Assembly (NCBI RefSeq): GCF_001586275.1
Contig: NZ_CP014545.1
Location: 1,576,501 to 1,640,500 of the forward strand
Length of the DNA stretch: 64,000 bases
From: Sphingorhabdus sp. M41
GTDB taxonomy: Bacteria > Pseudomonadota > Alphaproteobacteria > Sphingomonadales > Sphingomonadaceae
Direction: 5' to 3'
Shown here: piece after piece, positions 1-64,000 of the stretch
Numbering within the stretch: position 1 is the first letter of the stretch
How the letters are laid out: each line of letters opens with the position of its first letter
Position numbers and translations under genes: made by a program
The notes under the pieces: generated by a model
Told to the model about the DNA's origin: nothing
Databases searched by the model: none
The model's input: only the letters and a program-made list of their open reading frames with translations

Positions 1-854
1 TGTCTGATCCAGATTTCGGCGAGACCGACAGTGAAACGGCTTTTGCAAAAATAAATCTGGCCCTTCATGTCCGCAAGCGACTTGCAAATGGCTATCATGA
101 GCTTGAAACGATATTCGCCTTTCTCGATGCCGGCGATCTGATTTCGGTGCAGCCCGGTGACGGCGTTGCGCTGGAAATCAGCGGTCCTTTTGCACATGGG
201 CTGAGCACGAGCGACAATCTGATCATGCAGGCGGCCAAACGGCTCGCAGAATTGTCAGACGTAAAACAGGGCGCACGCCTCCATCTCGACAAGCGGCTCC
301 CGGTCGCATCGGGGATCGGCGGCGGCTCGGCTGATGCCGCGGCAACACTGCGTCTGCTCAACCGTTTCTGGGGGCTGGATCATTCGCTCGCCGAGCTAGC
401 GGATATCGCAAAGCCGCTGGGGGCGGATGTCCCCGCCTGTGTGGCCAGCAACACCTGCCGCGGCACCGGTATCGGTCAGGACCTCGCCGCGATTCCAGAT
501 GATGATTTGCTGGGCCGCGCTGCACTTCTGATCAATCCGCTAATTCCGGTATCGACAGCGGACATATTCGCCGCCTGGGATGGTGTCGATCGCGGTCCGC
601 TGGAGAATAGCCCGGTCATCACAGCCGCCCGGAACGGAAGAAACGACCTTCAGAAACCCGCCGTTGCCCTGGTCCCGATATTGACAGATCTGCTGCAACT
701 GCTGGAAAATTGCCAGCCGATCATTGCCCGTATGTCCGGGTCCGGCGCGACATGTTTCGCGCTGTTTGAAACGATGGCAGAAGCCGAAAAAGCTGAACGC
801 AACTGTCGGCAGGCAATGGAAAATGTGTGGACGATGACTGGGAAAATTAGATGA
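1..854 (+). CDS. ispE: 4-diphosphocytidyl-2-C-methyl-D-erythritol kinase (start codon cut by window edge)
   Basis: ATP-dependent kinase of the MEP isoprenoid pathway; it phosphorylates CDP-methylerythritol in the cytoplasm. The open frame runs from base 3, and bases 1-2 (tg) would complete an ATG if the preceding base is A, giving an N-terminus M-S-D-P-D-F. The product would then be 284 residues, the usual IspE length. The AKINLAL motif (Lys17) sits where the family's substrate-binding Lys lies. The GHMP ATP loop PVASGIGGGSAD begins near residue 101, and the catalytic-type Asp lies in GADVP near residue 143. The stop overlaps the next start by ATGA (851-854), so the two genes are probably co-translated. 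Confidence 0.95.
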   Translation, partial: SDPDFGETDSETAFAKINLALHVRKRLANGYHELETIFAFLDAGDLISVQPGDGVALEISGPFAHGLSTSDNLIMQAAKRLAELSDVKQGARLHLDKRLPVASGIGGGSADAAATLRLLNRFWGLDHSLAELADIAKPLGADVPACVASNTCRGTGIGQDLAAIPDDDLLGRAALLINPLIPVSTADIFAAWDGVDRGPLENSPVITAARNGRNDLQKPAVALVPILTDLLQLLENCQPIIARMSGSGATCFALFETMAEAEKAERNCRQAMENVWTMTGKIR

Positions 855-1579
855 CCGAAGCTTTTGAAATATCTGGCGTGCCCTCGGAAGGCGGCGTGCT
901 GATCGTCGTCGATCATGCGTCCAGCCATGTCCCTGATGACATTGATCTTGGTATCTCTCCGCAATATCAGCAGGATCATATCGCTTATGATCCCGGCATC
1001 GCGCCGATTGCGCGCCTGATGACGGAGCATGGCGGCTATCTTGCCATTCTCAGCACCGCTTCCCGGCTGATCGTCGATCTCAATCGCTATCCCGATGAAG
1101 CAGCAGTTATTGTGGAATGCAGCGATGGCGTGGAAATTCCGGGCAACCATCTGTCGGCCGAAGGCAGACAAGCCAGGCTCGATCGCTTCTTCACCCCCTA
1201 TCACAACCGGGTAGCGGCGTTGATCGCCGATTTGAAACCAGTGCTCGTGGCGTCGCTGCACAGCTTCTCGCCGACGCTACGTTCCAAGCCGGAGATGCAA
1301 CGTCCGTGGGACATGGGTATCATGTATAACCAACATCAGACCGCCCCGCGACTGGCGCTGCAGTTTCTCGGCGAGGAGGATGGATTGATCATTGGCGATC
1401 AGCTGCCTTATTCGGGCAAGGATCTGAACGCGACGATGAACCGCCAGTGCGAAGCCATTGGCCAGCCCTATATCGGCGTCGAGGTCCGTCAGGATCTGAT
1501 CCGCGAAGAGGCAGGACAACGTCGTTTCGCTGATATTTTATTGCGTAGTTGCGATAAAATAAGAACGGCTCTTGCTTAA
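851..1579 (+). CDS. N-formylglutamate amidohydrolase family protein
   Basis: The 242-residue protein matches the N-formylglutamate amidohydrolase (FGase) family, zinc-type hydrolases that release formate from N-formylglutamate in histidine breakdown or act on similar N-formyl compounds. Visible family features are an N-terminal VVDHASSHVP stretch, a central HIAYDPG segment, a Glu/Asp/Asn-rich strand near residue 80 (IVDLNRYPDE) and LHSFSPTL near residue 135. No hut genes lie nearby; it is coupled to ispE by a 4-base ATGA overlap. The true substrate is therefore open: N-formylglutamate is the family default, not something the context shows. Confidence 0.8.
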   Translation: MTEAFEISGVPSEGGVLIVVDHASSHVPDDIDLGISPQYQQDHIAYDPGIAPIARLMTEHGGYLAILSTASRLIVDLNRYPDEAAVIVECSDGVEIPGNHLSAEGRQARLDRFFTPYHNRVAALIADLKPVLVASLHSFSPTLRSKPEMQRPWDMGIMYNQHQTAPRLALQFLGEEDGLIIGDQLPYSGKDLNATMNRQCEAIGQPYIGVEVRQDLIREEAGQRRFADILLRSCDKIRTALA

Positions 1580-1630
1580 CCGGTAGAGTTTTGGAAGGAC
1601 GATCCGGAAATTGCCATATTGGAAGCCAGA

Positions 1631-3352
1631 ATGACCCAGAGATTCGACAAGTCCCACCTGCCCAGCCGTCACGTCAGCGTCGGACCGGAGCGCGCACCGC
1701 AGCGCAGCTATTATTATGCGATGGGGATGACCGAAGAGGATATTGCAAAACCTTTCGTCGGTATCGCCTCTGCCGGCAATGACAGCGCGCCGTGCAACAC
1801 TTTGCTCGATGGCCAGGCCGATATCGCGCGCGAAGGCGTGATCGAGGCGGGCGGTACGCCGCGCCGGTTCAACACGATCACCGTCACCGACGGTATTGCC
1901 ATGGGCCATCAGGGCATGAAAGCCTCGCTGGTGTCCCGCGAAGTCATCGCCGACAGCGTCGAACTCAGCGTCCGTGGCCACTGCTATGACGCGGTCATCG
2001 GCTATGCCGGCTGCGACAAGAGTCTGCCCGGCATGATGATGGCAATGCTCCGTCTCAATGTCCCGTCGATCTTTGTCTATGGCGGCTCGATTCTTCCCGG
2101 ACGCTTCCACGGCCATGATGTCACCGTCGTCGACGTGTTCGAGGCCGTCGGCCAGCACAGCGCCGGCAATTGCCCGCTCCAGGAACTGATCGAACTGGAA
2201 AAAGTCGCCTGTCCGGGCCACGGCGCCTGCGGCGGCCAGTTTACCGCCAACACCATGGCCTGCGTCGCCGAAGCGATCGGCCTGTCGCTGCCGAACAGCA
2301 ACATGGCTCCGGCACCTTATGAAACTCGCGATGACATGGCGCGGGCAGCGGGCCGTCAGATCATGAACCTGATCGAGCTCAATCTGCGGCCGCGCGATAT
2401 CTGCACGCGGGATGCCTTCATCAACGCCGCCCGGGTGGTCGCCGCCACCGGTGGTTCGACCAACGCCGCCTTGCACTTGCCAGCCATGGCCAGCGAAGCA
2501 GGGATCGAATTCGACCTGTTCGACGTCGCCGAAATCTTCAAGACCACACCCTATCTGGCCGATCTGAAACCGGGCGGCAAATATGTCGCCAAGGATATGC
2601 ACGACGCCGGCGGTGTCTACATGCTGATGAAGACGATGATGGACAACGGCCTGATCAACGGCGACTGCATCACCGTTACCGGCAAGACGCTGGGCGAGAA
2701 TATCGAGGAAATCGTCTGGAACCCGGACCAGAAGGTCATATACGATGTCCAGCACGCGATTACCGCAACCGGCGGCGTTGTCGGCCTGCGCGGTTCGCTG
2801 GCGCCAGAAGGCGCGATCGTCAAAGTGGCGGGCATGGCCCGCCTGCAGTTCCGCGGCCCCGCTCAGGTTTTCGAATGCGAGGAAGACGCGTTCGAAGCCG
2901 TCGAAAAACGTGAAATCAAGGAAGGTGCTGTTGTCGTCATCCGTAACGAAGGACCAAAAGGCGGCCCCGGCATGCGCGAGATGCTGGCCACCACCGCTGC
3001 GCTCTACGGTCAGGGCATGGGCGAGAAAGTCGCACTGATCACCGATGGCCGTTTCTCTGGTGCAACCCGCGGATTCTGCATCGGTCATGTCGGGCCGGAA
3101 GCGGCTGATGGCGGTCCCATCGGTCTGATCGAGGAAGGCGACATGATCAATATCGATGCCGAGAAGGGCATCATCGATCTTGAGGTCGACGAGGCGATAT
3201 TGGCCGAACGGCGGAAAAAATTTACACGACGCGAAACCGATTATGGTTCAGGAGCATTGTGGCGCTATGCGCAAAATGTGGGCCCGGCCTATCAGGGGGC
3301 GGTGACCCATCCGGGAGCCAAGGCTGAAAAACATGTCTATGCGGATATCTAG
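1631..3352 (+). CDS. ilvD: Dihydroxy-acid dehydratase
   Basis: Iron-sulfur dehydratase of valine/isoleucine synthesis, converting 2,3-dihydroxy-3-methylbutanoate or -pentanoate to the 2-keto acid. Cluster-ligand regions are clear: GCDKSLPG near residue 127 and CPGHGACGG near residue 195-203, followed by the family block FTANTMA. The C-terminal half keeps the [11 protein letters not shown] and [10 protein letters not shown] signatures. The ATG at 1631 is preferred over the upstream in-frame TTG at 1619, because GGAAG at 1621-1625 is well spaced for it; this gives 573 residues, a normal length. The last 20 bases overlap the next gene. Confidence 0.96.
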
Positions 3353-3776
3353 AGTTGTTGCCTGTACCTTGTTGCTGACCGCCTGCGAAAACAGGCCGGA
3401 CAATGCTGTGCTCGCGGAAGCGGAACAGCGGGCAGCAGCACAGGCAGGTGGCGATGGAAAGATAGAATGCGCAATCAACGGTGACAGCAATTTCACCCGT
3501 GACTGTTTCACCGAACGGTTGAGCGGCGAAGGCAGGGTGACGATGATCATTCGCCATCCTGACGGAGGCTTTCGCCGGTTCAATATATTGACCGACGGTC
3601 ACGGCCTGGAAGCTGCCGACGGCTTCGACAAGGCGCAGGTCTCGATCGTCGAGGATGGCAAGATCCTGGTCAGCGTAGGTCCCGACAAATATCTGCTGCC
3701 GGCACAGATCAAGGCCGGTGCCAATGCAAGCGCCGCATCCGCTGTTCAAAAAGATCCGGCACCAGCCGGAAACTAG
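3333..3776 (+). CDS. Small predicted lipoprotein, unknown function
   Basis: A 147-residue protein with a short lipoprotein signal: a basic start (MRISR), a hydrophobic stretch and the lipobox LTAC, so Cys19 or so would be lipidated. The mature part is hydrophilic, with an Ala-rich segment ([13 protein letters not shown]), two further Cys residues around 46 and 57 that could pair, and an Ala/Pro-rich tail. No family was recognised. It starts 20 bases inside the end of ilvD and ends 8 bases before the NAD(P)HX repair gene, so it is probably transcribed with both. An alternative start is the second Met (3339). Confidence 0.75.
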
Positions 3777-3784
3777 AGGCGCGC

Positions 3785-5188
3785 ATGATAAATCATGGGA
3801 ATATACTGACCGCCGCTGAAATGAAGCTGGCGGAACAGTCGCTAATCGACAGCGGCGTGTCGGTGGAGCAACTGATGCACCGGGCCGGGCAGGGTGCCGC
3901 TCAGATGATCTGGCGGATAGCGGCCGATATGCCGACTCTGGTGCTCTGCGGCCCCGGCAATAATGGCGGTGACGGCTATGTCATCGCCCAGTGGCTGCTC
4001 GAAAAAGGTGTCGATGTCAGCGTTGTCGCGCCGCTTGACCCGACAACCGGGGCGGCGCAAAATGCAAAATCACTGTGGCGGGGCAAAACGGTCGCACTGG
4101 CCGATGCTCAGCCCGCTGCGCAATTTGTCGATTGCCTTTTTGGCACCGGACTGGCGCGCCCGGTCGGCGACCAATGGTTCGGCCATTTTACACGCCTGTT
4201 TATGGGAGCAAAGCGACGGGTCGCGATCGATCTGCCAAGCGGCGTCGAATCCGATCATGGCAAGCTGCTCAACGATATTCCGCAATTTGATACAACCATT
4301 GCGCTTGGCGCCTTCAAGCCGTCCCATTTTCTAGAACCGGCGCGATCGAAAATGGGCAATCTGGTCGGGATCGATATCGGGGTCACGGCGGACAGCGATC
4401 TCGCAATTCTGTCCAAGCCGCGGATTGCCGCTCCTACTTCACGAGATCACAAATATAGCCGCGGCCTAGTTGCGGTGGTCGCGGGTGCGATGCCCGGAGC
4501 CGCGCAACTCACGGCTATGGCGGCCCAGAAATCGGGGGCGGGCTATGTCAAAATCTTTGCATCCCCCGGATTCCCGTCTCCGCACCCCAGTATCGTGGTC
4601 GAGAATGTGCAGGACATGGCCGACCTGCAACAGAGGCTTTCCGACAACCGCATCTCCGCCATCATTGTCGGCCCTGGCCTGGGCCGGGACGACCGGGCGA
4701 AAGATCTTTTGACGACCGCATTGTCAGCGGATGCGCCACTGGTGATCGATGCCGATGCGCTCACCGTCGCGGGCTTACAATTTGCCGATCTTGTGAAAGT
4801 TCGATCTGCCGAGACCGTTGCCACGCCCCATGCCGGAGAATTTGCCGGTCTCACGCCGGATGCTCTGCAATATAAGCTCGATGATAGCCGCCAACTGGCG
4901 AGAGAGGCGGAATGCAATATTTTGCTGAAGGGCTCCGACACCGTGATCTTCAGTCCCGACGGTAAGGCATCGATATCGGCGCAAACCTGTCCATGGCTTT
5001 CTACAGCCGGCACCGGTGATATATTGGCCGGGATTATTGCAAGTCGCTTGGCAACGGGCATCAGTGCTTATAAGGCGGCGTGCGAAGGCCAATGGCTGCA
5101 CAGCCGGGCCGGACAATTGGCCGGCCCTGCTTTCACGCCGGAAATGCTTATCGACCAACTCCCCACCACCTTGCAGGAATGTTTATGA
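3785..5188 (+). CDS. nnr: Bifunctional NAD(P)H-hydrate epimerase / ADP-dependent NAD(P)H-hydrate dehydratase
   Basis: Repairs hydrated NAD(P)H: the N-terminal YjeF-type domain epimerises S/R NAD(P)HX and the C-terminal ribokinase-like domain dehydrates the S form with ADP. The 467 residues fit a full fusion. The N-domain shows GPGNNGGDGYVIA near residue 57-69 and IDLPSGV near 152. The C-domain shows VIDADALTV, ATPHAGEFAGL and STAGTGDILAGI near the end, the last being the nucleotide/anion-hole motif. GAGG just upstream serves the ATG at 3785. The stop overlaps the next start (ATGA at 5185-5188). Confidence 0.94.
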   Translation: MINHGNILTAAEMKLAEQSLIDSGVSVEQLMHRAGQGAAQMIWRIAADMPTLVLCGPGNNGGDGYVIAQWLLEKGVDVSVVAPLDPTTGAAQNAKSLWRGKTVALADAQPAAQFVDCLFGTGLARPVGDQWFGHFTRLFMGAKRRVAIDLPSGVESDHGKLLNDIPQFDTTIALGAFKPSHFLEPARSKMGNLVGIDIGVTADSDLAILSKPRIAAPTSRDHKYSRGLVAVVAGAMPGAAQLTAMAAQKSGAGYVKIFASPGFPSPHPSIVVENVQDMADLQQRLSDNRISAIIVGPGLGRDDRAKDLLTTALSADAPLVIDADALTVAGLQFADLVKVRSAETVATPHAGEFAGLTPDALQYKLDDSRQLAREAECNILLKGSDTVIFSPDGKASISAQTCPWLSTAGTGDILAGIIASRLATGISAYKAACEGQWLHSRAGQLAGPAFTPEMLIDQLPTTLQECL

Positions 5189-6393
5189 CCGCGACTGCCG
5201 ATCCTGACCTGATCATTCGCGTTGCCGCGAAGGGCGATGGTGTGACCGCTGACGGGCGCCATATCGCCTTTTCCGCTCCGCTGGACCGGTTGAATGACGA
5301 AGGCGGCCTGATCAAGGGACCGCATCATGTCGAGCCTCCGTGCCAGCATTTTCAGTCCTGTGGCGGCTGCAGCCTGCAACATCTGGATGACGAGAGCTAC
5401 ACCCGGTTCCTCACCGAGCGCGTGGCCTACGCGCTGGAAGGACAGGGGCTGGAAGCAGAATTGCTGCATCCTCCCCAGGTCTCCAAACCGAAAACCCGGA
5501 TCCGCGCCAGCCTGCGCGCGGCCAAGCTCGGCGACCAGTTCAAGCTCGGATTCAGCGGCGCCGGCAGTCACCGCATCGTCGATCTCCAGCAATGCGAGAT
5601 CATGGCACCCCAACTGTTCGCTCTTCTCGCACCCTTGCGGGCATTTCTCAAAAAAGCATCGCGCCGCAAGCATGACATGAATATCGAAATGACGCTGGTC
5701 GATCAGGGCATTGATCTGCTGATCAGCAATTATGAGCCGGAGGGGCTGGAGCAGCGCGAAGCCCTGTCGGCCTTTGCCAAGGCCAACGGACTGGCGCGCC
5801 TGTCTGTAGACGGCGGCTATGGCCCGGAGACCCAGTGGGAACCGGAACCGCTGACGGTCACTTTCAGTGGAACCGCAGTCTCGTTCCCGCATAGCGCCTT
5901 TTTACAGCCCACCCGCGATGGCCAGCAAGTGCTGGTTGCGGCGATGCTGGAAGCCGTTGGTGACGCGCGGCTTGTCGCCGATCTGTTCGCCGGATTGGGA
6001 ACTTTTACTTTGGCCTTGGGTGAAGACCAGAAAGTCTATGCCGCGGAAGGCGCTCGCGACACCATCGGCGCGCTTAAAATGGCGGCCAATCATTCCACCC
6101 GACAGATTTTCTGCGAGCATCGGGACCTTTTTCGGCGGCCGTTGAGCGTCGAGGAACTCAATCGCTTTGATGCCGTCATCCTCGACCCGCCAAGGGCGGG
6201 CGCGCGCGAACAGATTTTGCAGCTGGCACAATCGGATGTCGATAAGATCTGCTATATCAGCTGCAATCCGGCCAGTTTCGCGCGGGACGCCAAGCAGCTT
6301 TGCGACGCTGGATACAAGCTCCGGCAAGTCTGGCCGGTAGGGCAGTTCCTATGGTCGACCCATGTCGAGATCGTATCCAGCTTCAGCCGCTAG
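5185..6393 (+). CDS. Class I SAM-dependent RNA (uracil-C5) methyltransferase, RumA/RlmD type
   Basis: Likely methylates C5 of a specific uridine in 23S rRNA or tRNA. The N-terminal part has the iron-sulfur Cys pattern CQHFQSCGGC near residues 52-61. A Rossmann SAM site follows (DLFAGLGTFTLAL), then LDPPRAGA, and the catalytic nucleophile Cys in YISCNPASFARD near residue 360. It is about 402 residues, shorter than E. coli RlmD because the N-terminal TRAM-like part is reduced. ATG 5185 is chosen over the upstream ATG 5179 because AGGA at 5175-5178 leaves six bases before it. Whether the target is U1939, U747 or tRNA U54 cannot be read from the sequence. Confidence 0.9.
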   Translation: MTATADPDLIIRVAAKGDGVTADGRHIAFSAPLDRLNDEGGLIKGPHHVEPPCQHFQSCGGCSLQHLDDESYTRFLTERVAYALEGQGLEAELLHPPQVSKPKTRIRASLRAAKLGDQFKLGFSGAGSHRIVDLQQCEIMAPQLFALLAPLRAFLKKASRRKHDMNIEMTLVDQGIDLLISNYEPEGLEQREALSAFAKANGLARLSVDGGYGPETQWEPEPLTVTFSGTAVSFPHSAFLQPTRDGQQVLVAAMLEAVGDARLVADLFAGLGTFTLALGEDQKVYAAEGARDTIGALKMAANHSTRQIFCEHRDLFRRPLSVEELNRFDAVILDPPRAGAREQILQLAQSDVDKICYISCNPASFARDAKQLCDAGYKLRQVWPVGQFLWSTHVEIVSSFSR

Positions 6394-6404
6394 TCGGTTT
6401 CGGA

Positions 6405-6836
6405 CTAATGGAATACGGCAATCGCCGCATGAATGGCCAAGGCTATGATGCACAGGCTCGACAGAGCGAATAGCGCAAATCGATAGAGCACCCGGTTGAC
6501 TGTAACCTGGATCAGGCTGTGCAGGACGCGCAGACCAACATAGGCCCAGGCGATGGTCAGATTCAGTCCATAATCCTGTCCGGAAAGGATCAAAACGACA
6601 CAGATTGCGTAAAAAAGCGTCGGTTCTGCAAGCAAATGGTTATAATTGTGCGCCTTCCACTGGACTTGCGGCGGAAGCAGTTCATCCAGATCACCGCCCT
6701 TGCTGCCGACCAGATTGGCGGAGTCGATCTTGGCCTTGTTCATTGCCGGGATCCGCGTGACATACATCCACAGCCAGATCAGCATGGTCCATAAAATGAG
6801 CGCAACCATCGGTTGCAGCAATGGGCTGTTATCCAT
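6405..6836 (-). CDS. MAPEG family membrane protein (copy 1)
   Basis: A 143-residue integral membrane protein with about four hydrophobic segments and the MAPEG core W-K-A-H-N-Y-N-H-L-L followed by EPTLFYAI. MAPEG proteins include microsomal glutathione S-transferases and eicosanoid enzymes; bacterial members mostly lack a known substrate. It lies directly downstream of a second MAPEG gene of the same length on the same strand (46-base gap). The shared block H-N-Y-x-H-L-x-x-x-P-T-L-F-Y-A marks a tandem duplication. Glutathione dependence is possible but not shown. Confidence 0.85.
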   Translation of the reverse strand: MDNSPLLQPMVALILWTMLIWLWMYVTRIPAMNKAKIDSANLVGSKGGDLDELLPPQVQWKAHNYNHLLAEPTLFYAICVVLILSGQDYGLNLTIAWAYVGLRVLHSLIQVTVNRVLYRFALFALSSLCIIALAIHAAIAVFH

Positions 6837-6882
6837 CGTTATTAGTCCCCCTATATTGGCATGATTTTGGTAAAATGTGACC

Positions 6883-7314
6883 TTAAAAAAGCGTGACCCA
6901 CAGGGCGTTGATCGCCATGATCAGCAGGCAGATGGTTGATGCTATGAAAAGCAGAAAGCGGACGTTGACCAGATTGACGGTCGCCTGCCAGATGCTGTGA
7001 ATGATCCGGATGATCGCATAGGCCCAGGCAAGATAGAGGTTCAGTCCGTGCCCTGCACCGGCAAGCGCAAGGATCACCACCGTGGCGTAAAATAGCGTCG
7101 GCTGTTCCATCAAATGGGTGTAATTGTGGGATTTCCAGTTCACCTTGTCGGGGATCACCCCTTCCAGGTCGCTGCCACGCCCGCCGGGAGGCGCCTTGGA
7201 AAGGTCCGCTCCTGATTTTGCCATGGCCGGGAATCTGGTGGCGGCCATCCAGAACAACATGATCAGTGACCACAGGACAAGCACCGATGCGGGTGCCAAA
7301 ATAGTAATATCCAT
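6883..7314 (-). CDS. MAPEG family membrane protein (copy 2)
   Basis: Paralogue of the neighbouring downstream gene, also 143 residues when started at the ATG at 7314, which has GGGGAGA eight bases upstream. The longer frame to 7353 would place that ribosome site inside the gene. It carries the MAPEG block HNYTHLMEQPTLFYATVV and four predicted membrane helices. A glycine-rich stretch (PPGGRGSDLEG) precedes the conserved block, at the position where copy 1 has a shorter GSKGGDLDE. A minus-strand TTGACA near 7365 could be the -35 of its promoter, but no convincing -10 was seen. Function unknown beyond the family. Confidence 0.85.
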   Translation of the reverse strand: MDITILAPASVLVLWSLIMLFWMAATRFPAMAKSGADLSKAPPGGRGSDLEGVIPDKVNWKSHNYTHLMEQPTLFYATVVILALAGAGHGLNLYLAWAYAIIRIIHSIWQATVNLVNVRFLLFIASTICLLIMAINALWVTLF

Positions 7315-7389
7315 GATTTTGTTCTCCCCAAAACTCGGGGGAAACTGCGTCAACTGTAAACGATTGTCAATTGCAACCTAGATTACGGC

Positions 7390-8589
7390 TCAGGCGCTCG
7401 GGAAAGACACCACATTGTCCCGGTCGGACCGGTCGAGATTGTCACCGACATAAAGGCTGGCCATCGGTTCGTCGGCAACATCATATTCGTCGCTGCTGCC
7501 ATAGCCGTTGAACTTGGTCCGCATCGCCGAACCATAAGCTCCGATCATGCCGATCTCGATATAGTCACCGGCCTTGATGCTGTCGGGCAGGGCAAAGGGA
7601 CCAGCCATGAAATCCATGTCGTCACAGGTCGGGCCGTAGAAGCTGAACCCGGTGGTGGGGCCCTCTTCCGAATCCGTACCAACCTGGCGCACCGGAAAGC
7701 GCCATCCGATATGCGCGGCGTCAAACAAGGTGCCATAGGCGCCGTCGTTGATGAACAGTTCGTTGCCACGCCGGCGTTCGACCTTGACCACCAGCGAGCT
7801 ATATTCAGCCGACAGGGCGCGGCCCGGTTCGCACCATAGTTCGGCGGAATAGCTGATTGGCAAATCCTCGAACGTGCGGTCGATGGCAGAGAAATAATGG
7901 TTGAGCGAAACTGGTTCCAGATCCGGATAGATGGAAGGAAAACCGCCGCCGACATTGACGATGTCAACGGTCACCGACGCGCCGACAATCGCCGTACGAA
8001 CCCGTTCCAGAGCGTGGACATAGGCAAGCGGGGTCATCGCCTGGCTGCCGACGTGGAAGCAGATGCCGAGGCAATCTGCCCGTTGCCGTGCACGCTGCAG
8101 CAATTCGGCCGATTCATCGACATCGACACCAAATTTCGAAGCGAGGCTGATTTCCGCAAATTCCGAAGCAACCCGGATCCGAACGCAAAGCGTCAGATCT
8201 TCGGCAAGCTCGGTTCCCAGCTCGATTTTTTCCAGTTCTTCAAGACTGTCGAGCGAGAAAATCCGCACACCATGGTCGCGATAGGCTTCTCGTACCGATG
8301 CCAGCTGCTTGACCGGATTCATGTAGCAGAGGGTCGCGTCCGGCAATGCCGCGCGAACGATGCGGACTTCGTCGATCGAAGCCACGTCAAAATGGGTTAC
8401 GCCTTCTTCCCACAGCAGCTGCAGCAATGCAGGCGAAGGATTCGCTTTGACAGCGTAAAGTGATTTGCCGGGGAATTGCTCGACGAAATAACGCGCAGCG
8501 CGTCGGGCTGCATGTGGCCGGTTAAGCAAGACTGGAATATCGGGGCTGAGAGCCCTCGTTAGCTCCTCAGCATCATGGTAATAGTGCAA
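7390..8589 (-). CDS. Ornithine decarboxylase-like fold-III PLP enzyme
   Basis: Probably decarboxylates ornithine (or lysine) to putrescine (or cadaverine). PLP-binding Lys48 lies in LYAVKANPSP, the phosphate-binding glycine loop in VGGGFPS, the CEPGRAL motif follows, and the second-subunit catalytic Cys is in YGPTCDDMD. No ATG exists at the 5' end. TTG at 8589 gives 399 residues, the usual length, with the start at LHYYH where family similarity should begin and AGGGGG about nine bases upstream. A GTG at 8709 would add 40 residues without a ribosome site. It lies downstream of the carboxy(nor)spermidine decarboxylase and dehydrogenase genes, which fits polyamine synthesis. Confidence 0.88.
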   Translation of the reverse strand: MHYYHDAEELTRALSPDIPVLLNRPHAARRAARYFVEQFPGKSLYAVKANPSPALLQLLWEEGVTHFDVASIDEVRIVRAALPDATLCYMNPVKQLASVREAYRDHGVRIFSLDSLEELEKIELGTELAEDLTLCVRIRVASEFAEISLASKFGVDVDESAELLQRARQRADCLGICFHVGSQAMTPLAYVHALERVRTAIVGASVTVDIVNVGGGFPSIYPDLEPVSLNHYFSAIDRTFEDLPISYSAELWCEPGRALSAEYSSLVVKVERRRGNELFINDGAYGTLFDAAHIGWRFPVRQVGTDSEEGPTTGFSFYGPTCDDMDFMAGPFALPDSIKAGDYIEIGMIGAYGSAMRTKFNGYGSSDEYDVADEPMASLYVGDNLDRSDRDNVVSFPSA

Positions 8590-8735
8590 CTCAAGGGACC
8601 CCCTATCGGCTAAGATCGATTGAGCTGCCTTGCGGATTCGCAAGCGGCCATGGGGCAGCGAAGCGCGGATATATGGCCGCTTTCCTGTTCTGTAAAGACC
8701 TGCAGTCACAGAAATTGTCGCAATCGGTCAATTTT

Positions 8736-9905
8736 CTAGCTCAACCGGTCTCTAAATGCCGTCCAATCGAAGTTTTTGACGCATTTTAGCGCGTCGCTTT
8801 CGCTGTTCCAGAGCCAGATTGAAGGCAGGGGAACACCGTTGAATGTGTTGGTCTTTACCATTGAATAATGCGCCTGATCAAGGAATGCGATGCGCTGACC
8901 GATATGCGGTTTGTCGGGCAGGATATAATCCCCGATAATATCCCCGGCGAGGCAGCTAGGACCGCCGAGACGAATGGCGGTGCCTTCGCTGCGCTCTCCC
9001 AGCATGGCCGGGCGATAGGGCGCCTCGATAACGTCGGGCATATGGCAGGTCGCGGAGATATCGGTAATCCCGACCGCCATGCCATTGTCGAAGACATCCA
9101 GTATCTCGCCGACCAAAATCCCCGCATCCAGCGCCACGGCTTCACCCGGCTCGAGATAGATTTCGCATCCCGATCTGGCTTTCAGCTGCTTCAGAAAAGC
9201 GACCAGCGCCTCGCGATCATAATCCTCACGCGTGATATGATGCCCGCCACCAAGATTGATCCATTTGAGCGAGCCGAAATGCGGCGCGATAACCGGTTCG
9301 ACCTCTGCCCAAGTCTCCGCCAGCGCGTCAAAGCCCTGTTCGCACAAATTGTGGAAGTGGATTCCGGACAGATGCTCAAAATGTTCCGGCCGCAGCTGAC
9401 TGAGCGGAAAACCGAGGCGGCTGTGGGGCTGGCTGGGATCATATTTTTCCGTTTCACCGAGCGCGATTTGCGGATTTATTCTTAAGCCAATTTCCGAACT
9501 ATCGAGAGCAAATTTATGATTAGAATCATTTTTCCATCGCTCAATCTGCGCCGGATTGTTGAACGTGATATGCCCGGAAATCTCACTAATTTCGGCCAGA
9601 TCGCCAGCTTTATAGGCCGGAGAATAGGTGCTGATCGGACCACGAAAATGCTCCCTGGCAAGCCGCGCCTCCCACAGCCCCGACGCACAATAGCCATCGA
9701 GATATTCGTCGATCAGCGGGGCAAGGGACCACATGGAAAAGGCCTTGAGCGCCAGCAGGACCTTCGCCCCGCTACGCTCCTTGATATCGGCCAGAATCTG
9801 CAGATTCCGGCGCACTGCCACTTCATCCACGACGAAGGCAGGCGAGGGCACCCGGCCCAGGTCAAATTGCGCAAAAGCGCCGGGATCGCCTGCCTTGGTC
9901 TCCAT
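8736..9905 (-). CDS. nspC: Carboxynorspermidine/carboxyspermidine decarboxylase
   Basis: A second fold-III PLP decarboxylase, 389 residues, of the NspC type. It removes the carboxylate from carboxyspermidine or carboxynorspermidine to yield spermidine or norspermidine. The PLP Lys is Lys54 in LLALKAFSMW; WINLGGGHHIT is the glycine loop, LEPGEAV the arginine-pocket equivalent, and GPSCLAGD contains the catalytic Cys. It starts one base after the stop of the carboxy(nor)spermidine dehydrogenase gene and precedes the ornithine decarboxylase, so the three steps putrescine formation, condensation and decarboxylation lie in one operon. Confidence 0.93.
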   Translation of the reverse strand: METKAGDPGAFAQFDLGRVPSPAFVVDEVAVRRNLQILADIKERSGAKVLLALKAFSMWSLAPLIDEYLDGYCASGLWEARLAREHFRGPISTYSPAYKAGDLAEISEISGHITFNNPAQIERWKNDSNHKFALDSSEIGLRINPQIALGETEKYDPSQPHSRLGFPLSQLRPEHFEHLSGIHFHNLCEQGFDALAETWAEVEPVIAPHFGSLKWINLGGGHHITREDYDREALVAFLKQLKARSGCEIYLEPGEAVALDAGILVGEILDVFDNGMAVGITDISATCHMPDVIEAPYRPAMLGERSEGTAIRLGGPSCLAGDIIGDYILPDKPHIGQRIAFLDQAHYSMVKTNTFNGVPLPSIWLWNSESDALKCVKNFDWTAFRDRLS

Positions 9906-9906
9906 C

Positions 9907-11124
9907 CTAGAAGGCCAAAGGTGCTTCCAATTCTTCCAATGTCCACGGCAGGCCGTGCTCGTTCAGCATTGCCATGAACGGATCGGGATCGAATTCTTCC
10001 ATGTTGAACACGCCGTCGCCCTTCCACTGGCCGGACAGCATCATAGCAGCGCCGATCATCGCCGGAACGCCGGTGGTATAGCTCACGCCCTGATTGCCGG
10101 TTTCCTCGAACGCCGCTTCATGACTGCAGATATTCTTGACGTATAGAGTCTTCTGAACGCCGTCTTTTACACCGGTCGCAATCACCCCGATATTGGTATT
10201 ACCCTTGGTCGTTTCGCCAAGGCTCGCAGGCTCCGGCAATACGGCTTTCAGGAACTGCAGCGGAATGATCTCGCGGCCTTCGTACATCACCGGATCGATC
10301 CGGGTCATGCCGACATTTTGCAGCACTTCGAGATGGGTCAGATAGGCATCGCCAAAGGTCATCCAGAAGCGAATTCGTTGGATTTCCGGGAGATGCGTCT
10401 TCAGCGACTCGATTTCCTCGTGATACATCAGATACATATTCTTAGGGCCAACCGCCTCGAAATCGAATTCCTGCTTCTGCGTCAGCGGCGGACCTTCCAC
10501 CCAGTCGCCATTTTCCCAGTGCCGCGAATTGGCGGTAACTTCCCGGATGTTGATCTCGGGATTGAAATTGGTGGCAAAATGCTGGCCATGATCGCCGCCG
10601 TTGCAATCGAGGATGTCGAGCGTATCGATCCGGTCGAAATGATGCTTCTTCAGCCAGCAGGTGAAGACGCTGGTCACGCCCGGATCAAAGCCGGAGCCGA
10701 GCAGCGCCATGATGCCAGCATCCTTGAACCGGTCCTGATAATCCCACTGCCATTTATACTCGAACTTGGCTTCGTCGCGCGGTTCGTAATTGGCCGTGTC
10801 TAGATAGTCGGTTCCGGTCGCAAGGCAGGCGTCCATGATCGGCAAATCTTGGTAAGGCAGAGCGAGGTTCACCACCAGATCAGGCTTTTCCTGCTTGATC
10901 AGGGCGATTAGCGCCGGAACATCATCAGCATCAATCTGCGCAGTCATGATCGCGACGTCGGTACGCTGCTTGACCGAATCCGCAATCGCTTCGCATTTCG
11001 ACAAAGTGCGGCTGGCCAATAATATCTCGGTAAAAGGCCCGCTGCCCGCCGCTATCAGCTGCGCCATTTTATGCACCGCTACCGAACTGACGCCGCCTGC
11101 GCCGATCACCAATATTTTACCCAT
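9907..11124 (-). CDS. Carboxynorspermidine/carboxyspermidine dehydrogenase (saccharopine dehydrogenase family)
   Basis: NADPH-dependent enzyme expected to condense putrescine or diaminopropane with aspartate semialdehyde to carboxyspermidine or carboxynorspermidine. The Rossmann start ILVIGAGGVSSV follows directly after the ATG at 11124; the frame also reaches a GTG at 11133, but the ATG has GAGTG upstream. The family blocks LLGSGFDPGVTSVF and LDCNGGDHGQHFATNFNPEINIR (split here: the second begins at residue 167 or so) are typical of these enzymes rather than of lysine catabolism. The first gene of a three-gene polyamine operon, its promoter must lie in 11125-11177 opposite the threonine dehydratase gene. 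Confidence 0.93.
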   Translation of the reverse strand: MGKILVIGAGGVSSVAVHKMAQLIAAGSGPFTEILLASRTLSKCEAIADSVKQRTDVAIMTAQIDADDVPALIALIKQEKPDLVVNLALPYQDLPIMDACLATGTDYLDTANYEPRDEAKFEYKWQWDYQDRFKDAGIMALLGSGFDPGVTSVFTCWLKKHHFDRIDTLDILDCNGGDHGQHFATNFNPEINIREVTANSRHWENGDWVEGPPLTQKQEFDFEAVGPKNMYLMYHEEIESLKTHLPEIQRIRFWMTFGDAYLTHLEVLQNVGMTRIDPVMYEGREIIPLQFLKAVLPEPASLGETTKGNTNIGVIATGVKDGVQKTLYVKNICSHEAAFEETGNQGVSYTTGVPAMIGAAMMLSGQWKGDGVFNMEEFDPDPFMAMLNEHGLPWTLEELEAPLAF

Positions 11125-11177
11125 GATTTTCACTCTAAATGTTGGAGAAATTAGAAACCCGCATATAGGGAGAGACT

Positions 11178-12161
11178 ATGACAGAGCAAGACCTGATAGA
11201 CCCCGACCGGCAACCCACTTTGGCCGGAGTGGAGCGAGCAGCGCAAAAAATAGCAGCTATCTTGCCCCCCACGCCGCTGTTGCCTTTACAAATTGACGAC
11301 ACGACGATCTGGTGCAAGGCGGAATGCCTGCAACCGGTCGGCGCGTTCAAGATCCGCGGTGGCTGGCACCGTCTGACCGATCTGACCGAGGATCAGCGCA
11401 AGCGTGGTGTCATCGCATTTTCCAGCGGTAATCACGCTCAGGGCGTGGCATGGGCTGCCCGCAGGCTGCGCGTGCCGGCGACGATCATCATGCCGGAGGA
11501 CGCCCCCAGAGCGAAACTGGAGAATACCAGAGCATTGGGTGCCAGGGTGATCACCTATGACCGGATGAGCGGCAATCGCGAGCAACTGGCCGCTGATATG
11601 GCGCAGGAAACCGGCGCCGTGGTGGTCCCCAGTTTCGATGATCCGTGGATCGTCGAAGGGCAGGGCAGTTGCGGAGTAGAAATACGCGAGCAAATGCTGG
11701 CGCGAACCGGATACCAGCCGGATCAATTGGTCATCTGTTGCGGCGGTGGCGGTCTTGCGAGCGGCACGGCTCTCGCCAATCCCGATGCAAAAATCATGGT
11801 CGTCGAACCGGAAGGCTGGGACGACATGAAACGTTCGCTGGAAGGCGGCGCGATCGTGCCGGTAGGGAACAACCCGCCCGCCACCGATTGTGACGCGCTG
11901 CAGACACTGACTGTCGCTCCAATCACGTTCAACATTTTGAAAGACCGCAACGCGACAGGGGTCGCCGTGTCCGCCGCCGAGGTGGATCACGCGATGCGGG
12001 TCGCATTTGAGAAATTGCGTCTGGTCGTCGAACCGGGCGGCGCCGTTGCGCTGGCTGCCATTCTTGCCGGTAAGGTTGGGCTGACCGATCGGACCGCCAT
12101 CACCCTGTCCGGTGGCAATGTCGACCGTCAGCGGTTCGCGGACATCATCGCGGATGGCTAG
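11178..12161 (+). CDS. Threonine/serine dehydratase (PLP fold type II)
   Basis: A 327-residue catabolic-type threonine or serine dehydratase, giving 2-oxobutanoate or pyruvate plus ammonia. PLP Lys lies in GAFKIRGG near residue 58, the Asn/Ser cofactor loop in SSGNHAQGVA near 83, and the phosphate-binding glycine loop in CCGGGGLASG near 190. There is no C-terminal ACT domain, so it is not the isoleucine-regulated IlvA form. It is divergent from the polyamine operon with 53 bases between the starts. Serine racemase or a related beta-lyase cannot be excluded from the sequence alone. Confidence 0.88.
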   Translation: MTEQDLIDPDRQPTLAGVERAAQKIAAILPPTPLLPLQIDDTTIWCKAECLQPVGAFKIRGGWHRLTDLTEDQRKRGVIAFSSGNHAQGVAWAARRLRVPATIIMPEDAPRAKLENTRALGARVITYDRMSGNREQLAADMAQETGAVVVPSFDDPWIVEGQGSCGVEIREQMLARTGYQPDQLVICCGGGGLASGTALANPDAKIMVVEPEGWDDMKRSLEGGAIVPVGNNPPATDCDALQTLTVAPITFNILKDRNATGVAVSAAEVDHAMRVAFEKLRLVVEPGGAVALAAILAGKVGLTDRTAITLSGGNVDRQRFADIIADG

Positions 12162-12495
12162 GGGCTGATTCTTCTTTCCTACACCGAACCTGATGACATA
12201 TCTTCTGGAGTTTCTGATTCAGGCTCTTTGACAATTTGGATAGATGATAGCGGCGCAGCCCGTCCGCGCGCGAAGCCATCCGAATTTTGATGCAGATCTG
12301 GAAGGTTACACTCGACAACAAGCGCCGAAACAAAAATGGCAGGAATTCTGCGGACTGGGGCCAAAGGTCACAGAAAAGAAAAGCGCGCGCTTGTGTAAAG
12401 TTCTGGCGGATTTTTATCGCGCGGCGAAAACAGTGAACATCAATCGGGAAATTGGCTCGATAATTTAACTGAAATGCGGAAAACCGATCCGGAAA
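12162..12495. other. Convergent spacer without a recognised gene
   Basis: 334 bases lie between the ends of the dehydratase gene and hemA. Only short open frames occur (74 codons on plus from 12244, 62 and 61 codons on minus). None has a good ribosome site or recognisable family, and no strong hairpin with a T-run was found. It is A+T-richer than its neighbours towards the right end. Confidence 0.5.
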
Positions 12496-13716
12496 TTAGG
12501 CGGCGATCGCCCGTTCGAGATCCATCCGGCTCCAGATTTCCACCAGCGCCTTGGTCAGGTCAACCATCATCGCCTCGCTATGCGCCGGTCCGGGCGTGAA
12601 GCGCAGGCGTTCAGTGCCGCGCGGTACGGTCGGATAATTAATAGGTTGCACATAGACGCCATATTCGGCGAGCAATATGTCGCTGATTTTCTTGGCCTTG
12701 ACCGGATCGCCCACCTGTAGCGGCACGATATGTGTCGAGGAGTCCATCACTGGCAGGCCCGCCTCGGCAAACAGGTCCTTGAGCTTCTGCGCAGCGGCCT
12801 GTTGACCATCGCGTTCCGCGCTCGACTGCTTAAGGTGACGAATGCTGGCCAGTGCGCCCGCTACAAGCACGGGAGACAGGCTGGTGGTGAAGATGAAACC
12901 GGGGGCATAGGACCGGATAACGTCGACGATCTTCTGGTCAGCGGTGATATAGCCACCCATGACGCCAACGGCCTTGGCCAATGTTCCCTCGATGATCGTG
13001 ATCCGCTCGGCGGCCTTGTCACGTTCGGAAATACCGCCACCGCGCTTGCCGTACATGCCGACGGCGTGAACTTCGTCGCAATAGGTGAGGGCGTTATATT
13101 TGTCGGCGAGATCGCAAATGGCGTGCAATGGCGCGACATCCCCGTCCATCGAGTAGATGCTCTCAAAGGCGATGAGCTTGGGCACTTCCGGATCTTCGGC
13201 GGCGAGCAATTCCTCCAAATGTTCCAGGTCATTGTGCCGGAAAACCCGTTTCTCGCAGCCGCTGTTCTTGATCCCGGCAATCATCGAGGCATGGTTGAGC
13301 TCGTCGGAAAAAATGATGCAGCCCGGCAGAATCTTGGTCAGCGTTGATAGCGTCGCTTCGTTCGATACATAGCCCGACGTGAACAGCAATGCACCGGATT
13401 TGCCGTGCCAGTCGGCCAGCTCCCGTTCCAGCTGAATGTGATAGTGGGTGTTGCCGCCAATATTGCGCGTTCCGCCAGAACCGGCGCCGACATCGTGCAA
13501 GGCATCTTCCATCGCAGCGATAACATCGGGATGCTGGCCCATCGCCAGATAGTCGTTCGAGCACCACACAGTAACAGGTTGCGGACCATTATGATGCGCG
13601 AAACAGCGGGCATTCGGGAACGAACCCTTGTTGCGCAAAATATCGATGAATACCCGATAGCGGCCTTCGGCATGAAGCCGGTCAATCGCTTGCGAAAAAA
13701 TCTTATCGTAGTCCAC
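12496..13716 (-). CDS. hemA: 5-aminolevulinate synthase
   Basis: Condenses glycine and succinyl-CoA to 5-aminolevulinate, the alphaproteobacterial first step of heme synthesis. The 406-residue protein has the ALAS N-terminus [11 protein letters not shown], the glycine-rich [14 protein letters not shown] near residue 75, the PLP-contact stretch DELNHASMI near 138 and the Schiff-base Lys in [12 protein letters not shown] near residue 245. The C-terminal [16 protein letters not shown] is the family's closing block. It is a single gene facing away from murI. Succinyl-CoA from the methylmalonyl pathway encoded in this window could feed it. Confidence 0.96.
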
Positions 13717-13833
13717 TATGCACCAAATCCTGCGTCAAATCTGTTTCAGCTGTTTTCTGAAAATGGCCTTTAGCGGCCTTTTCTCACAATTTCCAGCGCG
13801 AACCACTCGCAATAAGAGTTGTTCGCCATAGAC

Positions 13834-14646
13834 TTACAGCTTTTCGAACCGTCTGATGCCATATTCCGCAAAGGCTGGGCGATAGGGTTCGATATCGGCA
13901 ATATCGCCTGTTGTAACAAATATGCCGTCTCGTCTTTCGCTGGGCCAAATTGTGTTTTTTGTCAGATAGGCGATCCGGCGAGCGATGCCCTGGGCGCCGT
14001 CGATAAACTGAACAGGTCGTTGTGCCGCTGCGGCCAGTTCGTCCCGAAGCAGCGGGAAATGGGTGCAGGCCATAATGACCGTGTCCATATTTTTGCCTCC
14101 GGCCTGATCGATAAGTCCGAACATGGCTTCTTCGATAACCTGAACGTCTGGTTTTTCTCCGCGCAGCTTGGCCTCAGCGGCATAGACAAGTCCGGGAGCG
14201 GCGTGACGCAGCAAAATCTTATCGGCGGCAAAATCGGAGGCGAGTCGGTCAACATAGGGCTGGCGGATAGTTGCCTTCGTACCGAGAAGACCGATGACGC
14301 CGGTATTGGTCATCTCGCTCGCCGGCTTGATCGCGGGCACGGTTCCGACGACCGGGATATCCAGGGCGGAGCGGACGTGATCGAGAGCGATTGTCGACGC
14401 CGTGTTGCAGGCAATGGTAACCAATTGCGGTTTGTAACGTTCGACCAGACGGCCGAGAAGCGCCGGAACGCGGGCCGCCAATTCGGCTTCGGACTTCATG
14501 CCATAAGGCAGGCCAGCATAATCTGCAGCATAGACGATCGGTGCGTTGGGCAGCAATTTTATCGTCTCGCCCAATACCGACAGGCCCCCAACGCCGGTAT
14601 CGAAAAATAACAAGGGAGGGCATTCGCCATTCTGCGCTTCGGTCAT
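13834..14646 (-). CDS. murI: Glutamate racemase
   Basis: Supplies D-glutamate for peptidoglycan. Two catalytic cysteines are visible: ACNTAS near residue 75 and MACTHFPLL near 190. The N-terminal block FFDTGVGGLSVL and the ADYAGLPYG segment are typical. ATG 14646 gives 270 residues, a normal length; the frame continues upstream to a TTG at 14703, which would add 19 unconserved residues. It is divergently oriented from plsY. Confidence 0.94.
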   Translation of the reverse strand: MTEAQNGECPPLLFFDTGVGGLSVLGETIKLLPNAPIVYAADYAGLPYGMKSEAELAARVPALLGRLVERYKPQLVTIACNTASTIALDHVRSALDIPVVGTVPAIKPASEMTNTGVIGLLGTKATIRQPYVDRLASDFAADKILLRHAAPGLVYAAEAKLRGEKPDVQVIEEAMFGLIDQAGGKNMDTVIMACTHFPLLRDELAAAAQRPVQFIDGAQGIARRIAYLTKNTIWPSERRDGIFVTTGDIADIEPYRPAFAEYGIRRFEKL

Positions 14647-14799
14647 GATTTGCCCATAGCCAGAATAGCATGGCAACGGCAACCGCTTCGGTTCGTCTGA
14701 CAAGCGTTTGGCCTTGGCCGTTTTTTCGGGCGAGATACTTGCTCATCATCCATGGTGAATATAGCGCGAACCGAAATAGGGGTATTTTTAGTGCAATCT

Positions 14800-15393
14800 A
14801 TGTGGATAGAACCAATATTGGCGTTGTTGCTCGGTTATTTGCTGGGCTCGGTCCCGTTTGGGCTTGTGTTGACCCGCCTGTCTGGCGGCGGTGATTTGCG
14901 CCAGACGGGGTCCGGCAACATCGGCGCCACGAACGTATTGCGAACCGGCAACAAGGGACTGGCCGCGCTGACCCTGTTGCTCGACATGGGCAAAGGATAT
15001 GCTGCGGTATTCATTGCATTGCAGATTTCTGGCGGATTGGGTGTTTTGGCTGGGCTGGGTGCCTTTCTGGGTCATCTCTACCCTGTCTGGCTAAAATTCA
15101 ATGGTGGCAAAGGCGTTGCGACCCTGCTGGGTGTTGTTACAGCCTTGATCCCCACGGCGGGATTGATATTTGCGGTCACCTGGCTTGGCTCACTCGCGCT
15201 GTGGCGCTATTCATCAGTTAGCGGAATGCTTGCTGCCATTTCGGTGCCAATAGCGGCCTTCGTATTGGGAGAATATGCAATCATGCCGATGTTCATCGGT
15301 CTGGCTCTGCTGGTATTGTGGAAACACCGCTCCAATATTGAACGATTGATTGCCGGTGAAGAACCGAAAGTCGGAGCGTCAAAAAAGGCTTGA
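14800..15393 (+). CDS. plsY: Acyl-phosphate:glycerol-3-phosphate acyltransferase
   Basis: Inner-membrane enzyme that acylates glycerol-3-phosphate from acyl-phosphate, the first step of phospholipid synthesis. Three family blocks are present: LLGYLLGSVPFG at the first helix, TGSGNIGATNVLRTGNKG near residue 36-53, and FNGGKGVAT near residue 100. About five to seven membrane helices are predicted. ATG 14800 gives 197 residues; in-frame alternatives are GTG 14791 (GGGG ten bases upstream) and ATG 14752. It ends five bases before dprA. Confidence 0.93.
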   Translation: MWIEPILALLLGYLLGSVPFGLVLTRLSGGGDLRQTGSGNIGATNVLRTGNKGLAALTLLLDMGKGYAAVFIALQISGGLGVLAGLGAFLGHLYPVWLKFNGGKGVATLLGVVTALIPTAGLIFAVTWLGSLALWRYSSVSGMLAAISVPIAAFVLGEYAIMPMFIGLALLVLWKHRSNIERLIAGEEPKVGASKKA

Positions 15394-15398
15394 AGTGA

Positions 15399-16517
15399 AT
15401 GGGAGAAAGCCAGGAAGCGTTTGACCGGCTCCGGCTTATCCGATCCGAGAATATCGGACCCGTTACCTACCGTCAGTTGATCCGAAGATTTGGTTCTGCA
15501 GCGCGCGCGCTGGAAGCTATTCCCGATTTGGCGGCGCGTGGCGGCGGACGCTCGCCGCGAATTGCCGGAGCGAGCCAAATTGCATCCGAAATGAAGGCGA
15601 TCCAGGATCTTGGCGCGGGACTGCTCTTTATCGGCGACCCCGCTTATCCGGATTTGCTGGCCGAGCTGGGAAATCCGCCGCCGATATTGCTCTGGCAGGG
15701 GCGACTGGAACTGCTGCAACAGCCGATGGTCGCGATGGTCGGCGCGCGAAATGCGTCCGCTGCTGCCTGCCGCTTTGCCCGTGACCTGGCCAATAATCTG
15801 GTGGAGGCCGGCGTCTCGGTGGTTTCCGGGCTTGCCAGGGGCATCGACACTTCAGCGCACCAAGGCTCGCTGAAAAGGTCAACGATCGCAGTCATTGCAG
15901 GCGGATTGGATGTTTTTTATCCGCCGGAGAATGAAGATATCCAGCGGACAATAGCCGAACACGGATTGTTGCTGGCAGAACAGGCTCCGGGAACGGAACC
16001 GCGCGCGCGCCATTTCCCCTATCGCAACCGGATCATCGCCGGGCTCGCCAGAGGCACGGTGGTCATCGAGGCTGCGCCGCGTTCCGGGTCATTGATCACG
16101 GCAAGACTGGCCGCGGAGGCAGGCCGACAGGTAATGGCGGTTCCCGGCTCTCCACTTGATCCGCGATCCAGGGGTTGCAACATGCTTATCCGGGAAGGGG
16201 CAACCCTGATACAATCGGCGGACGATATATTGGAAATGATCCGCCATTTCGATGATCGGGCGGAATCCGCGAATCCAGGCCAAGAATTGCGGGATGATGG
16301 GGAAAATGCGAACATTCCAGAAATCCGCTGTGTGGATATTGACAACTCGGAACGGACACCGGTGATTGAGTTGCTCAGCGTCACGCCCGTTACGGTCGAT
16401 GAATTGGTCAGACAATCGGGACTGGCCGCGCCTTTGGTGCAATTGGCGCTGCTCGAACTGGAACTCGCCGGTCGGCTGAACCGGCATGCTGGTGCTCGCG
16501 TAAGCCTTTTGAACTGA
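15399..16517 (+). CDS. dprA: DNA-processing protein A
   Basis: Single-stranded DNA-binding RecA loader of natural transformation, present in most bacteria even where competence is unproven. After an N-terminal SAM-like helical region, the Rossmann DprA core carries VSGLARGIDTSAH near residue 140, VIAGGLDVFYPPEN near 165 and FPYRNRIIAGLA near 205. The C-terminal 60 residues form the DprA winged-helix domain (PVTVDELVRQSGLA). It is 372 residues, a normal length, and follows plsY by five bases. Confidence 0.94.
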   Translation: MGESQEAFDRLRLIRSENIGPVTYRQLIRRFGSAARALEAIPDLAARGGGRSPRIAGASQIASEMKAIQDLGAGLLFIGDPAYPDLLAELGNPPPILLWQGRLELLQQPMVAMVGARNASAAACRFARDLANNLVEAGVSVVSGLARGIDTSAHQGSLKRSTIAVIAGGLDVFYPPENEDIQRTIAEHGLLLAEQAPGTEPRARHFPYRNRIIAGLARGTVVIEAAPRSGSLITARLAAEAGRQVMAVPGSPLDPRSRGCNMLIREGATLIQSADDILEMIRHFDDRAESANPGQELRDDGENANIPEIRCVDIDNSERTPVIELLSVTPVTVDELVRQSGLAAPLVQLALLELELAGRLNRHAGARVSLLN

Positions 16518-16640
16518 TCGCTGGTGGACAGGCTAATTTTCAATCGCCATTGACAAAAATCTTCATTCAGGGCCTTGACCTAGACCCAATCCCTGCCACA
16601 GCCTCGCGCGTATACGTGAGAACAGAGAAAATCGGAACAT

Positions 16641-19235
16641 ATGCAGCTAGTTATTGTCGAGTCACCCGCCAAAGCCAAAACCATTGAAAAATATCTGGGA
16701 TCGGATTTCAAGGTATTGGCTTCCTACGGCCATATTCGCGATCTTCCGCCCAAGGATGGATCGGTCGATCCGGACGAGGGTTTTGCCATGACCTGGCAGA
16801 ATTATCCCGACAAGGCGAAGCAGCTCAAAGAGATTACCGCCGAATCAAAAAAAGCAACGCGTTTGATCCTCGCGACCGACCCTGACCGTGAAGGGGAAGC
16901 GATTAGCTGGCACGTTCAGGAAGTGTTGCGGAATAAGAAAGCGCTCCCGGAAAAGGTCGACCGGGTGACCTTCAACGCGATCACCAAGGCTGCGGTTACC
17001 GATGCAATGGCCCATCCGCGGGCGCTCGATGAGGATCTGATCGATGCCTATCGCGCACGCCGGGCGCTCGATTATCTGGTTGGGTTCACCTTGTCACCCG
17101 TACTCTGGCGCAAGCTGCCAGGTGCGAAGTCTGCTGGCCGTGTGCAATCGGTCTCGCTCCGGTTGATCGTCGAACGGGAACGGGAAATCGAGGCATTTAA
17201 GCCACAGGAATATTGGTCTGTCACTGCACAGATGGAGCAGGGCGGCCAGGCGTTTGAAGCGCGGCTGACGGTCCGTGATGGCAAGAAGCTCGGCAAAATG
17301 GATCTGGCCAATGAGGATCAGGCCATGTTGGCCAAAACCGCCGTCGAGAATGGCCTGTTCACGGTTGAATCGATCGAAACCAAACCGCTTACCCGCAATC
17401 CGCCACCTCCATTTACCACTTCGACTTTGCAGCAGGAGGCCGCGCGTAAACTCGGCTATTCCGCCAGTCATACAATGCGTATTGCCCAGCAGCTTTATGA
17501 AGATGGCGCGATCACCTATATGCGTACCGACGGTGTGCAGATGGATGGCAGCGCCATTTCAGCGGCGCGCAAGGCGATCGCCGATCGTTATGACGCAAGC
17601 TATGTCCCGGACAGCCCGCGTATCTACAAGTCCAAGGCCAAGAATGCGCAGGAAGCGCATGAAGCGATTCGCCCGACCAGTTTTACCAAGCGCACCGTCG
17701 GCACCGGCGACCATGCCAAGCTTTATGATCTGATCCTGAAGCGGGCAATGGCCAGCCAGATGGCATCCGCCCGGCTCGAGCGGACCACCGTGGAAATGCT
17801 AGATGGCACTGGGAAGACCGGCCTGCGAGCGAATGGACAAGTGGTAAAATTCGCCGGATTTCTGGCGCTTTACGAAGAAGGCAGGGATGACGACAAAGAC
17901 GAGGACGGCGGATTGCTGCCAGCCATGTCCAAGGGCGATAGCCCGGCCAAAAAAGCCGTCGATGCGATCCAGCATTTTACCCAGCCGCCGCCGCGCTACA
18001 GTGAAGCCAGCCTGGTCAAGAAGATGGAAGAATTGGGCATTGGACGCCCTTCGACCTACGCATCGATCATCAAGACGCTGAAGGATCGCGCCTATGTACG
18101 GATCGAGAAAAACCGCTTCTTTGCAGAGGAAAGCGGGCGGCTGCTGACCGGATTTCTAGAGCGCTTTTTCGACCGTTACGTTGCCTATGATTATACCGCC
18201 GGTCTCGAAGATGAGCTTGATGAAGTCAGCGGCGGTCGCGCCCAATGGCAGGCCATTTTGGAAGCCTTCTGGCATGATTTCAAACCGAAGACGGTTGAAG
18301 TAATGGAGAAATTGCCTTCGGAAGTGACCGCAGAACTTGACACTTTCCTCAGCGATTATCTGTTCCCTGAAAAGGAAGATGGTACGGATCCGCGGCTGTG
18401 CCCGCGTTGCAACGAAGGCAAGCTCGCGCTGCGTGGTGGCCGCTTTGGCGCCTTTGTGGCCTGTTCCAACTACCCGGAATGCAAATTTACCCGGCGTTTC
18501 GCGCAGGGTGGCGGCGCCAATGCCGACGAGGATGAAGGTCCGCAGGAACTGGGTGTCGATCCGGACAGCGATGAAAAAATCACCAAAAAAGTAGGCCGTT
18601 TCGGACCTTATGTCGAAAAAGGGGAGGGCAAAGAAGCCAAGCGATCTTCTATCCCCAAGGATATTCCAGCGGAAGATTTCGGTCTCGAATGGGCCGTGAA
18701 GCTACTGTCCCTTCCCCGCGAAGTCGGCAAGCATCCGGAAACGGGTGAACCCGTGATGGCGCAAATCGGTCGCTATGGTCCCTATCTGAGCCATGACGGC
18801 AAATCGGCGCGCCTTGAAAATACAGCGGAAGTTTTCGAAATCGGCATGAATGCTGCTGTCGCGAAGCTGGCTGATGCCGCGAAAAATGGTGGTGGCCGTG
18901 GTCGCGGCAAGATGGAGCCGCTCAAGATCATGGGCAATCATCCGCGCACCGAATCCGAGATCAAGCTGATGGATGGCCGCTATGGTCCCTATGTCACCGA
19001 TGGCACGACCAATGCCTCATTACCTAAAACGGTCGATAAAGATCAGTTGACTCTGGAAGAAGCCGCTCAGCTTATCGATGATCGTGCGGCTAAAGGTCCA
19101 GCCAAGAAGCGGGCAAAGAAGGCTGCTCCGAAGAAGAAACCTGCGGCCAAGAAAAAACCGGCTACGAAGAAAAAGCCAGCAGCGAAAAAGAAGCCTGCTG
19201 CCAAGAAAACTCCGGCAAAAGCCAAAGCAAAATAA
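16641..19235 (+). CDS. topA: DNA topoisomerase I
   Basis: Type IA topoisomerase relaxing negative supercoils. The Toprim start VIVESPAKAKTIEKYLG and ATDPDREGEAISWH are intact, and the active-site Tyr lies in AITYMRTDG near residue 293. One C4 zinc ribbon remains (CPRCNEGK...CSNYPEC near 580-605). Three further C-terminal modules keep the GRYGPY core but no cysteines. The last 45 residues are a Lys/Ala/Pro tail with repeated KKPA units, as in many alphaproteobacterial TopA proteins. It is followed by a symmetrical hairpin. Total length is 864. Confidence 0.96.
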   Translation: MQLVIVESPAKAKTIEKYLGSDFKVLASYGHIRDLPPKDGSVDPDEGFAMTWQNYPDKAKQLKEITAESKKATRLILATDPDREGEAISWHVQEVLRNKKALPEKVDRVTFNAITKAAVTDAMAHPRALDEDLIDAYRARRALDYLVGFTLSPVLWRKLPGAKSAGRVQSVSLRLIVEREREIEAFKPQEYWSVTAQMEQGGQAFEARLTVRDGKKLGKMDLANEDQAMLAKTAVENGLFTVESIETKPLTRNPPPPFTTSTLQQEAARKLGYSASHTMRIAQQLYEDGAITYMRTDGVQMDGSAISAARKAIADRYDASYVPDSPRIYKSKAKNAQEAHEAIRPTSFTKRTVGTGDHAKLYDLILKRAMASQMASARLERTTVEMLDGTGKTGLRANGQVVKFAGFLALYEEGRDDDKDEDGGLLPAMSKGDSPAKKAVDAIQHFTQPPPRYSEASLVKKMEELGIGRPSTYASIIKTLKDRAYVRIEKNRFFAEESGRLLTGFLERFFDRYVAYDYTAGLEDELDEVSGGRAQWQAILEAFWHDFKPKTVEVMEKLPSEVTAELDTFLSDYLFPEKEDGTDPRLCPRCNEGKLALRGGRFGAFVACSNYPECKFTRRFAQGGGANADEDEGPQELGVDPDSDEKITKKVGRFGPYVEKGEGKEAKRSSIPKDIPAEDFGLEWAVKLLSLPREVGKHPETGEPVMAQIGRYGPYLSHDGKSARLENTAEVFEIGMNAAVAKLADAAKNGGGRGRGKMEPLKIMGNHPRTESEIKLMDGRYGPYVTDGTTNASLPKTVDKDQLTLEEAAQLIDDRAAKGPAKKRAKKAAPKKKPAAKKKPATKKKPAAKKKPAAKKTPAKAKAK

Positions 19236-19243
19236 AGGAAAGC

Positions 19244-19277
19244 TGCACTGGTAGCTCAGTCTTTCGCTACCAGTGCA
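19244..19277. terminator. Bidirectional hairpin between topA and DUF465 gene
   Basis: A perfect 12-base inverted repeat (tgcactggtagc at 19244-19255, gctaccagtgca at 19266-19277) with a 10-base loop lies between two converging genes, eight bases after the topA stop. There is no T-run on either side, so intrinsic termination is likely but not certain; transcript-end protection is the alternative. Confidence 0.6.
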
Positions 19278-19288
19278 CGCATTTGCTC

Positions 19289-19537
19289 TCAGGCCGCTTT
19301 GGCTTTGACAATCATTGCAGCCACCTCGTCCAGAAGTAGCAGGCGCTGTTTTTTCAGATCATCGCTACGCTCGTCGGAAGCGGCTTCAACTTCTGATTCA
19401 ATCCGGTGGATTTCTTTGTTGATGTCATGATAGCGGTCCGAGATTGTTCGGAAATGTGCGTCGGATATCTTCAGTTCATGAAGAGTGGTGCTGTCATCCG
19501 GAAATTCGGAATGGAGATCGTGCAATACGTGGCTCAT
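19289..19537 (-). CDS. DUF465 (YdcH-like) small protein
   Basis: An 82-residue, highly charged, mostly helical protein of the DUF465/YdcH family, whose function is unknown. The family core is readable: an N-terminal hydrophobic helix (HVLHDLHSEFP), a central Y-H-D-I-N-K-E-I-H-R-I-E coiled-coil segment and the closing LKKQRLLLLDEVAAMI block. It converges on topA across the hairpin at 19244-19277. Confidence 0.85.
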   Translation of the reverse strand: MSHVLHDLHSEFPDDSTTLHELKISDAHFRTISDRYHDINKEIHRIESEVEAASDERSDDLKKQRLLLLDEVAAMIVKAKAA

Positions 19538-19746
19538 CTATAATCCTTTGTTGTGATGAATTTTGTTTCTGAAACCGGAGTAGATCCAAGGTTAGGGAAG
19601 CAACCATTGGTCTTGCCACGCGGCGAATATTCGGAATCGAAGTTGCAGGAAATCAGGAAATCTACCTATGGTTCAACCAATTGATCCCCTGCGAAGGAAG
19701 ACGTCTAATGGTTGAAATGCAGACTGAATGTCTGGAAGAAGCCAAA

Positions 19747-21258
19747 TTATGCGGCAATTTTCAGGCGGTTTCTTCCATCTTCCTTGGCCGAATACAGCGC
19801 CCTATCTGCCAAGAGTAACATTGCTTTCAGATCGTGGGAGCCCGAGTTATCCGCCAGTCCCGCGCTTACCGTCACCCCGATGTCAGGGTCGGGTAAACGT
19901 GTTTCCATTATGGCAAGACGGAGTTTGTCGACTTGCATTTCCGCTTCAGCGATTGATGTGTTTGGCATTAAAATCAGAAATTCTTCACCACCGATACGTC
20001 CAATCAATTGGTTTTTGGACTTGGCTTTCTTGGCAATTTTGCCAATCATATGGAGTATGTCATCACCGACGGCATGGCCGAAACGGTCATTCACGCTCTT
20101 GAATTTATCCACATCAAAAATGGCGATGGATAGAGGGATAGCTCTGGTTTGCGCGCGATGCAGGGCCTGTTCACATTTTTCCATAATATGGCGCCTCGAC
20201 GACAGACCAGTCAATTCGTCCCGTGCTAGTAAGCGCATTTTTTGCAGCTTGGCTTCTTCCGCTTTTTTATGCTCTTTCTCCGCCATGACTCGAAGTAATT
20301 TTTCGTTTTCAATGATTTTTTCGACCTTGCTCTGCCTATCCGCCAATAGCGAAGCAATCGGCAGCGCCAGCATCAGCTGGCTGGCAATATAGGCTTGCAG
20401 CACGAATATTTTGGTGATCTGGCTTGTATCGAGCGCGGCAATCGGACCGAAGCCGGAAAGAGTGAGGAACTCTGCTACGATCGCTACGATTAAGGTCGAC
20501 GCGATGCCGCCGAGCGGTCCGAAACGAAATGCAGACATGAAAACCGGTATTGCCGTTAGGAATAACAGGGGAACGGCAGACTGGACAAGCGCAGCAGCGG
20601 AAAAGGCGAATACGAGAAACATGATTCCTGCAAACTCAAGCCATCTACTACCCGGCCAGATATATTTTTCTGTGCCGGTGAAAGTTGCATGAATGATATT
20701 GAAACAGGGCAGGAAGATAAGCAGCCCAAGCAAGTCCGACGCAAACCAGGATATCCAGGCATTACCATATTGCTCGATGTTATCTAATGACGCTGTAGTT
20801 GCCGAAATCGCAGTCACAACAACCGCAACTAACCCGAACTCAACCAACTGCGCCGGGTTATACAGGCCTGTCCGGGGAAATCCGAGCCGCACCAGGATGT
20901 GGAAAACCAGCACTGCCTCCAGCACGTTTGAAAATGAATAGAATATGGCGGTATTTAGGGTGAATCCCGAAAATAGATTGACCGTCAAACTCGCCAGAAA
21001 AACACTGGCGCAATATAATCGATGCTCTTTTCGTGGGAAAATCATCAGCATGAAAACAAGGCTGGCATTTGCGGACCAAAGCGCGGCAAAGCCTCCGGTA
21101 TAGTTTGATGCTGTGATTACGATCAGAGAGTTAATGCAGAACACGGCTGCGACAGACGCAGAGCGCATAATTATATTTCGCATGCCGTTCAAATCAGAAG
21201 TCAAATGTTGCAAGATCGTCCTCAATTCGGAACGTCCTTTGTTCCTGCTGAAGACCAT
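19747..21258 (-). CDS. MASE1-domain membrane diguanylate cyclase (GGDEF)
   Basis: About eight hydrophobic helices (residues 25-290, MASE1 type) precede a short charged coiled coil and a C-terminal GGDEF domain that should make c-di-GMP from GTP. The GGDEF domain begins at ARDELTGLSSRRH and has an intact active-site loop, GRIGGEEF, near residue 425. The product-inhibition I-site (RxxD five residues before the loop) reads S-K-N-Q, so allosteric feedback is probably lost. ATG 21258 is chosen over a GTG two codons upstream; neither has a clear ribosome site. It stands alone, 175 bases downstream of era. Confidence 0.9.
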   Translation of the reverse strand: MVFSRNKGRSELRTILQHLTSDLNGMRNIIMRSASVAAVFCINSLIVITASNYTGGFAALWSANASLVFMLMIFPRKEHRLYCASVFLASLTVNLFSGFTLNTAIFYSFSNVLEAVLVFHILVRLGFPRTGLYNPAQLVEFGLVAVVVTAISATTASLDNIEQYGNAWISWFASDLLGLLIFLPCFNIIHATFTGTEKYIWPGSRWLEFAGIMFLVFAFSAAALVQSAVPLLFLTAIPVFMSAFRFGPLGGIASTLIVAIVAEFLTLSGFGPIAALDTSQITKIFVLQAYIASQLMLALPIASLLADRQSKVEKIIENEKLLRVMAEKEHKKAEEAKLQKMRLLARDELTGLSSRRHIMEKCEQALHRAQTRAIPLSIAIFDVDKFKSVNDRFGHAVGDDILHMIGKIAKKAKSKNQLIGRIGGEEFLILMPNTSIAEAEMQVDKLRLAIMETRLPDPDIGVTVSAGLADNSGSHDLKAMLLLADRALYSAKEDGRNRLKIAA

Positions 21259-21433
21259 CGTCACGAAAGGCTAATTTATCGCTAACTTTACCTTTGTTTA
21301 CAGTCTGATTGTAATCTATTCAGCGCCATATTTCCAGACACCGACATTCTGCTGGAAAACGTTCAAATCGAAAGATCGACGAATTGCTGATCAGGTGCCA
21401 CCGCCTTGATGAGCCCATCATCGATCTATGACG

Positions 21434-22327
21434 TTACTTGACCCAATCGAGACCCATATCCTGATATAGACTGCGATCTTCATCCCAGTTCGCGCTGACC
21501 TTGACGTGGAGATACAGATGGACAGGCTTGCCTAAGATGCCGGACAGCTCGGCGCGCGCTTTCGCGCCGATTTCCTTGATCTGGTGGCCGCCTTTGCCAA
21601 GGATTATGGCTTTCTGGCTCGCTTTCTCGACAAGAATTTGCTGGTGAATCTCGAGCGAGCCATCGGGCCGCTCCTTATATTGTTCCATGGCAATCGCAGT
21701 CGCATAGGGCAATTCCGCATGCAGCTGCCGGAAAACCTGCTCGCGGGTGATTTCCGCCGCGAGAATGCGCTCGCTGGCATCCGAAACCTGATCAGCGGGG
21801 AAATGCCACGGGCCTTCCGGCATCGCGTTCACCAGATAGGATCGCAGCTCTTCGAGTCCATCACCGGTTTTGGCGCTGACAAAAAAGGTTTCGTCAAAAT
21901 CGGCCAGTTCATGCAGTTTGACGACATGGCCGAGCATTTTGTCTTTTGCGGCGATATCGACCTTGTTCATTACCAGAATTGTCTTTTCGGATCGATGCTT
22001 GATCCGCTCCACAATCGAGGTAACCTTGGTTCCAAGTCCCGCGCGTGCATCGACGAGCAGGACAATAATATCAGCGTCTTCGGCGCCCTCCCAGGCAGCG
22101 GACACCATGGCCCGATCGAGGCGGCGGTGCGGTTCGAAGATGCCCGGCGTATCGACCAGCAGAAGCTGTGTGTCTTCCTCGATCGCTATGCCCAAAAGCC
22201 GCGTACGGGTGGTTTGCGGTTTGGAACTGGTGATCGCGACCTTCTGTCCGACCAAAGCATTGATCAGGGTTGATTTGCCGGCATTGGGCGCGCCAATCAA
22301 TGCCACTACGCCGCATTTTTGAGTCAT
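21434..22327 (-). CDS. era: GTPase Era
   Basis: Ribosome-assembly GTPase binding the 3' end of 16S rRNA. G1 is GAPNAGKST, G3 DTPG, G4 NKVD and G5 SAK, followed by a C-terminal KH domain with GKGGHQIKEIG. Length is 297 residues. The start ATG overlaps the rnc stop by four bases, completing a lepB-rnc-era operon. Confidence 0.97.
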   Translation of the reverse strand: MTQKCGVVALIGAPNAGKSTLINALVGQKVAITSSKPQTTRTRLLGIAIEEDTQLLLVDTPGIFEPHRRLDRAMVSAAWEGAEDADIIVLLVDARAGLGTKVTSIVERIKHRSEKTILVMNKVDIAAKDKMLGHVVKLHELADFDETFFVSAKTGDGLEELRSYLVNAMPEGPWHFPADQVSDASERILAAEITREQVFRQLHAELPYATAIAMEQYKERPDGSLEIHQQILVEKASQKAIILGKGGHQIKEIGAKARAELSGILGKPVHLYLHVKVSANWDEDRSLYQDMGLDWVK

Positions 22328-22992
22328 GTGAATTTTTCCAGAAATTTCTTTGCAGCTTCGGTCTCGGCTGCCTGAATGGCAGAAGCCGTAGCCTGGACCT
22401 CGCCTATATTGTTTACGCTCACCCGAACGGTGAATTTCAAATCGTGATGTGGGCCGCTTTTTTCGACGAGTTCGTAGGTCGGAACCTTGCGATTATTGGC
22501 CGCGGCCCATTCCTGCAAGGCCGATTTCGGGTGCCTGACATCAGCAACCGTTGCGGAAACGCGGCCCGCCCAATGACGGATTATGAAGTCGCGTGCAGCC
22601 TCCATTCCATGGTCGAGATAGACCGCGCCGATCAAAGATTCCATGACGTCGCCCAGAACTTTCACGCTTTTTCTTGCGCCATCGTCACGCGCCTGTTTGC
22701 CAAGCAGTATATGGCTGCCGACACCTATTTGCTTGGCGACATCGCCGCAAACCGGGCCCGACACCAACCCGTTGAGTCGCTGGGACAATTGTCCTTCCGG
22801 TTCCTCCGGAAACTGATGATAGAGATGATCTGCAATCACGAGCCCCAATATTCGGTCACCCAGAAACTCCAGACGCTGATAGTCTGCTTCGCCGTGGCTG
22901 CCATGAGTCGCGGCTCGGATATAAAGTTCTGGTGTCAAAGGCCGCTGGTTGGTGATCTCGGCAATCCAATCAAGAAATTCCGGACGACTCAA
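22324..22992 (-). CDS. rnc: Ribonuclease III
   Basis: Double-stranded RNA endonuclease for rRNA maturation. The catalytic domain has RLEFLGDRIL (usually GDSVL or GDAVL) near residue 40 and DVMESLIGAVYLD near residue 115; the C-terminal dsRNA-binding domain closes with IQAAETEAAKKFLE. A TTG at 22992 is chosen: it overlaps the lepB stop as TTGA, has GGAGA six bases upstream, and gives 222 residues, the usual length. An ATG at 23052 would add 20 residues inside lepB. It is followed by era with an ATGA overlap. Confidence 0.95.
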   Translation of the reverse strand: MSRPEFLDWIAEITNQRPLTPELYIRAATHGSHGEADYQRLEFLGDRILGLVIADHLYHQFPEEPEGQLSQRLNGLVSGPVCGDVAKQIGVGSHILLGKQARDDGARKSVKVLGDVMESLIGAVYLDHGMEAARDFIIRHWAGRVSATVADVRHPKSALQEWAAANNRKVPTYELVEKSGPHHDLKFTVRVSVNNIGEVQATASAIQAAETEAAKKFLEKFT

Positions 22993-23792
22993 AATGTTTC
23001 TCCGATGCGGTCCCAGCGCGCTGCGGTAAACCAGGTCCAAGGCTTGATCCATTCAGCAGAACCGTCGGTTGAGAAGACAGAAATCAAAGCCCGTCCGACG
23101 AGGTTTTCCTGCGGCACCATTCCGATCGCCTGACCTTCTACGGCCGGGAACCGGCTGTCTGCGCTACGATCGCGATTGTCGCCCATCAAGAACATATGGC
23201 CATCCGGCACGACGAAAGCTTGCGTGTCGTCGCCTTCGGAATTTTCGTAGATGTCCAGAATGCGATAGGTAACTCCGTTTGGTAATGTTTCCTGAAACTG
23301 TGGATAGCGGCAAATAGACGTACCATTTCTTCCCGCCGATTGGAACTCGTCGCGGTAGCAGGGGCTGTTGGGTGTGACCGGATGCTCGAAATCTTCGATT
23401 CTTTTCCGCTCCACTGCCGTTCCGTTAATCGAGACTACGCCCTCGGTGACCTGAACGATGTCACCAGACAGGGCGATCACCCGCTTGATATAATCATCAT
23501 GGGCGCTTGGCGGAGCCTTGAACACCACAACATCGCCCGGCTCGGGCGAATGTGGCAGTACCCGCCCTGGAAACAGGGGAATATTGAATGGAAGGCTATA
23601 TTTTGAGAAGCCATAAGGCCATTTTGCGACCAGCAGATAATCACCAACAACCAGGCGAGGTTGCATCGACTCCGAAGGGATGTTGAACGGAGAGAAGATG
23701 AAACTACGTAATATCAGGATGAATAATGCTAGTTTTACAAGGAACGCGACAAAGTCGCGGGTTTCCGATCGTTCTGCTTTCTTTCGCGCCAT
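22989..23792 (-). CDS. lepB: Signal peptidase I
   Basis: Membrane-anchored Ser/Lys protease that removes Sec and Tat signal peptides. One N-terminal helix (residues 15-33) is followed by the catalytic Ser in IPSESMQP near residue 42 and the general-base Lys in DYIKRVIALSGD near residue 100. Near the end, GDNRDRSADSR is the conserved box E. The length is 267. It is the first gene of lepB-rnc-era and is divergent from pgi. Confidence 0.96.
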   Translation of the reverse strand: MARKKAERSETRDFVAFLVKLALFILILRSFIFSPFNIPSESMQPRLVVGDYLLVAKWPYGFSKYSLPFNIPLFPGRVLPHSPEPGDVVVFKAPPSAHDDYIKRVIALSGDIVQVTEGVVSINGTAVERKRIEDFEHPVTPNSPCYRDEFQSAGRNGTSICRYPQFQETLPNGVTYRILDIYENSEGDDTQAFVVPDGHMFLMGDNRDRSADSRFPAVEGQAIGMVPQENLVGRALISVFSTDGSAEWIKPWTWFTAARWDRIGETF

Positions 23793-23945
23793 GGCGCCCC
23801 TTCGCCGACTATGCCATTGGCGTCAAGAATTCTTGCGTTCTCTGGGCCGCAACGATTTTCAACTTGAGACGGGCTTGTTCGACCGATAGGGCAAGGGCCT
23901 GTCAACGCGGCCGCGCAAATTGGAATATAGAGATCGGATGATTGA

Positions 23946-25445
23946 ATGACTTCAAGCCTTTGGCAAGCGATCAAGACGCTCCCCCAAGTTTCACTGACCA
24001 GTCTGTTCAATACTGATGAAAACCGTGTCCGTGATTTCGGATTAGAGCAGGCGGGTATCTATTTTGATTTTTCAAAAACCCATCTCGACAAGAATGTCGT
24101 GGAGAGCTTTCAAAAATTGACAGAAGATATAGGGCTGGCCGCAAAGATGAATGCTTTGGTTTCTGGCGAGCCGATCAACATCAGCGAAGGCCAGGCAGCG
24201 GAGCATTGCGCGGAACGCGGAACCGGTGACCCGGCAAGCGTCGAGAACGCCAAATCCCTGCACCGGCGTATGAAAAGCCTGGTTGAGGTAATTGACTCCG
24301 GAGCTCTGGGCGAATTTACGCAAATTATTCATCTCGGCATTGGTGGTTCGGCTCTGGGGCCCAAAATGCTGCATCAGGCACTGAAGCTCGGCGATGAAAA
24401 ATATGAACTTGCGATTGTGTCCAATATTGATGGCGCAGCCCTTGAGCCGGTGCTGGAGCGGTTTGAAGCAAGCAAGACTTTGCTCGTCATTGCCTCAAAG
24501 ACATTCACCACTGCCGAGACGCTGTTGAACGCGCAATCGGTGCTCGACTGGATGTCCGAACAGGGCGTTGCCGATCCGTTGGGTCAAGTAGTGGCCCTGA
24601 CAGCGGATCCTGAGCAGGCAGTGCAATGGGGAGTCGATGAAACACGGATACTTCCCTTTTCCGGCACCGTTGGCGGACGCTATTCCTTATGGTCCTCGAT
24701 AGGCTTCAGCGTCGCTCTGGCGCTCGGCTCCGATGTTTTTGAAGATTTGCTGGTCGGCGCGGCTGCTATGGACCAGCATTTTCTGGATAGCCCATATGAT
24801 CGGAATATTCCGGTTCTCGCGGCCTTTGCCGACCAATATTATGCTCAGGTGCGCGAATGCGAAACCCGGGCGGTCTTTGCCTATGACGAGCGTCTCAGCC
24901 TGGTGCCCGACTATCTTCAACAACTGGAGATGGAGAGCAATGGCAAATCGGTGACTCTGGATGGTCAGCCGCTCTCGCTGCATTCCAGTCCGATTGTCTG
25001 GGGTGGCGTCGGCACAGATGCCCAACATGCTGTTTTTCAACTGCTCCATCAGGGCAGTCATCTGGTGCCGGTGGAGTTTCTCGCCGTCATCCAACCGGGC
25101 GATTCGCTGAGCCCGGCTCACCATAATGGCCTGCTGCTAAACTGTTTCGCCCAGGGGGCGGCGCTGATGACTGGTAAAAAATCCGATGACAGTCATCGAA
25201 ACTATCCGGGTGACAGGCCGTCGGTCACGATCTTATTGAAAGATGTGGAAGCACGTTCACTGGGTGCGCTGCTCGCCTTCTACGAGCACCGGACTTTCGT
25301 GAATGCGGTTTTGCTAGATATCAATCCATTCGATCAATTTGGCGTCGAACTCGGCAAGCAAATGGCAAACAAGCTGGCGGCCGAGGATGGTAGCCGATTG
25401 GATGCATCGACCGAAGAACTGAAAAAGCGGGCCTTCGGAGCCTGA
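23946..25445 (+). CDS. pgi: Glucose-6-phosphate isomerase
   Basis: Interconverts glucose-6-phosphate and fructose-6-phosphate. The SIS-type core shows IGIGGSALGPKM near residue 130 and SKTFTTAETL near 183. The catalytic Glu lies in QLEMESNGKS near residue 325, the His in LLHQGSHLVP near 362 and the Lys in GVELGKQMA near 470. At 499 residues it is slightly shorter than the E. coli enzyme. It precedes the glutathione reductase gene by 16 bases. Confidence 0.96.
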   Translation: MTSSLWQAIKTLPQVSLTSLFNTDENRVRDFGLEQAGIYFDFSKTHLDKNVVESFQKLTEDIGLAAKMNALVSGEPINISEGQAAEHCAERGTGDPASVENAKSLHRRMKSLVEVIDSGALGEFTQIIHLGIGGSALGPKMLHQALKLGDEKYELAIVSNIDGAALEPVLERFEASKTLLVIASKTFTTAETLLNAQSVLDWMSEQGVADPLGQVVALTADPEQAVQWGVDETRILPFSGTVGGRYSLWSSIGFSVALALGSDVFEDLLVGAAAMDQHFLDSPYDRNIPVLAAFADQYYAQVRECETRAVFAYDERLSLVPDYLQQLEMESNGKSVTLDGQPLSLHSSPIVWGGVGTDAQHAVFQLLHQGSHLVPVEFLAVIQPGDSLSPAHHNGLLLNCFAQGAALMTGKKSDDSHRNYPGDRPSVTILLKDVEARSLGALLAFYEHRTFVNAVLLDINPFDQFGVELGKQMANKLAAEDGSRLDASTEELKKRAFGA

Positions 25446-25461
25446 CAACAAGGAATTATAA

Positions 25462-26811
25462 ATGGCTGAATATGATTATGACCTGTTCGTTATTGGCGCA
25501 GGTTCCGGAGGGGTTCGGGCCGCGCGTGTATCGTCTTCCTATGGCGCAAAAGTCGCGGTAGCCGAGGAATATCGGGTTGGCGGGACTTGTGTGATCCGGG
25601 GATGCGTGCCGAAAAAACTGCTGGTTTATGGCTCGCATTTCTCGGAAGAACTGGAGGACGGCAAGAATTTTGGCTGGACCTGGGAAAATGCCAAATTTGA
25701 CTGGACCAGATTGCGCGACCACGTCCTTAAGGACGTCGACCGGCTGAACAATGCCTATACCGATACGTTGAAAAACCATGGGGTTGAGATTATTCTTGAG
25801 CGAGCCGAACTGACCGGGCCGCATGAGATCAAATTGGCTAGCGGCAAGACCGTGACGGCCAAATATATATTGATCGCGGTTGGTGCATGGCCTGCGGTAG
25901 CCGATTTCCCGGGCAGTGATCTTATGTCGACTTCCAACGACATGTTCCATCTCGAGAAGCTGCCGGAGACTATCATCATTGCGGGTGGTGGCTATATCGC
26001 CAATGAATTTGCTGGTATTTTCAATGGCTTGGGTAGCGATGTCACGGTCGTTAACCGGTCGGATATCATCCTCCGCGGCTATGACGAAAGCGTGCGCGAC
26101 CGGCTGATCCAGATCTCGCTCGCCAAGGGCATCAATTTCAAATTCAACTGCGCCTTCGACAAGATTGAAAAACGCGAAGACGGCGCGCTGGATGTGTATA
26201 TGGATGGTAAAAAAGAGCCCATTCGTGCCGATGTTGTGCTCGCAGCGACCGGAAGGCGACCAAAAATCGACGGTTTGGGGCTGGAAAATGCCGGCGTCGC
26301 GACCAATGACAGAAATGCCATCAAAGTCGACGAATATAGCCAGACCAATGTCGACAATATCTACGCCGTTGGTGATGTGACGGATCGGGTCCAGTTGACG
26401 CCGATCGCCATTCGCGAGGGACAGGCTTTTGCCGACACCGTGTTCGGCGATAACCCGCGCACGGTCGACTATGACAATATCCCCTCGGCGGTATTCTCTC
26501 AGCCGCCCATTGCTTCCGTTGGCCTGACCGAGAGCGAAGCGCGCGAACAATATGGCAATATCAAGGTCTATTCTTCCGATTTCCGGGCAATGCGCAATGT
26601 ATTTGCCGACCGGGCTGAGCGGAGTCTCTACAAGATGATTGTCGAGCATCCGACCGAGAAGATACTCGGCTTGCATATGATTGGCCCCGATGCACCGGAA
26701 ATATTGCAGGCTGCGGCGGTAGCGGTAAAAGCAGGCCTGACCAAACAGGCTTTTGACGATACGGTTGCCCTGCACCCCAGCATGTCGGAGGAGCTGGTAC
26801 TGCTTAAATAG
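25462..26811 (+). CDS. gor: Glutathione-disulfide reductase
   Basis: FAD/NADPH enzyme that regenerates reduced glutathione. The FAD loop VIGAGSGG is at residues 10-17, and the redox pair is Cys43/Cys48 in GGTCVIRGCVPKK. A second nucleotide loop (GGGYIANEFAGIF) lies near residue 176 and the dimer-partner His in VALHPSMSEE near the C-terminus. GCVPKK with the preceding IRG is the glutathione-reductase form rather than lipoamide dehydrogenase. Length is 449. Pairing with pgi may link NADPH use to sugar flux, but that is only inference. Confidence 0.94.
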   Translation: MAEYDYDLFVIGAGSGGVRAARVSSSYGAKVAVAEEYRVGGTCVIRGCVPKKLLVYGSHFSEELEDGKNFGWTWENAKFDWTRLRDHVLKDVDRLNNAYTDTLKNHGVEIILERAELTGPHEIKLASGKTVTAKYILIAVGAWPAVADFPGSDLMSTSNDMFHLEKLPETIIIAGGGYIANEFAGIFNGLGSDVTVVNRSDIILRGYDESVRDRLIQISLAKGINFKFNCAFDKIEKREDGALDVYMDGKKEPIRADVVLAATGRRPKIDGLGLENAGVATNDRNAIKVDEYSQTNVDNIYAVGDVTDRVQLTPIAIREGQAFADTVFGDNPRTVDYDNIPSAVFSQPPIASVGLTESEAREQYGNIKVYSSDFRAMRNVFADRAERSLYKMIVEHPTEKILGLHMIGPDAPEILQAAAVAVKAGLTKQAFDDTVALHPSMSEELVLLK

Positions 26812-26938
26812 ATAACGTTACGGCACGCGCGGCCAAAGCTCAGGTTTAATCGCGCGATTAATTACTATTGACGATTGCCTAACCGGCTGTGCATTGACTA
26901 GGGCATATCGCACCAAGTGATTCACAGCCGGGGGTTTA

Positions 26939-28465
26939 ATGTCAGACATTATCGCACAATTGGAAGCCAAGCGCGCCGAAGCCATGCTCGGCGGCGGGCA
27001 AAAGCGGATTGATAGCCAGCATGCCAAGGGCAAGCTGACCGCGCGGGAACGGATCGAGATATTGCTCGACCATGAATCGTTCGAAGAAATCGACATGTAT
27101 GTTGAACATAATTGCGTCGATTTCGGCATGGATGACCAGCATATTCCCGGTGATGGTGTGGTCACCGGATCCGGCACGATCAACGGCCGCCTGGTCTTTG
27201 TCTTCTCTCAGGATTTCACCGTATTCGGCGGTTCACTTTCCGAACGCCATGCCGAGAAAATCTGCAAGGTGCTCGACAATGCGATGAAAGTCGGCGCTCC
27301 GGTCATTGGTATCAACGACAGCGGCGGCGCGCGTATTCAAGAAGGCGTGGCATCGCTTGGCGGCTATGCCGATGTATTCCAGAAAAATGTTCTTGCCAGC
27401 GGTGTCATTCCGCAGCTCAGCCTGATCATGGGGCCTTGCGCCGGCGGCGCGGTCTATTCACCGGCGATGACGGATTTCATCTTCATGGTGAAGGACAGCA
27501 GCTACATGTTTGTCACCGGCCCCGATGTGGTCAAGACCGTCACCAACGAGATAGTGACGCAAGAAGAACTGGGCGGGGCGGTAACGCACACGACCAAGAC
27601 CAGCGTCGCCGATGTCGCTTATGAAAATGATATCGAGGCGTTGCTCGCGGCACGCGATTTCATCGATTTCATGCCGCTTTCTAACCGCGAAGAAGTGCCG
27701 GAGCGCCCGACCGCCGATCCGTGGGACCGGCTCGAGGAAAGCCTCGATACGCTGATACCGGACAATGCCAACCAGCCTTATGATATGCACGAAGTCATCC
27801 GCAAGATGGTCGACGAAGGCGATTTCTTTGAAGTCCAGCCGGCCCATGCCGGCAATATCATCTGCGGCTTTGGCCGGATGGAAGGCTCCACCGTCGGTGT
27901 CGTCGCCAACCAGCCAATGGTGCTCGCCGGTTGTCTCGATATCAATGCATCTAAGAAGGCTGCGCGCTTTGTCCGTTATTGCGATGCGTTCAACATTCCG
28001 ATCATCACTCTGGTCGATGTGCCCGGCTTTCTGCCTGGTACCAGCCAGGAGCATAATGGGATCATCAAGCACGGCGCGAAGCTGCTCTTCGCCTATGCCG
28101 AAGCGACGGTGCCGAAAATCACCATCATCACCCGCAAGGCCTATGGCGGCGCTTATGACGTGATGGCGTCCAAGCACCTGCGCGGCGATCTCAACTATGC
28201 CTGGCCGACCGCCGAAATCGCCGTGATGGGCGCCAAGGGCGCGGTCGAGATCATCTTCCGCGGCAAGACACCGGAAGAAATTGCCGAGCGTACGGCGGAA
28301 TATGAAGCCCGCTTCGCCAACCCGTTCATCGCGGCGCAAAAAGGCTTTATCGACGAGGTAATCCTGCCACATTCGACTCGGCGGCGGGTGGCTCTGGGTC
28401 TCCGCAAGCTGCGCAACAAGCAGCTCGAAAACCCGTGGAAAAAACATGACAATATTCCGTTGTGA
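26939..28465 (+). CDS. pccB: Propionyl-CoA carboxylase beta subunit
   Basis: Carboxyltransferase subunit of the biotin-dependent acyl-CoA carboxylase making (S)-methylmalonyl-CoA. The 508-residue two-lobed crotonase fold has [14 protein letters not shown] near residue 121 and [12 protein letters not shown] near 163 for the acyl-CoA oxyanion hole, then [15 protein letters not shown] and [11 protein letters not shown] in the second lobe for biotin. The matching alpha subunit is encoded at 34938. The 127 bases upstream are noncoding and must hold the promoter for the region. Confidence 0.95.
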
Positions 28466-28488
28466 GGATGTGAAGTGAAAGTCATTCT

Positions 28489-28573
28489 CCGTCATTGCGA
28501 GAGAAGCGAAGCAATCCAGGGCGGTGTGTGTGGCTCTAGATTGCCGCTTCGCTTTCGCTTCTCGCAATGACGG
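28489..28573. repeat. Palindromic intergenic repeat, family A copy 1
   Basis: An imperfect inverted repeat whose outer arms read CCGTCATTGCGAG and CTCGCAATGACGG, with further pairing inward (GAAGCGAAGCAATC against GATTGCCGCTTCGC). The same element recurs at 28888-28972. It resembles the mobile extragenic palindromes seen in many alphaproteobacteria. The ribosome site of the GIY-YIG gene lies just outside its right end. Confidence 0.8.
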
Positions 28574-28585
28574 TGGTGGAAGAGC

Positions 28586-28879
28586 GTGAAGCAGCCCGCG
28601 GTCTATATTATGACAAACAAGCGCAACGGCACGCTCTACACCGGGGTTACTTCAAAGCTTCCGCAGCGAGTTTGGCAGCATCGGGAGGGCATAGCGGACG
28701 GTTTTACGAAACGTTATGGATGCAAAATGCTGGTTTGGTTTGAAATGCACGAAACTATGGAAGCCGCGATATTGCGAGAAAAGCAGATCAAGGCTGGTTC
28801 AAGGAAGAAGAAATTGGCTTTGATAGAGGCGTTCAATCCGCAGTGGCGGGATTTATACGAGGATATTGCCCATGGTTGA
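28586..28879 (+). CDS. GIY-YIG nuclease domain protein
   Basis: A 97-residue stand-alone GIY-YIG domain of the small URI/YhbQ type. The signature halves are VYIMTNKRNGTLYTGVT at residues 6-22, with Y-x9-Y-T-G-V-T replacing the classic GIY-10-YIG. The catalytic-type Arg sits in LPQRVWQH and Glu in AAILREKQIKAG. Such proteins are common, numerous and functionally unclear. A GTG start with GGAAGAG upstream is used. It lies exactly between two copies of a palindromic repeat inside the propionate gene region, so it may have travelled with them. Confidence 0.85.
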   Translation: MKQPAVYIMTNKRNGTLYTGVTSKLPQRVWQHREGIADGFTKRYGCKMLVWFEMHETMEAAILREKQIKAGSRKKKLALIEAFNPQWRDLYEDIAHG

Positions 28880-28887
28880 AGGTCGTT

Positions 28888-28972
28888 CCGTCATTGCGAG
28901 GAGCGAATGCGACGAAGCAATCCAGAGCCGCGAGCGACGCACTGGATTGCTTCGCTGCGCTCGCAATGACGG
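28888..28972. repeat. Palindromic intergenic repeat, family A copy 2
   Basis: Second copy of the element at 28489-28573, again with outer arms CCGTCATTGCGAG / CTCGCAATGACGG and an inner pair GACGAAGCAATCCAG / CTGGATTGCTTCGC. It starts nine bases after the GIY-YIG stop and ends ten bases before the DUF808 start, whose ribosome site (GGTGGAA) abuts the repeat. Confidence 0.85.
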
Positions 28973-28981
28973 TGGAAACTG

Positions 28982-29926
28982 ATGCCAACAGGATTAGTAG
29001 CCCTTCTCGACGACGTCGCAGCCATTGCGAAAGTTGCGGCCGCGTCGGTTGACGATATCGGTGCCGCTGCAGCGCGCGCTGGGACCAAATCCGCCGGTGT
29101 GGTGATCGATGATGCGGCGGTTACGCCGACCTATGTCACCGGTTTTGATCCGTCGCGCGAATTGCCGATGATCTGGAAGATCACCAAGGGATCGTTCAAG
29201 AACAAACTGGTCTTCTTGCTACCCGCAGCGGTCCTTTTGGGACAATTTGCGCCCTTTTTGATACCGATCATCCTGATTTTCGGCGGATTGTTTCTCTGTT
29301 ACGAAGCCGCCGAGAAGGTGCTCGAATTTTTCCACGTCGACGAGTCCACCAAGCATGAACAGCCCGCGATTATCGAGGGGCCGGGGCGGGAGAAAGAAAT
29401 GGTCTCGGGCGCGATCCGTACCGACCTGATCCTGTCCGGCGAGATCATGGCGATTGCCCTGTCGGAGCTGACCGACCAGGTCTGGTGGGAACAGGCGATC
29501 ATCCTCGCGGTCATCGGCATAGCGATTACCGTGGCGGTTTACGGCGCGGTCGCGCTGATCGTGAAGATGGATGATATCGGCCTGCATATTGCCCAGAATA
29601 ACGAAGGCGCGTTGCGCTCCTTTGGTTGCAGCCTGGTCAGGCTGATGCCGAAACTGCTCGCCGCCCTGTCGATCATCGGCACGCTGGCCATGGCCTGGGT
29701 CGGTGGCGGATTGCTGGTGCATAATGTTGCCGCGCTTGGCTGGCACGGGCCGGAACATCTGATCGAATGGCTGTCGCATCCCTTGCTCGGCCTGTTCCCG
29801 ACTTCGGCCAAGCTGATGGTCGGCGGGATAGCCTTTGCGCTCTTGTCGGGCATATTGGGCGTCCTTGTTGGGGCAGGCATCGCGCCGCTGGTCCATAAAT
29901 TCATTCCGCACGGAGAAGCACATTGA
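28982..29926 (+). CDS. DUF808 (YedI-like) inner-membrane protein
   Basis: A 314-residue protein of the DUF808 family, functionally uncharacterised. The N-terminal hallmark is LVALLDDVAAIAKVAAASVDD, here starting at residue 4; a cytoplasmic segment with DPSRELPMIWKI follows, then about six membrane helices (residues 75-310). It sits between pccB and the epimerase gene and is coupled to the latter by a TTGA overlap, so it is translated with the propionate genes without an obvious role there. Confidence 0.88.
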   Translation: MPTGLVALLDDVAAIAKVAAASVDDIGAAAARAGTKSAGVVIDDAAVTPTYVTGFDPSRELPMIWKITKGSFKNKLVFLLPAAVLLGQFAPFLIPIILIFGGLFLCYEAAEKVLEFFHVDESTKHEQPAIIEGPGREKEMVSGAIRTDLILSGEIMAIALSELTDQVWWEQAIILAVIGIAITVAVYGAVALIVKMDDIGLHIAQNNEGALRSFGCSLVRLMPKLLAALSIIGTLAMAWVGGGLLVHNVAALGWHGPEHLIEWLSHPLLGLFPTSAKLMVGGIAFALLSGILGVLVGAGIAPLVHKFIPHGEAH

Positions 29927-30357
29927 AACTAGGTCGTCTCAATCACATCGGCGTAGTGACGCCATCGATCACCGACAGCATCGCCCATTGGCGCGATGTC
30001 ATGGGCGCTACTTCGATTTGCGAGCCATTTGACCTGCCGGCGCAGGGCGTGAAAGTCTGTTTCGTCGATACGCCGGCCGAAGGTCTGACCAATGGCACCC
30101 AGATCGAACTGATCGAGCCGCTCGGCGAAGATAGTCCGATCCATGGCTTTCTCGCCAAGAACCCGCTCGGCGGCCAGCATCATGTCTGTTTTGAAGTGCC
30201 CGATATTCACGCCGCCAAGGCCGAATTCGAAGCGATGGGCAAGCGAGTGCTTGGTGAACCGCGCATCGGTGCACATGGCACGCTTATCTTTTTTGTGCAT
30301 CCCAAGGATATGGGCGGGATGCTAACCGAAATCATGGAAACGCCCAAGGGGCATTAA
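29923..30357 (+). CDS. mce: Methylmalonyl-CoA epimerase
   Basis: A 144-residue vicinal-oxygen-chelate protein that racemises methylmalonyl-CoA between the carboxylase and mutase steps. Metal-binding His is in LNHIGVVTP at the N-terminus, with GGQHHVCFEV in the middle and the closing Glu in the GGMLTEIM block. The start is a TTG overlapping the DUF808 stop (TTGA), with GGAG upstream; the next ATG would cut off the first metal ligand. The gene order pccB, mce, mutase fits the pathway. Confidence 0.93.
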   Translation: MKLGRLNHIGVVTPSITDSIAHWRDVMGATSICEPFDLPAQGVKVCFVDTPAEGLTNGTQIELIEPLGEDSPIHGFLAKNPLGGQHHVCFEVPDIHAAKAEFEAMGKRVLGEPRIGAHGTLIFFVHPKDMGGMLTEIMETPKGH

Positions 30358-30367
30358 TCTTACGCTC

Positions 30368-30423
30368 GTCATCCTGAATTTGTTTCAGGATCTCATGCGG
30401 TCCTGAAACAAATTCAGGATGAC
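30368..30423. repeat. Perfect 23-base inverted repeat, family B
   Basis: Bases 30368-30390 and 30401-30423 are exact reverse complements, separated by a ten-base loop (tctcatgcgg). The arms begin GTCATCCTGAATTTG. The element fills most of the gap between the epimerase and enoyl-CoA hydratase genes. It has no T-run and resembles extragenic palindromes rather than a standard terminator. Confidence 0.9.
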
Positions 30424-30445
30424 CAGCCATACAAAGGGATCAATT

Positions 30446-31228
30446 ATGGAATTCGAAAATATCAAGCTCGACATCACCGATCAGGTTGCAACGATCACGC
30501 TCAACAAGCCGGAAAGGCTGAATGCCTGCTCGCTGGGCATGGCGGATGATATATTCATCGCGCTCGACAAGCTGGAAGACGCGCGCGCTCTGGTAATTAC
30601 CGGCGAAGGCCGTGCCTTCTGTGCCGGTGCCGACTTGCAAGCCAAGAATGACAGCGCCTTGTCCGGCGGGCAGGGGAGCTATGCGGCGCTGCTCCAGCAT
30701 TATAACCCGTTGATGCTGAAACTGGCGAAGCTGGATATCCCGACAATCACCGCGGTCAACGGCCCGGCGGCGGGCGTCGGCTGTTCCATAGCCTTGGCCA
30801 GCGACTTCGCGATTGCCGGGAAATCAGCCTATTTCCTCCAGGCTTTCGTCAATATCGGCCTTGTGCCCGACGGTGGTGCATCGTGGATGCTGACTCGCCT
30901 GGTCGGCAAGGCCCGGGCAACCGAGATGATGTTGCTCGGCGAGAAAATTCATGGCGAAAAAGCCGCAGAATGGGGATTGATCTACAAATGTGTCGACGAT
31001 GATGCGCTGATGGACGAAACCGGCGCTCTGGCGAAACGCCTGGCGGGCGGACCCACTGTGGCATTGGGCGTGATGCGCCAGAATCTGGCGGCGGCACTCG
31101 AAAGCGATTATGCTACTGCGCTGGTGCGGGAAGCAGAAGGCCAGCGGATTGCCGGCGACAGCAAGGATGCGCGGGAAGGGGCGATTGCGTTCCTGCAGAA
31201 GCGCAAGACGGAATTCAAGGGCGAGTGA
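30446..31228 (+). CDS. Enoyl-CoA hydratase/isomerase family protein
   Basis: Crotonase-fold protein of 260 residues. The first oxyanion-hole loop is AFCAGADL near residue 60 and the second NGPAAGVGCS near 105. The catalytic-position Glu usual in hydratases is replaced near residue 135 by D-G-G-A-S-W in LVPDGGASWML, a feature of isomerase-like crotonase members, so hydration activity is unproven. ATG 30446 is chosen because AAAGGGAT lies just upstream; the frame also reaches 30419 inside the palindrome. It is between the epimerase and mutase genes. Confidence 0.85.
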   Translation: MEFENIKLDITDQVATITLNKPERLNACSLGMADDIFIALDKLEDARALVITGEGRAFCAGADLQAKNDSALSGGQGSYAALLQHYNPLMLKLAKLDIPTITAVNGPAAGVGCSIALASDFAIAGKSAYFLQAFVNIGLVPDGGASWMLTRLVGKARATEMMLLGEKIHGEKAAEWGLIYKCVDDDALMDETGALAKRLAGGPTVALGVMRQNLAAALESDYATALVREAEGQRIAGDSKDAREGAIAFLQKRKTEFKGE

Positions 31229-31230
31229 AG

Positions 31231-31305
31231 ACCACTGGTTCCGGGCTTGTCGAAGGGCACCTCTCGTTCGGGTGGCCTGGTTCGACAGGCTCTTCACGAA
31301 CGGCT
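31231..31305. repeat. Imperfect palindromic repeat, family C
   Basis: The spacer between the hydratase and mutase genes contains an imperfect inverted repeat with CTTGTCGAAGG on the left and GGTTCGACAGGCTC on the right, followed by ACGAACGG. This wording matches a common alphaproteobacterial extragenic repeat built around TTCGACAGGCTC. Pairing is weaker than in families A and B. Confidence 0.55.
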
Positions 31306-31337
31306 GATATATTCGAATATTCATTTGCAGGGCAGAT

Positions 31338-33473
31338 ATGACCGATAAACCGACTATCAAAGACTGGCAGGAACTGGCTGACAAGGAAGTCAAAGGCCGT
31401 GACCTGACCTGGGAAACACCCGAGGGCATTGCCGTCAAGCCGCTCTACACGGCGGAAGATGCCGGCGATCCGGGCTTGCCGGGCTTCGGTCCGTTCACCC
31501 GCGGCGTAAAGGCGTCGATGTACGCCGGACGGCCCTGGACAATCCGTCAATATGCCGGTTTCTCGACCGCTGAGGAATCAAACGCCTTTTATCGTCGCAA
31601 TCTGGCGGCGGGGCAAAAGGGTCTTTCAGTCGCCTTCGATCTCGCCACGCATCGCGGTTATGACAGCGACCATCCGCGCGTCGTTGGCGATGTCGGCAAG
31701 GCGGGCGTGGCGATTGACAGTGTCGAGGATATGAAAATCCTGTTCGACCAGATTCCACTCGACGAAATGTCGGTGTCGATGACGATGAACGGCGCGGTGA
31801 TCCCGTGTCTGGCTTTCTATATCATTGCGGCGGAAGAGCAGGGCGTTTCGCAGGAGAAGCTTTCCGGCACGATCCAGAATGATATTCTGAAAGAGTTCAT
31901 GGTGCGGAATACCTATATCTATCCGCCGGCGCCCTCGATGCGGATCATTTCCGACATTATCGGTTACACGTCCGAACATATGCCGAAGTTCAACAGCATC
32001 TCGATCAGCGGCTATCATATGCATGAAGCCGGCGCGACGGCGGTGCAGGAACTGGCCTTCACCATCGCCGATGGCCGCGAATATGCCAAGCAGGCAATGG
32101 CGACCGGTCTGGATATTGATGCCTTCGCCGGGCGTCTGAGCTTCTTCTTCGGGATCGGCATGAATTTCTTCATGGAAGTGTCCAAGCTGCGCGCGGCGCG
32201 GACCTTGTGGCACCGGGTGATGACCGATCTCGGCGCGCAATCCGAGCGATCCAAGATGCTGCGCACCCACTGCCAGACGTCGGGCGTGTCGCTGACCGAG
32301 CAGGATCCGTATAACAATGTGATCCGGACGACGATCGAGGCAATGGCGGCAACGCTGGGCGGGACCCAGTCGCTGCATACCAATGCGCTCGATGAAGCGA
32401 TTGCGCTGCCGACCGATTTCTCCGCTCGGATCGCCCGCAACACCCAGATTGTGTTGCAGGAAGAGGCGGGGATTACCAAGGTCGTCGATCCGCTCGGCGG
32501 CAGCTATTATGTCGAGGCGCTGACCGACGAGCTGGTCGAGAAAGCCTGGGAGATTATCGAACGCGTCGATGCCGAGGGCGGCATGGCCAAGGCGGTTGCC
32601 GATGGCTGGCCCAAGGCGATGATCGAGGAAGCTGCTGCCGGTCGTCAGGCCGCCGTGGACAAAGGCGATGCGGTGATCGTCGGGGTGAACAAATATCGGC
32701 TTCCCGAAGAAGACTCGATGGAAACGCTGGACATCGACAATGCCAAGGTTCGTCAGGGGCAGATTGCCCGGCTCGAGAAGATGCGCGCCGATCGCGACGA
32801 AGCGGCCTGTCAGGCTGCGCTCAAGGCGCTGACCGAAGGCGCGAAGGGTGGCGGCAATGTGCTGGCGCTCGCAGTTGACGCCGCGCGGCAACGGGCTTCA
32901 CTCGGAGAAATTTCCGATGCAATGGAAACGGTATTCGGCCGCTACGAAACCCGCCCGACACCGGTCAAGGGCATTTACGGCAAGGCTTATGAGGGCAATG
33001 CCCGCTATGCGATGGTCATCGAAGGCGTCGATGCCGTGTCGCAGCGGCTTGGCCGCAAGCCGAAAATCCTTGTCGCGAAAATGGGGCAGGATGGCCATGA
33101 TCGCGGTGCCAATGTGGTGTCCAGTGCCTTTACCGACATGGGCTTTGACGTGATTTCCGGGCCGCTATTTCAGACGCCCGGAGAGACGCGCGATCTGGCT
33201 CTTTCCGAAAATGTCGATGCGGTCGGCGCGTCCAGCCTTGCCGCGGGCCACAAGACGCTGATCCCCGAACTGATCAACCTGCTGAAAGAAGCAGGCCGCG
33301 GCGATATCAAGATATTTGCCGGCGGTGTTATCCCGGCCAAGGATTACGAATTCCTGCGCAAGAGCGGTGTGGTCGGAATCTATGGACCGGGCAGCAATAT
33401 TGTGGAATGTGCCGCGGATATATTGAGATTGCTGGGCCATAATATGCCCCCCGAAGAGGAAGCTGCGGAATGA
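31338..33473 (+). CDS. scpA: Methylmalonyl-CoA mutase (single-chain, B12-dependent)
   Basis: Adenosylcobalamin enzyme converting (R)-methylmalonyl-CoA to succinyl-CoA. The 711 residues comprise an N-terminal TIM barrel ([14 protein letters not shown] near residue 340) and a C-terminal cobalamin-binding domain. The latter carries the D-x-H-x-x-G lower-ligand motif in [10 protein letters not shown] near residue 587, and [11 protein letters not shown] near 635. The stop overlaps bioB as ATGA. The dedicated GTPase chaperone (MeaB) is not in this window. The B12 riboswitch operon at 51.6-54.3 kb could supply its cofactor. Confidence 0.97.
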
Positions 33474-34564
33474 GTGAAAATGGAACAGTAAAACCGTTCG
33501 CTTCGAGCGAAGCCGACAAGCGTCCAGACCAAAATGTCTCGCATTCGCTCGACACGAACGGCGAGCATATAGTCCGCAATGACTGGACCCGCGAGGAGAT
33601 CGCCGCGCTGTTCGACCTGCCGTTCGACGAACTGGTTTTTCAGGCGGCAACCGTCCATCGCGCCAACCACAAGCCCGGCGAGGTCCAGCTTTCGACCCTG
33701 CTTTCGATCAAGACCGGCGGTTGCCCCGAGGATTGCGGCTATTGCAACCAGTCTGCGGGCGCAAAATCGGGGCTCAAGGCAGAGAAGCTGCTCGACGTTC
33801 GCACCGTGCTGCAAACCGCGGCGCAGGCGAAGGATCGCGGTTCCTCGCGCTTCTGCATGGGTGCAGCATGGCGCAATCCCAAGGATCGCGACATGCCGGC
33901 GATCATAGAGATGATCAAGGGCGTCCGGCAGATGGGCATGGAAACCTGCATGACCTTGGGCATGCTGACCAAGGAACAGTCCGAAATGCTGTCCGAAGCA
34001 GGCCTCGATTATTATAATCACAATATCGATACCTCGCCCGAACATTATGAGAAGGTGATCACTACGCGCACCTTCGGCGACCGGCTCGAAACCCTCGAGA
34101 ATGTTAGGAACAGAGGCATCAACGTCTGTTCCGGCGGCATCGTCGGCATGGGCGAAACCCGCGAAGACCGGGTCGGCTTTGTCCATGCTCTGGCGACTTT
34201 GCCGCGGCATCCGGAAAGCGTTCCGGTCAATGCGCTGGTCCCGGTCAAGGGCACCGTGCTCGGCGATATGCTCGCCGATACGCCGCTGGCGAAGATCGAC
34301 GATATCGAATTTGTCCGCACAATCGCGGTGGCACGGATCACCATGCCCGCTTCGATGGTGCGCCTGTCCGCTGGGCGCGAGAGCATGAGCGAAAGCACGC
34401 AGGCTCTGTGTTTCCTTGCTGGCGCCAACAGCATCTTCACCGGCGACAAATTGCTGACCACCGGCAATGCCGGCGATGATGCGGACGAGACATTATTTGC
34501 GAAGCTCGGGCTGGTGCCGATGGAAGCCGAGCAGCGGGAATGCAAGCTGGAGGCGGCGGAGTGA
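33470..34564 (+). CDS. bioB: Biotin synthase
   Basis: Radical-SAM enzyme inserting sulfur into dethiobiotin. The [4Fe-4S] motif is C-x3-C-x2-C in [13 protein letters not shown] near residue 87; [12 protein letters not shown] near 127 and the [11 protein letters not shown] segment near 183 are typical. The first 40 residues form a variable extension. Placement between the mutase and pccA genes, with ATGA and GTGA overlaps on either side, ties biotin supply to the biotin-dependent propionyl-CoA carboxylase. Length is 364. Confidence 0.96.
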
Positions 34565-34938
34565 TTGTCCTTCCACTATTGTTTCTCCTTCAGCCACAAG
34601 TCGATTGCAACGAACCCATCACGCAGCGTGATATGAACTTCTGCTCTCATCAGGAGTTTGAGGCGGCCGATAAAGCTTTGAACGAACAGTGGCGCAAAGT
34701 TGCTGCGCACAAAAAGCGGGACGATGAGGCGGCAGCAAGAAATGAGGCCGAAGGAGGCTATTTCCAAAAACTGCTGGACGCCCAGCGGGCATGGCTTGCC
34801 TATCGTGACAACCACTGTGAAGCGGTCTCAGATGTCTATCGGGGTGGCTCCATTCGCCCGTTAATCCACAATCTTTGCATGGCGGAGCTGACTGCGCAAA
34901 GAACCGATCAACTTCAAAAAATGATTGAGCCAAATTAA
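34561..34938 (+). CDS. LprI-like (DUF1311) secreted protein
   Basis: A 125-residue protein with a short hydrophobic N-terminus (VLPLLFLLQ) and a DUF1311/lysozyme-inhibitor LprI-type domain. Readable markers are an early Cys (DCNEPITQ), [30 protein letters not shown] near residue 78 and a final NLCMAEL, giving four cysteines for disulfides. The GTG at 34561 overlaps the bioB stop as GTGA with GGAGG seven bases upstream; the longer frame from 34540 lacks this. Its stop shares one base with the pccA start. Why a periplasmic protein is coupled to carboxylase genes is unclear. Confidence 0.85.
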
Positions 34939-36908
34939 TGTTCAAAAAAATTCTAATCGCCAACCGTGGCGAAATCGCCTGCCGGGTTATCCGTACTGCC
35001 CAGAAAATGGGGATCAAGACGGTCGCCGTCTATTCCGACGCTGATGCGCGCAGCCCCCATGTCAAAATGGCGGACGAGGCTGTGCATATCGGCCCGTCTC
35101 CTGCCGGCGAATCCTATCTGATCGCGGACAAGATTATCGCGGCCTGCAAGGAAACCGGCGCGGAAGCTGTGCATCCCGGCTATGGCTTCCTGTCCGAGCG
35201 GACCAGCTTTGCGCAACAGCTCGATGACAATGACATTGCCTTTATCGGCCCGCCGATCAACGCCATTGCCGCGATGGGCGACAAGATCGAGTCAAAGAAA
35301 CTGGCCGAAAAGGCAGGGGTCAGCGTTGTTCCCGGCCATATTGGCGAGATTGACGATACCGAACATGCGGTGAAAATCGCTGGCGAAATCGGCTATCCGG
35401 TGATGATGAAGGCCAGCGCTGGCGGTGGCGGCAAGGGGATGCGGCTTGCGTGGAACGAGAAAGACGTCCGCGAAGGCTTTGAGGCGACCAAGCGCGAAGG
35501 GCTGGCCAGCTTTGGTGATGACCGCGTGTTTATCGAGAAATTCATCGAACAGCCGCGCCATATTGAAATCCAGGTGCTCGGTGACAAGCATGGCAATGTG
35601 ATTTATCTGGGCGAACGCGAATGTTCGATCCAGCGGCGGCACCAGAAGGTTGTCGAAGAAGCGCCTTCACCATTTGTCGACCCTGAGATGCGGAAGAAAA
35701 TGGGCGAGCAAGCCGTCGCGCTGTCGCAGGCTGTGGGCTATTACAGCGCTGGTACGGTCGAACTGATCGTCGGGGCGGACAAGAGCTTTTATTTCCTCGA
35801 AATGAACACCCGGCTGCAGGTGGAACATCCGGTCACCGAATATATCACCGGCCTCGATCTCGTCGAACAGATGATCCGCGTTGCTTATGGCGAGAAACTG
35901 CAGCTGACGCAGGACGAGGTCAAGCTGACCGGCTGGGCGGTTGAAAACCGCGTCTATGCCGAAGATCCCTATCGCGGCTTTCTGCCTTCCACCGGTCGTC
36001 TGGTCAAATATCGGCCACCGGAAGCTGAAGAAGGTATTCGCGTCGACGATGGCGTGGCCGAAGGCGGCGAAGTGTCGATCTTCTACGATCCGATGATCGC
36101 CAAGCTGATCACTTATGGCGAGACCCGCATCGAAGCGATTGACCGCCAGATCGACGCGCTGAACCGGTTCGAGCTGCAGGGCCCCGGTCACAATATCGAC
36201 TTCCTCTCGGCGCTGATGCAGCACGAGCGTTTCCGCGAAGGCAATATCACCACCAATTTCATCGCTGAGGAATATCCGGACGGCTTTCAGGGCGCTCCGG
36301 CATCCGACGATCTGCTCCGCAATCTCGCCGCCATCGGCGCCTTTGCCGCGACAGCCCATGCCGACCGCGCGCGCCGCGTCGACAATCAACTCGGCAAGCG
36401 GCTTGATCCGCCATCGGAATGGCAGGTCAAGATTGGCGACAAGGTGATGGAAGTTTCTATTTCCGAAGAAGAAATCGTGGTCGACGGTCAGGATGTCGAT
36501 CTGTCGATGGAATATACGCCGGGCGACAGCCTGATCCTTGCCGAGGTGGCAGGCAAACCGCTATCTGTGAAAATCGCGAAGACTGCCAACGGCTTTGCGC
36601 TCAACAGCCATGGTGCGACCCACAAGGCTCGTGTCCTGCCGGCTCATGTTGCGCAGCATGCCGTCCACATGATCGAGAAAATTCCGCCCGATTTGTCGAA
36701 ATATCTGCTTTGCCCGATGCCCGGCCTGCTGGTCGCGCTGCATGTTGGCGAAGGCGATACTGTCGTCGAAGGGCAGCCGCTGGCCGTGGTCGAGGCCATG
36801 AAAATGGAGAATATTCTCCGGGCCGAGAAAAATGGCGTGGTGAAATCGGTCGAAGCCGCGCAGGGTGATAGTCTTGCCGTCGACGCCGTGATACTCGAAC
36901 TGGAATAA
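34938..36908 (+). CDS. pccA: Propionyl-CoA carboxylase alpha subunit (biotin carboxylase + BCCP)
   Basis: ATP-dependent biotin carboxylase fused to its carrier domain, 656 residues. The N-terminal LIANRGEIACRVIRTAQ, the ATP-grasp loop KASAGGGGKGMR near residue 160 and the EMNTRLQVEHPVTE block near residue 290 define the carboxylase. A linking BT domain and the C-terminal biotinyl domain with EAMKME near residue 622 follow. It pairs with pccB eight kilobases upstream; the subunit genes bracket the epimerase, mutase and bioB. Confidence 0.96.
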   Translation: MFKKILIANRGEIACRVIRTAQKMGIKTVAVYSDADARSPHVKMADEAVHIGPSPAGESYLIADKIIAACKETGAEAVHPGYGFLSERTSFAQQLDDNDIAFIGPPINAIAAMGDKIESKKLAEKAGVSVVPGHIGEIDDTEHAVKIAGEIGYPVMMKASAGGGGKGMRLAWNEKDVREGFEATKREGLASFGDDRVFIEKFIEQPRHIEIQVLGDKHGNVIYLGERECSIQRRHQKVVEEAPSPFVDPEMRKKMGEQAVALSQAVGYYSAGTVELIVGADKSFYFLEMNTRLQVEHPVTEYITGLDLVEQMIRVAYGEKLQLTQDEVKLTGWAVENRVYAEDPYRGFLPSTGRLVKYRPPEAEEGIRVDDGVAEGGEVSIFYDPMIAKLITYGETRIEAIDRQIDALNRFELQGPGHNIDFLSALMQHERFREGNITTNFIAEEYPDGFQGAPASDDLLRNLAAIGAFAATAHADRARRVDNQLGKRLDPPSEWQVKIGDKVMEVSISEEEIVVDGQDVDLSMEYTPGDSLILAEVAGKPLSVKIAKTANGFALNSHGATHKARVLPAHVAQHAVHMIEKIPPDLSKYLLCPMPGLLVALHVGEGDTVVEGQPLAVVEAMKMENILRAEKNGVVKSVEAAQGDSLAVDAVILELE

Positions 36909-36935
36909 GAATTTTCGCCTTGGGGAGGGTAAGAT

Positions 36936-38573
36936 ATGGCCAGTGAAGTAGCAATGGCGGGGCAGCGCGAGCCGACGCAAAAGGAAATCCGCCTGGTTAT
37001 CGCGGCGTCCTCCGCCGGCACCATTTTCGAATGGTATGACTTCTTCATCTATGGCACATTATTCTATATTATCGGGCCCACCTTTTTCCCCAGCGGCAAT
37101 CCGACGCTTGAAATTCTGATGGTCTGGGCGACCTTTGCCATCGGCTTCGGCTTCCGTCCTGTCGGTGCCATTCTGTTCGGTTTTCTGGGCGACAAGCTGG
37201 GGCGCAAATATACGTTTCTTGTCACGGTCACGCTGATGGGCGTTGCCACCGCGGGCGTCGGATTCATTCCCAGCGCCGAGACAATCGGCCTGGCAGCTCC
37301 CTTGATCGTGATCTTCCTGCGAATATTGCAGGGCCTTGCGCTTGGCGGTGAATATGGTGGCGCAGCAATTTACGTGGCCGAACATGCTCCCACCGAAAAG
37401 CGCGGATATTATACGAGCTACATCCAGGCGAGCGTTGCCGGAGGGTTTGTCTTGTCAATCGGCGTCATATTGGCCTGTCGCTTCCTGATCCCAGAACAGG
37501 CGTTTAACGACTGGGGCTGGCGAGTGCCTTTTCTGCTGTCGATCATCCTGCTCGCCATATCACTCTGGATGCGCCTGAAGCTCAATGAAAGCCCGGTCTT
37601 CCAGGCGATGAAAGAGGCGGGAGAAACCGCAGGCAATCCCTTCGTCGAAAGCTTTACCTATCCCGGCAACAAGAAGCGTATTTTCGTTGCCCTTTTCGGG
37701 ATCACGGGCGTGCTGACAACCATCTGGTACACGGCCTTTTTCTCCGGCATGTCCTTCCTGCGCGGACCGATGAACATGGAGGCGCGCACCGTCGACATCA
37801 TATTGTTCGTCTCCGGCCTGATCGCCATGTCATTCTATCTTGTCGTCGGCAAATGGTCCGACCGGGTGGGACGCAAGAAACCGATTGTCGTCGGCGCTCT
37901 GCTATCCCTGTTGTTGCTGTTCCCGGCATTTTGGGGGCTGGGCCATTTTGCCAACCCTGGGCTGACAGCAGCAGCGGAAGCGAATCCGGTGCGGGTCGAG
38001 GGCAGTGCCTGCAGCACGGATCCATTCGCCGAACTGTTCAGCCGCGAGCAGAGCGATTGCGGCAAGATACTGGAGACGCTGACATCCGCGGGCGTTTCCT
38101 ATTCGTTGACTGACGCCAGTGAACTGAAACTGAGCGCCGGCAGCAATGCTATCGCCATTGATTCCGCATGGCTGGAAGATGGCGCTGCCCGCAGCAGCGG
38201 CATTCGTGATGCGCTTGCCGCTCATGGTTATGATTTTGCCAAACAGCAGCCGGACATGATCAGCATTTTGGGCATAGTCGCGATCCTGCTGGTTCTCGGT
38301 GCCCTGAGCGCCCTGACTTACGGGTCGGTTGCCGCCCTGCTGTCGGAAATGTTCCCGGCCAAGATCCGCTACAGTTCGATGTCGATACCCTATCATATCG
38401 GGGCCGGATATCTCGGCGGCTTCCTGCCGCTGATCGCCGGATATATTGTGGCGCGATCGGGCGATATATATGCCGGTCTCTGGTACACATGGGTCGTCGT
38501 CGCATTCGGTGTCATCGTTGCCTGGTGGGGCATCCCCAATGATCCCGAAGCGGCTCTCGACGAAGACCGATAA
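36936..38573 (+). CDS. MFS transporter, metabolite:H+ symporter type, with a large loop insertion
   Basis: Major-facilitator protein of the sugar/metabolite:proton symporter subclass. It shows GTIFEWYDFFIYG at helix 1, GFLGDKLGRKYTF after helix 2 and LGGEYGGAAIYVAEH in helix 4. It is 545 residues, about 100 more than ShiA/ProP relatives. The excess lies at residues 339-440 between two late helices and carries exactly two cysteines (359 and 375), suggesting an extracytoplasmic disulfide-bearing domain. It lies 27 bases after pccA. A short-chain carboxylate such as propionate or methylmalonate is a natural guess for substrate, but nothing in the sequence proves it. Confidence 0.88.
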   Translation: MASEVAMAGQREPTQKEIRLVIAASSAGTIFEWYDFFIYGTLFYIIGPTFFPSGNPTLEILMVWATFAIGFGFRPVGAILFGFLGDKLGRKYTFLVTVTLMGVATAGVGFIPSAETIGLAAPLIVIFLRILQGLALGGEYGGAAIYVAEHAPTEKRGYYTSYIQASVAGGFVLSIGVILACRFLIPEQAFNDWGWRVPFLLSIILLAISLWMRLKLNESPVFQAMKEAGETAGNPFVESFTYPGNKKRIFVALFGITGVLTTIWYTAFFSGMSFLRGPMNMEARTVDIILFVSGLIAMSFYLVVGKWSDRVGRKKPIVVGALLSLLLLFPAFWGLGHFANPGLTAAAEANPVRVEGSACSTDPFAELFSREQSDCGKILETLTSAGVSYSLTDASELKLSAGSNAIAIDSAWLEDGAARSSGIRDALAAHGYDFAKQQPDMISILGIVAILLVLGALSALTYGSVAALLSEMFPAKIRYSSMSIPYHIGAGYLGGFLPLIAGYIVARSGDIYAGLWYTWVVVAFGVIVAWWGIPNDPEAALDEDR

Positions 38574-38592
38574 AGGTCCTATCGCTCGGTTC

Positions 38593-39648
38593 ATGAGTGA
38601 CGTGAAGCCGAACATACCGCCGACCGCGACAGTTAAGCTGGATTCCGATGCGCTGGTAGCAAACTGGCGCGCGCTTGACCGGCTGTCGGGGAAAGCCAGT
38701 GCGGGAGCGGCCGTCAAGGCCAATGCTTATGGTCTTGGCGTGCGCGATGTCGTGCACCGGTTGATGGCAGCGGGGTGCACGGATTTTTTCGTCGCCAACT
38801 GGCGGGAAGCGCAGGAAATTGAAGACCTGACCGCGGGCAGAGCCGGAGTGTCCGTGCTCAATGGTGTGCGAGCGGCAGATATGCCCTTTGCGCGCCAATC
38901 TCCGGCAAAGCCGGTGCTCAACAGTTTGCAGCAATTGCAGCGCTGGAAAAGCTCCGGGAAGAGCTGCGATATCATGATCAACAGCGGGATGAACCGGCTC
39001 GGTATCGATGTGGACGATCTCGATGCCGCACTATTCGACGGCATGACGATTGATATGGTGATGAGCCATCTTGCCTCCGCCGATGAAGATGTTCCTCAGA
39101 ACGCAGAGCAGCTGCAACAGTTTAAAGCCGGGCTCGAAACCGTGCCGGCCAAGCGGAGGAGTCTGGCCAATAGCGCGGGCATAGCATTGGGCAGTGAATA
39201 TCATTTCGATGTAACACGCCCGGGCCTGTCACTCTATGGCGGGATTCAACGTCCGGCTTTGGAAGATGTCATCAGACAAGTGGCGTTCCCGCAAGCGGAA
39301 ATCATTCAGGTTCGATCGCTTCGTGCGGGTGAAAAGCTTGGTTACAACGCGCAATATATCGCGGATGATTCCCACAAGGTTGCTATATTGGCGATGGGCT
39401 ATGCCGATGGATATTTGCGGGGTTTCTCGAATAGCGGTATGTTCATGCATGAGGGCATTGTGCTGCCAGTATTGGGCCGGGTTTCAATGGACCTGATCGC
39501 GATCGATCTGTCAGACGAACCGAATCTGAAAGAGGGCGACTGGGTTGATTGCGAATATGATCTTGGGATAGCTTCGGGGCAATCGGGCATGTCGCAATAT
39601 GAATTGATCACCGGTCTGGGTAACCGTCTCGCTCGAGAGTGGACATAG
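38593..39648 (+). CDS. alr: Alanine racemase
   Basis: PLP racemase making D-alanine for peptidoglycan. The PLP Lys is in AAVKANAYGLG near residue 39, and the catalytic Tyr in GYNAQYIAD near residue 250. The C-terminal beta domain holds LPVLGRVSMDLIAID, with the Met of the second substrate site. ATG 38593 gives 351 residues, a normal length; an in-frame ATG near 38551 overlaps the transporter end and cannot be excluded. No strong ribosome site decides it. Confidence 0.92.
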   Translation: MSDVKPNIPPTATVKLDSDALVANWRALDRLSGKASAGAAVKANAYGLGVRDVVHRLMAAGCTDFFVANWREAQEIEDLTAGRAGVSVLNGVRAADMPFARQSPAKPVLNSLQQLQRWKSSGKSCDIMINSGMNRLGIDVDDLDAALFDGMTIDMVMSHLASADEDVPQNAEQLQQFKAGLETVPAKRRSLANSAGIALGSEYHFDVTRPGLSLYGGIQRPALEDVIRQVAFPQAEIIQVRSLRAGEKLGYNAQYIADDSHKVAILAMGYADGYLRGFSNSGMFMHEGIVLPVLGRVSMDLIAIDLSDEPNLKEGDWVDCEYDLGIASGQSGMSQYELITGLGNRLAREWT

Positions 39649-39827
39649 GGTCACTGAAACCATTGCCGTCAACGCAGCTGCACAAAATAAAAATGCTGCG
39701 CAAAAATCCAGCATAACAACAGAAGTTGCGGCAATGCACAAATAGGTTTAGTGCTTGTGCAACATTTAATAATTGATGGTTAGAAGAGTTTGAGAACTTC
39801 AACAATTCCAACCCATCGGGAGCTGAC

Positions 39828-40445
39828 ATGGCCAAGTCCAAGAATATCAATCCAGGCGATCCGATCACGATAAAAAAATATGCCAATCGCCGACTCTATA
39901 ATACCCAGACATCGAGCTACATCACGCTCGACTTTCTCGCAGAAATGACCCGCAATGATCAGGACTTCATCGTCGTCGATGCCAAGACCGGTGAGGATAT
40001 CACCCACAATGTTCTGACCCAGATCATCGTTGACGAGGAAAGCAGCGGCAAGCAGATGCTGCCGGTCAAGTTCCTGCGCCAGCTGATCTCGATGTATGGC
40101 AACAGCATGCAGACGTTGATGCCATCCTATCTGGAGGCGTCGATGGACAATTTCCGCAAGAACCAGAAACAGTTTCAGGAAGCCGTCGAGGGCGCACTCA
40201 ACAAAAACCCGCTTGGCCAGATGGCGGTCAAGAACCAGAAGCAGTTTCAGGAAGCCGTCGAAAATGCCCTGAAGGCAAGTCCGCTGGCCGGTGTCTTCGA
40301 AAAGGCATTGAGTCTTGGTCAGAATGATCATGCGAAAGCGGGCGATTCATCGCAAGAGACTGCGTCGGAGAAAGACGCTGAGATCCTGGCGCTGAAACAA
40401 CAGCTGGCGGATATCCAGTCCAAGATCGACAAGCTCGACAGCTGA
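39828..40445 (+). CDS. phaR: Polyhydroxyalkanoate synthesis repressor
   Basis: DNA- and granule-binding repressor of PHA genes. The N-terminal PHB/PHA DNA-binding domain is unmistakable (KKYANRRLYNTQTSSYITLD at residues 17-36), followed by the accumulation-regulator domain (LPVKFLRQLISMYG). The C-terminal half has a duplicated block K-N-Q-K-Q-F-Q-E-A-V-E at about residues 110-120 and 136-146, and ends in a short coiled coil. The protein is 205 residues. The 179 bases upstream are A+T-rich and hold several TGC-containing stretches (for example TTGTGCAACA), which may be self-binding sites. Confidence 0.95.
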   Translation: MAKSKNINPGDPITIKKYANRRLYNTQTSSYITLDFLAEMTRNDQDFIVVDAKTGEDITHNVLTQIIVDEESSGKQMLPVKFLRQLISMYGNSMQTLMPSYLEASMDNFRKNQKQFQEAVEGALNKNPLGQMAVKNQKQFQEAVENALKASPLAGVFEKALSLGQNDHAKAGDSSQETASEKDAEILALKQQLADIQSKIDKLDS

Positions 40446-40478
40446 CTACCGGAACCTAATAATCCGCAGGAAAAACAA

Positions 40479-42014
40479 GTGAAGAAAAATGCCCTTTCAA
40501 TCAGCCGCGAACAGGATTTTGCGGCCTGGTACCAAGAAGTAATTAGCGAAGCCGACATGGCCGAAGAATCCGGCGTACGGGGAAGCATGATCATGCGGCC
40601 CTGGGGCTATGGCATCTGGGAACGGGTGCAATATCTGATGGACCAGCGGATCAAGGCGTCCGGCCATGAAAATTGCTATTTTCCGCTGTTCATTCCGCTG
40701 AGCTATTTCTCGAAAGAAGCCGAGCATGTCGACGGATTTGCCAAGGAAATGGCGGTGGTCACGCATCACCGGCTGATCAAGGGCGAAGATGGCGGTCTGG
40801 TTGTTGATCCGGATGCCAAGCTGGAAGAACCACTGGTCGTTCGCCCTACCTCCGAAACGGTTATCGGCACCGCCTTTGCCCGCTGGGTGCAAAGCTGGCG
40901 TGACCTTCCGGTGATGATCAACCAGTGGGCCAACGTGGTGCGCTGGGAAATGCGCACCCGGATGTTCCTGCGGACCACCGAATTTCTCTGGCAGGAAGGC
41001 CATACGGCCCACGCCACTAAGGCCGAGGCGATGGAAGAAACGCTCAGCGCGCTGGAAATGTACCGCGAATTTTCCGAAAACGTGCTGGCCATGCCGGTCA
41101 TTGCCGGAGAAAAGCCGGAGAATGAACGTTTCCCCGGCGCCGATGCGACTTACTCGATCGAAGCGATGATGCAGGACGGCAAGGCTTTGCAGGCCGGCAC
41201 CAGTCACTTCCTCGGCCAGACGTTCAGCAAGGCGCAGAATATCCGCTTCCAGGACAAGGAGGGCGTGTTCCAATTTGCCTATACCACCAGCTGGGGCACT
41301 TCGACCCGGATGATCGGCGGCGTCATCATGACCCATGGTGATGATGACGGCATGCGCGTGCCGCCACTGATCGCGCCTTATCAGGTCGTGATCGTGCCGA
41401 TGCTGCGCGACAAGCCGGAAGACGAAGAAGTGCTCGATTATTGCAAGGCGCTGGCCAAGGATATTGCCCAGCTGAGAGCCTTTGACGAGCCGGTCCGGGT
41501 GAAGCTGGATATCAGTGGCGCCAAGACCCAGACCAAACGCTGGTCCTGGGTCAAGAAGGGCGCGCCGATCATTCTTGAAATCGGTCCGCGGGACATGGCC
41601 GAGGACAAGGTAGCGATGATCCGGCGCGACGCGCTTTATCAGGACAGCGGCAAGCTCGACACGAAATTTCTCGCCAAGGCGGATTTCATCCCCGAAATCC
41701 CGGCCCTGCTTTCCGATATCCAGACAGCATTGCATGAAGAAGCCAAAGAGCGTCTCAGCGGCAACATCAAGCGGGGCGTTGAATATTGGTCCGACGTTGA
41801 ACGTTTCTATGCGGCGAAAAAGAAACATCCGGGATGGCTGGAAGTGCAATGGTGCAAGGCGACCGGTGAAGAGCTGGAAGCAATCGAAGAGCGGCTCAAA
41901 AAACTGAAGCTGACCTTCCGCAACGTGCCGGTTGACGCGGCAGTCGCCGATGGCAAATGCATCTTTACCGGCAAACCGGCGGTCGAGCGCATAATCATAG
42001 GTAAAGCTTATTAA
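40479..42014 (+). CDS. proS: Prolyl-tRNA synthetase, archaeal/eukaryotic-type
   Basis: Class II synthetase of 511 residues. It lacks the INS editing insertion of the common bacterial ProS and has the shorter eukaryote-like architecture. Motif 2 region RWEMRTRMFLRTTEFLWQEGH (near residue 150) and motif 3 THGDDDGMRVPP (near 286) are intact. The C-terminal domain ends in GKAY, the terminal Tyr being typical of this type. The zinc-ligand region keeps just one Cys (KCIFTGKP), so metal is probably not bound. A GTG start with AGGA upstream is used. It follows phaR by 33 bases. Confidence 0.93.
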   Translation: MKKNALSISREQDFAAWYQEVISEADMAEESGVRGSMIMRPWGYGIWERVQYLMDQRIKASGHENCYFPLFIPLSYFSKEAEHVDGFAKEMAVVTHHRLIKGEDGGLVVDPDAKLEEPLVVRPTSETVIGTAFARWVQSWRDLPVMINQWANVVRWEMRTRMFLRTTEFLWQEGHTAHATKAEAMEETLSALEMYREFSENVLAMPVIAGEKPENERFPGADATYSIEAMMQDGKALQAGTSHFLGQTFSKAQNIRFQDKEGVFQFAYTTSWGTSTRMIGGVIMTHGDDDGMRVPPLIAPYQVVIVPMLRDKPEDEEVLDYCKALAKDIAQLRAFDEPVRVKLDISGAKTQTKRWSWVKKGAPIILEIGPRDMAEDKVAMIRRDALYQDSGKLDTKFLAKADFIPEIPALLSDIQTALHEEAKERLSGNIKRGVEYWSDVERFYAAKKKHPGWLEVQWCKATGEELEAIEERLKKLKLTFRNVPVDAAVADGKCIFTGKPAVERIIIGKAY

Positions 42015-42021
42015 TGTCCCT

Positions 42022-42627
42022 ATGAACTCCTTCACCAACTTCGAGAATTTCCTAACAGGAACTGCTGTCATCGCAGTTATCCTTTTTGTGCTACGAGAAA
42101 TTATCGAAGCAGTTAAGAAATGGAAATCTGATCAGAGAAAACTGAGTGCTCTCAAGAAAATATTGTCTCGCGAAATCGAACTTAACTTTACGTCATTGGC
42201 CTCGCTGGAGGACGCTCTAACTCAAGCTTCAAAACAACTAAAAAGTAAACCGCGAGGCGAGTTTCGAGTTGTTAGCGAGCCAAGCGGAAAAGAGACTTGG
42301 CAAACTTGGAAAAACAATGGAGAGCGTGATCGCGGTGGGATGCTAAGGCGTACTCACAAAGCGGCTTCGGACAAAACTCTGCTAACAATAGCTGAAATTT
42401 CTCCCAAGCTTTTACGTCCGCTAGAAGAGTATATCGATTCCACCTCGGAGATAGAACACCTGCGTTCAAGTTTGATTGATTATGCTCACCCCGAAGCCAG
42501 CGATCAAAACCTATTTCCTGGCTTTACCGATTGGGCATTAGATCAATTAGAAAGTATTCGGAATCAACAGAAGCAGCTTTTTATACTGTGCGCGGGTAAA
42601 GAACTGTCGAAAGGACGGCTTAGGTAG
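42022..42627 (+). CDS. Membrane-anchored coiled-coil protein, unknown
   Basis: No family was recognised. The 201-residue product has one N-terminal transmembrane helix (TGTAVIAVILFVLREII), then a highly charged helical, probably coiled-coil, region (KKWKSDQRKLSALKKILSRE) and a mixed C-terminal half. The DNA is visibly A+T-richer than proS and rnr on either side and uses codons such as CTA, ACA and AGA that are rare elsewhere here, suggesting recent acquisition. It begins eight bases after proS without a clear ribosome site, so expression may depend on coupling. Confidence 0.65.
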   Translation: MNSFTNFENFLTGTAVIAVILFVLREIIEAVKKWKSDQRKLSALKKILSREIELNFTSLASLEDALTQASKQLKSKPRGEFRVVSEPSGKETWQTWKNNGERDRGGMLRRTHKAASDKTLLTIAEISPKLLRPLEEYIDSTSEIEHLRSSLIDYAHPEASDQNLFPGFTDWALDQLESIRNQQKQLFILCAGKELSKGRLR

Positions 42628-42678
42628 AATGACCAACAAATTTCAAAGTGCATCGCATGCCAAAATCCAGATTTCGAA

Positions 42679-44961
42679 ATGAAAAAACACAAACCGAAAC
42701 AGGTTCCTACTCGCCAGCAGATACTGGATTTTATCGAGCGATCGGAGCGGCCTGCAGGACGGCGGGAGATATCAAAAGCCTTTGGATTGCGGGGGCCGGA
42801 CAAGATCGCGCTCAAGGCTTTGCTCAAGGACATGACCAAGGAAGGGCTGCTGGCCGGAGATCTGGGGCGGGCTTTGCATAAGGTGGGCGGCCTGCCGAAG
42901 GTAACCGTGCTCAAGATTGTCGAGATTGACGGCAATGAAGCGGTTGGCATTCCTGAAAAATGGGAAGACGAAGGTGGGCCTGCGCCGAAGATCAGGATCA
43001 AGGAAAAAGGCCGCCGTGCCGCATTGGCCATCGGCGACCGGATTCTCGCCCGGACCGAAGAGCGCGGGCAGGGCCATATTGCCTTCCTGATGAAGAAACT
43101 CGCCCAGAGCAACGAGATGCTTCTGGGTATTGTCGAAAAGGACGAACGGGATCGCTATTGGCTGAAGCCGGTTGATCGCAAGATCCGGCGCAGCACGCCG
43201 ATCTTCGAACTGGGCGATGCGCAGCCGGGCAATCTGGTGCTGGCCGAACCGCTCAAGCGCGGCTCCGAAATCAAGGCGCGGGTGAAGGAAATATTGGGTG
43301 ATCCGTTTGCGGCCAAGTCATTCAGCCTGATCGCGATCCACAAATTTGAAATTCCGCTGCATTTCCCCGATGCCGTGACCGAGGAAGCCGAACAGGCGAC
43401 CAAGCTCGAGATATCCAAAGAGCAGCGGGAAGACCTGCGCCATCTGCCGATTGTCGCGATCGATCCGGCCGATGCCCGCGACCATGATGATGCGATCTGG
43501 GCCGAGCCGGATGACAATCCGGATAACAAGGGCGGCTTCAAGGCGCTGATCGCTATCGCCGATGTCTCTTATTATGTCCGTTCAGGCAGCAAACTCGACC
43601 GGGAAGCCTATAAGCGCGGCAATAGCGTCTATTTCCCCGACCGGGTTGTGCCGATGCTTCCGGAAGCCTTGTCCACCGATGTCTGCTCGTTGAAGCAGGG
43701 CGTTGAGCGGGTGGCCTTGGTATGTCATGTCACGATCAATGCGAAGGGGCAGGTGACCGGTTCCCGCTTCACCCGCGCGATTGTCAAACTGGCCGGCAAT
43801 ATTGCCTATGAGGACGCGCAGGCGGCAATGGACGGCAAGCTCGACCACCCGCTGAAGAGCAAGGCTCTGGAGCCTTTATGGTCATGCTGGAAGCTGCTCG
43901 CCAAGGCGCGTGACGAGCGCGAGCCGCTCAATCTCGACCTGCCCGAAAAGCGGGTGGTGCTCGATGATCAGGGAAAGATTGTAGAGATTGCGATCCGCGA
44001 ACGGCTCGACGCGCACCGTGTGGTCGAGGATTATATGATCGTCGCCAATGTCGCGGCGGCGAAGATGCTGGAATCGAAAAAATCTCCGGTCATTTATCGG
44101 GTGCACGAAACACCGTCCCGTGAAAAGCTGATCGCGCTGAAGGACTATCTCAAGAGTTTCGACATGAGCTTTGCCATGGGGCAGGTGATCAAGCCGTCAG
44201 TATTTAACCGCCTGATCGAGCAGGTCGATGACGACTTGCTGCTGCCGCTGGTCATGGAACAGATTTTGCGCAGCCAGACCCAGGCTTATTATGGCCACAC
44301 CAATATGGGCCATTTCGGCCTGTCGCTCGGCAGCTACGCCCATTTCACCAGCCCGATCCGGCGCTATGCCGATCTCGTTGTGCACCGTGCCTTGGTTAGC
44401 GCCTGCAAGCTCGAACAGCCGGCGCCGAAAAACAGCGCCATTCCGGAACATTCGGGGCTGAGCAATGAAGAAGCGGGCCGCCTTGAACTGATCTCGGAAA
44501 AAATCTCCAAGCTGGAACGCCGTGCGATGAAGGCGGAATGGGAAACCATCGACCGCTATATCTCCGCCCATCTCGCCGACCGGGTCGGCGAGGTCGTCAA
44601 ATGCCGGATCACCGGTGTGCAGAATTTTGGCTTTTTTGCCACGGTCGAGGAACTGGGCGGCGACGGGCTGGTTCCGGTTCGCACGCTGGGCGCCGAACGA
44701 TTCGACTATGACGAGTCGAAACAGCAGCTCACCGGCATGGACAGCGGCACCAGCTATAATGTCGGCCAGAAGATCGAATTGCGTCTGGTCGAGGCCAATG
44801 CCGCCACCGGCAGCCTGCTGTTCGAACTGGCCGAAGGCGCCAATCATATGCCGGGTCGTCAGGCTCCGTTCCGGGCTGGCAAGGGCAAGCCCCATCGCAA
44901 GGGCAAGCCCGGCCGTCCCGCCAATATCCGTGGCAACAAGGGCAAGGTCCGGCGAAAATAA
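42679..44961 (+). CDS. rnr: Ribonuclease R
   Basis: 3'-5' exoribonuclease of 760 residues that degrades structured RNA. An N-terminal winged-helix region (RQQILDFIERS) and cold-shock domains precede the RNB catalytic domain. There the acidic cluster is IDPADARDHDDAIWAE near residue 265, and the FTSPIRRYADLVVHR block lies near residue 560. A C-terminal S1 domain (CRITGVQNFGFFATVEELGGDG is split: it begins near residue 637) and a Lys/Gly/Arg tail complete it. All typical elements are present. Confidence 0.95.
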   Translation: MKKHKPKQVPTRQQILDFIERSERPAGRREISKAFGLRGPDKIALKALLKDMTKEGLLAGDLGRALHKVGGLPKVTVLKIVEIDGNEAVGIPEKWEDEGGPAPKIRIKEKGRRAALAIGDRILARTEERGQGHIAFLMKKLAQSNEMLLGIVEKDERDRYWLKPVDRKIRRSTPIFELGDAQPGNLVLAEPLKRGSEIKARVKEILGDPFAAKSFSLIAIHKFEIPLHFPDAVTEEAEQATKLEISKEQREDLRHLPIVAIDPADARDHDDAIWAEPDDNPDNKGGFKALIAIADVSYYVRSGSKLDREAYKRGNSVYFPDRVVPMLPEALSTDVCSLKQGVERVALVCHVTINAKGQVTGSRFTRAIVKLAGNIAYEDAQAAMDGKLDHPLKSKALEPLWSCWKLLAKARDEREPLNLDLPEKRVVLDDQGKIVEIAIRERLDAHRVVEDYMIVANVAAAKMLESKKSPVIYRVHETPSREKLIALKDYLKSFDMSFAMGQVIKPSVFNRLIEQVDDDLLLPLVMEQILRSQTQAYYGHTNMGHFGLSLGSYAHFTSPIRRYADLVVHRALVSACKLEQPAPKNSAIPEHSGLSNEEAGRLELISEKISKLERRAMKAEWETIDRYISAHLADRVGEVVKCRITGVQNFGFFATVEELGGDGLVPVRTLGAERFDYDESKQQLTGMDSGTSYNVGQKIELRLVEANAATGSLLFELAEGANHMPGRQAPFRAGKGKPHRKGKPGRPANIRGNKGKVRRK

Positions 44962-45034
44962 TAGTTGGTGGTGGCACAGCAACCATTCGGATTGAATCAG
45001 GGTATATATTGTTCATCAAAAAGGAATCCCCCCG

Positions 45035-45565
45035 ATGCCCAAACTTCTGCCAGCCAAAACCGTACCCGAATTCACCGTGCCGCTGATCGATGGCGGCAAG
45101 TTTCAGCTGAGCCAACGCCTCGGCGATAATTTCACCCTGCTATTATTCTACCGCGGGGCCCATTGCCCGATCTGCAAGATGCAGGTTCGCGAATTGCAGC
45201 GCAAAGTGGATGATTTTGCCAAGCGCGGCGTTACTGTTGTCGCGATCAGCATGGATGACAAGGAGCGGGCGCAGAAATCGGCGGATGAATGGGAAATCGA
45301 CGAGCTTTTGCTTGGCTACGGACTGAGCGAAGAGCTGGCTCGCAATCTCGATCTCTATATTTCATCCGGACGTCCGGGAAGCAAGGAACCGAAGACTTTT
45401 TCCGAACCCGGGATGCTGCTTATCAAGCCGGATCAGACGCTGTATTTTGCCAGCATCCAGAGCATGCCGTTCACTCGGCCCCCGTTCGATCAACTGCTGC
45501 AGGGCATCGATTATGCGCTGGAAAATGCCTATCCTGCGCGCGGAGAACTGGCGAAATCGCGCTAA
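45035..45565 (+). CDS. Peroxiredoxin-like AhpC/TSA family protein
   Basis: Thioredoxin-fold protein of 176 residues, likely reducing peroxides or acting as an atypical thiol oxidoreductase. The active site reads FYRGAHCPICKMQ near residue 40-52; the Cys-x-x-Cys is unlike a classic peroxiredoxin PxxxTxxC site, and it fits the AhpC-TSA subgroup with a CPxC pair. The mid-part has VVAISMDDKERA. It converges with the stress-protein gene, sharing four bases tail to tail. Confidence 0.85.
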   Translation: MPKLLPAKTVPEFTVPLIDGGKFQLSQRLGDNFTLLLFYRGAHCPICKMQVRELQRKVDDFAKRGVTVVAISMDDKERAQKSADEWEIDELLLGYGLSEELARNLDLYISSGRPGSKEPKTFSEPGMLLIKPDQTLYFASIQSMPFTRPPFDQLLQGIDYALENAYPARGELAKSR

Positions 45566-46017
45566 CTCAGCCGATCAATCTCTTCCTTGCTCAGTGACCC
45601 GGGAACAACCATCACCGGGCAGGGAAGCGAGCCCGCTTCGGTAGCGGCAAAATGGCTGACCAGCGGGCCGGGCGCGCCATTGGCTGCCGCCCCGAGCACC
45701 AACGCCGCCAGGCCGTCCACATCATCCATCATCGCCCGTACGACTTTTGGTCCCTTGCCCTGTTTTACCGTGATGGAAGGCCGGATACCGGTTTCCTCGA
45801 ATAAAGTCCCGGCGGCACCGGACACCAGCGCCTCGGCCCGGCTCTTTGCTTCTTCCTCGAGCGTGGCCTGAACCCCGCCCCAGGCAACAAAGCCCTCGCT
45901 TTCGACCAGTGCCAGAATGTGCAGCGCACTATCCGTTTTCATCGCTCGGCGTGATGCAAAGCGCAGCGCCAAGCTGGCCTCATCGGTCTCGTCGATCACC
46001 ACAAGATATGTACGCAT
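45562..46017 (-). CDS. Universal stress protein (UspA family)
   Basis: A single Usp domain of 151 residues starting at ATG 46017, which has GAGGAGG upstream; the frame to 46101 adds an unlikely extension. It shows the first-strand YLVVIDETDEASLALRFA, and the later segment G-A-A-N-G-A-P-G-P-L-V-S near residue 120 approximates the ATP-binding G-x2-G-x9-G-S/T loop. The role is general stress survival. It is oriented against the peroxiredoxin gene and divergent from the PDH E2 gene. Confidence 0.88.
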   Translation of the reverse strand: MRTYLVVIDETDEASLALRFASRRAMKTDSALHILALVESEGFVAWGGVQATLEEEAKSRAEALVSGAAGTLFEETGIRPSITVKQGKGPKVVRAMMDDVDGLAALVLGAAANGAPGPLVSHFAATEAGSLPCPVMVVPGSLSKEEIDRLS

Positions 46018-46153
46018 GAACCCTCCTCGCCCTGTCAGAAATACCTGTTGCGATAAAAATGCCCACAAGGCAAGCGACCGCCCTTGACGCCAATGGCGCA
46101 ATGTTGGACAGCTTTAAGCGAAAACAGGACTTATTCAGGAAAGATCATCGGCC

Positions 46154-47452
46154 ATGCCCATCAACCTCCAAATGCCTGCGCTCTCCCCGACTATGGAAGA
46201 AGGAACGCTTGCCAAATGGCTGGTGAAGGAAGGCGACAGCGTTTCGTCCGGTGATCTGCTGGCAGAAATCGAGACCGATAAAGCGACGATGGAATTCGAA
46301 GCGATTGACGAAGGCGTGATCGCCAAGATCCTTGTCTCCGAGGGGACCGAAAATGTTAAGGTCGGTGCAGTGATCGCGATAATTGCCGAAGAAGGCGAAG
46401 ATGTTGGCGATGCAAAGGCTGCTCCTGTAGCGAAAGCGGAAAATGCCGCGAAGCCCGCACCCGAGAAAGAAGAGCCCGCTCCGGCCCCTGCGCCTGCGCC
46501 AAAGGCCAGCCCCGCACCTGCCGCAAAGGCCGCAGAGGATTCCGGCAACGACCGTTTAAAAATAAGCCCGCTGGCACGCCGTCTGGCCGAGCAGAAAGCT
46601 GTCGACCTGTCCGCTGTGTCCGGATCCGGTCCCGGCGGCAGGATCATCAAGGCGGATATTGACGCAGCGGAAGGCGGCTCGGCCCCGGTCAAGACCAAAG
46701 CGGCCGCCCCGGCACCAAGCGCTGCACCTGCTGCGAAAGCTGCGCCAGCGAACGAATTCGATATTCCGCACACGTCGGAAAAACTCTCCGGCATGCGCAA
46801 GACCATCGCCCGGCGCCTGACCGAGGCCAAGCAGACCATCCCGCATATCTATCTCACCGTGGATATCCAGCTCGACAAGCTGCTCAAACTGCGTGGCGAA
46901 CTCAACAAGTCGCTGGAACCACGCGGCATCAAGCTGTCGGTCAATGATCTGCTGATCAAGGCGCTGGCGGTCAGCCTGATGCAGGTGCCGAAATGCAATG
47001 TCTCGATCGAGGGAGATCAACTCAAGAAATTCGAACGCGCCGATATTTCGGTTGCGGTCAGCATCGAAGGTGGCCTGATCACCCCGATCATCAAGAGTGC
47101 CGACAGCAAATCGCTCAGCGCCATTTCAACCGAGATGAAGGATCTCGCCGACCGTGCCAAGGCCGGCAAGCTGAAGATGCACGAATATCAGGGTGGCACC
47201 GCCAGCATCTCCAACATGGGCATGTTCGGAATCAAGAATTTTGACGCCGTGATCAACCCGCCGCAAGCGATGATCATGGCAATCGGCGCGGGCCAGAAGC
47301 GACCGCATGTCATTGACGACAGTCTGCAGATTGCGACGATCATGAGCGCCACCGGCAGCTTCGATCACCGAGCGATTGACGGCGCGGATGGTGCGCAACT
47401 GATGAAAGCGTTCAAGGAATTGTGCGAGAACCCGCTGGGGATGCTCGCTTGA
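46154..47452 (+). CDS. pdhC: Pyruvate dehydrogenase E2, dihydrolipoamide acetyltransferase
   Basis: E2 core of the PDH complex, 432 residues. It has a single lipoyl domain with the lipoylated Lys in [12 protein letters not shown] near residue 42, an Ala/Pro/Lys-rich linker ([21 protein letters not shown]) and the peripheral-subunit-binding domain ([11 protein letters not shown]). The acyltransferase domain holds the catalytic His/Asp in [12 protein letters not shown] near the C-terminus. The start [12 protein letters not shown] is the PDH type rather than the 2-oxoglutarate type. The E1 genes are not in the window. It is coupled to a thioesterase by TTGA. Confidence 0.95.
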
Positions 47453-47832
47453 CTGATCTTGCCAACAAAGTGCCTGCCATCCGCACCATCGTCATGCCCA
47501 CCGAAGGCAATCCCTATGGCGTGGCTTTTGGCGGCTGGCTGATGGGGCAAATGGCGCAGGCCGGCGGCGCCCTGGCGGCTAAACACAGCAAGCACCAGTC
47601 GGTGGTCGTGGGGGCCAATGACTTGCGCTTTGGACATCCGGTCGGGATTGGCGATGAATTGTCGGTTTATGCCGAATTCACCAAAATCGGCCGCAGTTCG
47701 ATGACCGTCCAGGTCGAAGCCTTCCGCCGGGATCGCCATGAGGATGAGATGATGAAAGCGGCCTCCGGCATCTATATATTTGTGGCGGTGGATGGCAATG
47801 GGAAGCCGGTGCAGGTACCGGCACTCGACTAG
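47449..47832 (+). CDS. Acyl-CoA thioesterase, hotdog fold (YciA-like)
   Basis: A 127-residue hotdog-fold protein expected to hydrolyse acyl-CoA. The conserved helix start [15 protein letters not shown], with the Asn/Asp-type catalytic region, and the [20 protein letters not shown] strand are present. A TTG overlapping the E2 stop (TTGA) is the probable start, with GGGGAT upstream; a GTG at 47422 would lie inside pdhC. Sitting between E2 and E3 of a keto-acid dehydrogenase hints at trimming excess acetyl-CoA, which is inference. Confidence 0.87.
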
Positions 47833-47853
47833 AGATTATCGAAAAGGAATAAC

Positions 47854-49266
47854 ATGGCAGACACTTATGACCTTATCGTTCTCGGCTCCGGCCCCGGCGG
47901 CTATGTAGCCGCGATCCGCGCCTCGCAACTGGGGCTGAAGACCGCCATTGTCGAACGCGAAAATCTGGGTGGCATCTGCCTCAACTGGGGCTGCATCCCG
48001 ACCAAGGCAATGCTGCGCTCGGCGGAAGTGTTTCACAATATGAAACATGCCAGCGACTATGGTCTGGTCGCGGAGAAGATCAGCGCTGACCTTGATGCGA
48101 TTGTCAAACGCTCGCGCGGGGTGGCAAAACAGCTCAATCAAGGTGTCACCGGCCTGATGAAGAAGAACAAGATTGATGTCGTGATGGGCGATGGCAAGAT
48201 CACTGCGCCGGGCAAACTGACCGTCACCACGGACAAGGGCGAGGAACAGCTGACTGCGAAGAATATCATCATCGCCACTGGCGCCCGCGCCCGCGATCTG
48301 CCTTTTGCCAAGGCGGACGGCAAGCGCATCTGGACCTATCGCCACGCGATGACGCCAAGCGAAACGCCGACCAAATTGCTGGTCATCGGTTCCGGGGCAA
48401 TCGGCATCGAATTTGCCAGCTTCTACAATGACATCGGCGTCGATGTAACTGTCGTCGAAATGCTCGATCGGATCGTCCCGGTAGAGGATGAGGAAATCTC
48501 CAAGTTCCTCGAAAAGTCTTTGAAAAAACAGGGCATGACGATCATGATCGGCGCCGGTGTCAAGAGCATCGAGACCGGCGACAAGGGCGTCAAGGCGGAG
48601 ATCGAGGACAGCGAGGGCAAGAAGGAGGTGCACGATTTCAGCCATGTCATCGTCGCCGTTGGCATCATTCCCAATATCGAGACCATTGGCCTCGATCAGC
48701 TTGGCGTTGAACCCGACAAGCGTTTTCATATCAAGACCGACGACTATTGCCGGACCAATATCGACGGCATTTACGCGATCGGTGACTGTACCGCTGGCCC
48801 GTGGCTGGCGCACAAGGCGAGCCATGAAGGCGTCATTGCGGCAGAAACCATCGCCCAGTCGATGGGCAAGGACGGTCATCCGCATGTCATGGACGTCAAC
48901 AATATTCCCGGCTGCACCTATTGCCACCCGCAGATCGCCAGCGTCGGCCTGACCGAAGCCAAGGCGAAAGAAGCAGGCCATGACGTCAAGGTCGGCAAAT
49001 TCCCCTTCATCGGCAACGGCAAGGCGATTGCGCTTGGCGAGACCGAGGGTTTCATCAAGACGGTATTTGACGCCAAGACGGGCGAATTGCTCGGCGCCCA
49101 TATGATCGGCGCGGAAGTGACCGAACTGATCCAGGGCTATACAATCGGCAAGACTCTGGAAACCACCGAGGCGGAACTTATGAACACCGTCTTCCCGCAT
49201 CCGACGCTGAGCGAAATGATGCACGAGAGCGTGCTCGATGCTTATGGGCGTGTCTTGCATATGTGA
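47854..49266 (+). CDS. lpdA: Dihydrolipoyl dehydrogenase (E3)
   Basis: FAD enzyme reoxidising dihydrolipoamide with NAD. The FAD loop VLGSGPGGYVAA is at residues 9-20, the redox pair C-x4-C in GGICLNWGCIPTKAM near residue 41-46, the NAD loop VIGSGAIGIEFA near 180, and the C-terminal His in VFPHPTLSEMMHE. It is 470 residues and 21 bases after the thioesterase, completing a pdhC-thioesterase-lpdA unit. Confidence 0.95.
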   Translation: MADTYDLIVLGSGPGGYVAAIRASQLGLKTAIVERENLGGICLNWGCIPTKAMLRSAEVFHNMKHASDYGLVAEKISADLDAIVKRSRGVAKQLNQGVTGLMKKNKIDVVMGDGKITAPGKLTVTTDKGEEQLTAKNIIIATGARARDLPFAKADGKRIWTYRHAMTPSETPTKLLVIGSGAIGIEFASFYNDIGVDVTVVEMLDRIVPVEDEEISKFLEKSLKKQGMTIMIGAGVKSIETGDKGVKAEIEDSEGKKEVHDFSHVIVAVGIIPNIETIGLDQLGVEPDKRFHIKTDDYCRTNIDGIYAIGDCTAGPWLAHKASHEGVIAAETIAQSMGKDGHPHVMDVNNIPGCTYCHPQIASVGLTEAKAKEAGHDVKVGKFPFIGNGKAIALGETEGFIKTVFDAKTGELLGAHMIGAEVTELIQGYTIGKTLETTEAELMNTVFPHPTLSEMMHESVLDAYGRVLHM

Positions 49267-49435
49267 TTTCCTTCTCCCGTGAGGGAGAAGGATAGGAAGG
49301 CTTATCCGACAGGATTAGCCGCAGTTGGATGAGGGCGTTCTGCACTCTGAAGCGAAGTACACCCTCACCCAGCTCCGGCTAGGCAACAAGTTGCCAAGCC
49401 TGCGCAACCCTCTCCCGCACGGGAGAGGGTACTCA
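49267..49435. repeat. Composite palindromic repeat cluster after lpdA
   Basis: Three hairpins lie in 170 bases: CCTTCTCCC/GGGAGAAGG at 49270-49291 with loop GTGA, GGCAAC/GTTGCC at 49382-49395, and ACCCTCTCCC/GGGAGAGGGT at 49407-49430 with loop GCAC. A weaker GGATGAGGG/CCCTCACCC pair spans the middle. The first begins four bases after the lpdA stop and may end its transcript, but the CTCTCCC/GGGAGAG wording is that of a dispersed extragenic repeat. From 49436 to 49698 no gene is seen; a palindrome AACTTTGTAAAGTT (49649-49662) lies ahead of the aminotransferase gene. Confidence 0.75.
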
Positions 49436-49698
49436 GCGATCAACTGCATGTCCCCTGCCGAAGAGTAGGGCACAGAATTATCCTGAACTCTCGTCTGGAT
49501 ACCGCCCGTTCGCGGGGTACAAATCCCTTTCCTACATGCCCCCATTTGCGCTATCCTGAGCGCCATGAACCACTCTGTTGCAAGACCAGTTACACCCGCA
49601 AAAATAGCGTTTTCCGCGGCAATCCGGTTTTTTACTTTTAACACTGTAAACTTTGTAAAGTTCAAAGCGTTTTTCACTAAATCAGAAGGTTGATATCC

Positions 49699-50613
49699 AT
49701 GGCCAAGGGCACGCACGACTTTACCGCTGATCCGCGCAACGAGACTATTCTGATCAACGTCAACGGCGTTATGACGCCGCGAGCCGAGGCTGTGGTATCC
49801 GTTTTTGACAGCGGCTTCATGCTCGGCGACGGCGTCTGGGAAGGGCTGCGCGTGCACAAGGGCAGGATCGCATTTCTTGACGCTCATCTGGATCGCCTGT
49901 TTGAAGGTTCAAAGGCGATTGCCATGGACATAGGTATCACGCGGGAAATATTGATCGAGCGGCTTTATGAAACGATCAGTGAAAATGGTATGGCCGATCA
50001 GGAGGGTGTCCATATTCGGCTGATGGTGACGCGCGGCATCCGCTCGACGCCCTATCAGGACCCGCGCGTGGTGATTTCCTCTGCGACCATCGTGATCATT
50101 CCCGAATATAAGGAAGCGCTGCCGAGCACGGTCGAAAACGGTATCCGCCTGTTCACCGTCCATGTCCGGCGCGGCGATCCGGCGGTGCAGGACCAGAAGC
50201 TCAACTCGCACAGCAAGCTCAACTGTATCACCGCCTGCATCCAGGCAACGCAGGCCGGAGCGGACGAGGCACTGATGCTCGACCCGCATGGCTTTGTCGC
50301 AACCTGCAACAGCACCCATTTCTTCATCGTCCGCAAGGGTGAGGTCTGGACCTCGACCGGGAACTATTGCCTCGGCGGGATCACCCGGGCCAATGTAATC
50401 CGGATCTGCCGGGAGAATGATATCCCGGTGTTCGAGAAGAATTTCTCGCTGACCGACGTCTATGGCGCGGACGAAGCCTTTGTCACCGGGACTTTTGCCG
50501 GGGTGGTGCCTGCGACCGAAGTCGATGGCCGGATATTGACCGAGGGCAGGGGACCGATGGTCGAGCGGTTGCAGGGGCTGTATAAAGAGCTGATCGAGCG
50601 TGACGTTGCCTGA
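49699..50613 (+). CDS. Class IV aminotransferase (branched-chain/D-amino-acid type)
   Basis: PLP enzyme of fold IV, 304 residues from ATG 49699; an in-frame TTG at 49690 would add three residues, but AGAAGG at 49684-49689 fits the ATG. Recognisable features are SGFMLGDGVWEGLRV near residue 37, the Schiff-base Lys in NSHSKLNCI near residue 173, and GGITRANVI with FVTGTFAGVVP towards the end. BCAT, D-alanine aminotransferase and 4-amino-4-deoxychorismate lyase share these motifs, so specificity is open. It is followed by a sulfotransferase-like gene. Confidence 0.85.
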   Translation: MAKGTHDFTADPRNETILINVNGVMTPRAEAVVSVFDSGFMLGDGVWEGLRVHKGRIAFLDAHLDRLFEGSKAIAMDIGITREILIERLYETISENGMADQEGVHIRLMVTRGIRSTPYQDPRVVISSATIVIIPEYKEALPSTVENGIRLFTVHVRRGDPAVQDQKLNSHSKLNCITACIQATQAGADEALMLDPHGFVATCNSTHFFIVRKGEVWTSTGNYCLGGITRANVIRICRENDIPVFEKNFSLTDVYGADEAFVTGTFAGVVPATEVDGRILTEGRGPMVERLQGLYKELIERDVA

Positions 50614-50615
50614 TC

Positions 50616-50686
50616 CCGTTCGTGTCGAGCGCAGTGGCGACACTGTGTCGGTTCTCCGGCATCTCGACTTCGCTCGATTCGAACGG
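50616..50686. repeat. Imperfect palindromic repeat, family D
   Basis: Left arm CCGTTCGTGTCGAGCG and right arm CGCTCGATTCGAACGG are inverted partners with two small mismatched segments. It starts three bases after the aminotransferase stop. It matches a common extragenic repeat family with the wording CCGTTCG-TCGAGCG. Confidence 0.6.
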
Positions 50687-50758
50687 TTTGCGATGACGAT
50701 ATTGCCGGATCGTCTACGCGCTATATCAAGCCGACCGCAGGTCATTCCCAATAGGTTT

Positions 50759-50834
50759 CTCGCGCGAAGCCGCGAAGACACGAAGAAGGTATTTAAAGCG
50801 GCAACAGCTTCGCGCCTTCGCGTCTTCGCGCGAG
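50759..50834. repeat. Palindromic repeat, family E
   Basis: Arms 50759-50785 and 50808-50834 pair over 27 positions with about three mismatches; the outer bases are CTCGCGCGAAG and CTTCGCGCGAG. The loop is A+T-rich (gtatttaaag). It fills the middle of the spacer between the aminotransferase and sulfotransferase-like genes. Confidence 0.7.
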
Positions 50835-50895
50835 TCCATAATGCACTCGAGAATAAACGCTTCGCGGCGATCCAGGAGACACAGGTGATACAATC

Positions 50896-51624
50896 ATGAC
50901 TATCCGCATTGCCATGTGGTCCGGCCCGCGCAATATTTCTACCGCGATGATGCGCAGCTTTGGCGGGCGCAGCGATTGCGCGGTCAGCGACGAACCTTTT
51001 TACGGGGCGTTCCTGAAAACCACTGGCCAGCGGCAGCCGATGGCGGATGAAGTCATTGCGTCAATGGATTGCGACTGGCAGTCGGTGGCGGAGGATATGC
51101 GCGGACCTGTACCGAACGACAAGGCGGTCTGGTATCAGAAACATATGCCGCACCATATGGTTTCGGACGTGTCGATTGATGACTTTCCCGATCATCGGCA
51201 CGCCTTCCTGATCCGTGACCCCGAGCGGGTGGTGGCCAGCTATGCAGCCAAAAGAGTTGAGGTTACGGCTGACGATCTCGGCTATGGGCGGCAGCTGGAA
51301 TATGTTGATCGTGCGGCGCAACTGACCGGCAAGCCGCCGGTGGTGCTTGATAGCGCGGACATATTGCGCGATCCCGAGGGGTATTTGCGGGCGATTTGTG
51401 CTGTTCTGGATATCCCGTGGGACCCCGGTATGCTCTCATGGCAATCGGGTCAGCGTGAAACGGATGGTATCTGGGCAAGTCACTGGTATGGGCGCGTCAT
51501 CGAGACAACCGGTTTCGGGCAACCGGAAAGCACCGCGCCCAGGCTGGGAGAACGGGAGCAGGCGATCGCGGACCAGTGCCGCGATGCCTATTCCCGCCTG
51601 TCGGCTTTGCGGATCCAGCTATAA
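50896..51624 (+). CDS. Sulfotransferase-like protein
   Basis: A 242-residue P-loop protein of the sulfotransferase superfamily. The N-terminal 5'-phosphosulfate-type loop reads MWSGPRNISTAMMRSF at residues 7-22 and the 3'-phosphate-type Arg/Ser region RDPERVVASY near residue 110. Whether it binds PAPS and transfers sulfate is not proven; this subgroup is usually annotated beside class IV aminotransferases. As I recall, the equivalent domains are fused in plant BCAT-like proteins. The gene follows the aminotransferase after a 282-base repeat-containing spacer. Confidence 0.75.
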   Translation: MTIRIAMWSGPRNISTAMMRSFGGRSDCAVSDEPFYGAFLKTTGQRQPMADEVIASMDCDWQSVAEDMRGPVPNDKAVWYQKHMPHHMVSDVSIDDFPDHRHAFLIRDPERVVASYAAKRVEVTADDLGYGRQLEYVDRAAQLTGKPPVVLDSADILRDPEGYLRAICAVLDIPWDPGMLSWQSGQRETDGIWASHWYGRVIETTGFGQPESTAPRLGEREQAIADQCRDAYSRLSALRIQL

Positions 51625-51629
51625 GGCAA

Positions 51630-52175
51630 TCAGCCTTGTGGGCTAGCCGACTTTCCGATCCGTTCGAATATAGTGCCGTCGAGAACCATGTAGAGGAGAC
51701 CAAGGCCGGCGAACCACAGCATGTCGTTCTGCGCGATCATCCAGACGATGGCCGGCGAAAAATTCTCGACGCCGCCAAGGACCGTTGCTGCGGCAAGCAG
51801 CAGCGCTTCGTAGGCAATGAAGCCCGCGACAAAGGACAGGCCGAGCGACAGCAACGAGCGATCGCCGCGAATGTCCAATATGGTCTTCGCTACGAACAGG
51901 GTCGCGATGGCAGTCGCGCCCATGGCGAGACCGTGACCAAAACTGTTCGCGGTTTGCGGATAGCCGAGGATAAGATAGCCAACCAGCTGATTGGCAAACC
52001 AAACCGCGCCCATCCAGACCGCTGCCTTGCGGAACGGCAAGGTCGCCGCCAGCAAGGTCGCGATCGCGGCAAAAGGGAATATGCAGGCCAATGCAAGGCT
52101 GCCCAGAACCGACGAAGTTGCCAGTACACCGGCCCAGATATTCTGGACGGACGATGAAGATTGACGGATTTGCAT
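51630..52175 (-). CDS. Polytopic membrane protein of the B12 operon, unknown
   Basis: A 181-residue protein with about six predicted membrane helices, no recognised family. It begins 29 bases after the BtuB-like receptor gene on the same strand, so it should be under the cobalamin riboswitch and act in B12 uptake or salvage. It has a single Cys (residue 31, LALACIFPF, in the first helix) and a single His (SFGHG), both possible cobalt ligands. BtuM, a small B12 transporter with a ligating membrane Cys, is a conceivable relative, but I could not confirm similarity. AAGGGA lies 11 bases before the ATG. Confidence 0.75.
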   Translation of the reverse strand: MQIRQSSSSVQNIWAGVLATSSVLGSLALACIFPFAAIATLLAATLPFRKAAVWMGAVWFANQLVGYLILGYPQTANSFGHGLAMGATAIATLFVAKTILDIRGDRSLLSLGLSFVAGFIAYEALLLAAATVLGGVENFSPAIVWMIAQNDMLWFAGLGLLYMVLDGTIFERIGKSASPQG

Positions 52176-52204
52176 GTGATCATATTCCCTTTTGCTATTG
52201 GATA

Positions 52205-54097
52205 TCAGAAACGCGCGCGCGCGCCAATGTACGCCGAACGCCCCGGAGAGCCAAAATCTGTGGCTGTTTCATAGGTTACATCGAACAGATTGTCGATACG
52301 TCCAAAGACTTCAAACGCATCGCTCAGCGGGATGCTCGCGCGTGCTCCGGCGAGTATATAGCCGTCGATACGGCGGCTGTTGGCGAGATCGTCGAAACTG
52401 TCACCCACCATCTGCATATCCGCGCCCAGTTTCAGACCGAAACCGGTCTCGTAGCTGGCGTTGAGATAGAGGCTGCTCGCCGGACGACGCGCCAGTTCAT
52501 TGCCGAAATTGGCGCCAGTCGACCGGTTCTCGGTGTCGAGCCAGGTGTAATTGGCGTCAAATCGCAGTCGCTCAACCGGGGTGATAGACAAGACCGCCTC
52601 GACGCCTTTGGTGCGGTTGCGTTCAATGTTCAAAGTCGTGCCGAACGGACGACTGCCATTGGTGCACACTTCTGGTGCGGGATCAGGCGCTACCGGACAG
52701 GCAGCAAAGGCGATCTGATTGTCGGTGTCGCGCTGGAACAGGGTCACGGCCACTTGCACCGCTTCGTCGATCAGCGAATGATCGATTCCGATTTCGTAGG
52801 ATTTTGCGGTTTCCGGCACCAGGTCTGGCGTGCCATAACCGAATGGGCGATCATCAAGATCGATCAGGGAAGGGGCCCTGAAGCCCTCGGCATAGCTGGC
52901 ACGGATTGTCGGTCCATCTTCACTAATGCGATAGGCGAGATTGCCGGCCAGGCTGGTATTGCCGCCAAAATCATCATGTTCGTCGTGCCGGATTCCGCCG
53001 GTCAGCGTGAGCCCGTCGACAGGCTTGAACACCGCCTGGAAATAGACGGAATCGATGCCGGTTGAATCACTCACTCCGCTATTTTCATAGCGGCTGTCTT
53101 CGGTCTCAGCGCCGAATATGAAGCGCAATTGATCGACTACGGCAAAGTCGCCCCGATATTCAAATCGTTCCGTCCGTCCTCTGGGCAGCGAGTTGAAAAA
53201 TGGGCTTATGATATCCCGGTTGATGTCGGAAATGCTGAAGGCGAACCGGTTCTGGAAACGCCCGTCAAATGCCTGGGCCTGAATGGCGGCGTTGCCGTAG
53301 ATTTCCTTCGCCAGCGAAAACTGGCTGTTGTCCGAACTAAAGGGCGGGAAGACGCTGTCATTGTCGACCCGGCTGTCGGCATAATAGCCGCTGGCTTCAA
53401 AACGGATCGTATCGGTCAGGTCGACCTGCAATTGTCCGGAAGCAGAATATTGGCGATAGCCGTCCAGTTCAGTTCCGCCGGAATAGACGCTGATACCGTC
53501 GGTGCGGACATAGCCGCCGCCGATGCTCAGGCCGACAGGCCCGACCTTGCCAGAGGCATTGCTGACCAGTCGCACCGTATCATGCGCGCCATATTCGCCC
53601 TGAACGAATAAAGTGAGATCCTCGGTCGGGCGTTTGGTGGTGATATTGACCACGCCGCCGACGGCCTGGCTGCCCCAGGTAACGCCACTGGCACCGCGCA
53701 AAACTTCCACGCGCTCGATATTGCCGGCCAGCAGATTGCCGAAATCAAAGGCACCATCGGGCGAGGACGGGTCGTTGACCCTGATGCCATTGATCAGCAC
53801 CAGTGTCTGATCGCTTTCCGCGCCGCGGATACGGACCGAGGTCTGTGACCCCAGTCCGCCGCTCTGGGTGACATTGACACCCGGCAGCTCCTGCAGAATG
53901 TCGGCAATCGAAATGATCTGCTGGTCGAGAATATCTGTTACATCGACAACGGATATAGCGGTGCCGGTGTCTTCGATATCCTGTTCAATACCGGTGGCGG
54001 TGACGATGATCTCGGAATCGTCGGCGGCCAGCGCAGGCACGGCGTAGCAATATGCGGAAGACGCCAAAAGCGTGGCTAAGGTTCGGAATTTATACAT
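52205..54097 (-). CDS. btuB: BtuB-like TonB-dependent cobalamin receptor
   Basis: Outer-membrane receptor for B12, 630 residues. The signal peptide is about 24 residues and ends AVPALA. A TonB-box-like E-I-I-V-T-A-T follows at 28-36, then the plug domain (VDVTDILDQQIISIADILQELPGVNVTQ region, starting near residue 50, with VRIRGAESDQTLVLINGIRV). The long barrel ends in the terminal aromatic residue (GARARF). The assignment to B12 rests on the riboswitch just upstream (54188-54350) and on general BtuB resemblance. AGGGAC serves the ATG. Confidence 0.9.
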   Translation of the reverse strand: MYKFRTLATLLASSAYCYAVPALAADDSEIIVTATGIEQDIEDTGTAISVVDVTDILDQQIISIADILQELPGVNVTQSGGLGSQTSVRIRGAESDQTLVLINGIRVNDPSSPDGAFDFGNLLAGNIERVEVLRGASGVTWGSQAVGGVVNITTKRPTEDLTLFVQGEYGAHDTVRLVSNASGKVGPVGLSIGGGYVRTDGISVYSGGTELDGYRQYSASGQLQVDLTDTIRFEASGYYADSRVDNDSVFPPFSSDNSQFSLAKEIYGNAAIQAQAFDGRFQNRFAFSISDINRDIISPFFNSLPRGRTERFEYRGDFAVVDQLRFIFGAETEDSRYENSGVSDSTGIDSVYFQAVFKPVDGLTLTGGIRHDEHDDFGGNTSLAGNLAYRISEDGPTIRASYAEGFRAPSLIDLDDRPFGYGTPDLVPETAKSYEIGIDHSLIDEAVQVAVTLFQRDTDNQIAFAACPVAPDPAPEVCTNGSRPFGTTLNIERNRTKGVEAVLSITPVERLRFDANYTWLDTENRSTGANFGNELARRPASSLYLNASYETGFGLKLGADMQMVGDSFDDLANSRRIDGYILAGARASIPLSDAFEVFGRIDNLFDVTYETATDFGSPGRSAYIGARARF

Positions 54098-54138
54098 AGG
54101 TAGTCCCTTTTGTTAACGACATAGATTGCCGCTACGCA

Positions 54139-54150
54139 GGGGAAAACCCC
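54139..54150 (-). promoter_or_regulatory. Hairpin in riboswitch expression platform
   Basis: GGGGAAAACCCC forms a four-base stem with an AAAA/TTTT loop, 40-odd bases before the btuB start, between the aptamer and the ribosome site. Together with the neighbouring G/C-rich stretch (CGGACGGGG, minus strand) it could sequester or release the ribosome site. Confidence 0.45.
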
Positions 54151-54187
54151 GTTCACCCGACACACCCCGTCCGGCTGAAGAACGACG

Positions 54188-54350
54188 ATATAGGGCAGGT
54201 CTCCTGACTTGCGGATCGCTGTCGAACATGCCGCCTTCCCAGATCGGGTGATCCAGTGGCATTTGGCATATCGGCTAGCCGCTTACAGTTGCGGGGGCAG
54301 TACCGGATTTGAATAGGGCCGAAGCCTTTTTCTCACCGATTTCCCTTTGA
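54188..54350 (-). promoter_or_regulatory. Cobalamin riboswitch
   Basis: On the minus strand the conserved core is complete: GGTGAGAAA near the 5' end, then CTGCCCCCGCAACTGTAAGC (the central junction), GCCACTGG, CCGATCTGGGAAGGC, and the closing AGTCAGGAGACCTGCC (B12 box region). It precedes the BtuB-like receptor by about 90 bases. Adenosyl- or methylcobalamin binding should repress the operon. I see no gene in the rest of 54098-54592. Confidence 0.95.
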
Positions 54351-54592
54351 ATTCTCGATTAAGAGAAACCCAATATCTGGCGCCCCATTCGTCGAAAATG
54401 ATTCGAGTTGCAAGCCCAAATGTAAATTTGCCGTCCGTAGAAAAGCTTCTCATTATTCAGTGTATCAATAACCGCCAAGTTCTTGATTAACCGATTTCGC
54501 CGGTTAAATTCCGTCGGGGTGAGTGCAGAATCTACTTCGCTCCTGAATTCCAATCATGCTATAGGATGTTTCTCAATTTAGGAATGATAGTC

Positions 54593-54940
54593 ATGATTGC
54601 ATTTTTGAGTATTGCCTTGTTCAGCACCGTATCAGCCGCCGCACTCGATGATGCGGAAACCGCGCGCGTCGCTTATTCCAACTGCCTCGTTGATTTCACA
54701 ACGGCGCAACTGGACGAGAAAACCGGAACGAGCGCTTTCAAGAAAGCCGCTACAACTGCCTGTTCTGACGAGCGCAACGCAATGATCTCTGCGTTGAAAA
54801 AAGACGAAATGGAATTTGGCAGTTCGGATAGCGAGGCGACAAGCTTTGCAACGGAAGAAGCCGATGGTGTGCTCTTTTCCTTTACTGACGGTTACGCGGG
54901 ATATGCGAGTTCCAGTACGCGACCTGTCAAAGAGGAATGA
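54593..54940 (+). CDS. Small secreted protein, unknown
   Basis: About 115 residues. A signal peptide (MIAFLSIALFSTVSAAALDD, cleavage likely after VSA) is followed by a hydrophilic, helix-prone mature part with two cysteines (NCLVDF and TACSDERN), likely paired, and an acidic Ser/Thr-rich tail. ATG 54593 is chosen because AGGA lies nine bases before it; ATG 54566 and 54584 are in frame. No family recognised. It converges on the TpsB-like gene. Confidence 0.65.
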   Translation: MIAFLSIALFSTVSAAALDDAETARVAYSNCLVDFTTAQLDEKTGTSAFKKAATTACSDERNAMISALKKDEMEFGSSDSEATSFATEEADGVLFSFTDGYAGYASSSTRPVKEE

Positions 54941-55009
54941 TTCACTAACTGCAATGTGCCGGCGATTCTTGGTTTCTGGCTTTATTTAGGCTTATGCGTA
55001 GGATGGGCG

Positions 55010-56653
55010 CTAGAAGCGCAATCCTACCTGGATATTGATCTTGGGAGATTGGTCTCCGCTCTCAAAGCGATCGTTGCCGACCGGAGCAGCAGCTTCGAAG
55101 CTGAAATCCAGCCTGCCTATCTGAGAGCGAATTCCTCCCCCGGCCGATGCAAGCGAACCGTCGCCGAGGTTGGTTCCGATGTTGGAAACGTAACCACCAT
55201 CGACAAAGGCATAGAATTGAAGCCAGTCAAGCCATGCACTGACGTCGTTAAATTCCTTTCGCAGTTCGGCCAGGCCAAGGACACCTTCGTCGCCAAATCG
55301 TTCGCTGAAGTCATAGCCTTTACCGAAATAGGGACCACCGATTGCAATCTCATTCGCAGAGAGCAGGGGCCGTGAGGCGATTTGCGCATTGCCCGCCAAT
55401 CGCATGCCAAAGCCGTTTCCGATATTCAGAATGGAGTTGATCCAGAAATTTGCCTTGGTAAATTCGCCACTCCCGTCGTTCCGCGAATTCAGTGGATCGC
55501 CGCTTTGGCTTGCCCCAAAAATTCCCAGCCCTTGAGTAACCCCTAGGCCGCCATAAATTCGGCCAATACCGACATTATAATTTCCCGAGAAATTCAGTGC
55601 GGCGGTCGCAATCTGGTCATTCTGGAACAAGAGTCCATTTTGCGATTGCTGAACCTCCAAATAGGCAAGTTCGGCATTGAGCCATAGATTGAGATCATTG
55701 CTGCGTTTCAGAGCATGGCTGGCAAAAACCGATGCGTACCGATTGTGACCGGTGAAATCGAAATTGCTAAGCCTGCCACCAGATCGCGTGCGACCGCCTG
55801 CGCCTGAGATTCCAACCACGGTCCCGCCATTGCCCAGGGTCATGGCATATCGTGCATATATATAGGTCAGTTCTTTCGGTTGAATGGCCGACCCGATAAC
55901 ATTGGTGGTGAGCACATCACTGTCGGTCAACAATCCCGGAAGATCGAGATTCAGCCTCATTCGGATTGGACCAAGCGTTTCAGGACCGTAATTGTCCAGA
56001 GCTACATGCCCCTTTGCCTTGTCTTCCCGCACTGTAACGACAAGCACACCTTTACCATCTTCGCGCTGGTAATTTGAATTGAGCAGCGTAATTCCCGGCA
56101 AATCGCCAGCCAAAAGCAATTGTCGCTCGACGATATCTGAAAGCGCCGCCGGACGTTGCAACTCGTCCAGGATTTTTCTCAGGCGCCGGTTTGCTGACCC
56201 GATGATCCGAACTTCATCAATAGCGCCGGGATCAAGTAGCACCTCGACGATGCCGATTTTCACTGATTGGGATGGAATCCGTGCGCTGGCGAAAATATAG
56301 CCCCTGTTTCTAGCGGCGGCCGATACATCGCTCGCCAAATCCCGCAGCAAATCCTCGCTGGCTTCCTGTCCGATGAATTTCTCATAGCTACTGGCGAGAA
56401 GCTCGGCAGGGATTTGAGATCCGGAATTTATGCTTACTGCTCCGATTGTGATCGAAGGATTTTCACGGGCTTGTTGGTCAAGTTGCTGCGGAACAACAGC
56501 GGGTGCCACAACATCGTTTCCGCTTGGCACGCCAACTGTCCATTCGCCCTGATCGCCAACGCTTTCGAACGGATTTCCGTTTTGCTGAGCAAGAATGGAT
56601 GAGGGGCAGCAACTCAATAAGGTCCACATCAAAATTTTAATTTCTGGATGCAC
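55010..56653 (-). CDS. ShlB/FhaC/HecB-type two-partner secretion outer-membrane transporter (TpsB)
   Basis: Omp85-superfamily protein of 547 residues. A signal peptide (hydrophobic ILMWTLLSCCPSSILA) is followed by a Gln/Pro linker and a POTRA domain (GYIFASARIPSQSVKIGIVE near residue 105-125). A second POTRA and a 16-strand-like barrel end at the terminal Phe (QVGLRF). The usual VRGY loop motif reads FGKGYDF, Arg replaced by Lys. The GTG at 56653 has GGGAG six bases upstream; a TTG at 56695 would precede the ribosome site. The usual partner exoprotein (TpsA) is absent; the divergent neighbour is a FecR-repeat protein. Confidence 0.9.
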   Translation of the reverse strand: MHPEIKILMWTLLSCCPSSILAQQNGNPFESVGDQGEWTVGVPSGNDVVAPAVVPQQLDQQARENPSITIGAVSINSGSQIPAELLASSYEKFIGQEASEDLLRDLASDVSAAARNRGYIFASARIPSQSVKIGIVEVLLDPGAIDEVRIIGSANRRLRKILDELQRPAALSDIVERQLLLAGDLPGITLLNSNYQREDGKGVLVVTVREDKAKGHVALDNYGPETLGPIRMRLNLDLPGLLTDSDVLTTNVIGSAIQPKELTYIYARYAMTLGNGGTVVGISGAGGRTRSGGRLSNFDFTGHNRYASVFASHALKRSNDLNLWLNAELAYLEVQQSQNGLLFQNDQIATAALNFSGNYNVGIGRIYGGLGVTQGLGIFGASQSGDPLNSRNDGSGEFTKANFWINSILNIGNGFGMRLAGNAQIASRPLLSANEIAIGGPYFGKGYDFSERFGDEGVLGLAELRKEFNDVSAWLDWLQFYAFVDGGYVSNIGTNLGDGSLASAGGGIRSQIGRLDFSFEAAAPVGNDRFESGDQSPKINIQVGLRF

Positions 56654-56846
56654 AAACAACTCCCGGGGCACAAAACAAGCCTGTTTAGACCGCAAATCTT
56701 AGGAATTTCTTAGCGGGTCAGGTGTTTAACGGAATATTCATGGCGTTCTTAAACTATTTCCGGAACATTCTTTGCTAATGGTCTCATTATATAACCACTG
56801 TGAATCTCAGAAGACGATCTGAAACCGAAAAAAGCGATTTACCAAT
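56654..56846. promoter_or_regulatory. Shared divergent promoter region with repeated GGAA-TTC sites
   Basis: This 193-base A+T-rich spacer separates the TpsB-like gene from the FecR-repeat gene and must hold both promoters. GGAATATTC (56731-56739) and GGAACATTC (56762-56770) are near-palindromic and lie 31 bases apart, about three helical turns. A weaker GGAATTTCT (56702-56710) lies 29 bases further left. They are plausible operators for a shared regulator, but this rests on three short matches. Confidence 0.4.
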
Positions 56847-58334
56847 ATGAAAAAATTTCTCTCGATTATTGCCCTCATGACGGCAGGGACAGCTCATGCA
56901 GAAGCCCCGCAATGGAAACTTTCTGAAAGTGCCGGGACCGTCAATATACTGCGTTCCGGCGTATCACGAATTGCGATGAACGGCGGAAGCCTTGACGTCG
57001 GCGACGTTATTGCCACAGGTTATAAGAGTCGCGCAGTTTTGGTTCGCGGACAGGAATATGTTATTGTTTCACCAAACAGCCGTCTCAGGATAAGTGCGCC
57101 CAAGCAAAGTGGTGGTATCGTCCAGTTTTTTGAAGAAATCGGTAATGTCCTGTTTCGGATCGACAAAAAGGCAACGCCGCATTTCGGTGTAGAAACCCCA
57201 TATCTTGCGGCTGTGGTCAAGGGGACCACGTTCAGCGTGACCGTGACAGAAACCGGAACGGCGGTGCAGGTGACCGAGGGCGCTGTGCAAGTGTCGACTC
57301 TGGATGGTGGGGCGACTCAATTATTGTCACCCGGCATGATCGGGATGGTTAATCGGGACCAGCAATTCCGTCTGACTATCGCGGGCGCAGAATCCCGGAC
57401 GATTGATTCGCCCAATGCGCCAGCCAGCGGTAGAGATGAACCGGAAATTCTGAACGAAGAGGGTTCGAGCGAAATCGCTACCAGTTCTTTTGAAGGAACC
57501 ATAACCGCCCCTGTACTGGAGACTCCCGTTTCGCTCAGTGGTTTGACTGGTGGTCTGGTCAGCAACGGTGGATCTTCGCTTGATACAGCAAGAATGGCGG
57601 CATCGAACTCTGCAATTCCCAGCTTTGCCGAAAAAAATGGTGGTTTGAATAATAGCAATCCAGGCGCTGTTGGAAACGGCAATGGCAATCCGTTCGGCGG
57701 TGAAAACAATCGCGCTAACAGCAATGCCGGTGGTAATGGCAACGGAAATGCCAACGGCAATGGCAATGGCAATGCTGGTGGTAATGGCAACGGAAATGCC
57801 GGCGGTAATGACAATGGTAATGCTGGCAGCGATGGCAGCGGCAATGCTGGCGGCAACGGCAATGCTGGCGGCAATGGCAACGGCAATGCTGGCGGCAACG
57901 GCAATGCTGGCGGCGACGGCAACGGCAACGCTGGCGGCGACGGCAACGGCAATGCTGGCAGCGATGGCAGCGGCAATGCTGGCGGCGATGGGAGCGGCAA
58001 TGCTGGCGGCGACGGCAACGGCAATGCTGGCGGCAATGGCAATGGTAATGCTGGCAGCGATGGCAGCGGCAATGGCAACGGCAATGCTGGCGGTAATGCC
58101 AGCGGCAATGCTGGCGGCAACGGCAACGGAAATGCCGGCGGGAACGGCAACGGCAATGCTGGCGGTAATGGTGCTGCTGATACTACTGTTGACAGCAACG
58201 CAGGTGGCAACGTCAACGCTGGGATCACTATCGACAGTAACGCTGGCGGCAATGGCAATGGCAATGCTGGCGGCAATGGAAATGGCAATGCAGGCGGCAA
58301 TGCCGACGGTAACGTGAAAATTAAAGCCAAATAG
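56847..58334 (+). CDS. FecR-domain periplasmic or surface protein with Gly/Asn-rich octapeptide repeats
   Basis: A 495-residue secreted protein. The signal peptide is [19 protein letters not shown] FecR domain follows at about residues 40-160 ([37 protein letters not shown]), then a Ser/Glu-rich linker to about 290. Next come about 23 repeats of consensus N-A-G-G-N-G-N-G to residue 488, with a basic end NVKIKAK. The domain resembles signalling FecR but has no sigma-factor partner here. It lacks a TPS (hemagglutinin) domain, so it is not a standard partner for the adjacent transporter. It precedes the CHASE2-EAL gene by 121 bases. Confidence 0.85.
57723..58310 (+). repeat. Tandem 24-base repeats coding for Gly/Asn octapeptides
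   Basis: About 23 in-frame units, mostly 24 bases (N-A-G-G-N-G-N-G), with six-residue (18-base) and longer variants. Units reading N-A-G-S-D-G-S-G recur at positions 5, 11 and 15, and the stretch carrying them looks duplicated. Two units near the end carry inserts ([17 protein letters not shown]). Synonymous differences (ggc/ggt/ggg; aat/aac) show that the tract is not freshly expanded. Confidence 0.9.
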
Positions 58335-58455
58335 CAGAGCAAGACTCCACCGCTGTTTAGATTCTACAAAAGCTCAGCCTCAGTTTGCGACTGCATTAAC
58401 GCAAAATAGATAGGTCTAGAGTAATAGGATCACCAACTGACGAGCGGAGATATCG

Positions 58456-60780
58456 TTGAAGACTGATTTTTCTTCTATCAGGGCAATCGCATTTAACCTC
58501 GCATTCTTGCCCTGGATATTGGCGCTAGCGGCTGGTCTTGCATTGGTTTCGGCCGACTTCGGTAACGATGTTGAAGAAAGATTGAGCAATCTGCGCGCTA
58601 ATGTGCTGGAAAAACCGGCATCTGGCCAAGTCGTTATCGTCGAAATTGATGCAATATCTCTTCAGCAACTGGATCGCTGGCCATGGCCACGCGCATATTA
58701 TGCCAAAGCGGTCGACAAGCTGAATGAAGCTGGCGCAACGCAGATCGCGTTCGATATAGATTTTTCATCCCGCTCCACCGAAACAGACGATCAGATTCTC
58801 GCAGATGCCTTTGAGAAATCCGATGCCACGATCATTCTCCCGACATTTCGGCAACGAGGGTCAACAGATCGAGGAGAATTTGTCGAAAGCCTGCCGAACA
58901 CCCTCTTTCGCCAAAATGCGTTTCTGGCTTCCGTGAATGTTTTTCCTGACAGTCGCGGTCAACTGAATGAATATAGCTATGGAACGACTACCGCGAACAC
59001 AACACGTCCATCGCTGGCTAGCATGGTCGCACAAGCCCGTGGCAATATCGGTCAAAAATTTGCGATCGATCAATCTATCGACCCCAACACAATTCCCCGA
59101 CTAAGCTTTGCAGAACTGATGGGCTCGACCGATCTCTCTCCGAAGTTAAGGGGTAAAACGGCGCTCATCGGAGCTACCGCCATAGAATTGGGTGATCGTT
59201 ACTCTACCAGTCGTTTTGGAGTGGTTCCCGGTGTCGTCATCCAGGCGATGGCGAGTGAAACGTTGATCCAGAGAACGAATTTGCACGACCTTGGGAAATT
59301 TCCGGCGTTGATATTTTCGGCCATCTTGATGTTGGCCTGTACAGCATCTCGCAGAATCTCTTCCCCCGGTCTCATCGGAATCGCCTTTTCAGCCATTATA
59401 GCGCTGGTGGCACTCCTGTTGCTGATTGAATATTTGAGCTTTTTCACATTTTCTAACGTGCCGGCCTTTTTCTTCCTGACCGTATTTATGCTGTCGCAAA
59501 AGTTGCTGACGACGACAACGGCTCTAAAGACCAGCCAATATGTAAGTGAAATCAGCGGACTGCCTAACGAGGCGGCGTTACTGAAGATTCTAGCCACGAA
59601 AGGTTCCGGCTATATTGCCACGGCCCGACTGGCAGACTTCCGCGAATTGCTTGTGTTGACCAGTAGGGAATCTCGTAGCGTTCTGTTCCAGAATATCGCC
59701 AGCCGACTGAATTTTCTGGCCCGGGATGAGTGCATTTATCATGTCGATTCAGACATGGTCGCATGGATTGTGAGGCATGAATATACTGACGATATTCCGG
59801 GCCATTTCGACACCGCAACTGCACTGCTCCAGGCCCCCGTCATGGCAGGAGACACCAAGATCAAGATAGATGCGACTTTCGGTATCAGCGGTGACTCTCT
59901 GGACAAGTCCAAAATCGCATCGGAAAAGGCACTCGCCAACGGGACGAAATGGTCATGGCACGATTCCGAATTTGACCATGCCATTGGTCAAAAGCACAAT
60001 CTGCTGATGGAACTGGATCAGGCTATCGAGGACGGTAATCTTGGTGTGGTTTATCAACCCAAATGGGACCTTTTGGCAAATCGGCTCGACGGCGCAGAAG
60101 CTCTGGTTCGTTGGGACCATCCCGACCGTGGCACGATAAGTCCGGCAATATTCATTCCCCTGCTAGAAAAAGCCGGCCGCATCGACGGACTGACATTTCA
60201 CGTTTTGCAACGCGCACTGGATGATTTGACCAAGTGGGGAGAACGACGCCCCGGGCTGACCTGCTCCGTCAATATTTCTGCCAAGCTGCTGGGTGACAAG
60301 GCCTTTGTGCACAGGGCAATTGTCATGGTGGAAGAAGCAGATGTCGATAATGTTCAGATTGTTTTCGAAGTCACTGAAACAGCAACGCTCGCGGACCCGG
60401 AACGATCTGCATTGGCACTGAAACTCATTCAGAATGCGGGTATAAGAGTGTCCATTGATGACTATGGAACCGGTCAGTCGACCATGAGCTATTTGCAGCG
60501 CCTGCCAGTCAGCGAAATCAAGCTGGATCAAAGCTTCGTGAAAACAATGACCACTGACAGCGCCAACCGGGTCATGGTCAAATCCACCATCAAAATGGCT
60601 CATGCTCTCGGCTATAAAATTGTCGCAGAAGGAATTGAGGACCAGCCGTGCTTGGAATTGCTGACCCGATACGGGTGCGATATCGGCCAGGGCTGGCATA
60701 TATCCAAACCGGTCACGCCCGAAGTATTTGAAACTGACTGGCTGGACAGCGCATTTGAAGAGGCGCGCTTGTCGGCCTGA
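58456..60780 (+). CDS. CHASE2-EAL c-di-GMP phosphodiesterase with degenerate GGDEF
   Basis: A 774-residue membrane signalling protein. Helix 1 (residues 13-33) precedes a periplasmic CHASE2 sensor (about 36-280; DAISLQQLDRWPWPR and FDIDFSSRS are typical). Three helices follow (285-350), then a degenerate GGDEF domain (starts SGLPNEAALL; loop reads VDSDMV) and an EAL domain (from about 515). The EAL residues are all present: GAEALVRW, NIS, FEVTET, DDYGTG, IKLDQSF, EGIE and QGW. It should hydrolyse c-di-GMP. The TTG start has GGAG upstream. CHASE2 and FecR genes often neighbour each other in bacteria, as I recall, so the FecR protein may be its partner. Confidence 0.9.
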   Translation: MKTDFSSIRAIAFNLAFLPWILALAAGLALVSADFGNDVEERLSNLRANVLEKPASGQVVIVEIDAISLQQLDRWPWPRAYYAKAVDKLNEAGATQIAFDIDFSSRSTETDDQILADAFEKSDATIILPTFRQRGSTDRGEFVESLPNTLFRQNAFLASVNVFPDSRGQLNEYSYGTTTANTTRPSLASMVAQARGNIGQKFAIDQSIDPNTIPRLSFAELMGSTDLSPKLRGKTALIGATAIELGDRYSTSRFGVVPGVVIQAMASETLIQRTNLHDLGKFPALIFSAILMLACTASRRISSPGLIGIAFSAIIALVALLLLIEYLSFFTFSNVPAFFFLTVFMLSQKLLTTTTALKTSQYVSEISGLPNEAALLKILATKGSGYIATARLADFRELLVLTSRESRSVLFQNIASRLNFLARDECIYHVDSDMVAWIVRHEYTDDIPGHFDTATALLQAPVMAGDTKIKIDATFGISGDSLDKSKIASEKALANGTKWSWHDSEFDHAIGQKHNLLMELDQAIEDGNLGVVYQPKWDLLANRLDGAEALVRWDHPDRGTISPAIFIPLLEKAGRIDGLTFHVLQRALDDLTKWGERRPGLTCSVNISAKLLGDKAFVHRAIVMVEEADVDNVQIVFEVTETATLADPERSALALKLIQNAGIRVSIDDYGTGQSTMSYLQRLPVSEIKLDQSFVKTMTTDSANRVMVKSTIKMAHALGYKIVAEGIEDQPCLELLTRYGCDIGQGWHISKPVTPEVFETDWLDSAFEEARLSA

Positions 60781-60820
60781 TTGAAGTTTCCCGAAGAAAG
60801 GTGGAGTCCGTGTGTCTCTG

Positions 60821-62095
60821 CTATCGGACGAGGAGCACCCTCAGATCATTGACATTGGTTCCCGAAGGACCAGTCATCAGCAAGCCATCGGCATTTTCAA
60901 AGGCCAGATAGCTGTTGTCGCTGTTCAGCAGCCGCAGTGCTTGCTCGCTGCCACCCATGGCGGCCAATATACCGGGCCACAGGAATGCGCCGGCATTGTC
61001 TTCTGATCCGTCTATGCCATCGCTGTCTGCTGCGAAGCCGGAAATGTCAGATTCTCCTTCCAGCTCTAGTGCGCAGGCAAGCAGATAAGCCGTACATCGG
61101 CCGCCGCGGCCATCTTGATTGCGGACCGTGACTGTTGCCTCTCCACCGGAAATCAAAGCCAACTTTCGGCCGGTTGCTTTTAAAGCAAGCGCTTGTCTCG
61201 CGTGCTCCCTTCCTAGCTCCAGAGCATCGCCTTCCAGCGCGTCACCGAGCATGATCACTTCATAGCCGATCGCTTGACAGGCCGTTGCTGCGGCCGCGCA
61301 CATATCGGCGGGCCGGGCACAAATCTCGGCCGTCGAGCGCTGCATTTTCGGGTCGCCGGATTTCGGTGTTTCGAGACGTTCGCTTTCCAGCTCCGACTTG
61401 ATAGAAGCGGGCAGGGCGATTCCATATTTTTCGACAATTGCCCGCGCGTCAGCACAAGTCGAGCTGTCGATCACAGTCGGCCCAGATCCGATCATTGCGA
61501 TGTCGTCTCCTGGGATATCCGATATCGCGATCATATGCGTAGCCGCTGGCCATGCTCGCGCAGCCAGACGGCCGCCCTTGATCGCGGAAAGATGCTTGCG
61601 GACGATATTCATTTCGCTAATGGGCGCGCCAGATCGCAGCAGAGCTCGTGTGACGTCCTGTTTCTCCTGCAGGGAAATACCTTCAGCCGGAGCCGGGAGC
61701 AGGGCGCTTGCGCCGCCTGACATAAAGACAAGCAGAAGATCGCCTTCTCCGAGTGCATCCGCTGCCGCCAGGGCGACCTGAGCAGCTTCCGCTCCGGCAG
61801 CATCCGGAACCGGGTGGGATGCTTCAACAACCTGTATATGACCCGGCGCACAACCGGCCTGAACATATCCTTTTCGGGTAACGATCAGACCATTGATTTG
61901 GTCGGGAAGGCGGTTCTGGATGGCTGCGACCATTTGAGTTGCCGCTTTCCCGACAGACAATAAATAGGTTTTTCCCGTGACCTGCGGCCAATCCAGATCG
62001 CGCATGGCATTTTCAGGCAGAGCCGGTGACAAGGCGCTTTCGTAAAGCTTCTTTAAAAAAGCTTTTATTGACTCGGGATTTGTTGTTTGATGCAC
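60821..62095 (-). CDS. Glycerate kinase (MOFRL/GckA type)
   Basis: Class II glycerate 2-kinase family, 424 residues from GTG 62095, a normal length; ATG 62161 or 62182 would add 22-29 residues that overlap the divergent gene. An N-terminal DUF4147 domain (LLSVGKAATQMV; VFMSGGASALLPAPAEG; SGAPISEMNIVRKHLS) and the C-terminal MOFRL domain (LALISGGEATVTV; FAADSDGIDGSEDNAGA) are clear. It phosphorylates D-glycerate, probably to 2-phosphoglycerate. It is divergent from a GH13_18 phosphorylase whose likely product is glycerate. No obvious ribosome site marks the start. Confidence 0.88.
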   Translation of the reverse strand: MHQTTNPESIKAFLKKLYESALSPALPENAMRDLDWPQVTGKTYLLSVGKAATQMVAAIQNRLPDQINGLIVTRKGYVQAGCAPGHIQVVEASHPVPDAAGAEAAQVALAAADALGEGDLLLVFMSGGASALLPAPAEGISLQEKQDVTRALLRSGAPISEMNIVRKHLSAIKGGRLAARAWPAATHMIAISDIPGDDIAMIGSGPTVIDSSTCADARAIVEKYGIALPASIKSELESERLETPKSGDPKMQRSTAEICARPADMCAAAATACQAIGYEVIMLGDALEGDALELGREHARQALALKATGRKLALISGGEATVTVRNQDGRGGRCTAYLLACALELEGESDISGFAADSDGIDGSEDNAGAFLWPGILAAMGGSEQALRLLNSDNSYLAFENADGLLMTGPSGTNVNDLRVLLVR

Positions 62096-62159
62096 TGCAC
62101 AATAAGGGCCCGATTGTTTCGCCGGGGTCAAGAAGATTTTCGGAGTGATATACCAAATC

Positions 62160-63917
62160 ATGAAAGATCGCGCCACAATCACCCATCTTCTGCAACGCCT
62201 GTCAGCGCATTTGGAGGCTGTTTACCCTGATCAGGATTGCGATGCGCTTGCAGAGCGTATCGTCAATCTGTTCTGGCCCGAAAAAGGCAAGATGATCAAG
62301 CGCAGGAAAATTGCCAACAAGCATTTATGGGATGAGAGCGACATCGCGCTTATCACTTATGGTGGAACCATCCGGTCGGATGGAGAACGCCCGCTGCAGA
62401 CTTTGCACCGTTTTTTAAACCAACATATCGGTCAGACAATCGGTGCTGTACATATCCTGCCCTTTTTCCCTTATAGTTCGGATGACGGTTTCGGGGTGAT
62501 CGACTATTTGCAGGTTGATGATGCGCTTGGCGAATGGTCCGATATCGAGGCGATCGCCGACGACTATAGGCTCATGGCTGATCTCGTTATCAATCACGGG
62601 TCGAGCAAATCCGTTTGGTTCCAGCAATTTCTATCCGACGAAGCGCCGGGCAAGGACTATTATTATACCGCTGATCCCACGGCCGATCTGGGTGAGGTGG
62701 TGCGTCCCCGGTCGCACCCCTTGCTCACGCCGTTCCGGACGGCTGCGGGGGACCGCCACGTCTGGAGCACATTCAGTACGGATCAGGTCGATTTTGATTT
62801 CACCAATCCGGAAGTGTTGCTTGAGTTTATCAAGATTATAGCGGCCTATATCGACCATGGGGTGCGGATATTCCGGCTGGATGCCGTTGCTTTTCTATGG
62901 AAGAAAATAGGCACGCCTTCGATCAACCTGGATGAAACCCACGAGATCATCCGGCTGTTGCGTACACTGATGGACCATCACGCAGAAACGCTGATCATCA
63001 TAACCGAAACCAATATCCCCAATCATGAGAACCTGACCTATTTCGGTAATCAGAATGAAGCGCATGTGATCTATAATTTCTCGTTGCCGCCGCTGCTCAC
63101 TCACGCACTGCTGACCGGCAACGCCCTTTATTTGAAACGATTGACCCGAAGCAATCCGCCCGCCCTGACCGGCTGCACCTATCTCAATTTCACTGCCAGC
63201 CACGACGGGATCGGGCTGCGTCCAACGGAAGGTGCCTTGCCGCAAGGCGAAGTCGACCAGATGCTGGCCACCATTCAGAGCTTTGGTGGGCGGGTTTCAA
63301 TGCGGCGAGGGCCGGGCGGCACGGAAAAACCCTATGAGATGAATATCTCCTATTTCGAAGCAATGCAGGGGACCCTGGACGGACCGGACGAACATCAAAT
63401 CGATCGTTTCATGGCGGCCATGGCGATCATGTTGGCGCTAGAGGGCATACCCGCCATTTACATTCACAGCCTCTTGGCAACGCCGAACGGCTATGAGGAG
63501 GTCAATCTGACTGGCCACAACCGGTCGATTAACCGATGCCTGGTCGACTATGATGAAATCTGCCAGAAACTGGCGGACCCGAAAACCGTCGAGGCGGAAG
63601 TTTTTACGCGTCTGCTTTCGCTTGTTGATTTGCGCAAGAAACAGCAGGCTTTCCATCCTAATGCGGTGCAATTCACGCTGGCTCTGCCGGAAGGGCTGTT
63701 CGGGATCTGGCGGCAAAGCCAGGAACGCAAGCAGAGCATTTTCGCCATCACCAACGTGACCAAGGACGAAAAGACGATATCATTGGCAGACATAAATCTG
63801 ATAGCCGGTGATAAATGGTGGGACCTGATTTCCGGCGATATTATCAGCGATATCGAAGGGGATTATTGCCTGGCCCCCTATCAAACCATCTGGATAAGCA
63901 ATGTAGCACCAAGATAG
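62160..63917 (+). CDS. GH13_18 sugar phosphorylase, probably glucosylglycerate phosphorylase
   Basis: Amylase-fold phosphorylase of 585 residues (590 if the GTG at 62145 is used). The nucleophile region is IFRLDAVAFLW near residue 245, acid/base ITETNIPNH near 280, and the third acidic residue lies in ASHDGIGLRP near 350. Also typical is RRGPGGTEKPYEMNISYFEAM (begins near residue 381). This is the sucrose-phosphorylase subfamily that includes glucosylglycerate phosphorylase (YcjM type). The divergent glycerate kinase favours glucosylglycerate over sucrose: the products would be glucose-1-phosphate and glycerate. Sequence alone does not prove the substrate. Confidence 0.8.
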   Translation: MKDRATITHLLQRLSAHLEAVYPDQDCDALAERIVNLFWPEKGKMIKRRKIANKHLWDESDIALITYGGTIRSDGERPLQTLHRFLNQHIGQTIGAVHILPFFPYSSDDGFGVIDYLQVDDALGEWSDIEAIADDYRLMADLVINHGSSKSVWFQQFLSDEAPGKDYYYTADPTADLGEVVRPRSHPLLTPFRTAAGDRHVWSTFSTDQVDFDFTNPEVLLEFIKIIAAYIDHGVRIFRLDAVAFLWKKIGTPSINLDETHEIIRLLRTLMDHHAETLIIITETNIPNHENLTYFGNQNEAHVIYNFSLPPLLTHALLTGNALYLKRLTRSNPPALTGCTYLNFTASHDGIGLRPTEGALPQGEVDQMLATIQSFGGRVSMRRGPGGTEKPYEMNISYFEAMQGTLDGPDEHQIDRFMAAMAIMLALEGIPAIYIHSLLATPNGYEEVNLTGHNRSINRCLVDYDEICQKLADPKTVEAEVFTRLLSLVDLRKKQQAFHPNAVQFTLALPEGLFGIWRQSQERKQSIFAITNVTKDEKTISLADINLIAGDKWWDLISGDIISDIEGDYCLAPYQTIWISNVAPR

Positions 63918-63919
63918 CG

Positions 63920-64000
63920 CTAATCTTCATTGTCCAGCCGCACTGCTTCCTTGAAGCGGTCGGTAAAATCCGGAATCGCGCTGTTGATCCGGTTCCAGTT
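63920..64000 (-). CDS. C-terminal end of an unidentified gene (partial)
   Basis: An open minus-strand frame enters from the right edge and ends in TAG at 63920-63922; the visible 26 residues read NWNRINSAIPDFTDRFKEAV then RLDNED. The family cannot be named from this. It converges on the phosphorylase gene with a two-base gap, and its tail suggests an enzyme or regulator rather than a membrane protein. A gene for glucosylglycerate synthesis or uptake would fit the context but is only a guess. Confidence 0.55.
   Translation of the reverse strand, partial: NWNRINSAIPDFTDRFKEAVRLDNED

Follow-up and report, generated by a model that had tools for sequence, protein, structure and literature searches.

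A conserved TpsB/FecR/CHASE2 gene trio in Sphingorhabdus sp. M41 as a candidate route from the cell surface to c-di-GMP

Described systems closest to the locus

Surface signalling of the Fec type employs a TonB receptor with a signalling domain, a membrane FecR protein with a cytoplasmic anti-sigma domain and an ECF sigma factor. Unlike such Fec/Pup-type systems, the window (the whole stretch of 64,000 nucleotides analyzed here from the Sphingorhabdus sp. M41 genome) encodes a TpsB, a soluble FecR protein and a CHASE2-EAL receptor, and by Pfam the nearby TonB receptor shows no signalling domain and the FecR protein no anti-sigma domain. In the RcsF-BamA/OMP sensor, the disordered part of an exported protein is threaded in the barrel and misassembly is signalled to the inner membrane; here, the resemblance is one of analogy only, and no sequence kinship is known to us.

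The BiofilmReg operon of Burkholderia is tied to biofilm, and in it, as in the window, a CHASE2 receptor gene adjoins the gene of an exported protein with a FecR domain (PMC5192318, available part). However, the available part of that publication lists a LysM-FecR protein, a histidine kinase with response regulator and DUF4136, and there neither TpsB nor a repeat tail appears (PMC5192318). LysM, a histidine kinase output and a response regulator are absent from the window trio according to Pfam, and a BiofilmReg-type operon bearing all three is found separately in Sphingorhabdus sp. M41 (locus L040). As of 2016, what CHASE2 sensor domains respond to was said to be unknown (PMC5192318, available part), the exception met being NsrA of Sinorhizobium meliloti, an outer-membrane beta-barrel protein feeding inner-membrane adenylate cyclases with CHASE2 domains (PMC13001267, PMC7529298, available parts). 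Signalling from an outer-membrane beta-barrel into a CHASE2 receptor is what NsrA would share with the window, whereas in the available passages it is not called a TpsB, no FecR partner is named and the output is cAMP (PMC13001267, PMC7529298).

The CdrA/CdrB-LapG-LapD and LapA systems resemble the locus in having a TpsB pore (CdrB) or a type 1 pore (LapE) for a c-di-GMP-controlled surface adhesin and, putatively, in a retention-module-like part (PMC4694147, available part). These systems, however, possess LapG and a degenerate, non-catalytic EAL protein (LapD), while in Sphingorhabdus sp. M41 LapG was not found and the EAL signature residues of the window protein are intact. Within the family sample, LapG (PF06035) was detected in none of the 12 genomes that carry the cluster with its TpsB, Sphingorhabdus sp. 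M41 included, and in 21 of the other 87 genomes. Lap-type proteolysis was therefore rejected for strain M41. A description of the TpsB/FecR/CHASE2 trio was not found in the open-access literature, so that the term 'undescribed' used in an earlier note on this DNA stands for the trio but has to be narrowed with regard to the published FecR-CHASE2 operon of another kind (PMC5192318, available part).

Gene content and conservation of the trio

ORF, Pfam and TRF analyses agree with the earlier note on the three genes and the short gap before the receptor gene. The features are as follows:

55010–56695, minus strand: TpsB-family outer-membrane transporter (ORF and Pfam)
56696–56846, no strand: TpsB/FecR divergent intergenic region (ORF coordinates; divergence in 84/84 TpsB-bearing loci, of 88)
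56847–58334, plus strand: FecR-repeat protein, whole ORF (ORF and Pfam)
56847–57416, plus strand: Sec signal peptide (residues 1–18, by inspection) and folded beta domain (residues 22–190) of the FecR protein
57525–57569, plus strand: conserved 15-residue motif (residues 227–241), mostly in FecR proteins encoded beside TpsB
57627–58331, plus strand: low-complexity Gly/Asn tail of the FecR protein (composition; TRF repeats)
58456–60780, plus strand: CHASE2-EAL phosphodiesterase (ORF and Pfam)

The TpsB product comprises a signal peptide, two POTRA-like domains, one of which is reported by Pfam, and a beta-barrel (ShlB 81.3 bits, POTRA_2 29.5 bits, both above cut-off). The POTRA domains and the Omp85-type barrel of type Vb two-partner secretion are both present, and the fold is CdiB/FhaC-like. 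Judging from its Shine-Dalgarno spacing, the true start is probably the GTG at 56653, giving 547 aa, the same length as in relative L028. The putative promoters of both divergent genes probably lie within the intergenic region.

In the FecR protein, Pfam shows only the FecR domain (39.4 bits, above cut-off) after the signal peptide and no LysM. In the predicted fold, residues 50–182 resemble the PupR/FecR signalling domain, and residues 22–109 show a weaker likeness to a LapA-type retention module; 5IX9 is presumably a region of a LapA-type adhesin, and no paper on it was found in the open-access literature. The C-terminal 235 residues consist of 39% G, 29% N and 14% A, with TRF repeats at 57717–58303 built from a 24-bp unit and its multiples. 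Tails of FecR relatives are also long and of low complexity (median entropy of 2.8 bits, 94 tails). The receptor gene follows after 121 bases (58335–58455), and its product carries CHASE2 at residues 35–278 (109.8 bits versus a cut-off of 26.3), hydrophobic helices at about 285–355 (by inspection), a degenerate GGDEF domain at about 360–500, matching the intact GGDEF of a relative with an hhalign probability of 97%, and EAL at 519–752 (219.1 bits, above cut-off). The EAL signature residues, which we take to be catalytic, are intact and invariant across 12 aligned sequences.

The neighbourhood survey, covering Alphaproteobacteria as well as plasmid and phage collections, found the co-occurrence that the earlier note had suggested looking for in Sphingomonadales, and also found it in other orders. 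Among 88 FecR loci of the Sphingomonadales type, a divergent TpsB gene lies directly upstream of FecR in 84, the most constant feature, while CHASE2 changes place, being encoded after FecR in 52 and after TpsB in 23. Linkage therefore outlasts rearrangement. In the loci read from other alphaproteobacterial orders, the TpsB, tailed FecR and CHASE2 input is mostly combined with a histidine kinase output. The trio is a conserved module and not a chance arrangement; a fourth conserved gene was not found in 66 loci. The TonB receptor encoded at 52205–54097 was rejected as a partner, since it shows no signalling domain (Plug and barrel only) and its gene has a cobalamin riboswitch just upstream.

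Search for an exoprotein and alternative readings

In two-partner secretion (type Vb), the cognate TpsA with its TPS domain is normally encoded adjacent to TpsB. For TPS domains, PF05860 was searched at a looser limit with positive-control genomes, and the N-terminus of Sphingorhabdus sp. M41's own exoprotein served as second query. Beside the cluster TpsB, neither query found a TPS exoprotein in any of 13 genomes, whereas all other TpsBs have an adjacent one (8/8 non-cluster TpsBs in cluster genomes and 5/5 in three control genomes, i.e., 13/13). Because of this difference, the cluster TpsB looks like a true orphan, in keeping with the earlier note, which had seen no TpsA. With the co-occurrence found as well, neither of the note's refuting conditions that computation can address came true. 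Canonical secretion with a TpsA encoded elsewhere in the genome was rejected, as neither search revealed one.

As TpsB looks orphaned and has no partner more constant than the FecR protein, it may be asked whether the latter is itself the exoprotein, with the FecR domain replacing TPS as secretion signal, the tail acting as an adhesin at the surface or in the matrix and CHASE2-EAL doing no more than tuning biofilm output. The beta domain directly following the signal peptide, as in TpsA, and the long low-complexity tails are compatible with this. Nevertheless, we regard such non-canonical secretion as unlikely, since FecR and CHASE2 also occur as pairs where TpsB is lacking and the fold predicted for the FecR domain resembles PupR and a domain of retention-module type; a TPS-type helix is not among the listed fold matches, an absence that is weak and excludes nothing.

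Even less probable is the export of another, unlinked or unrecognised protein by TpsB, with FecR and CHASE2 sensing its traffic in the way FecR reads FecA. The CdiB/FhaC-like fold would fit, and the second TpsB of Sphingorhabdus sp. M41 indeed adjoins a giant exoprotein and a CHASE2-cyclase (a 270-aa protein of that locus aligns with FecR at an hhalign probability of only 16%). However, six genomes having the cluster-type TpsB as their sole TpsB show no TPS match by either search, and all TPS matches except a noise-level one adjoin another TpsB.

A self-sufficient periplasmic FecR-CHASE2 sensor of cell wall or osmotic state, of a kind that the BiofilmReg operon may also encode, with TpsB merely co-regulated, would agree with loci without TpsB and with the LysM-FecR/CHASE2-kinase operon published (PMC5192318, available part) and also present in strain M41, but is improbable given the constancy of TpsB-FecR adjacency (84/88) while CHASE2 moves and the missing LysM domain in the window protein.

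A proposed trans-envelope route

On balance, we favour a module in which the FecR protein is both the partner of TpsB, as client or plug, and the ligand of CHASE2. The 15-residue motif occurs in 88 of 93 FecR proteins with a TpsB neighbour versus 2 of 11 without, a comparison reflecting few independent events and too few pairs for a phylogeny-controlled test. The earlier note's idea that the FecR protein is exported by or plugs TpsB thus gains from this motif, the orphan TpsB and the retention-module-like fold, but tailed FecR-CHASE2 pairs, with low-complexity tails, also occur in six genomes where no TpsB of the cluster family was found. The repeat tail therefore does not need TpsB.

In the favoured module, TpsB would form an FhaC/CdiB-type outer-membrane pore lacking TpsA. 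The FecR protein would be exported by Sec, its folded domain remaining periplasmic while the short motif and the disordered tail engage TpsB, and the tail would probably enter or cross the pore to the surface; that it is actually surface-exposed we consider slightly less than an even prospect. CHASE2, as the periplasmic part of the receptor in the inner membrane, would read the periplasmic FecR domain and set the output, which is the EAL phosphodiesterase in the window and a histidine kinase in the majority of the loci read from other orders. The condition of the outer membrane, or that of the tail on display, might thereby be coupled to c-di-GMP and hence to adhesion or motility. Next to the observed gene linkage, domain content, orphan TpsB and swap of outputs, we infer the FecR-TpsB and FecR-CHASE2 contacts, the export of the tail and the sign of the change in c-di-GMP.

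Probably, the products of the trio act as one device that informs the cell interior of conditions at its surface, and surface state would be linked to c-di-GMP with no need of Lap-type proteolysis. The constant divergent TpsB-FecR pair with CHASE2 at varying outputs suggests a candidate CHASE2 input, namely a FecR protein that resides in the periplasm and is connected to a pore of the outer membrane, and the well-supported TpsB without TpsA would extend two-partner transporters from secretion to trans-envelope sensing. More tentatively, and rather doubtful as a whole, the trio may represent a TpsB system of a new class that uses a FecR/retention-module domain where others have the TPS domain; a disordered repeat tail of free composition would be threaded via TpsB to the surface and stay plugged by the periplasmic domain serving as CHASE2 ligand, and c-di-GMP or a histidine kinase would be switched when the tail is threaded or the plug released.

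Conservation of the TpsB, FecR and CHASE2 genes

The earlier note had grouped a divergent TpsB transporter gene, a FecR-domain gene with a Gly/Asn-rich tail and a CHASE2-EAL phosphodiesterase gene, and this trio does co-occur across Sphingomonadales. In an even family sample of 99 genomes, 13 (source genome counted) encode a FecR homologue at E < 1e-30. Ten of the 12 others carry the full trio, while one contig ends directly behind FecR and G077 (locus L039) shows FecR and CHASE2-EAL without TpsB. From a named-genome scan, the best 80 of 431 relatives were taken, which are Sphingomonadales by record title except for one unclassified Proteobacteria MAG. The FecR locus set comprised 88 loci after removal of five duplicate contigs, with the window counted and close relatives among them. 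As these loci were chosen on FecR similarity only, presence of TpsB and CHASE2 was no selection criterion. TpsB is divergent and directly upstream of FecR in 84/88, missing only in L039, L070, L096 and L064, the contig of the latter starting within FecR. CHASE2 is visible in 77/88, positioned behind FecR (52), behind TpsB (23) or elsewhere (2), with at least two changes of position on a quick FecR tree. Among the 11 loci where none was seen, a contig edge lies at most 2 bases from the FecR frame in eight (L031, L055, L056, L060, L071, L086, L122, L123) and L102 has just 738 bases on the TpsB side; in L096 and L114 the absence is real or possibly so. No gene besides the trio is conserved, the most frequent flanking cluster occurring in 9/66 loci. 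Hence, the three genes belong together. On the TpsB side, the window shows the following features:

52205–54097, minus strand: TonB-dependent receptor, its sequence cluster present in 6/66 related loci
54177–54388, minus strand: cobalamin riboswitch (123 bits), just upstream of this receptor
54566–54940, plus strand: 124-aa ORF with signal-peptide-like start and no Pfam match, between the B12 receptor and TpsB

The receptor is probably an ordinary B12 uptake gene adjoining the trio.

Orphan TpsB and proposed mechanism

TPS exoproteins were searched with two queries (PF05860 and the N-terminus of the source genome's own exoprotein) in 16 genomes, namely 13 with a window-type cluster, each read directly, and three positive controls (G247, G259, G224) chosen for strong ShlB matches. 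A TPS match adjoins the cluster TpsB in 0/13 genomes versus 13/13 other TpsBs, by one or other query (8/8 in the cluster genomes, 5/5 in the controls; Fisher 2e-7 with and 5e-6 without control genomes), corroborating the proposed lack of a TpsA partner. In G044, G059, G068, G242, G206 and G178, the cluster TpsB is the sole ShlB match and neither query gave a TPS match. A weak match in G091 (17 bits, 266-aa frame, adjoining no TpsB) was taken as noise. The client may be an exoprotein without recognisable TPS domain, for which the FecR protein would be the nearest candidate.

The TpsB gene is a family member. With no TpsA found by either query, the trio is not a canonical two-partner system. Nor is it a Lap system: among the genomes sampled from the family, the protease LapG (PF06035) was found in 0/12 that carry the cluster with TpsB, own genome counted, versus 21/87 others (Fisher 0.065), making a Lap-type release step unavailable here. 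The trio is a TpsB-bearing variant of FecR-CHASE2 signalling, of which no published description was found in open-access full texts.

A trans-envelope device is the favoured mechanism, in which TpsB would be the pore and the FecR protein its client or plug, with the FecR domain in the periplasm, to be read by CHASE2 with EAL as output. Precedents are reported with the outer-membrane barrel NsrA feeding CHASE2 cyclases in S. meliloti (PMC13001267, PMC7529298), a biofilm-linked FecR-CHASE2 operon in Burkholderia (PMC5192318) and CdrA/CdrB, an adhesin exported by a TpsB with its surface presence governed by LapG (PMC4694147). Counting against this mechanism, six genomes (G077, G346, G347, G545, G391, G262) possess FecR-CHASE2, while a TpsB of this family was not found in them, pointing to FecR-CHASE2 as the older or freer core; moreover, GN-rich FecR tails also occur independently of TpsB.

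Output domains outside the order and on plasmids

Within the class, 31/289 genomes gave a profile match at E up to 1e-8. Twenty-eight of the matches come from other orders, and 18 of their loci were retrieved, leaving out weak matches. TpsB lies within the retrieved stretch in nine (L149–L157), where CHASE2 is followed by a histidine kinase in seven (L149–L153, L156, L157), L155 encodes CHASE2-PAS-GGDEF-EAL and L154 is cut by a contig end. Seven of the 16 CHASE2 proteins in the 18 loci were typed by Pfam (L149, L152, L155, L156, L159, L161, L165), the remainder by our own kinase or EAL profile. Loci with TpsB thus retain TpsB, FecR and CHASE2 as the input side and differ in the output side, which is the behaviour of a signalling module. 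L164 and L166, whose retrieved stretches lack TpsB, each have a tandem pair of FecR-tail genes ahead of a single CHASE2-kinase.

Plasmid loci were matched 13 times and three were opened. That of Bosea sp. Tri-49 (Hyphomicrobiales) encodes ShlB, FecR with a NAGGNGNG tail and CHASE2-PAS-GGDEF-EAL in the gene order of the window. The locus on Sinorhizobium sp. B11 plasmid p2 (L199) lacks TpsB and has CHASE2 and EAL as two overlapping frames behind FecR (6849–9684), at a place left without gene annotation in the record, perhaps a broken gene. On the conjugative Rhizobium sp. BG4 plasmid pRPC2 (L198), only FecR of the trio is found; the gene running divergently to it encodes an adenylate/guanylate cyclase in which CHASE2 was not matched.

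Further CHASE2 loci

Of the 119 ShlB loci in 196 genomes of the order, at least 33 have CHASE2 no farther than 5 kb away, versus 1.3 expected within 10 kb at uniform placement. Two kinds are among them, that of the window and a CHAT/CHASE2-cyclase/TpsB kind. Besides the trio, the source genome has two CHASE2 loci. L040 (7174–12139) encodes a response regulator, LysM-FecR and CHASE2-PAS-histidine kinase, with a DUF4136-like gene convergent to them (weakly matched, below cut-off). It is of the type of the Burkholderia operon, BiofilmReg, found here in an alphaproteobacterium and reported in the literature from beta- and gammaproteobacteria.

L041 (5835–19001; G000:C1 about 2311834–2325000) encodes CHAT-TPR, CHASE2-adenylate cyclase, a 270-aa protein, TpsB and a 3128-aa exoprotein frame, so that both TpsBs of the genome adjoin CHASE2 receptors. 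It represents a second conserved TpsB-CHASE2 locus (relatives L171–L185); 20 further TpsB-CHASE2 loci retrieved comprise 15 of this type or near it, four of the window type and one of neither. Caspase-like CHAT, cyclase receptor and secretion system form a combination that seems not to have been explored. In loci of this type, the giant exoprotein is barely detected by the Pfam TPS model, and the 270-aa protein is present in two copies in five relatives.
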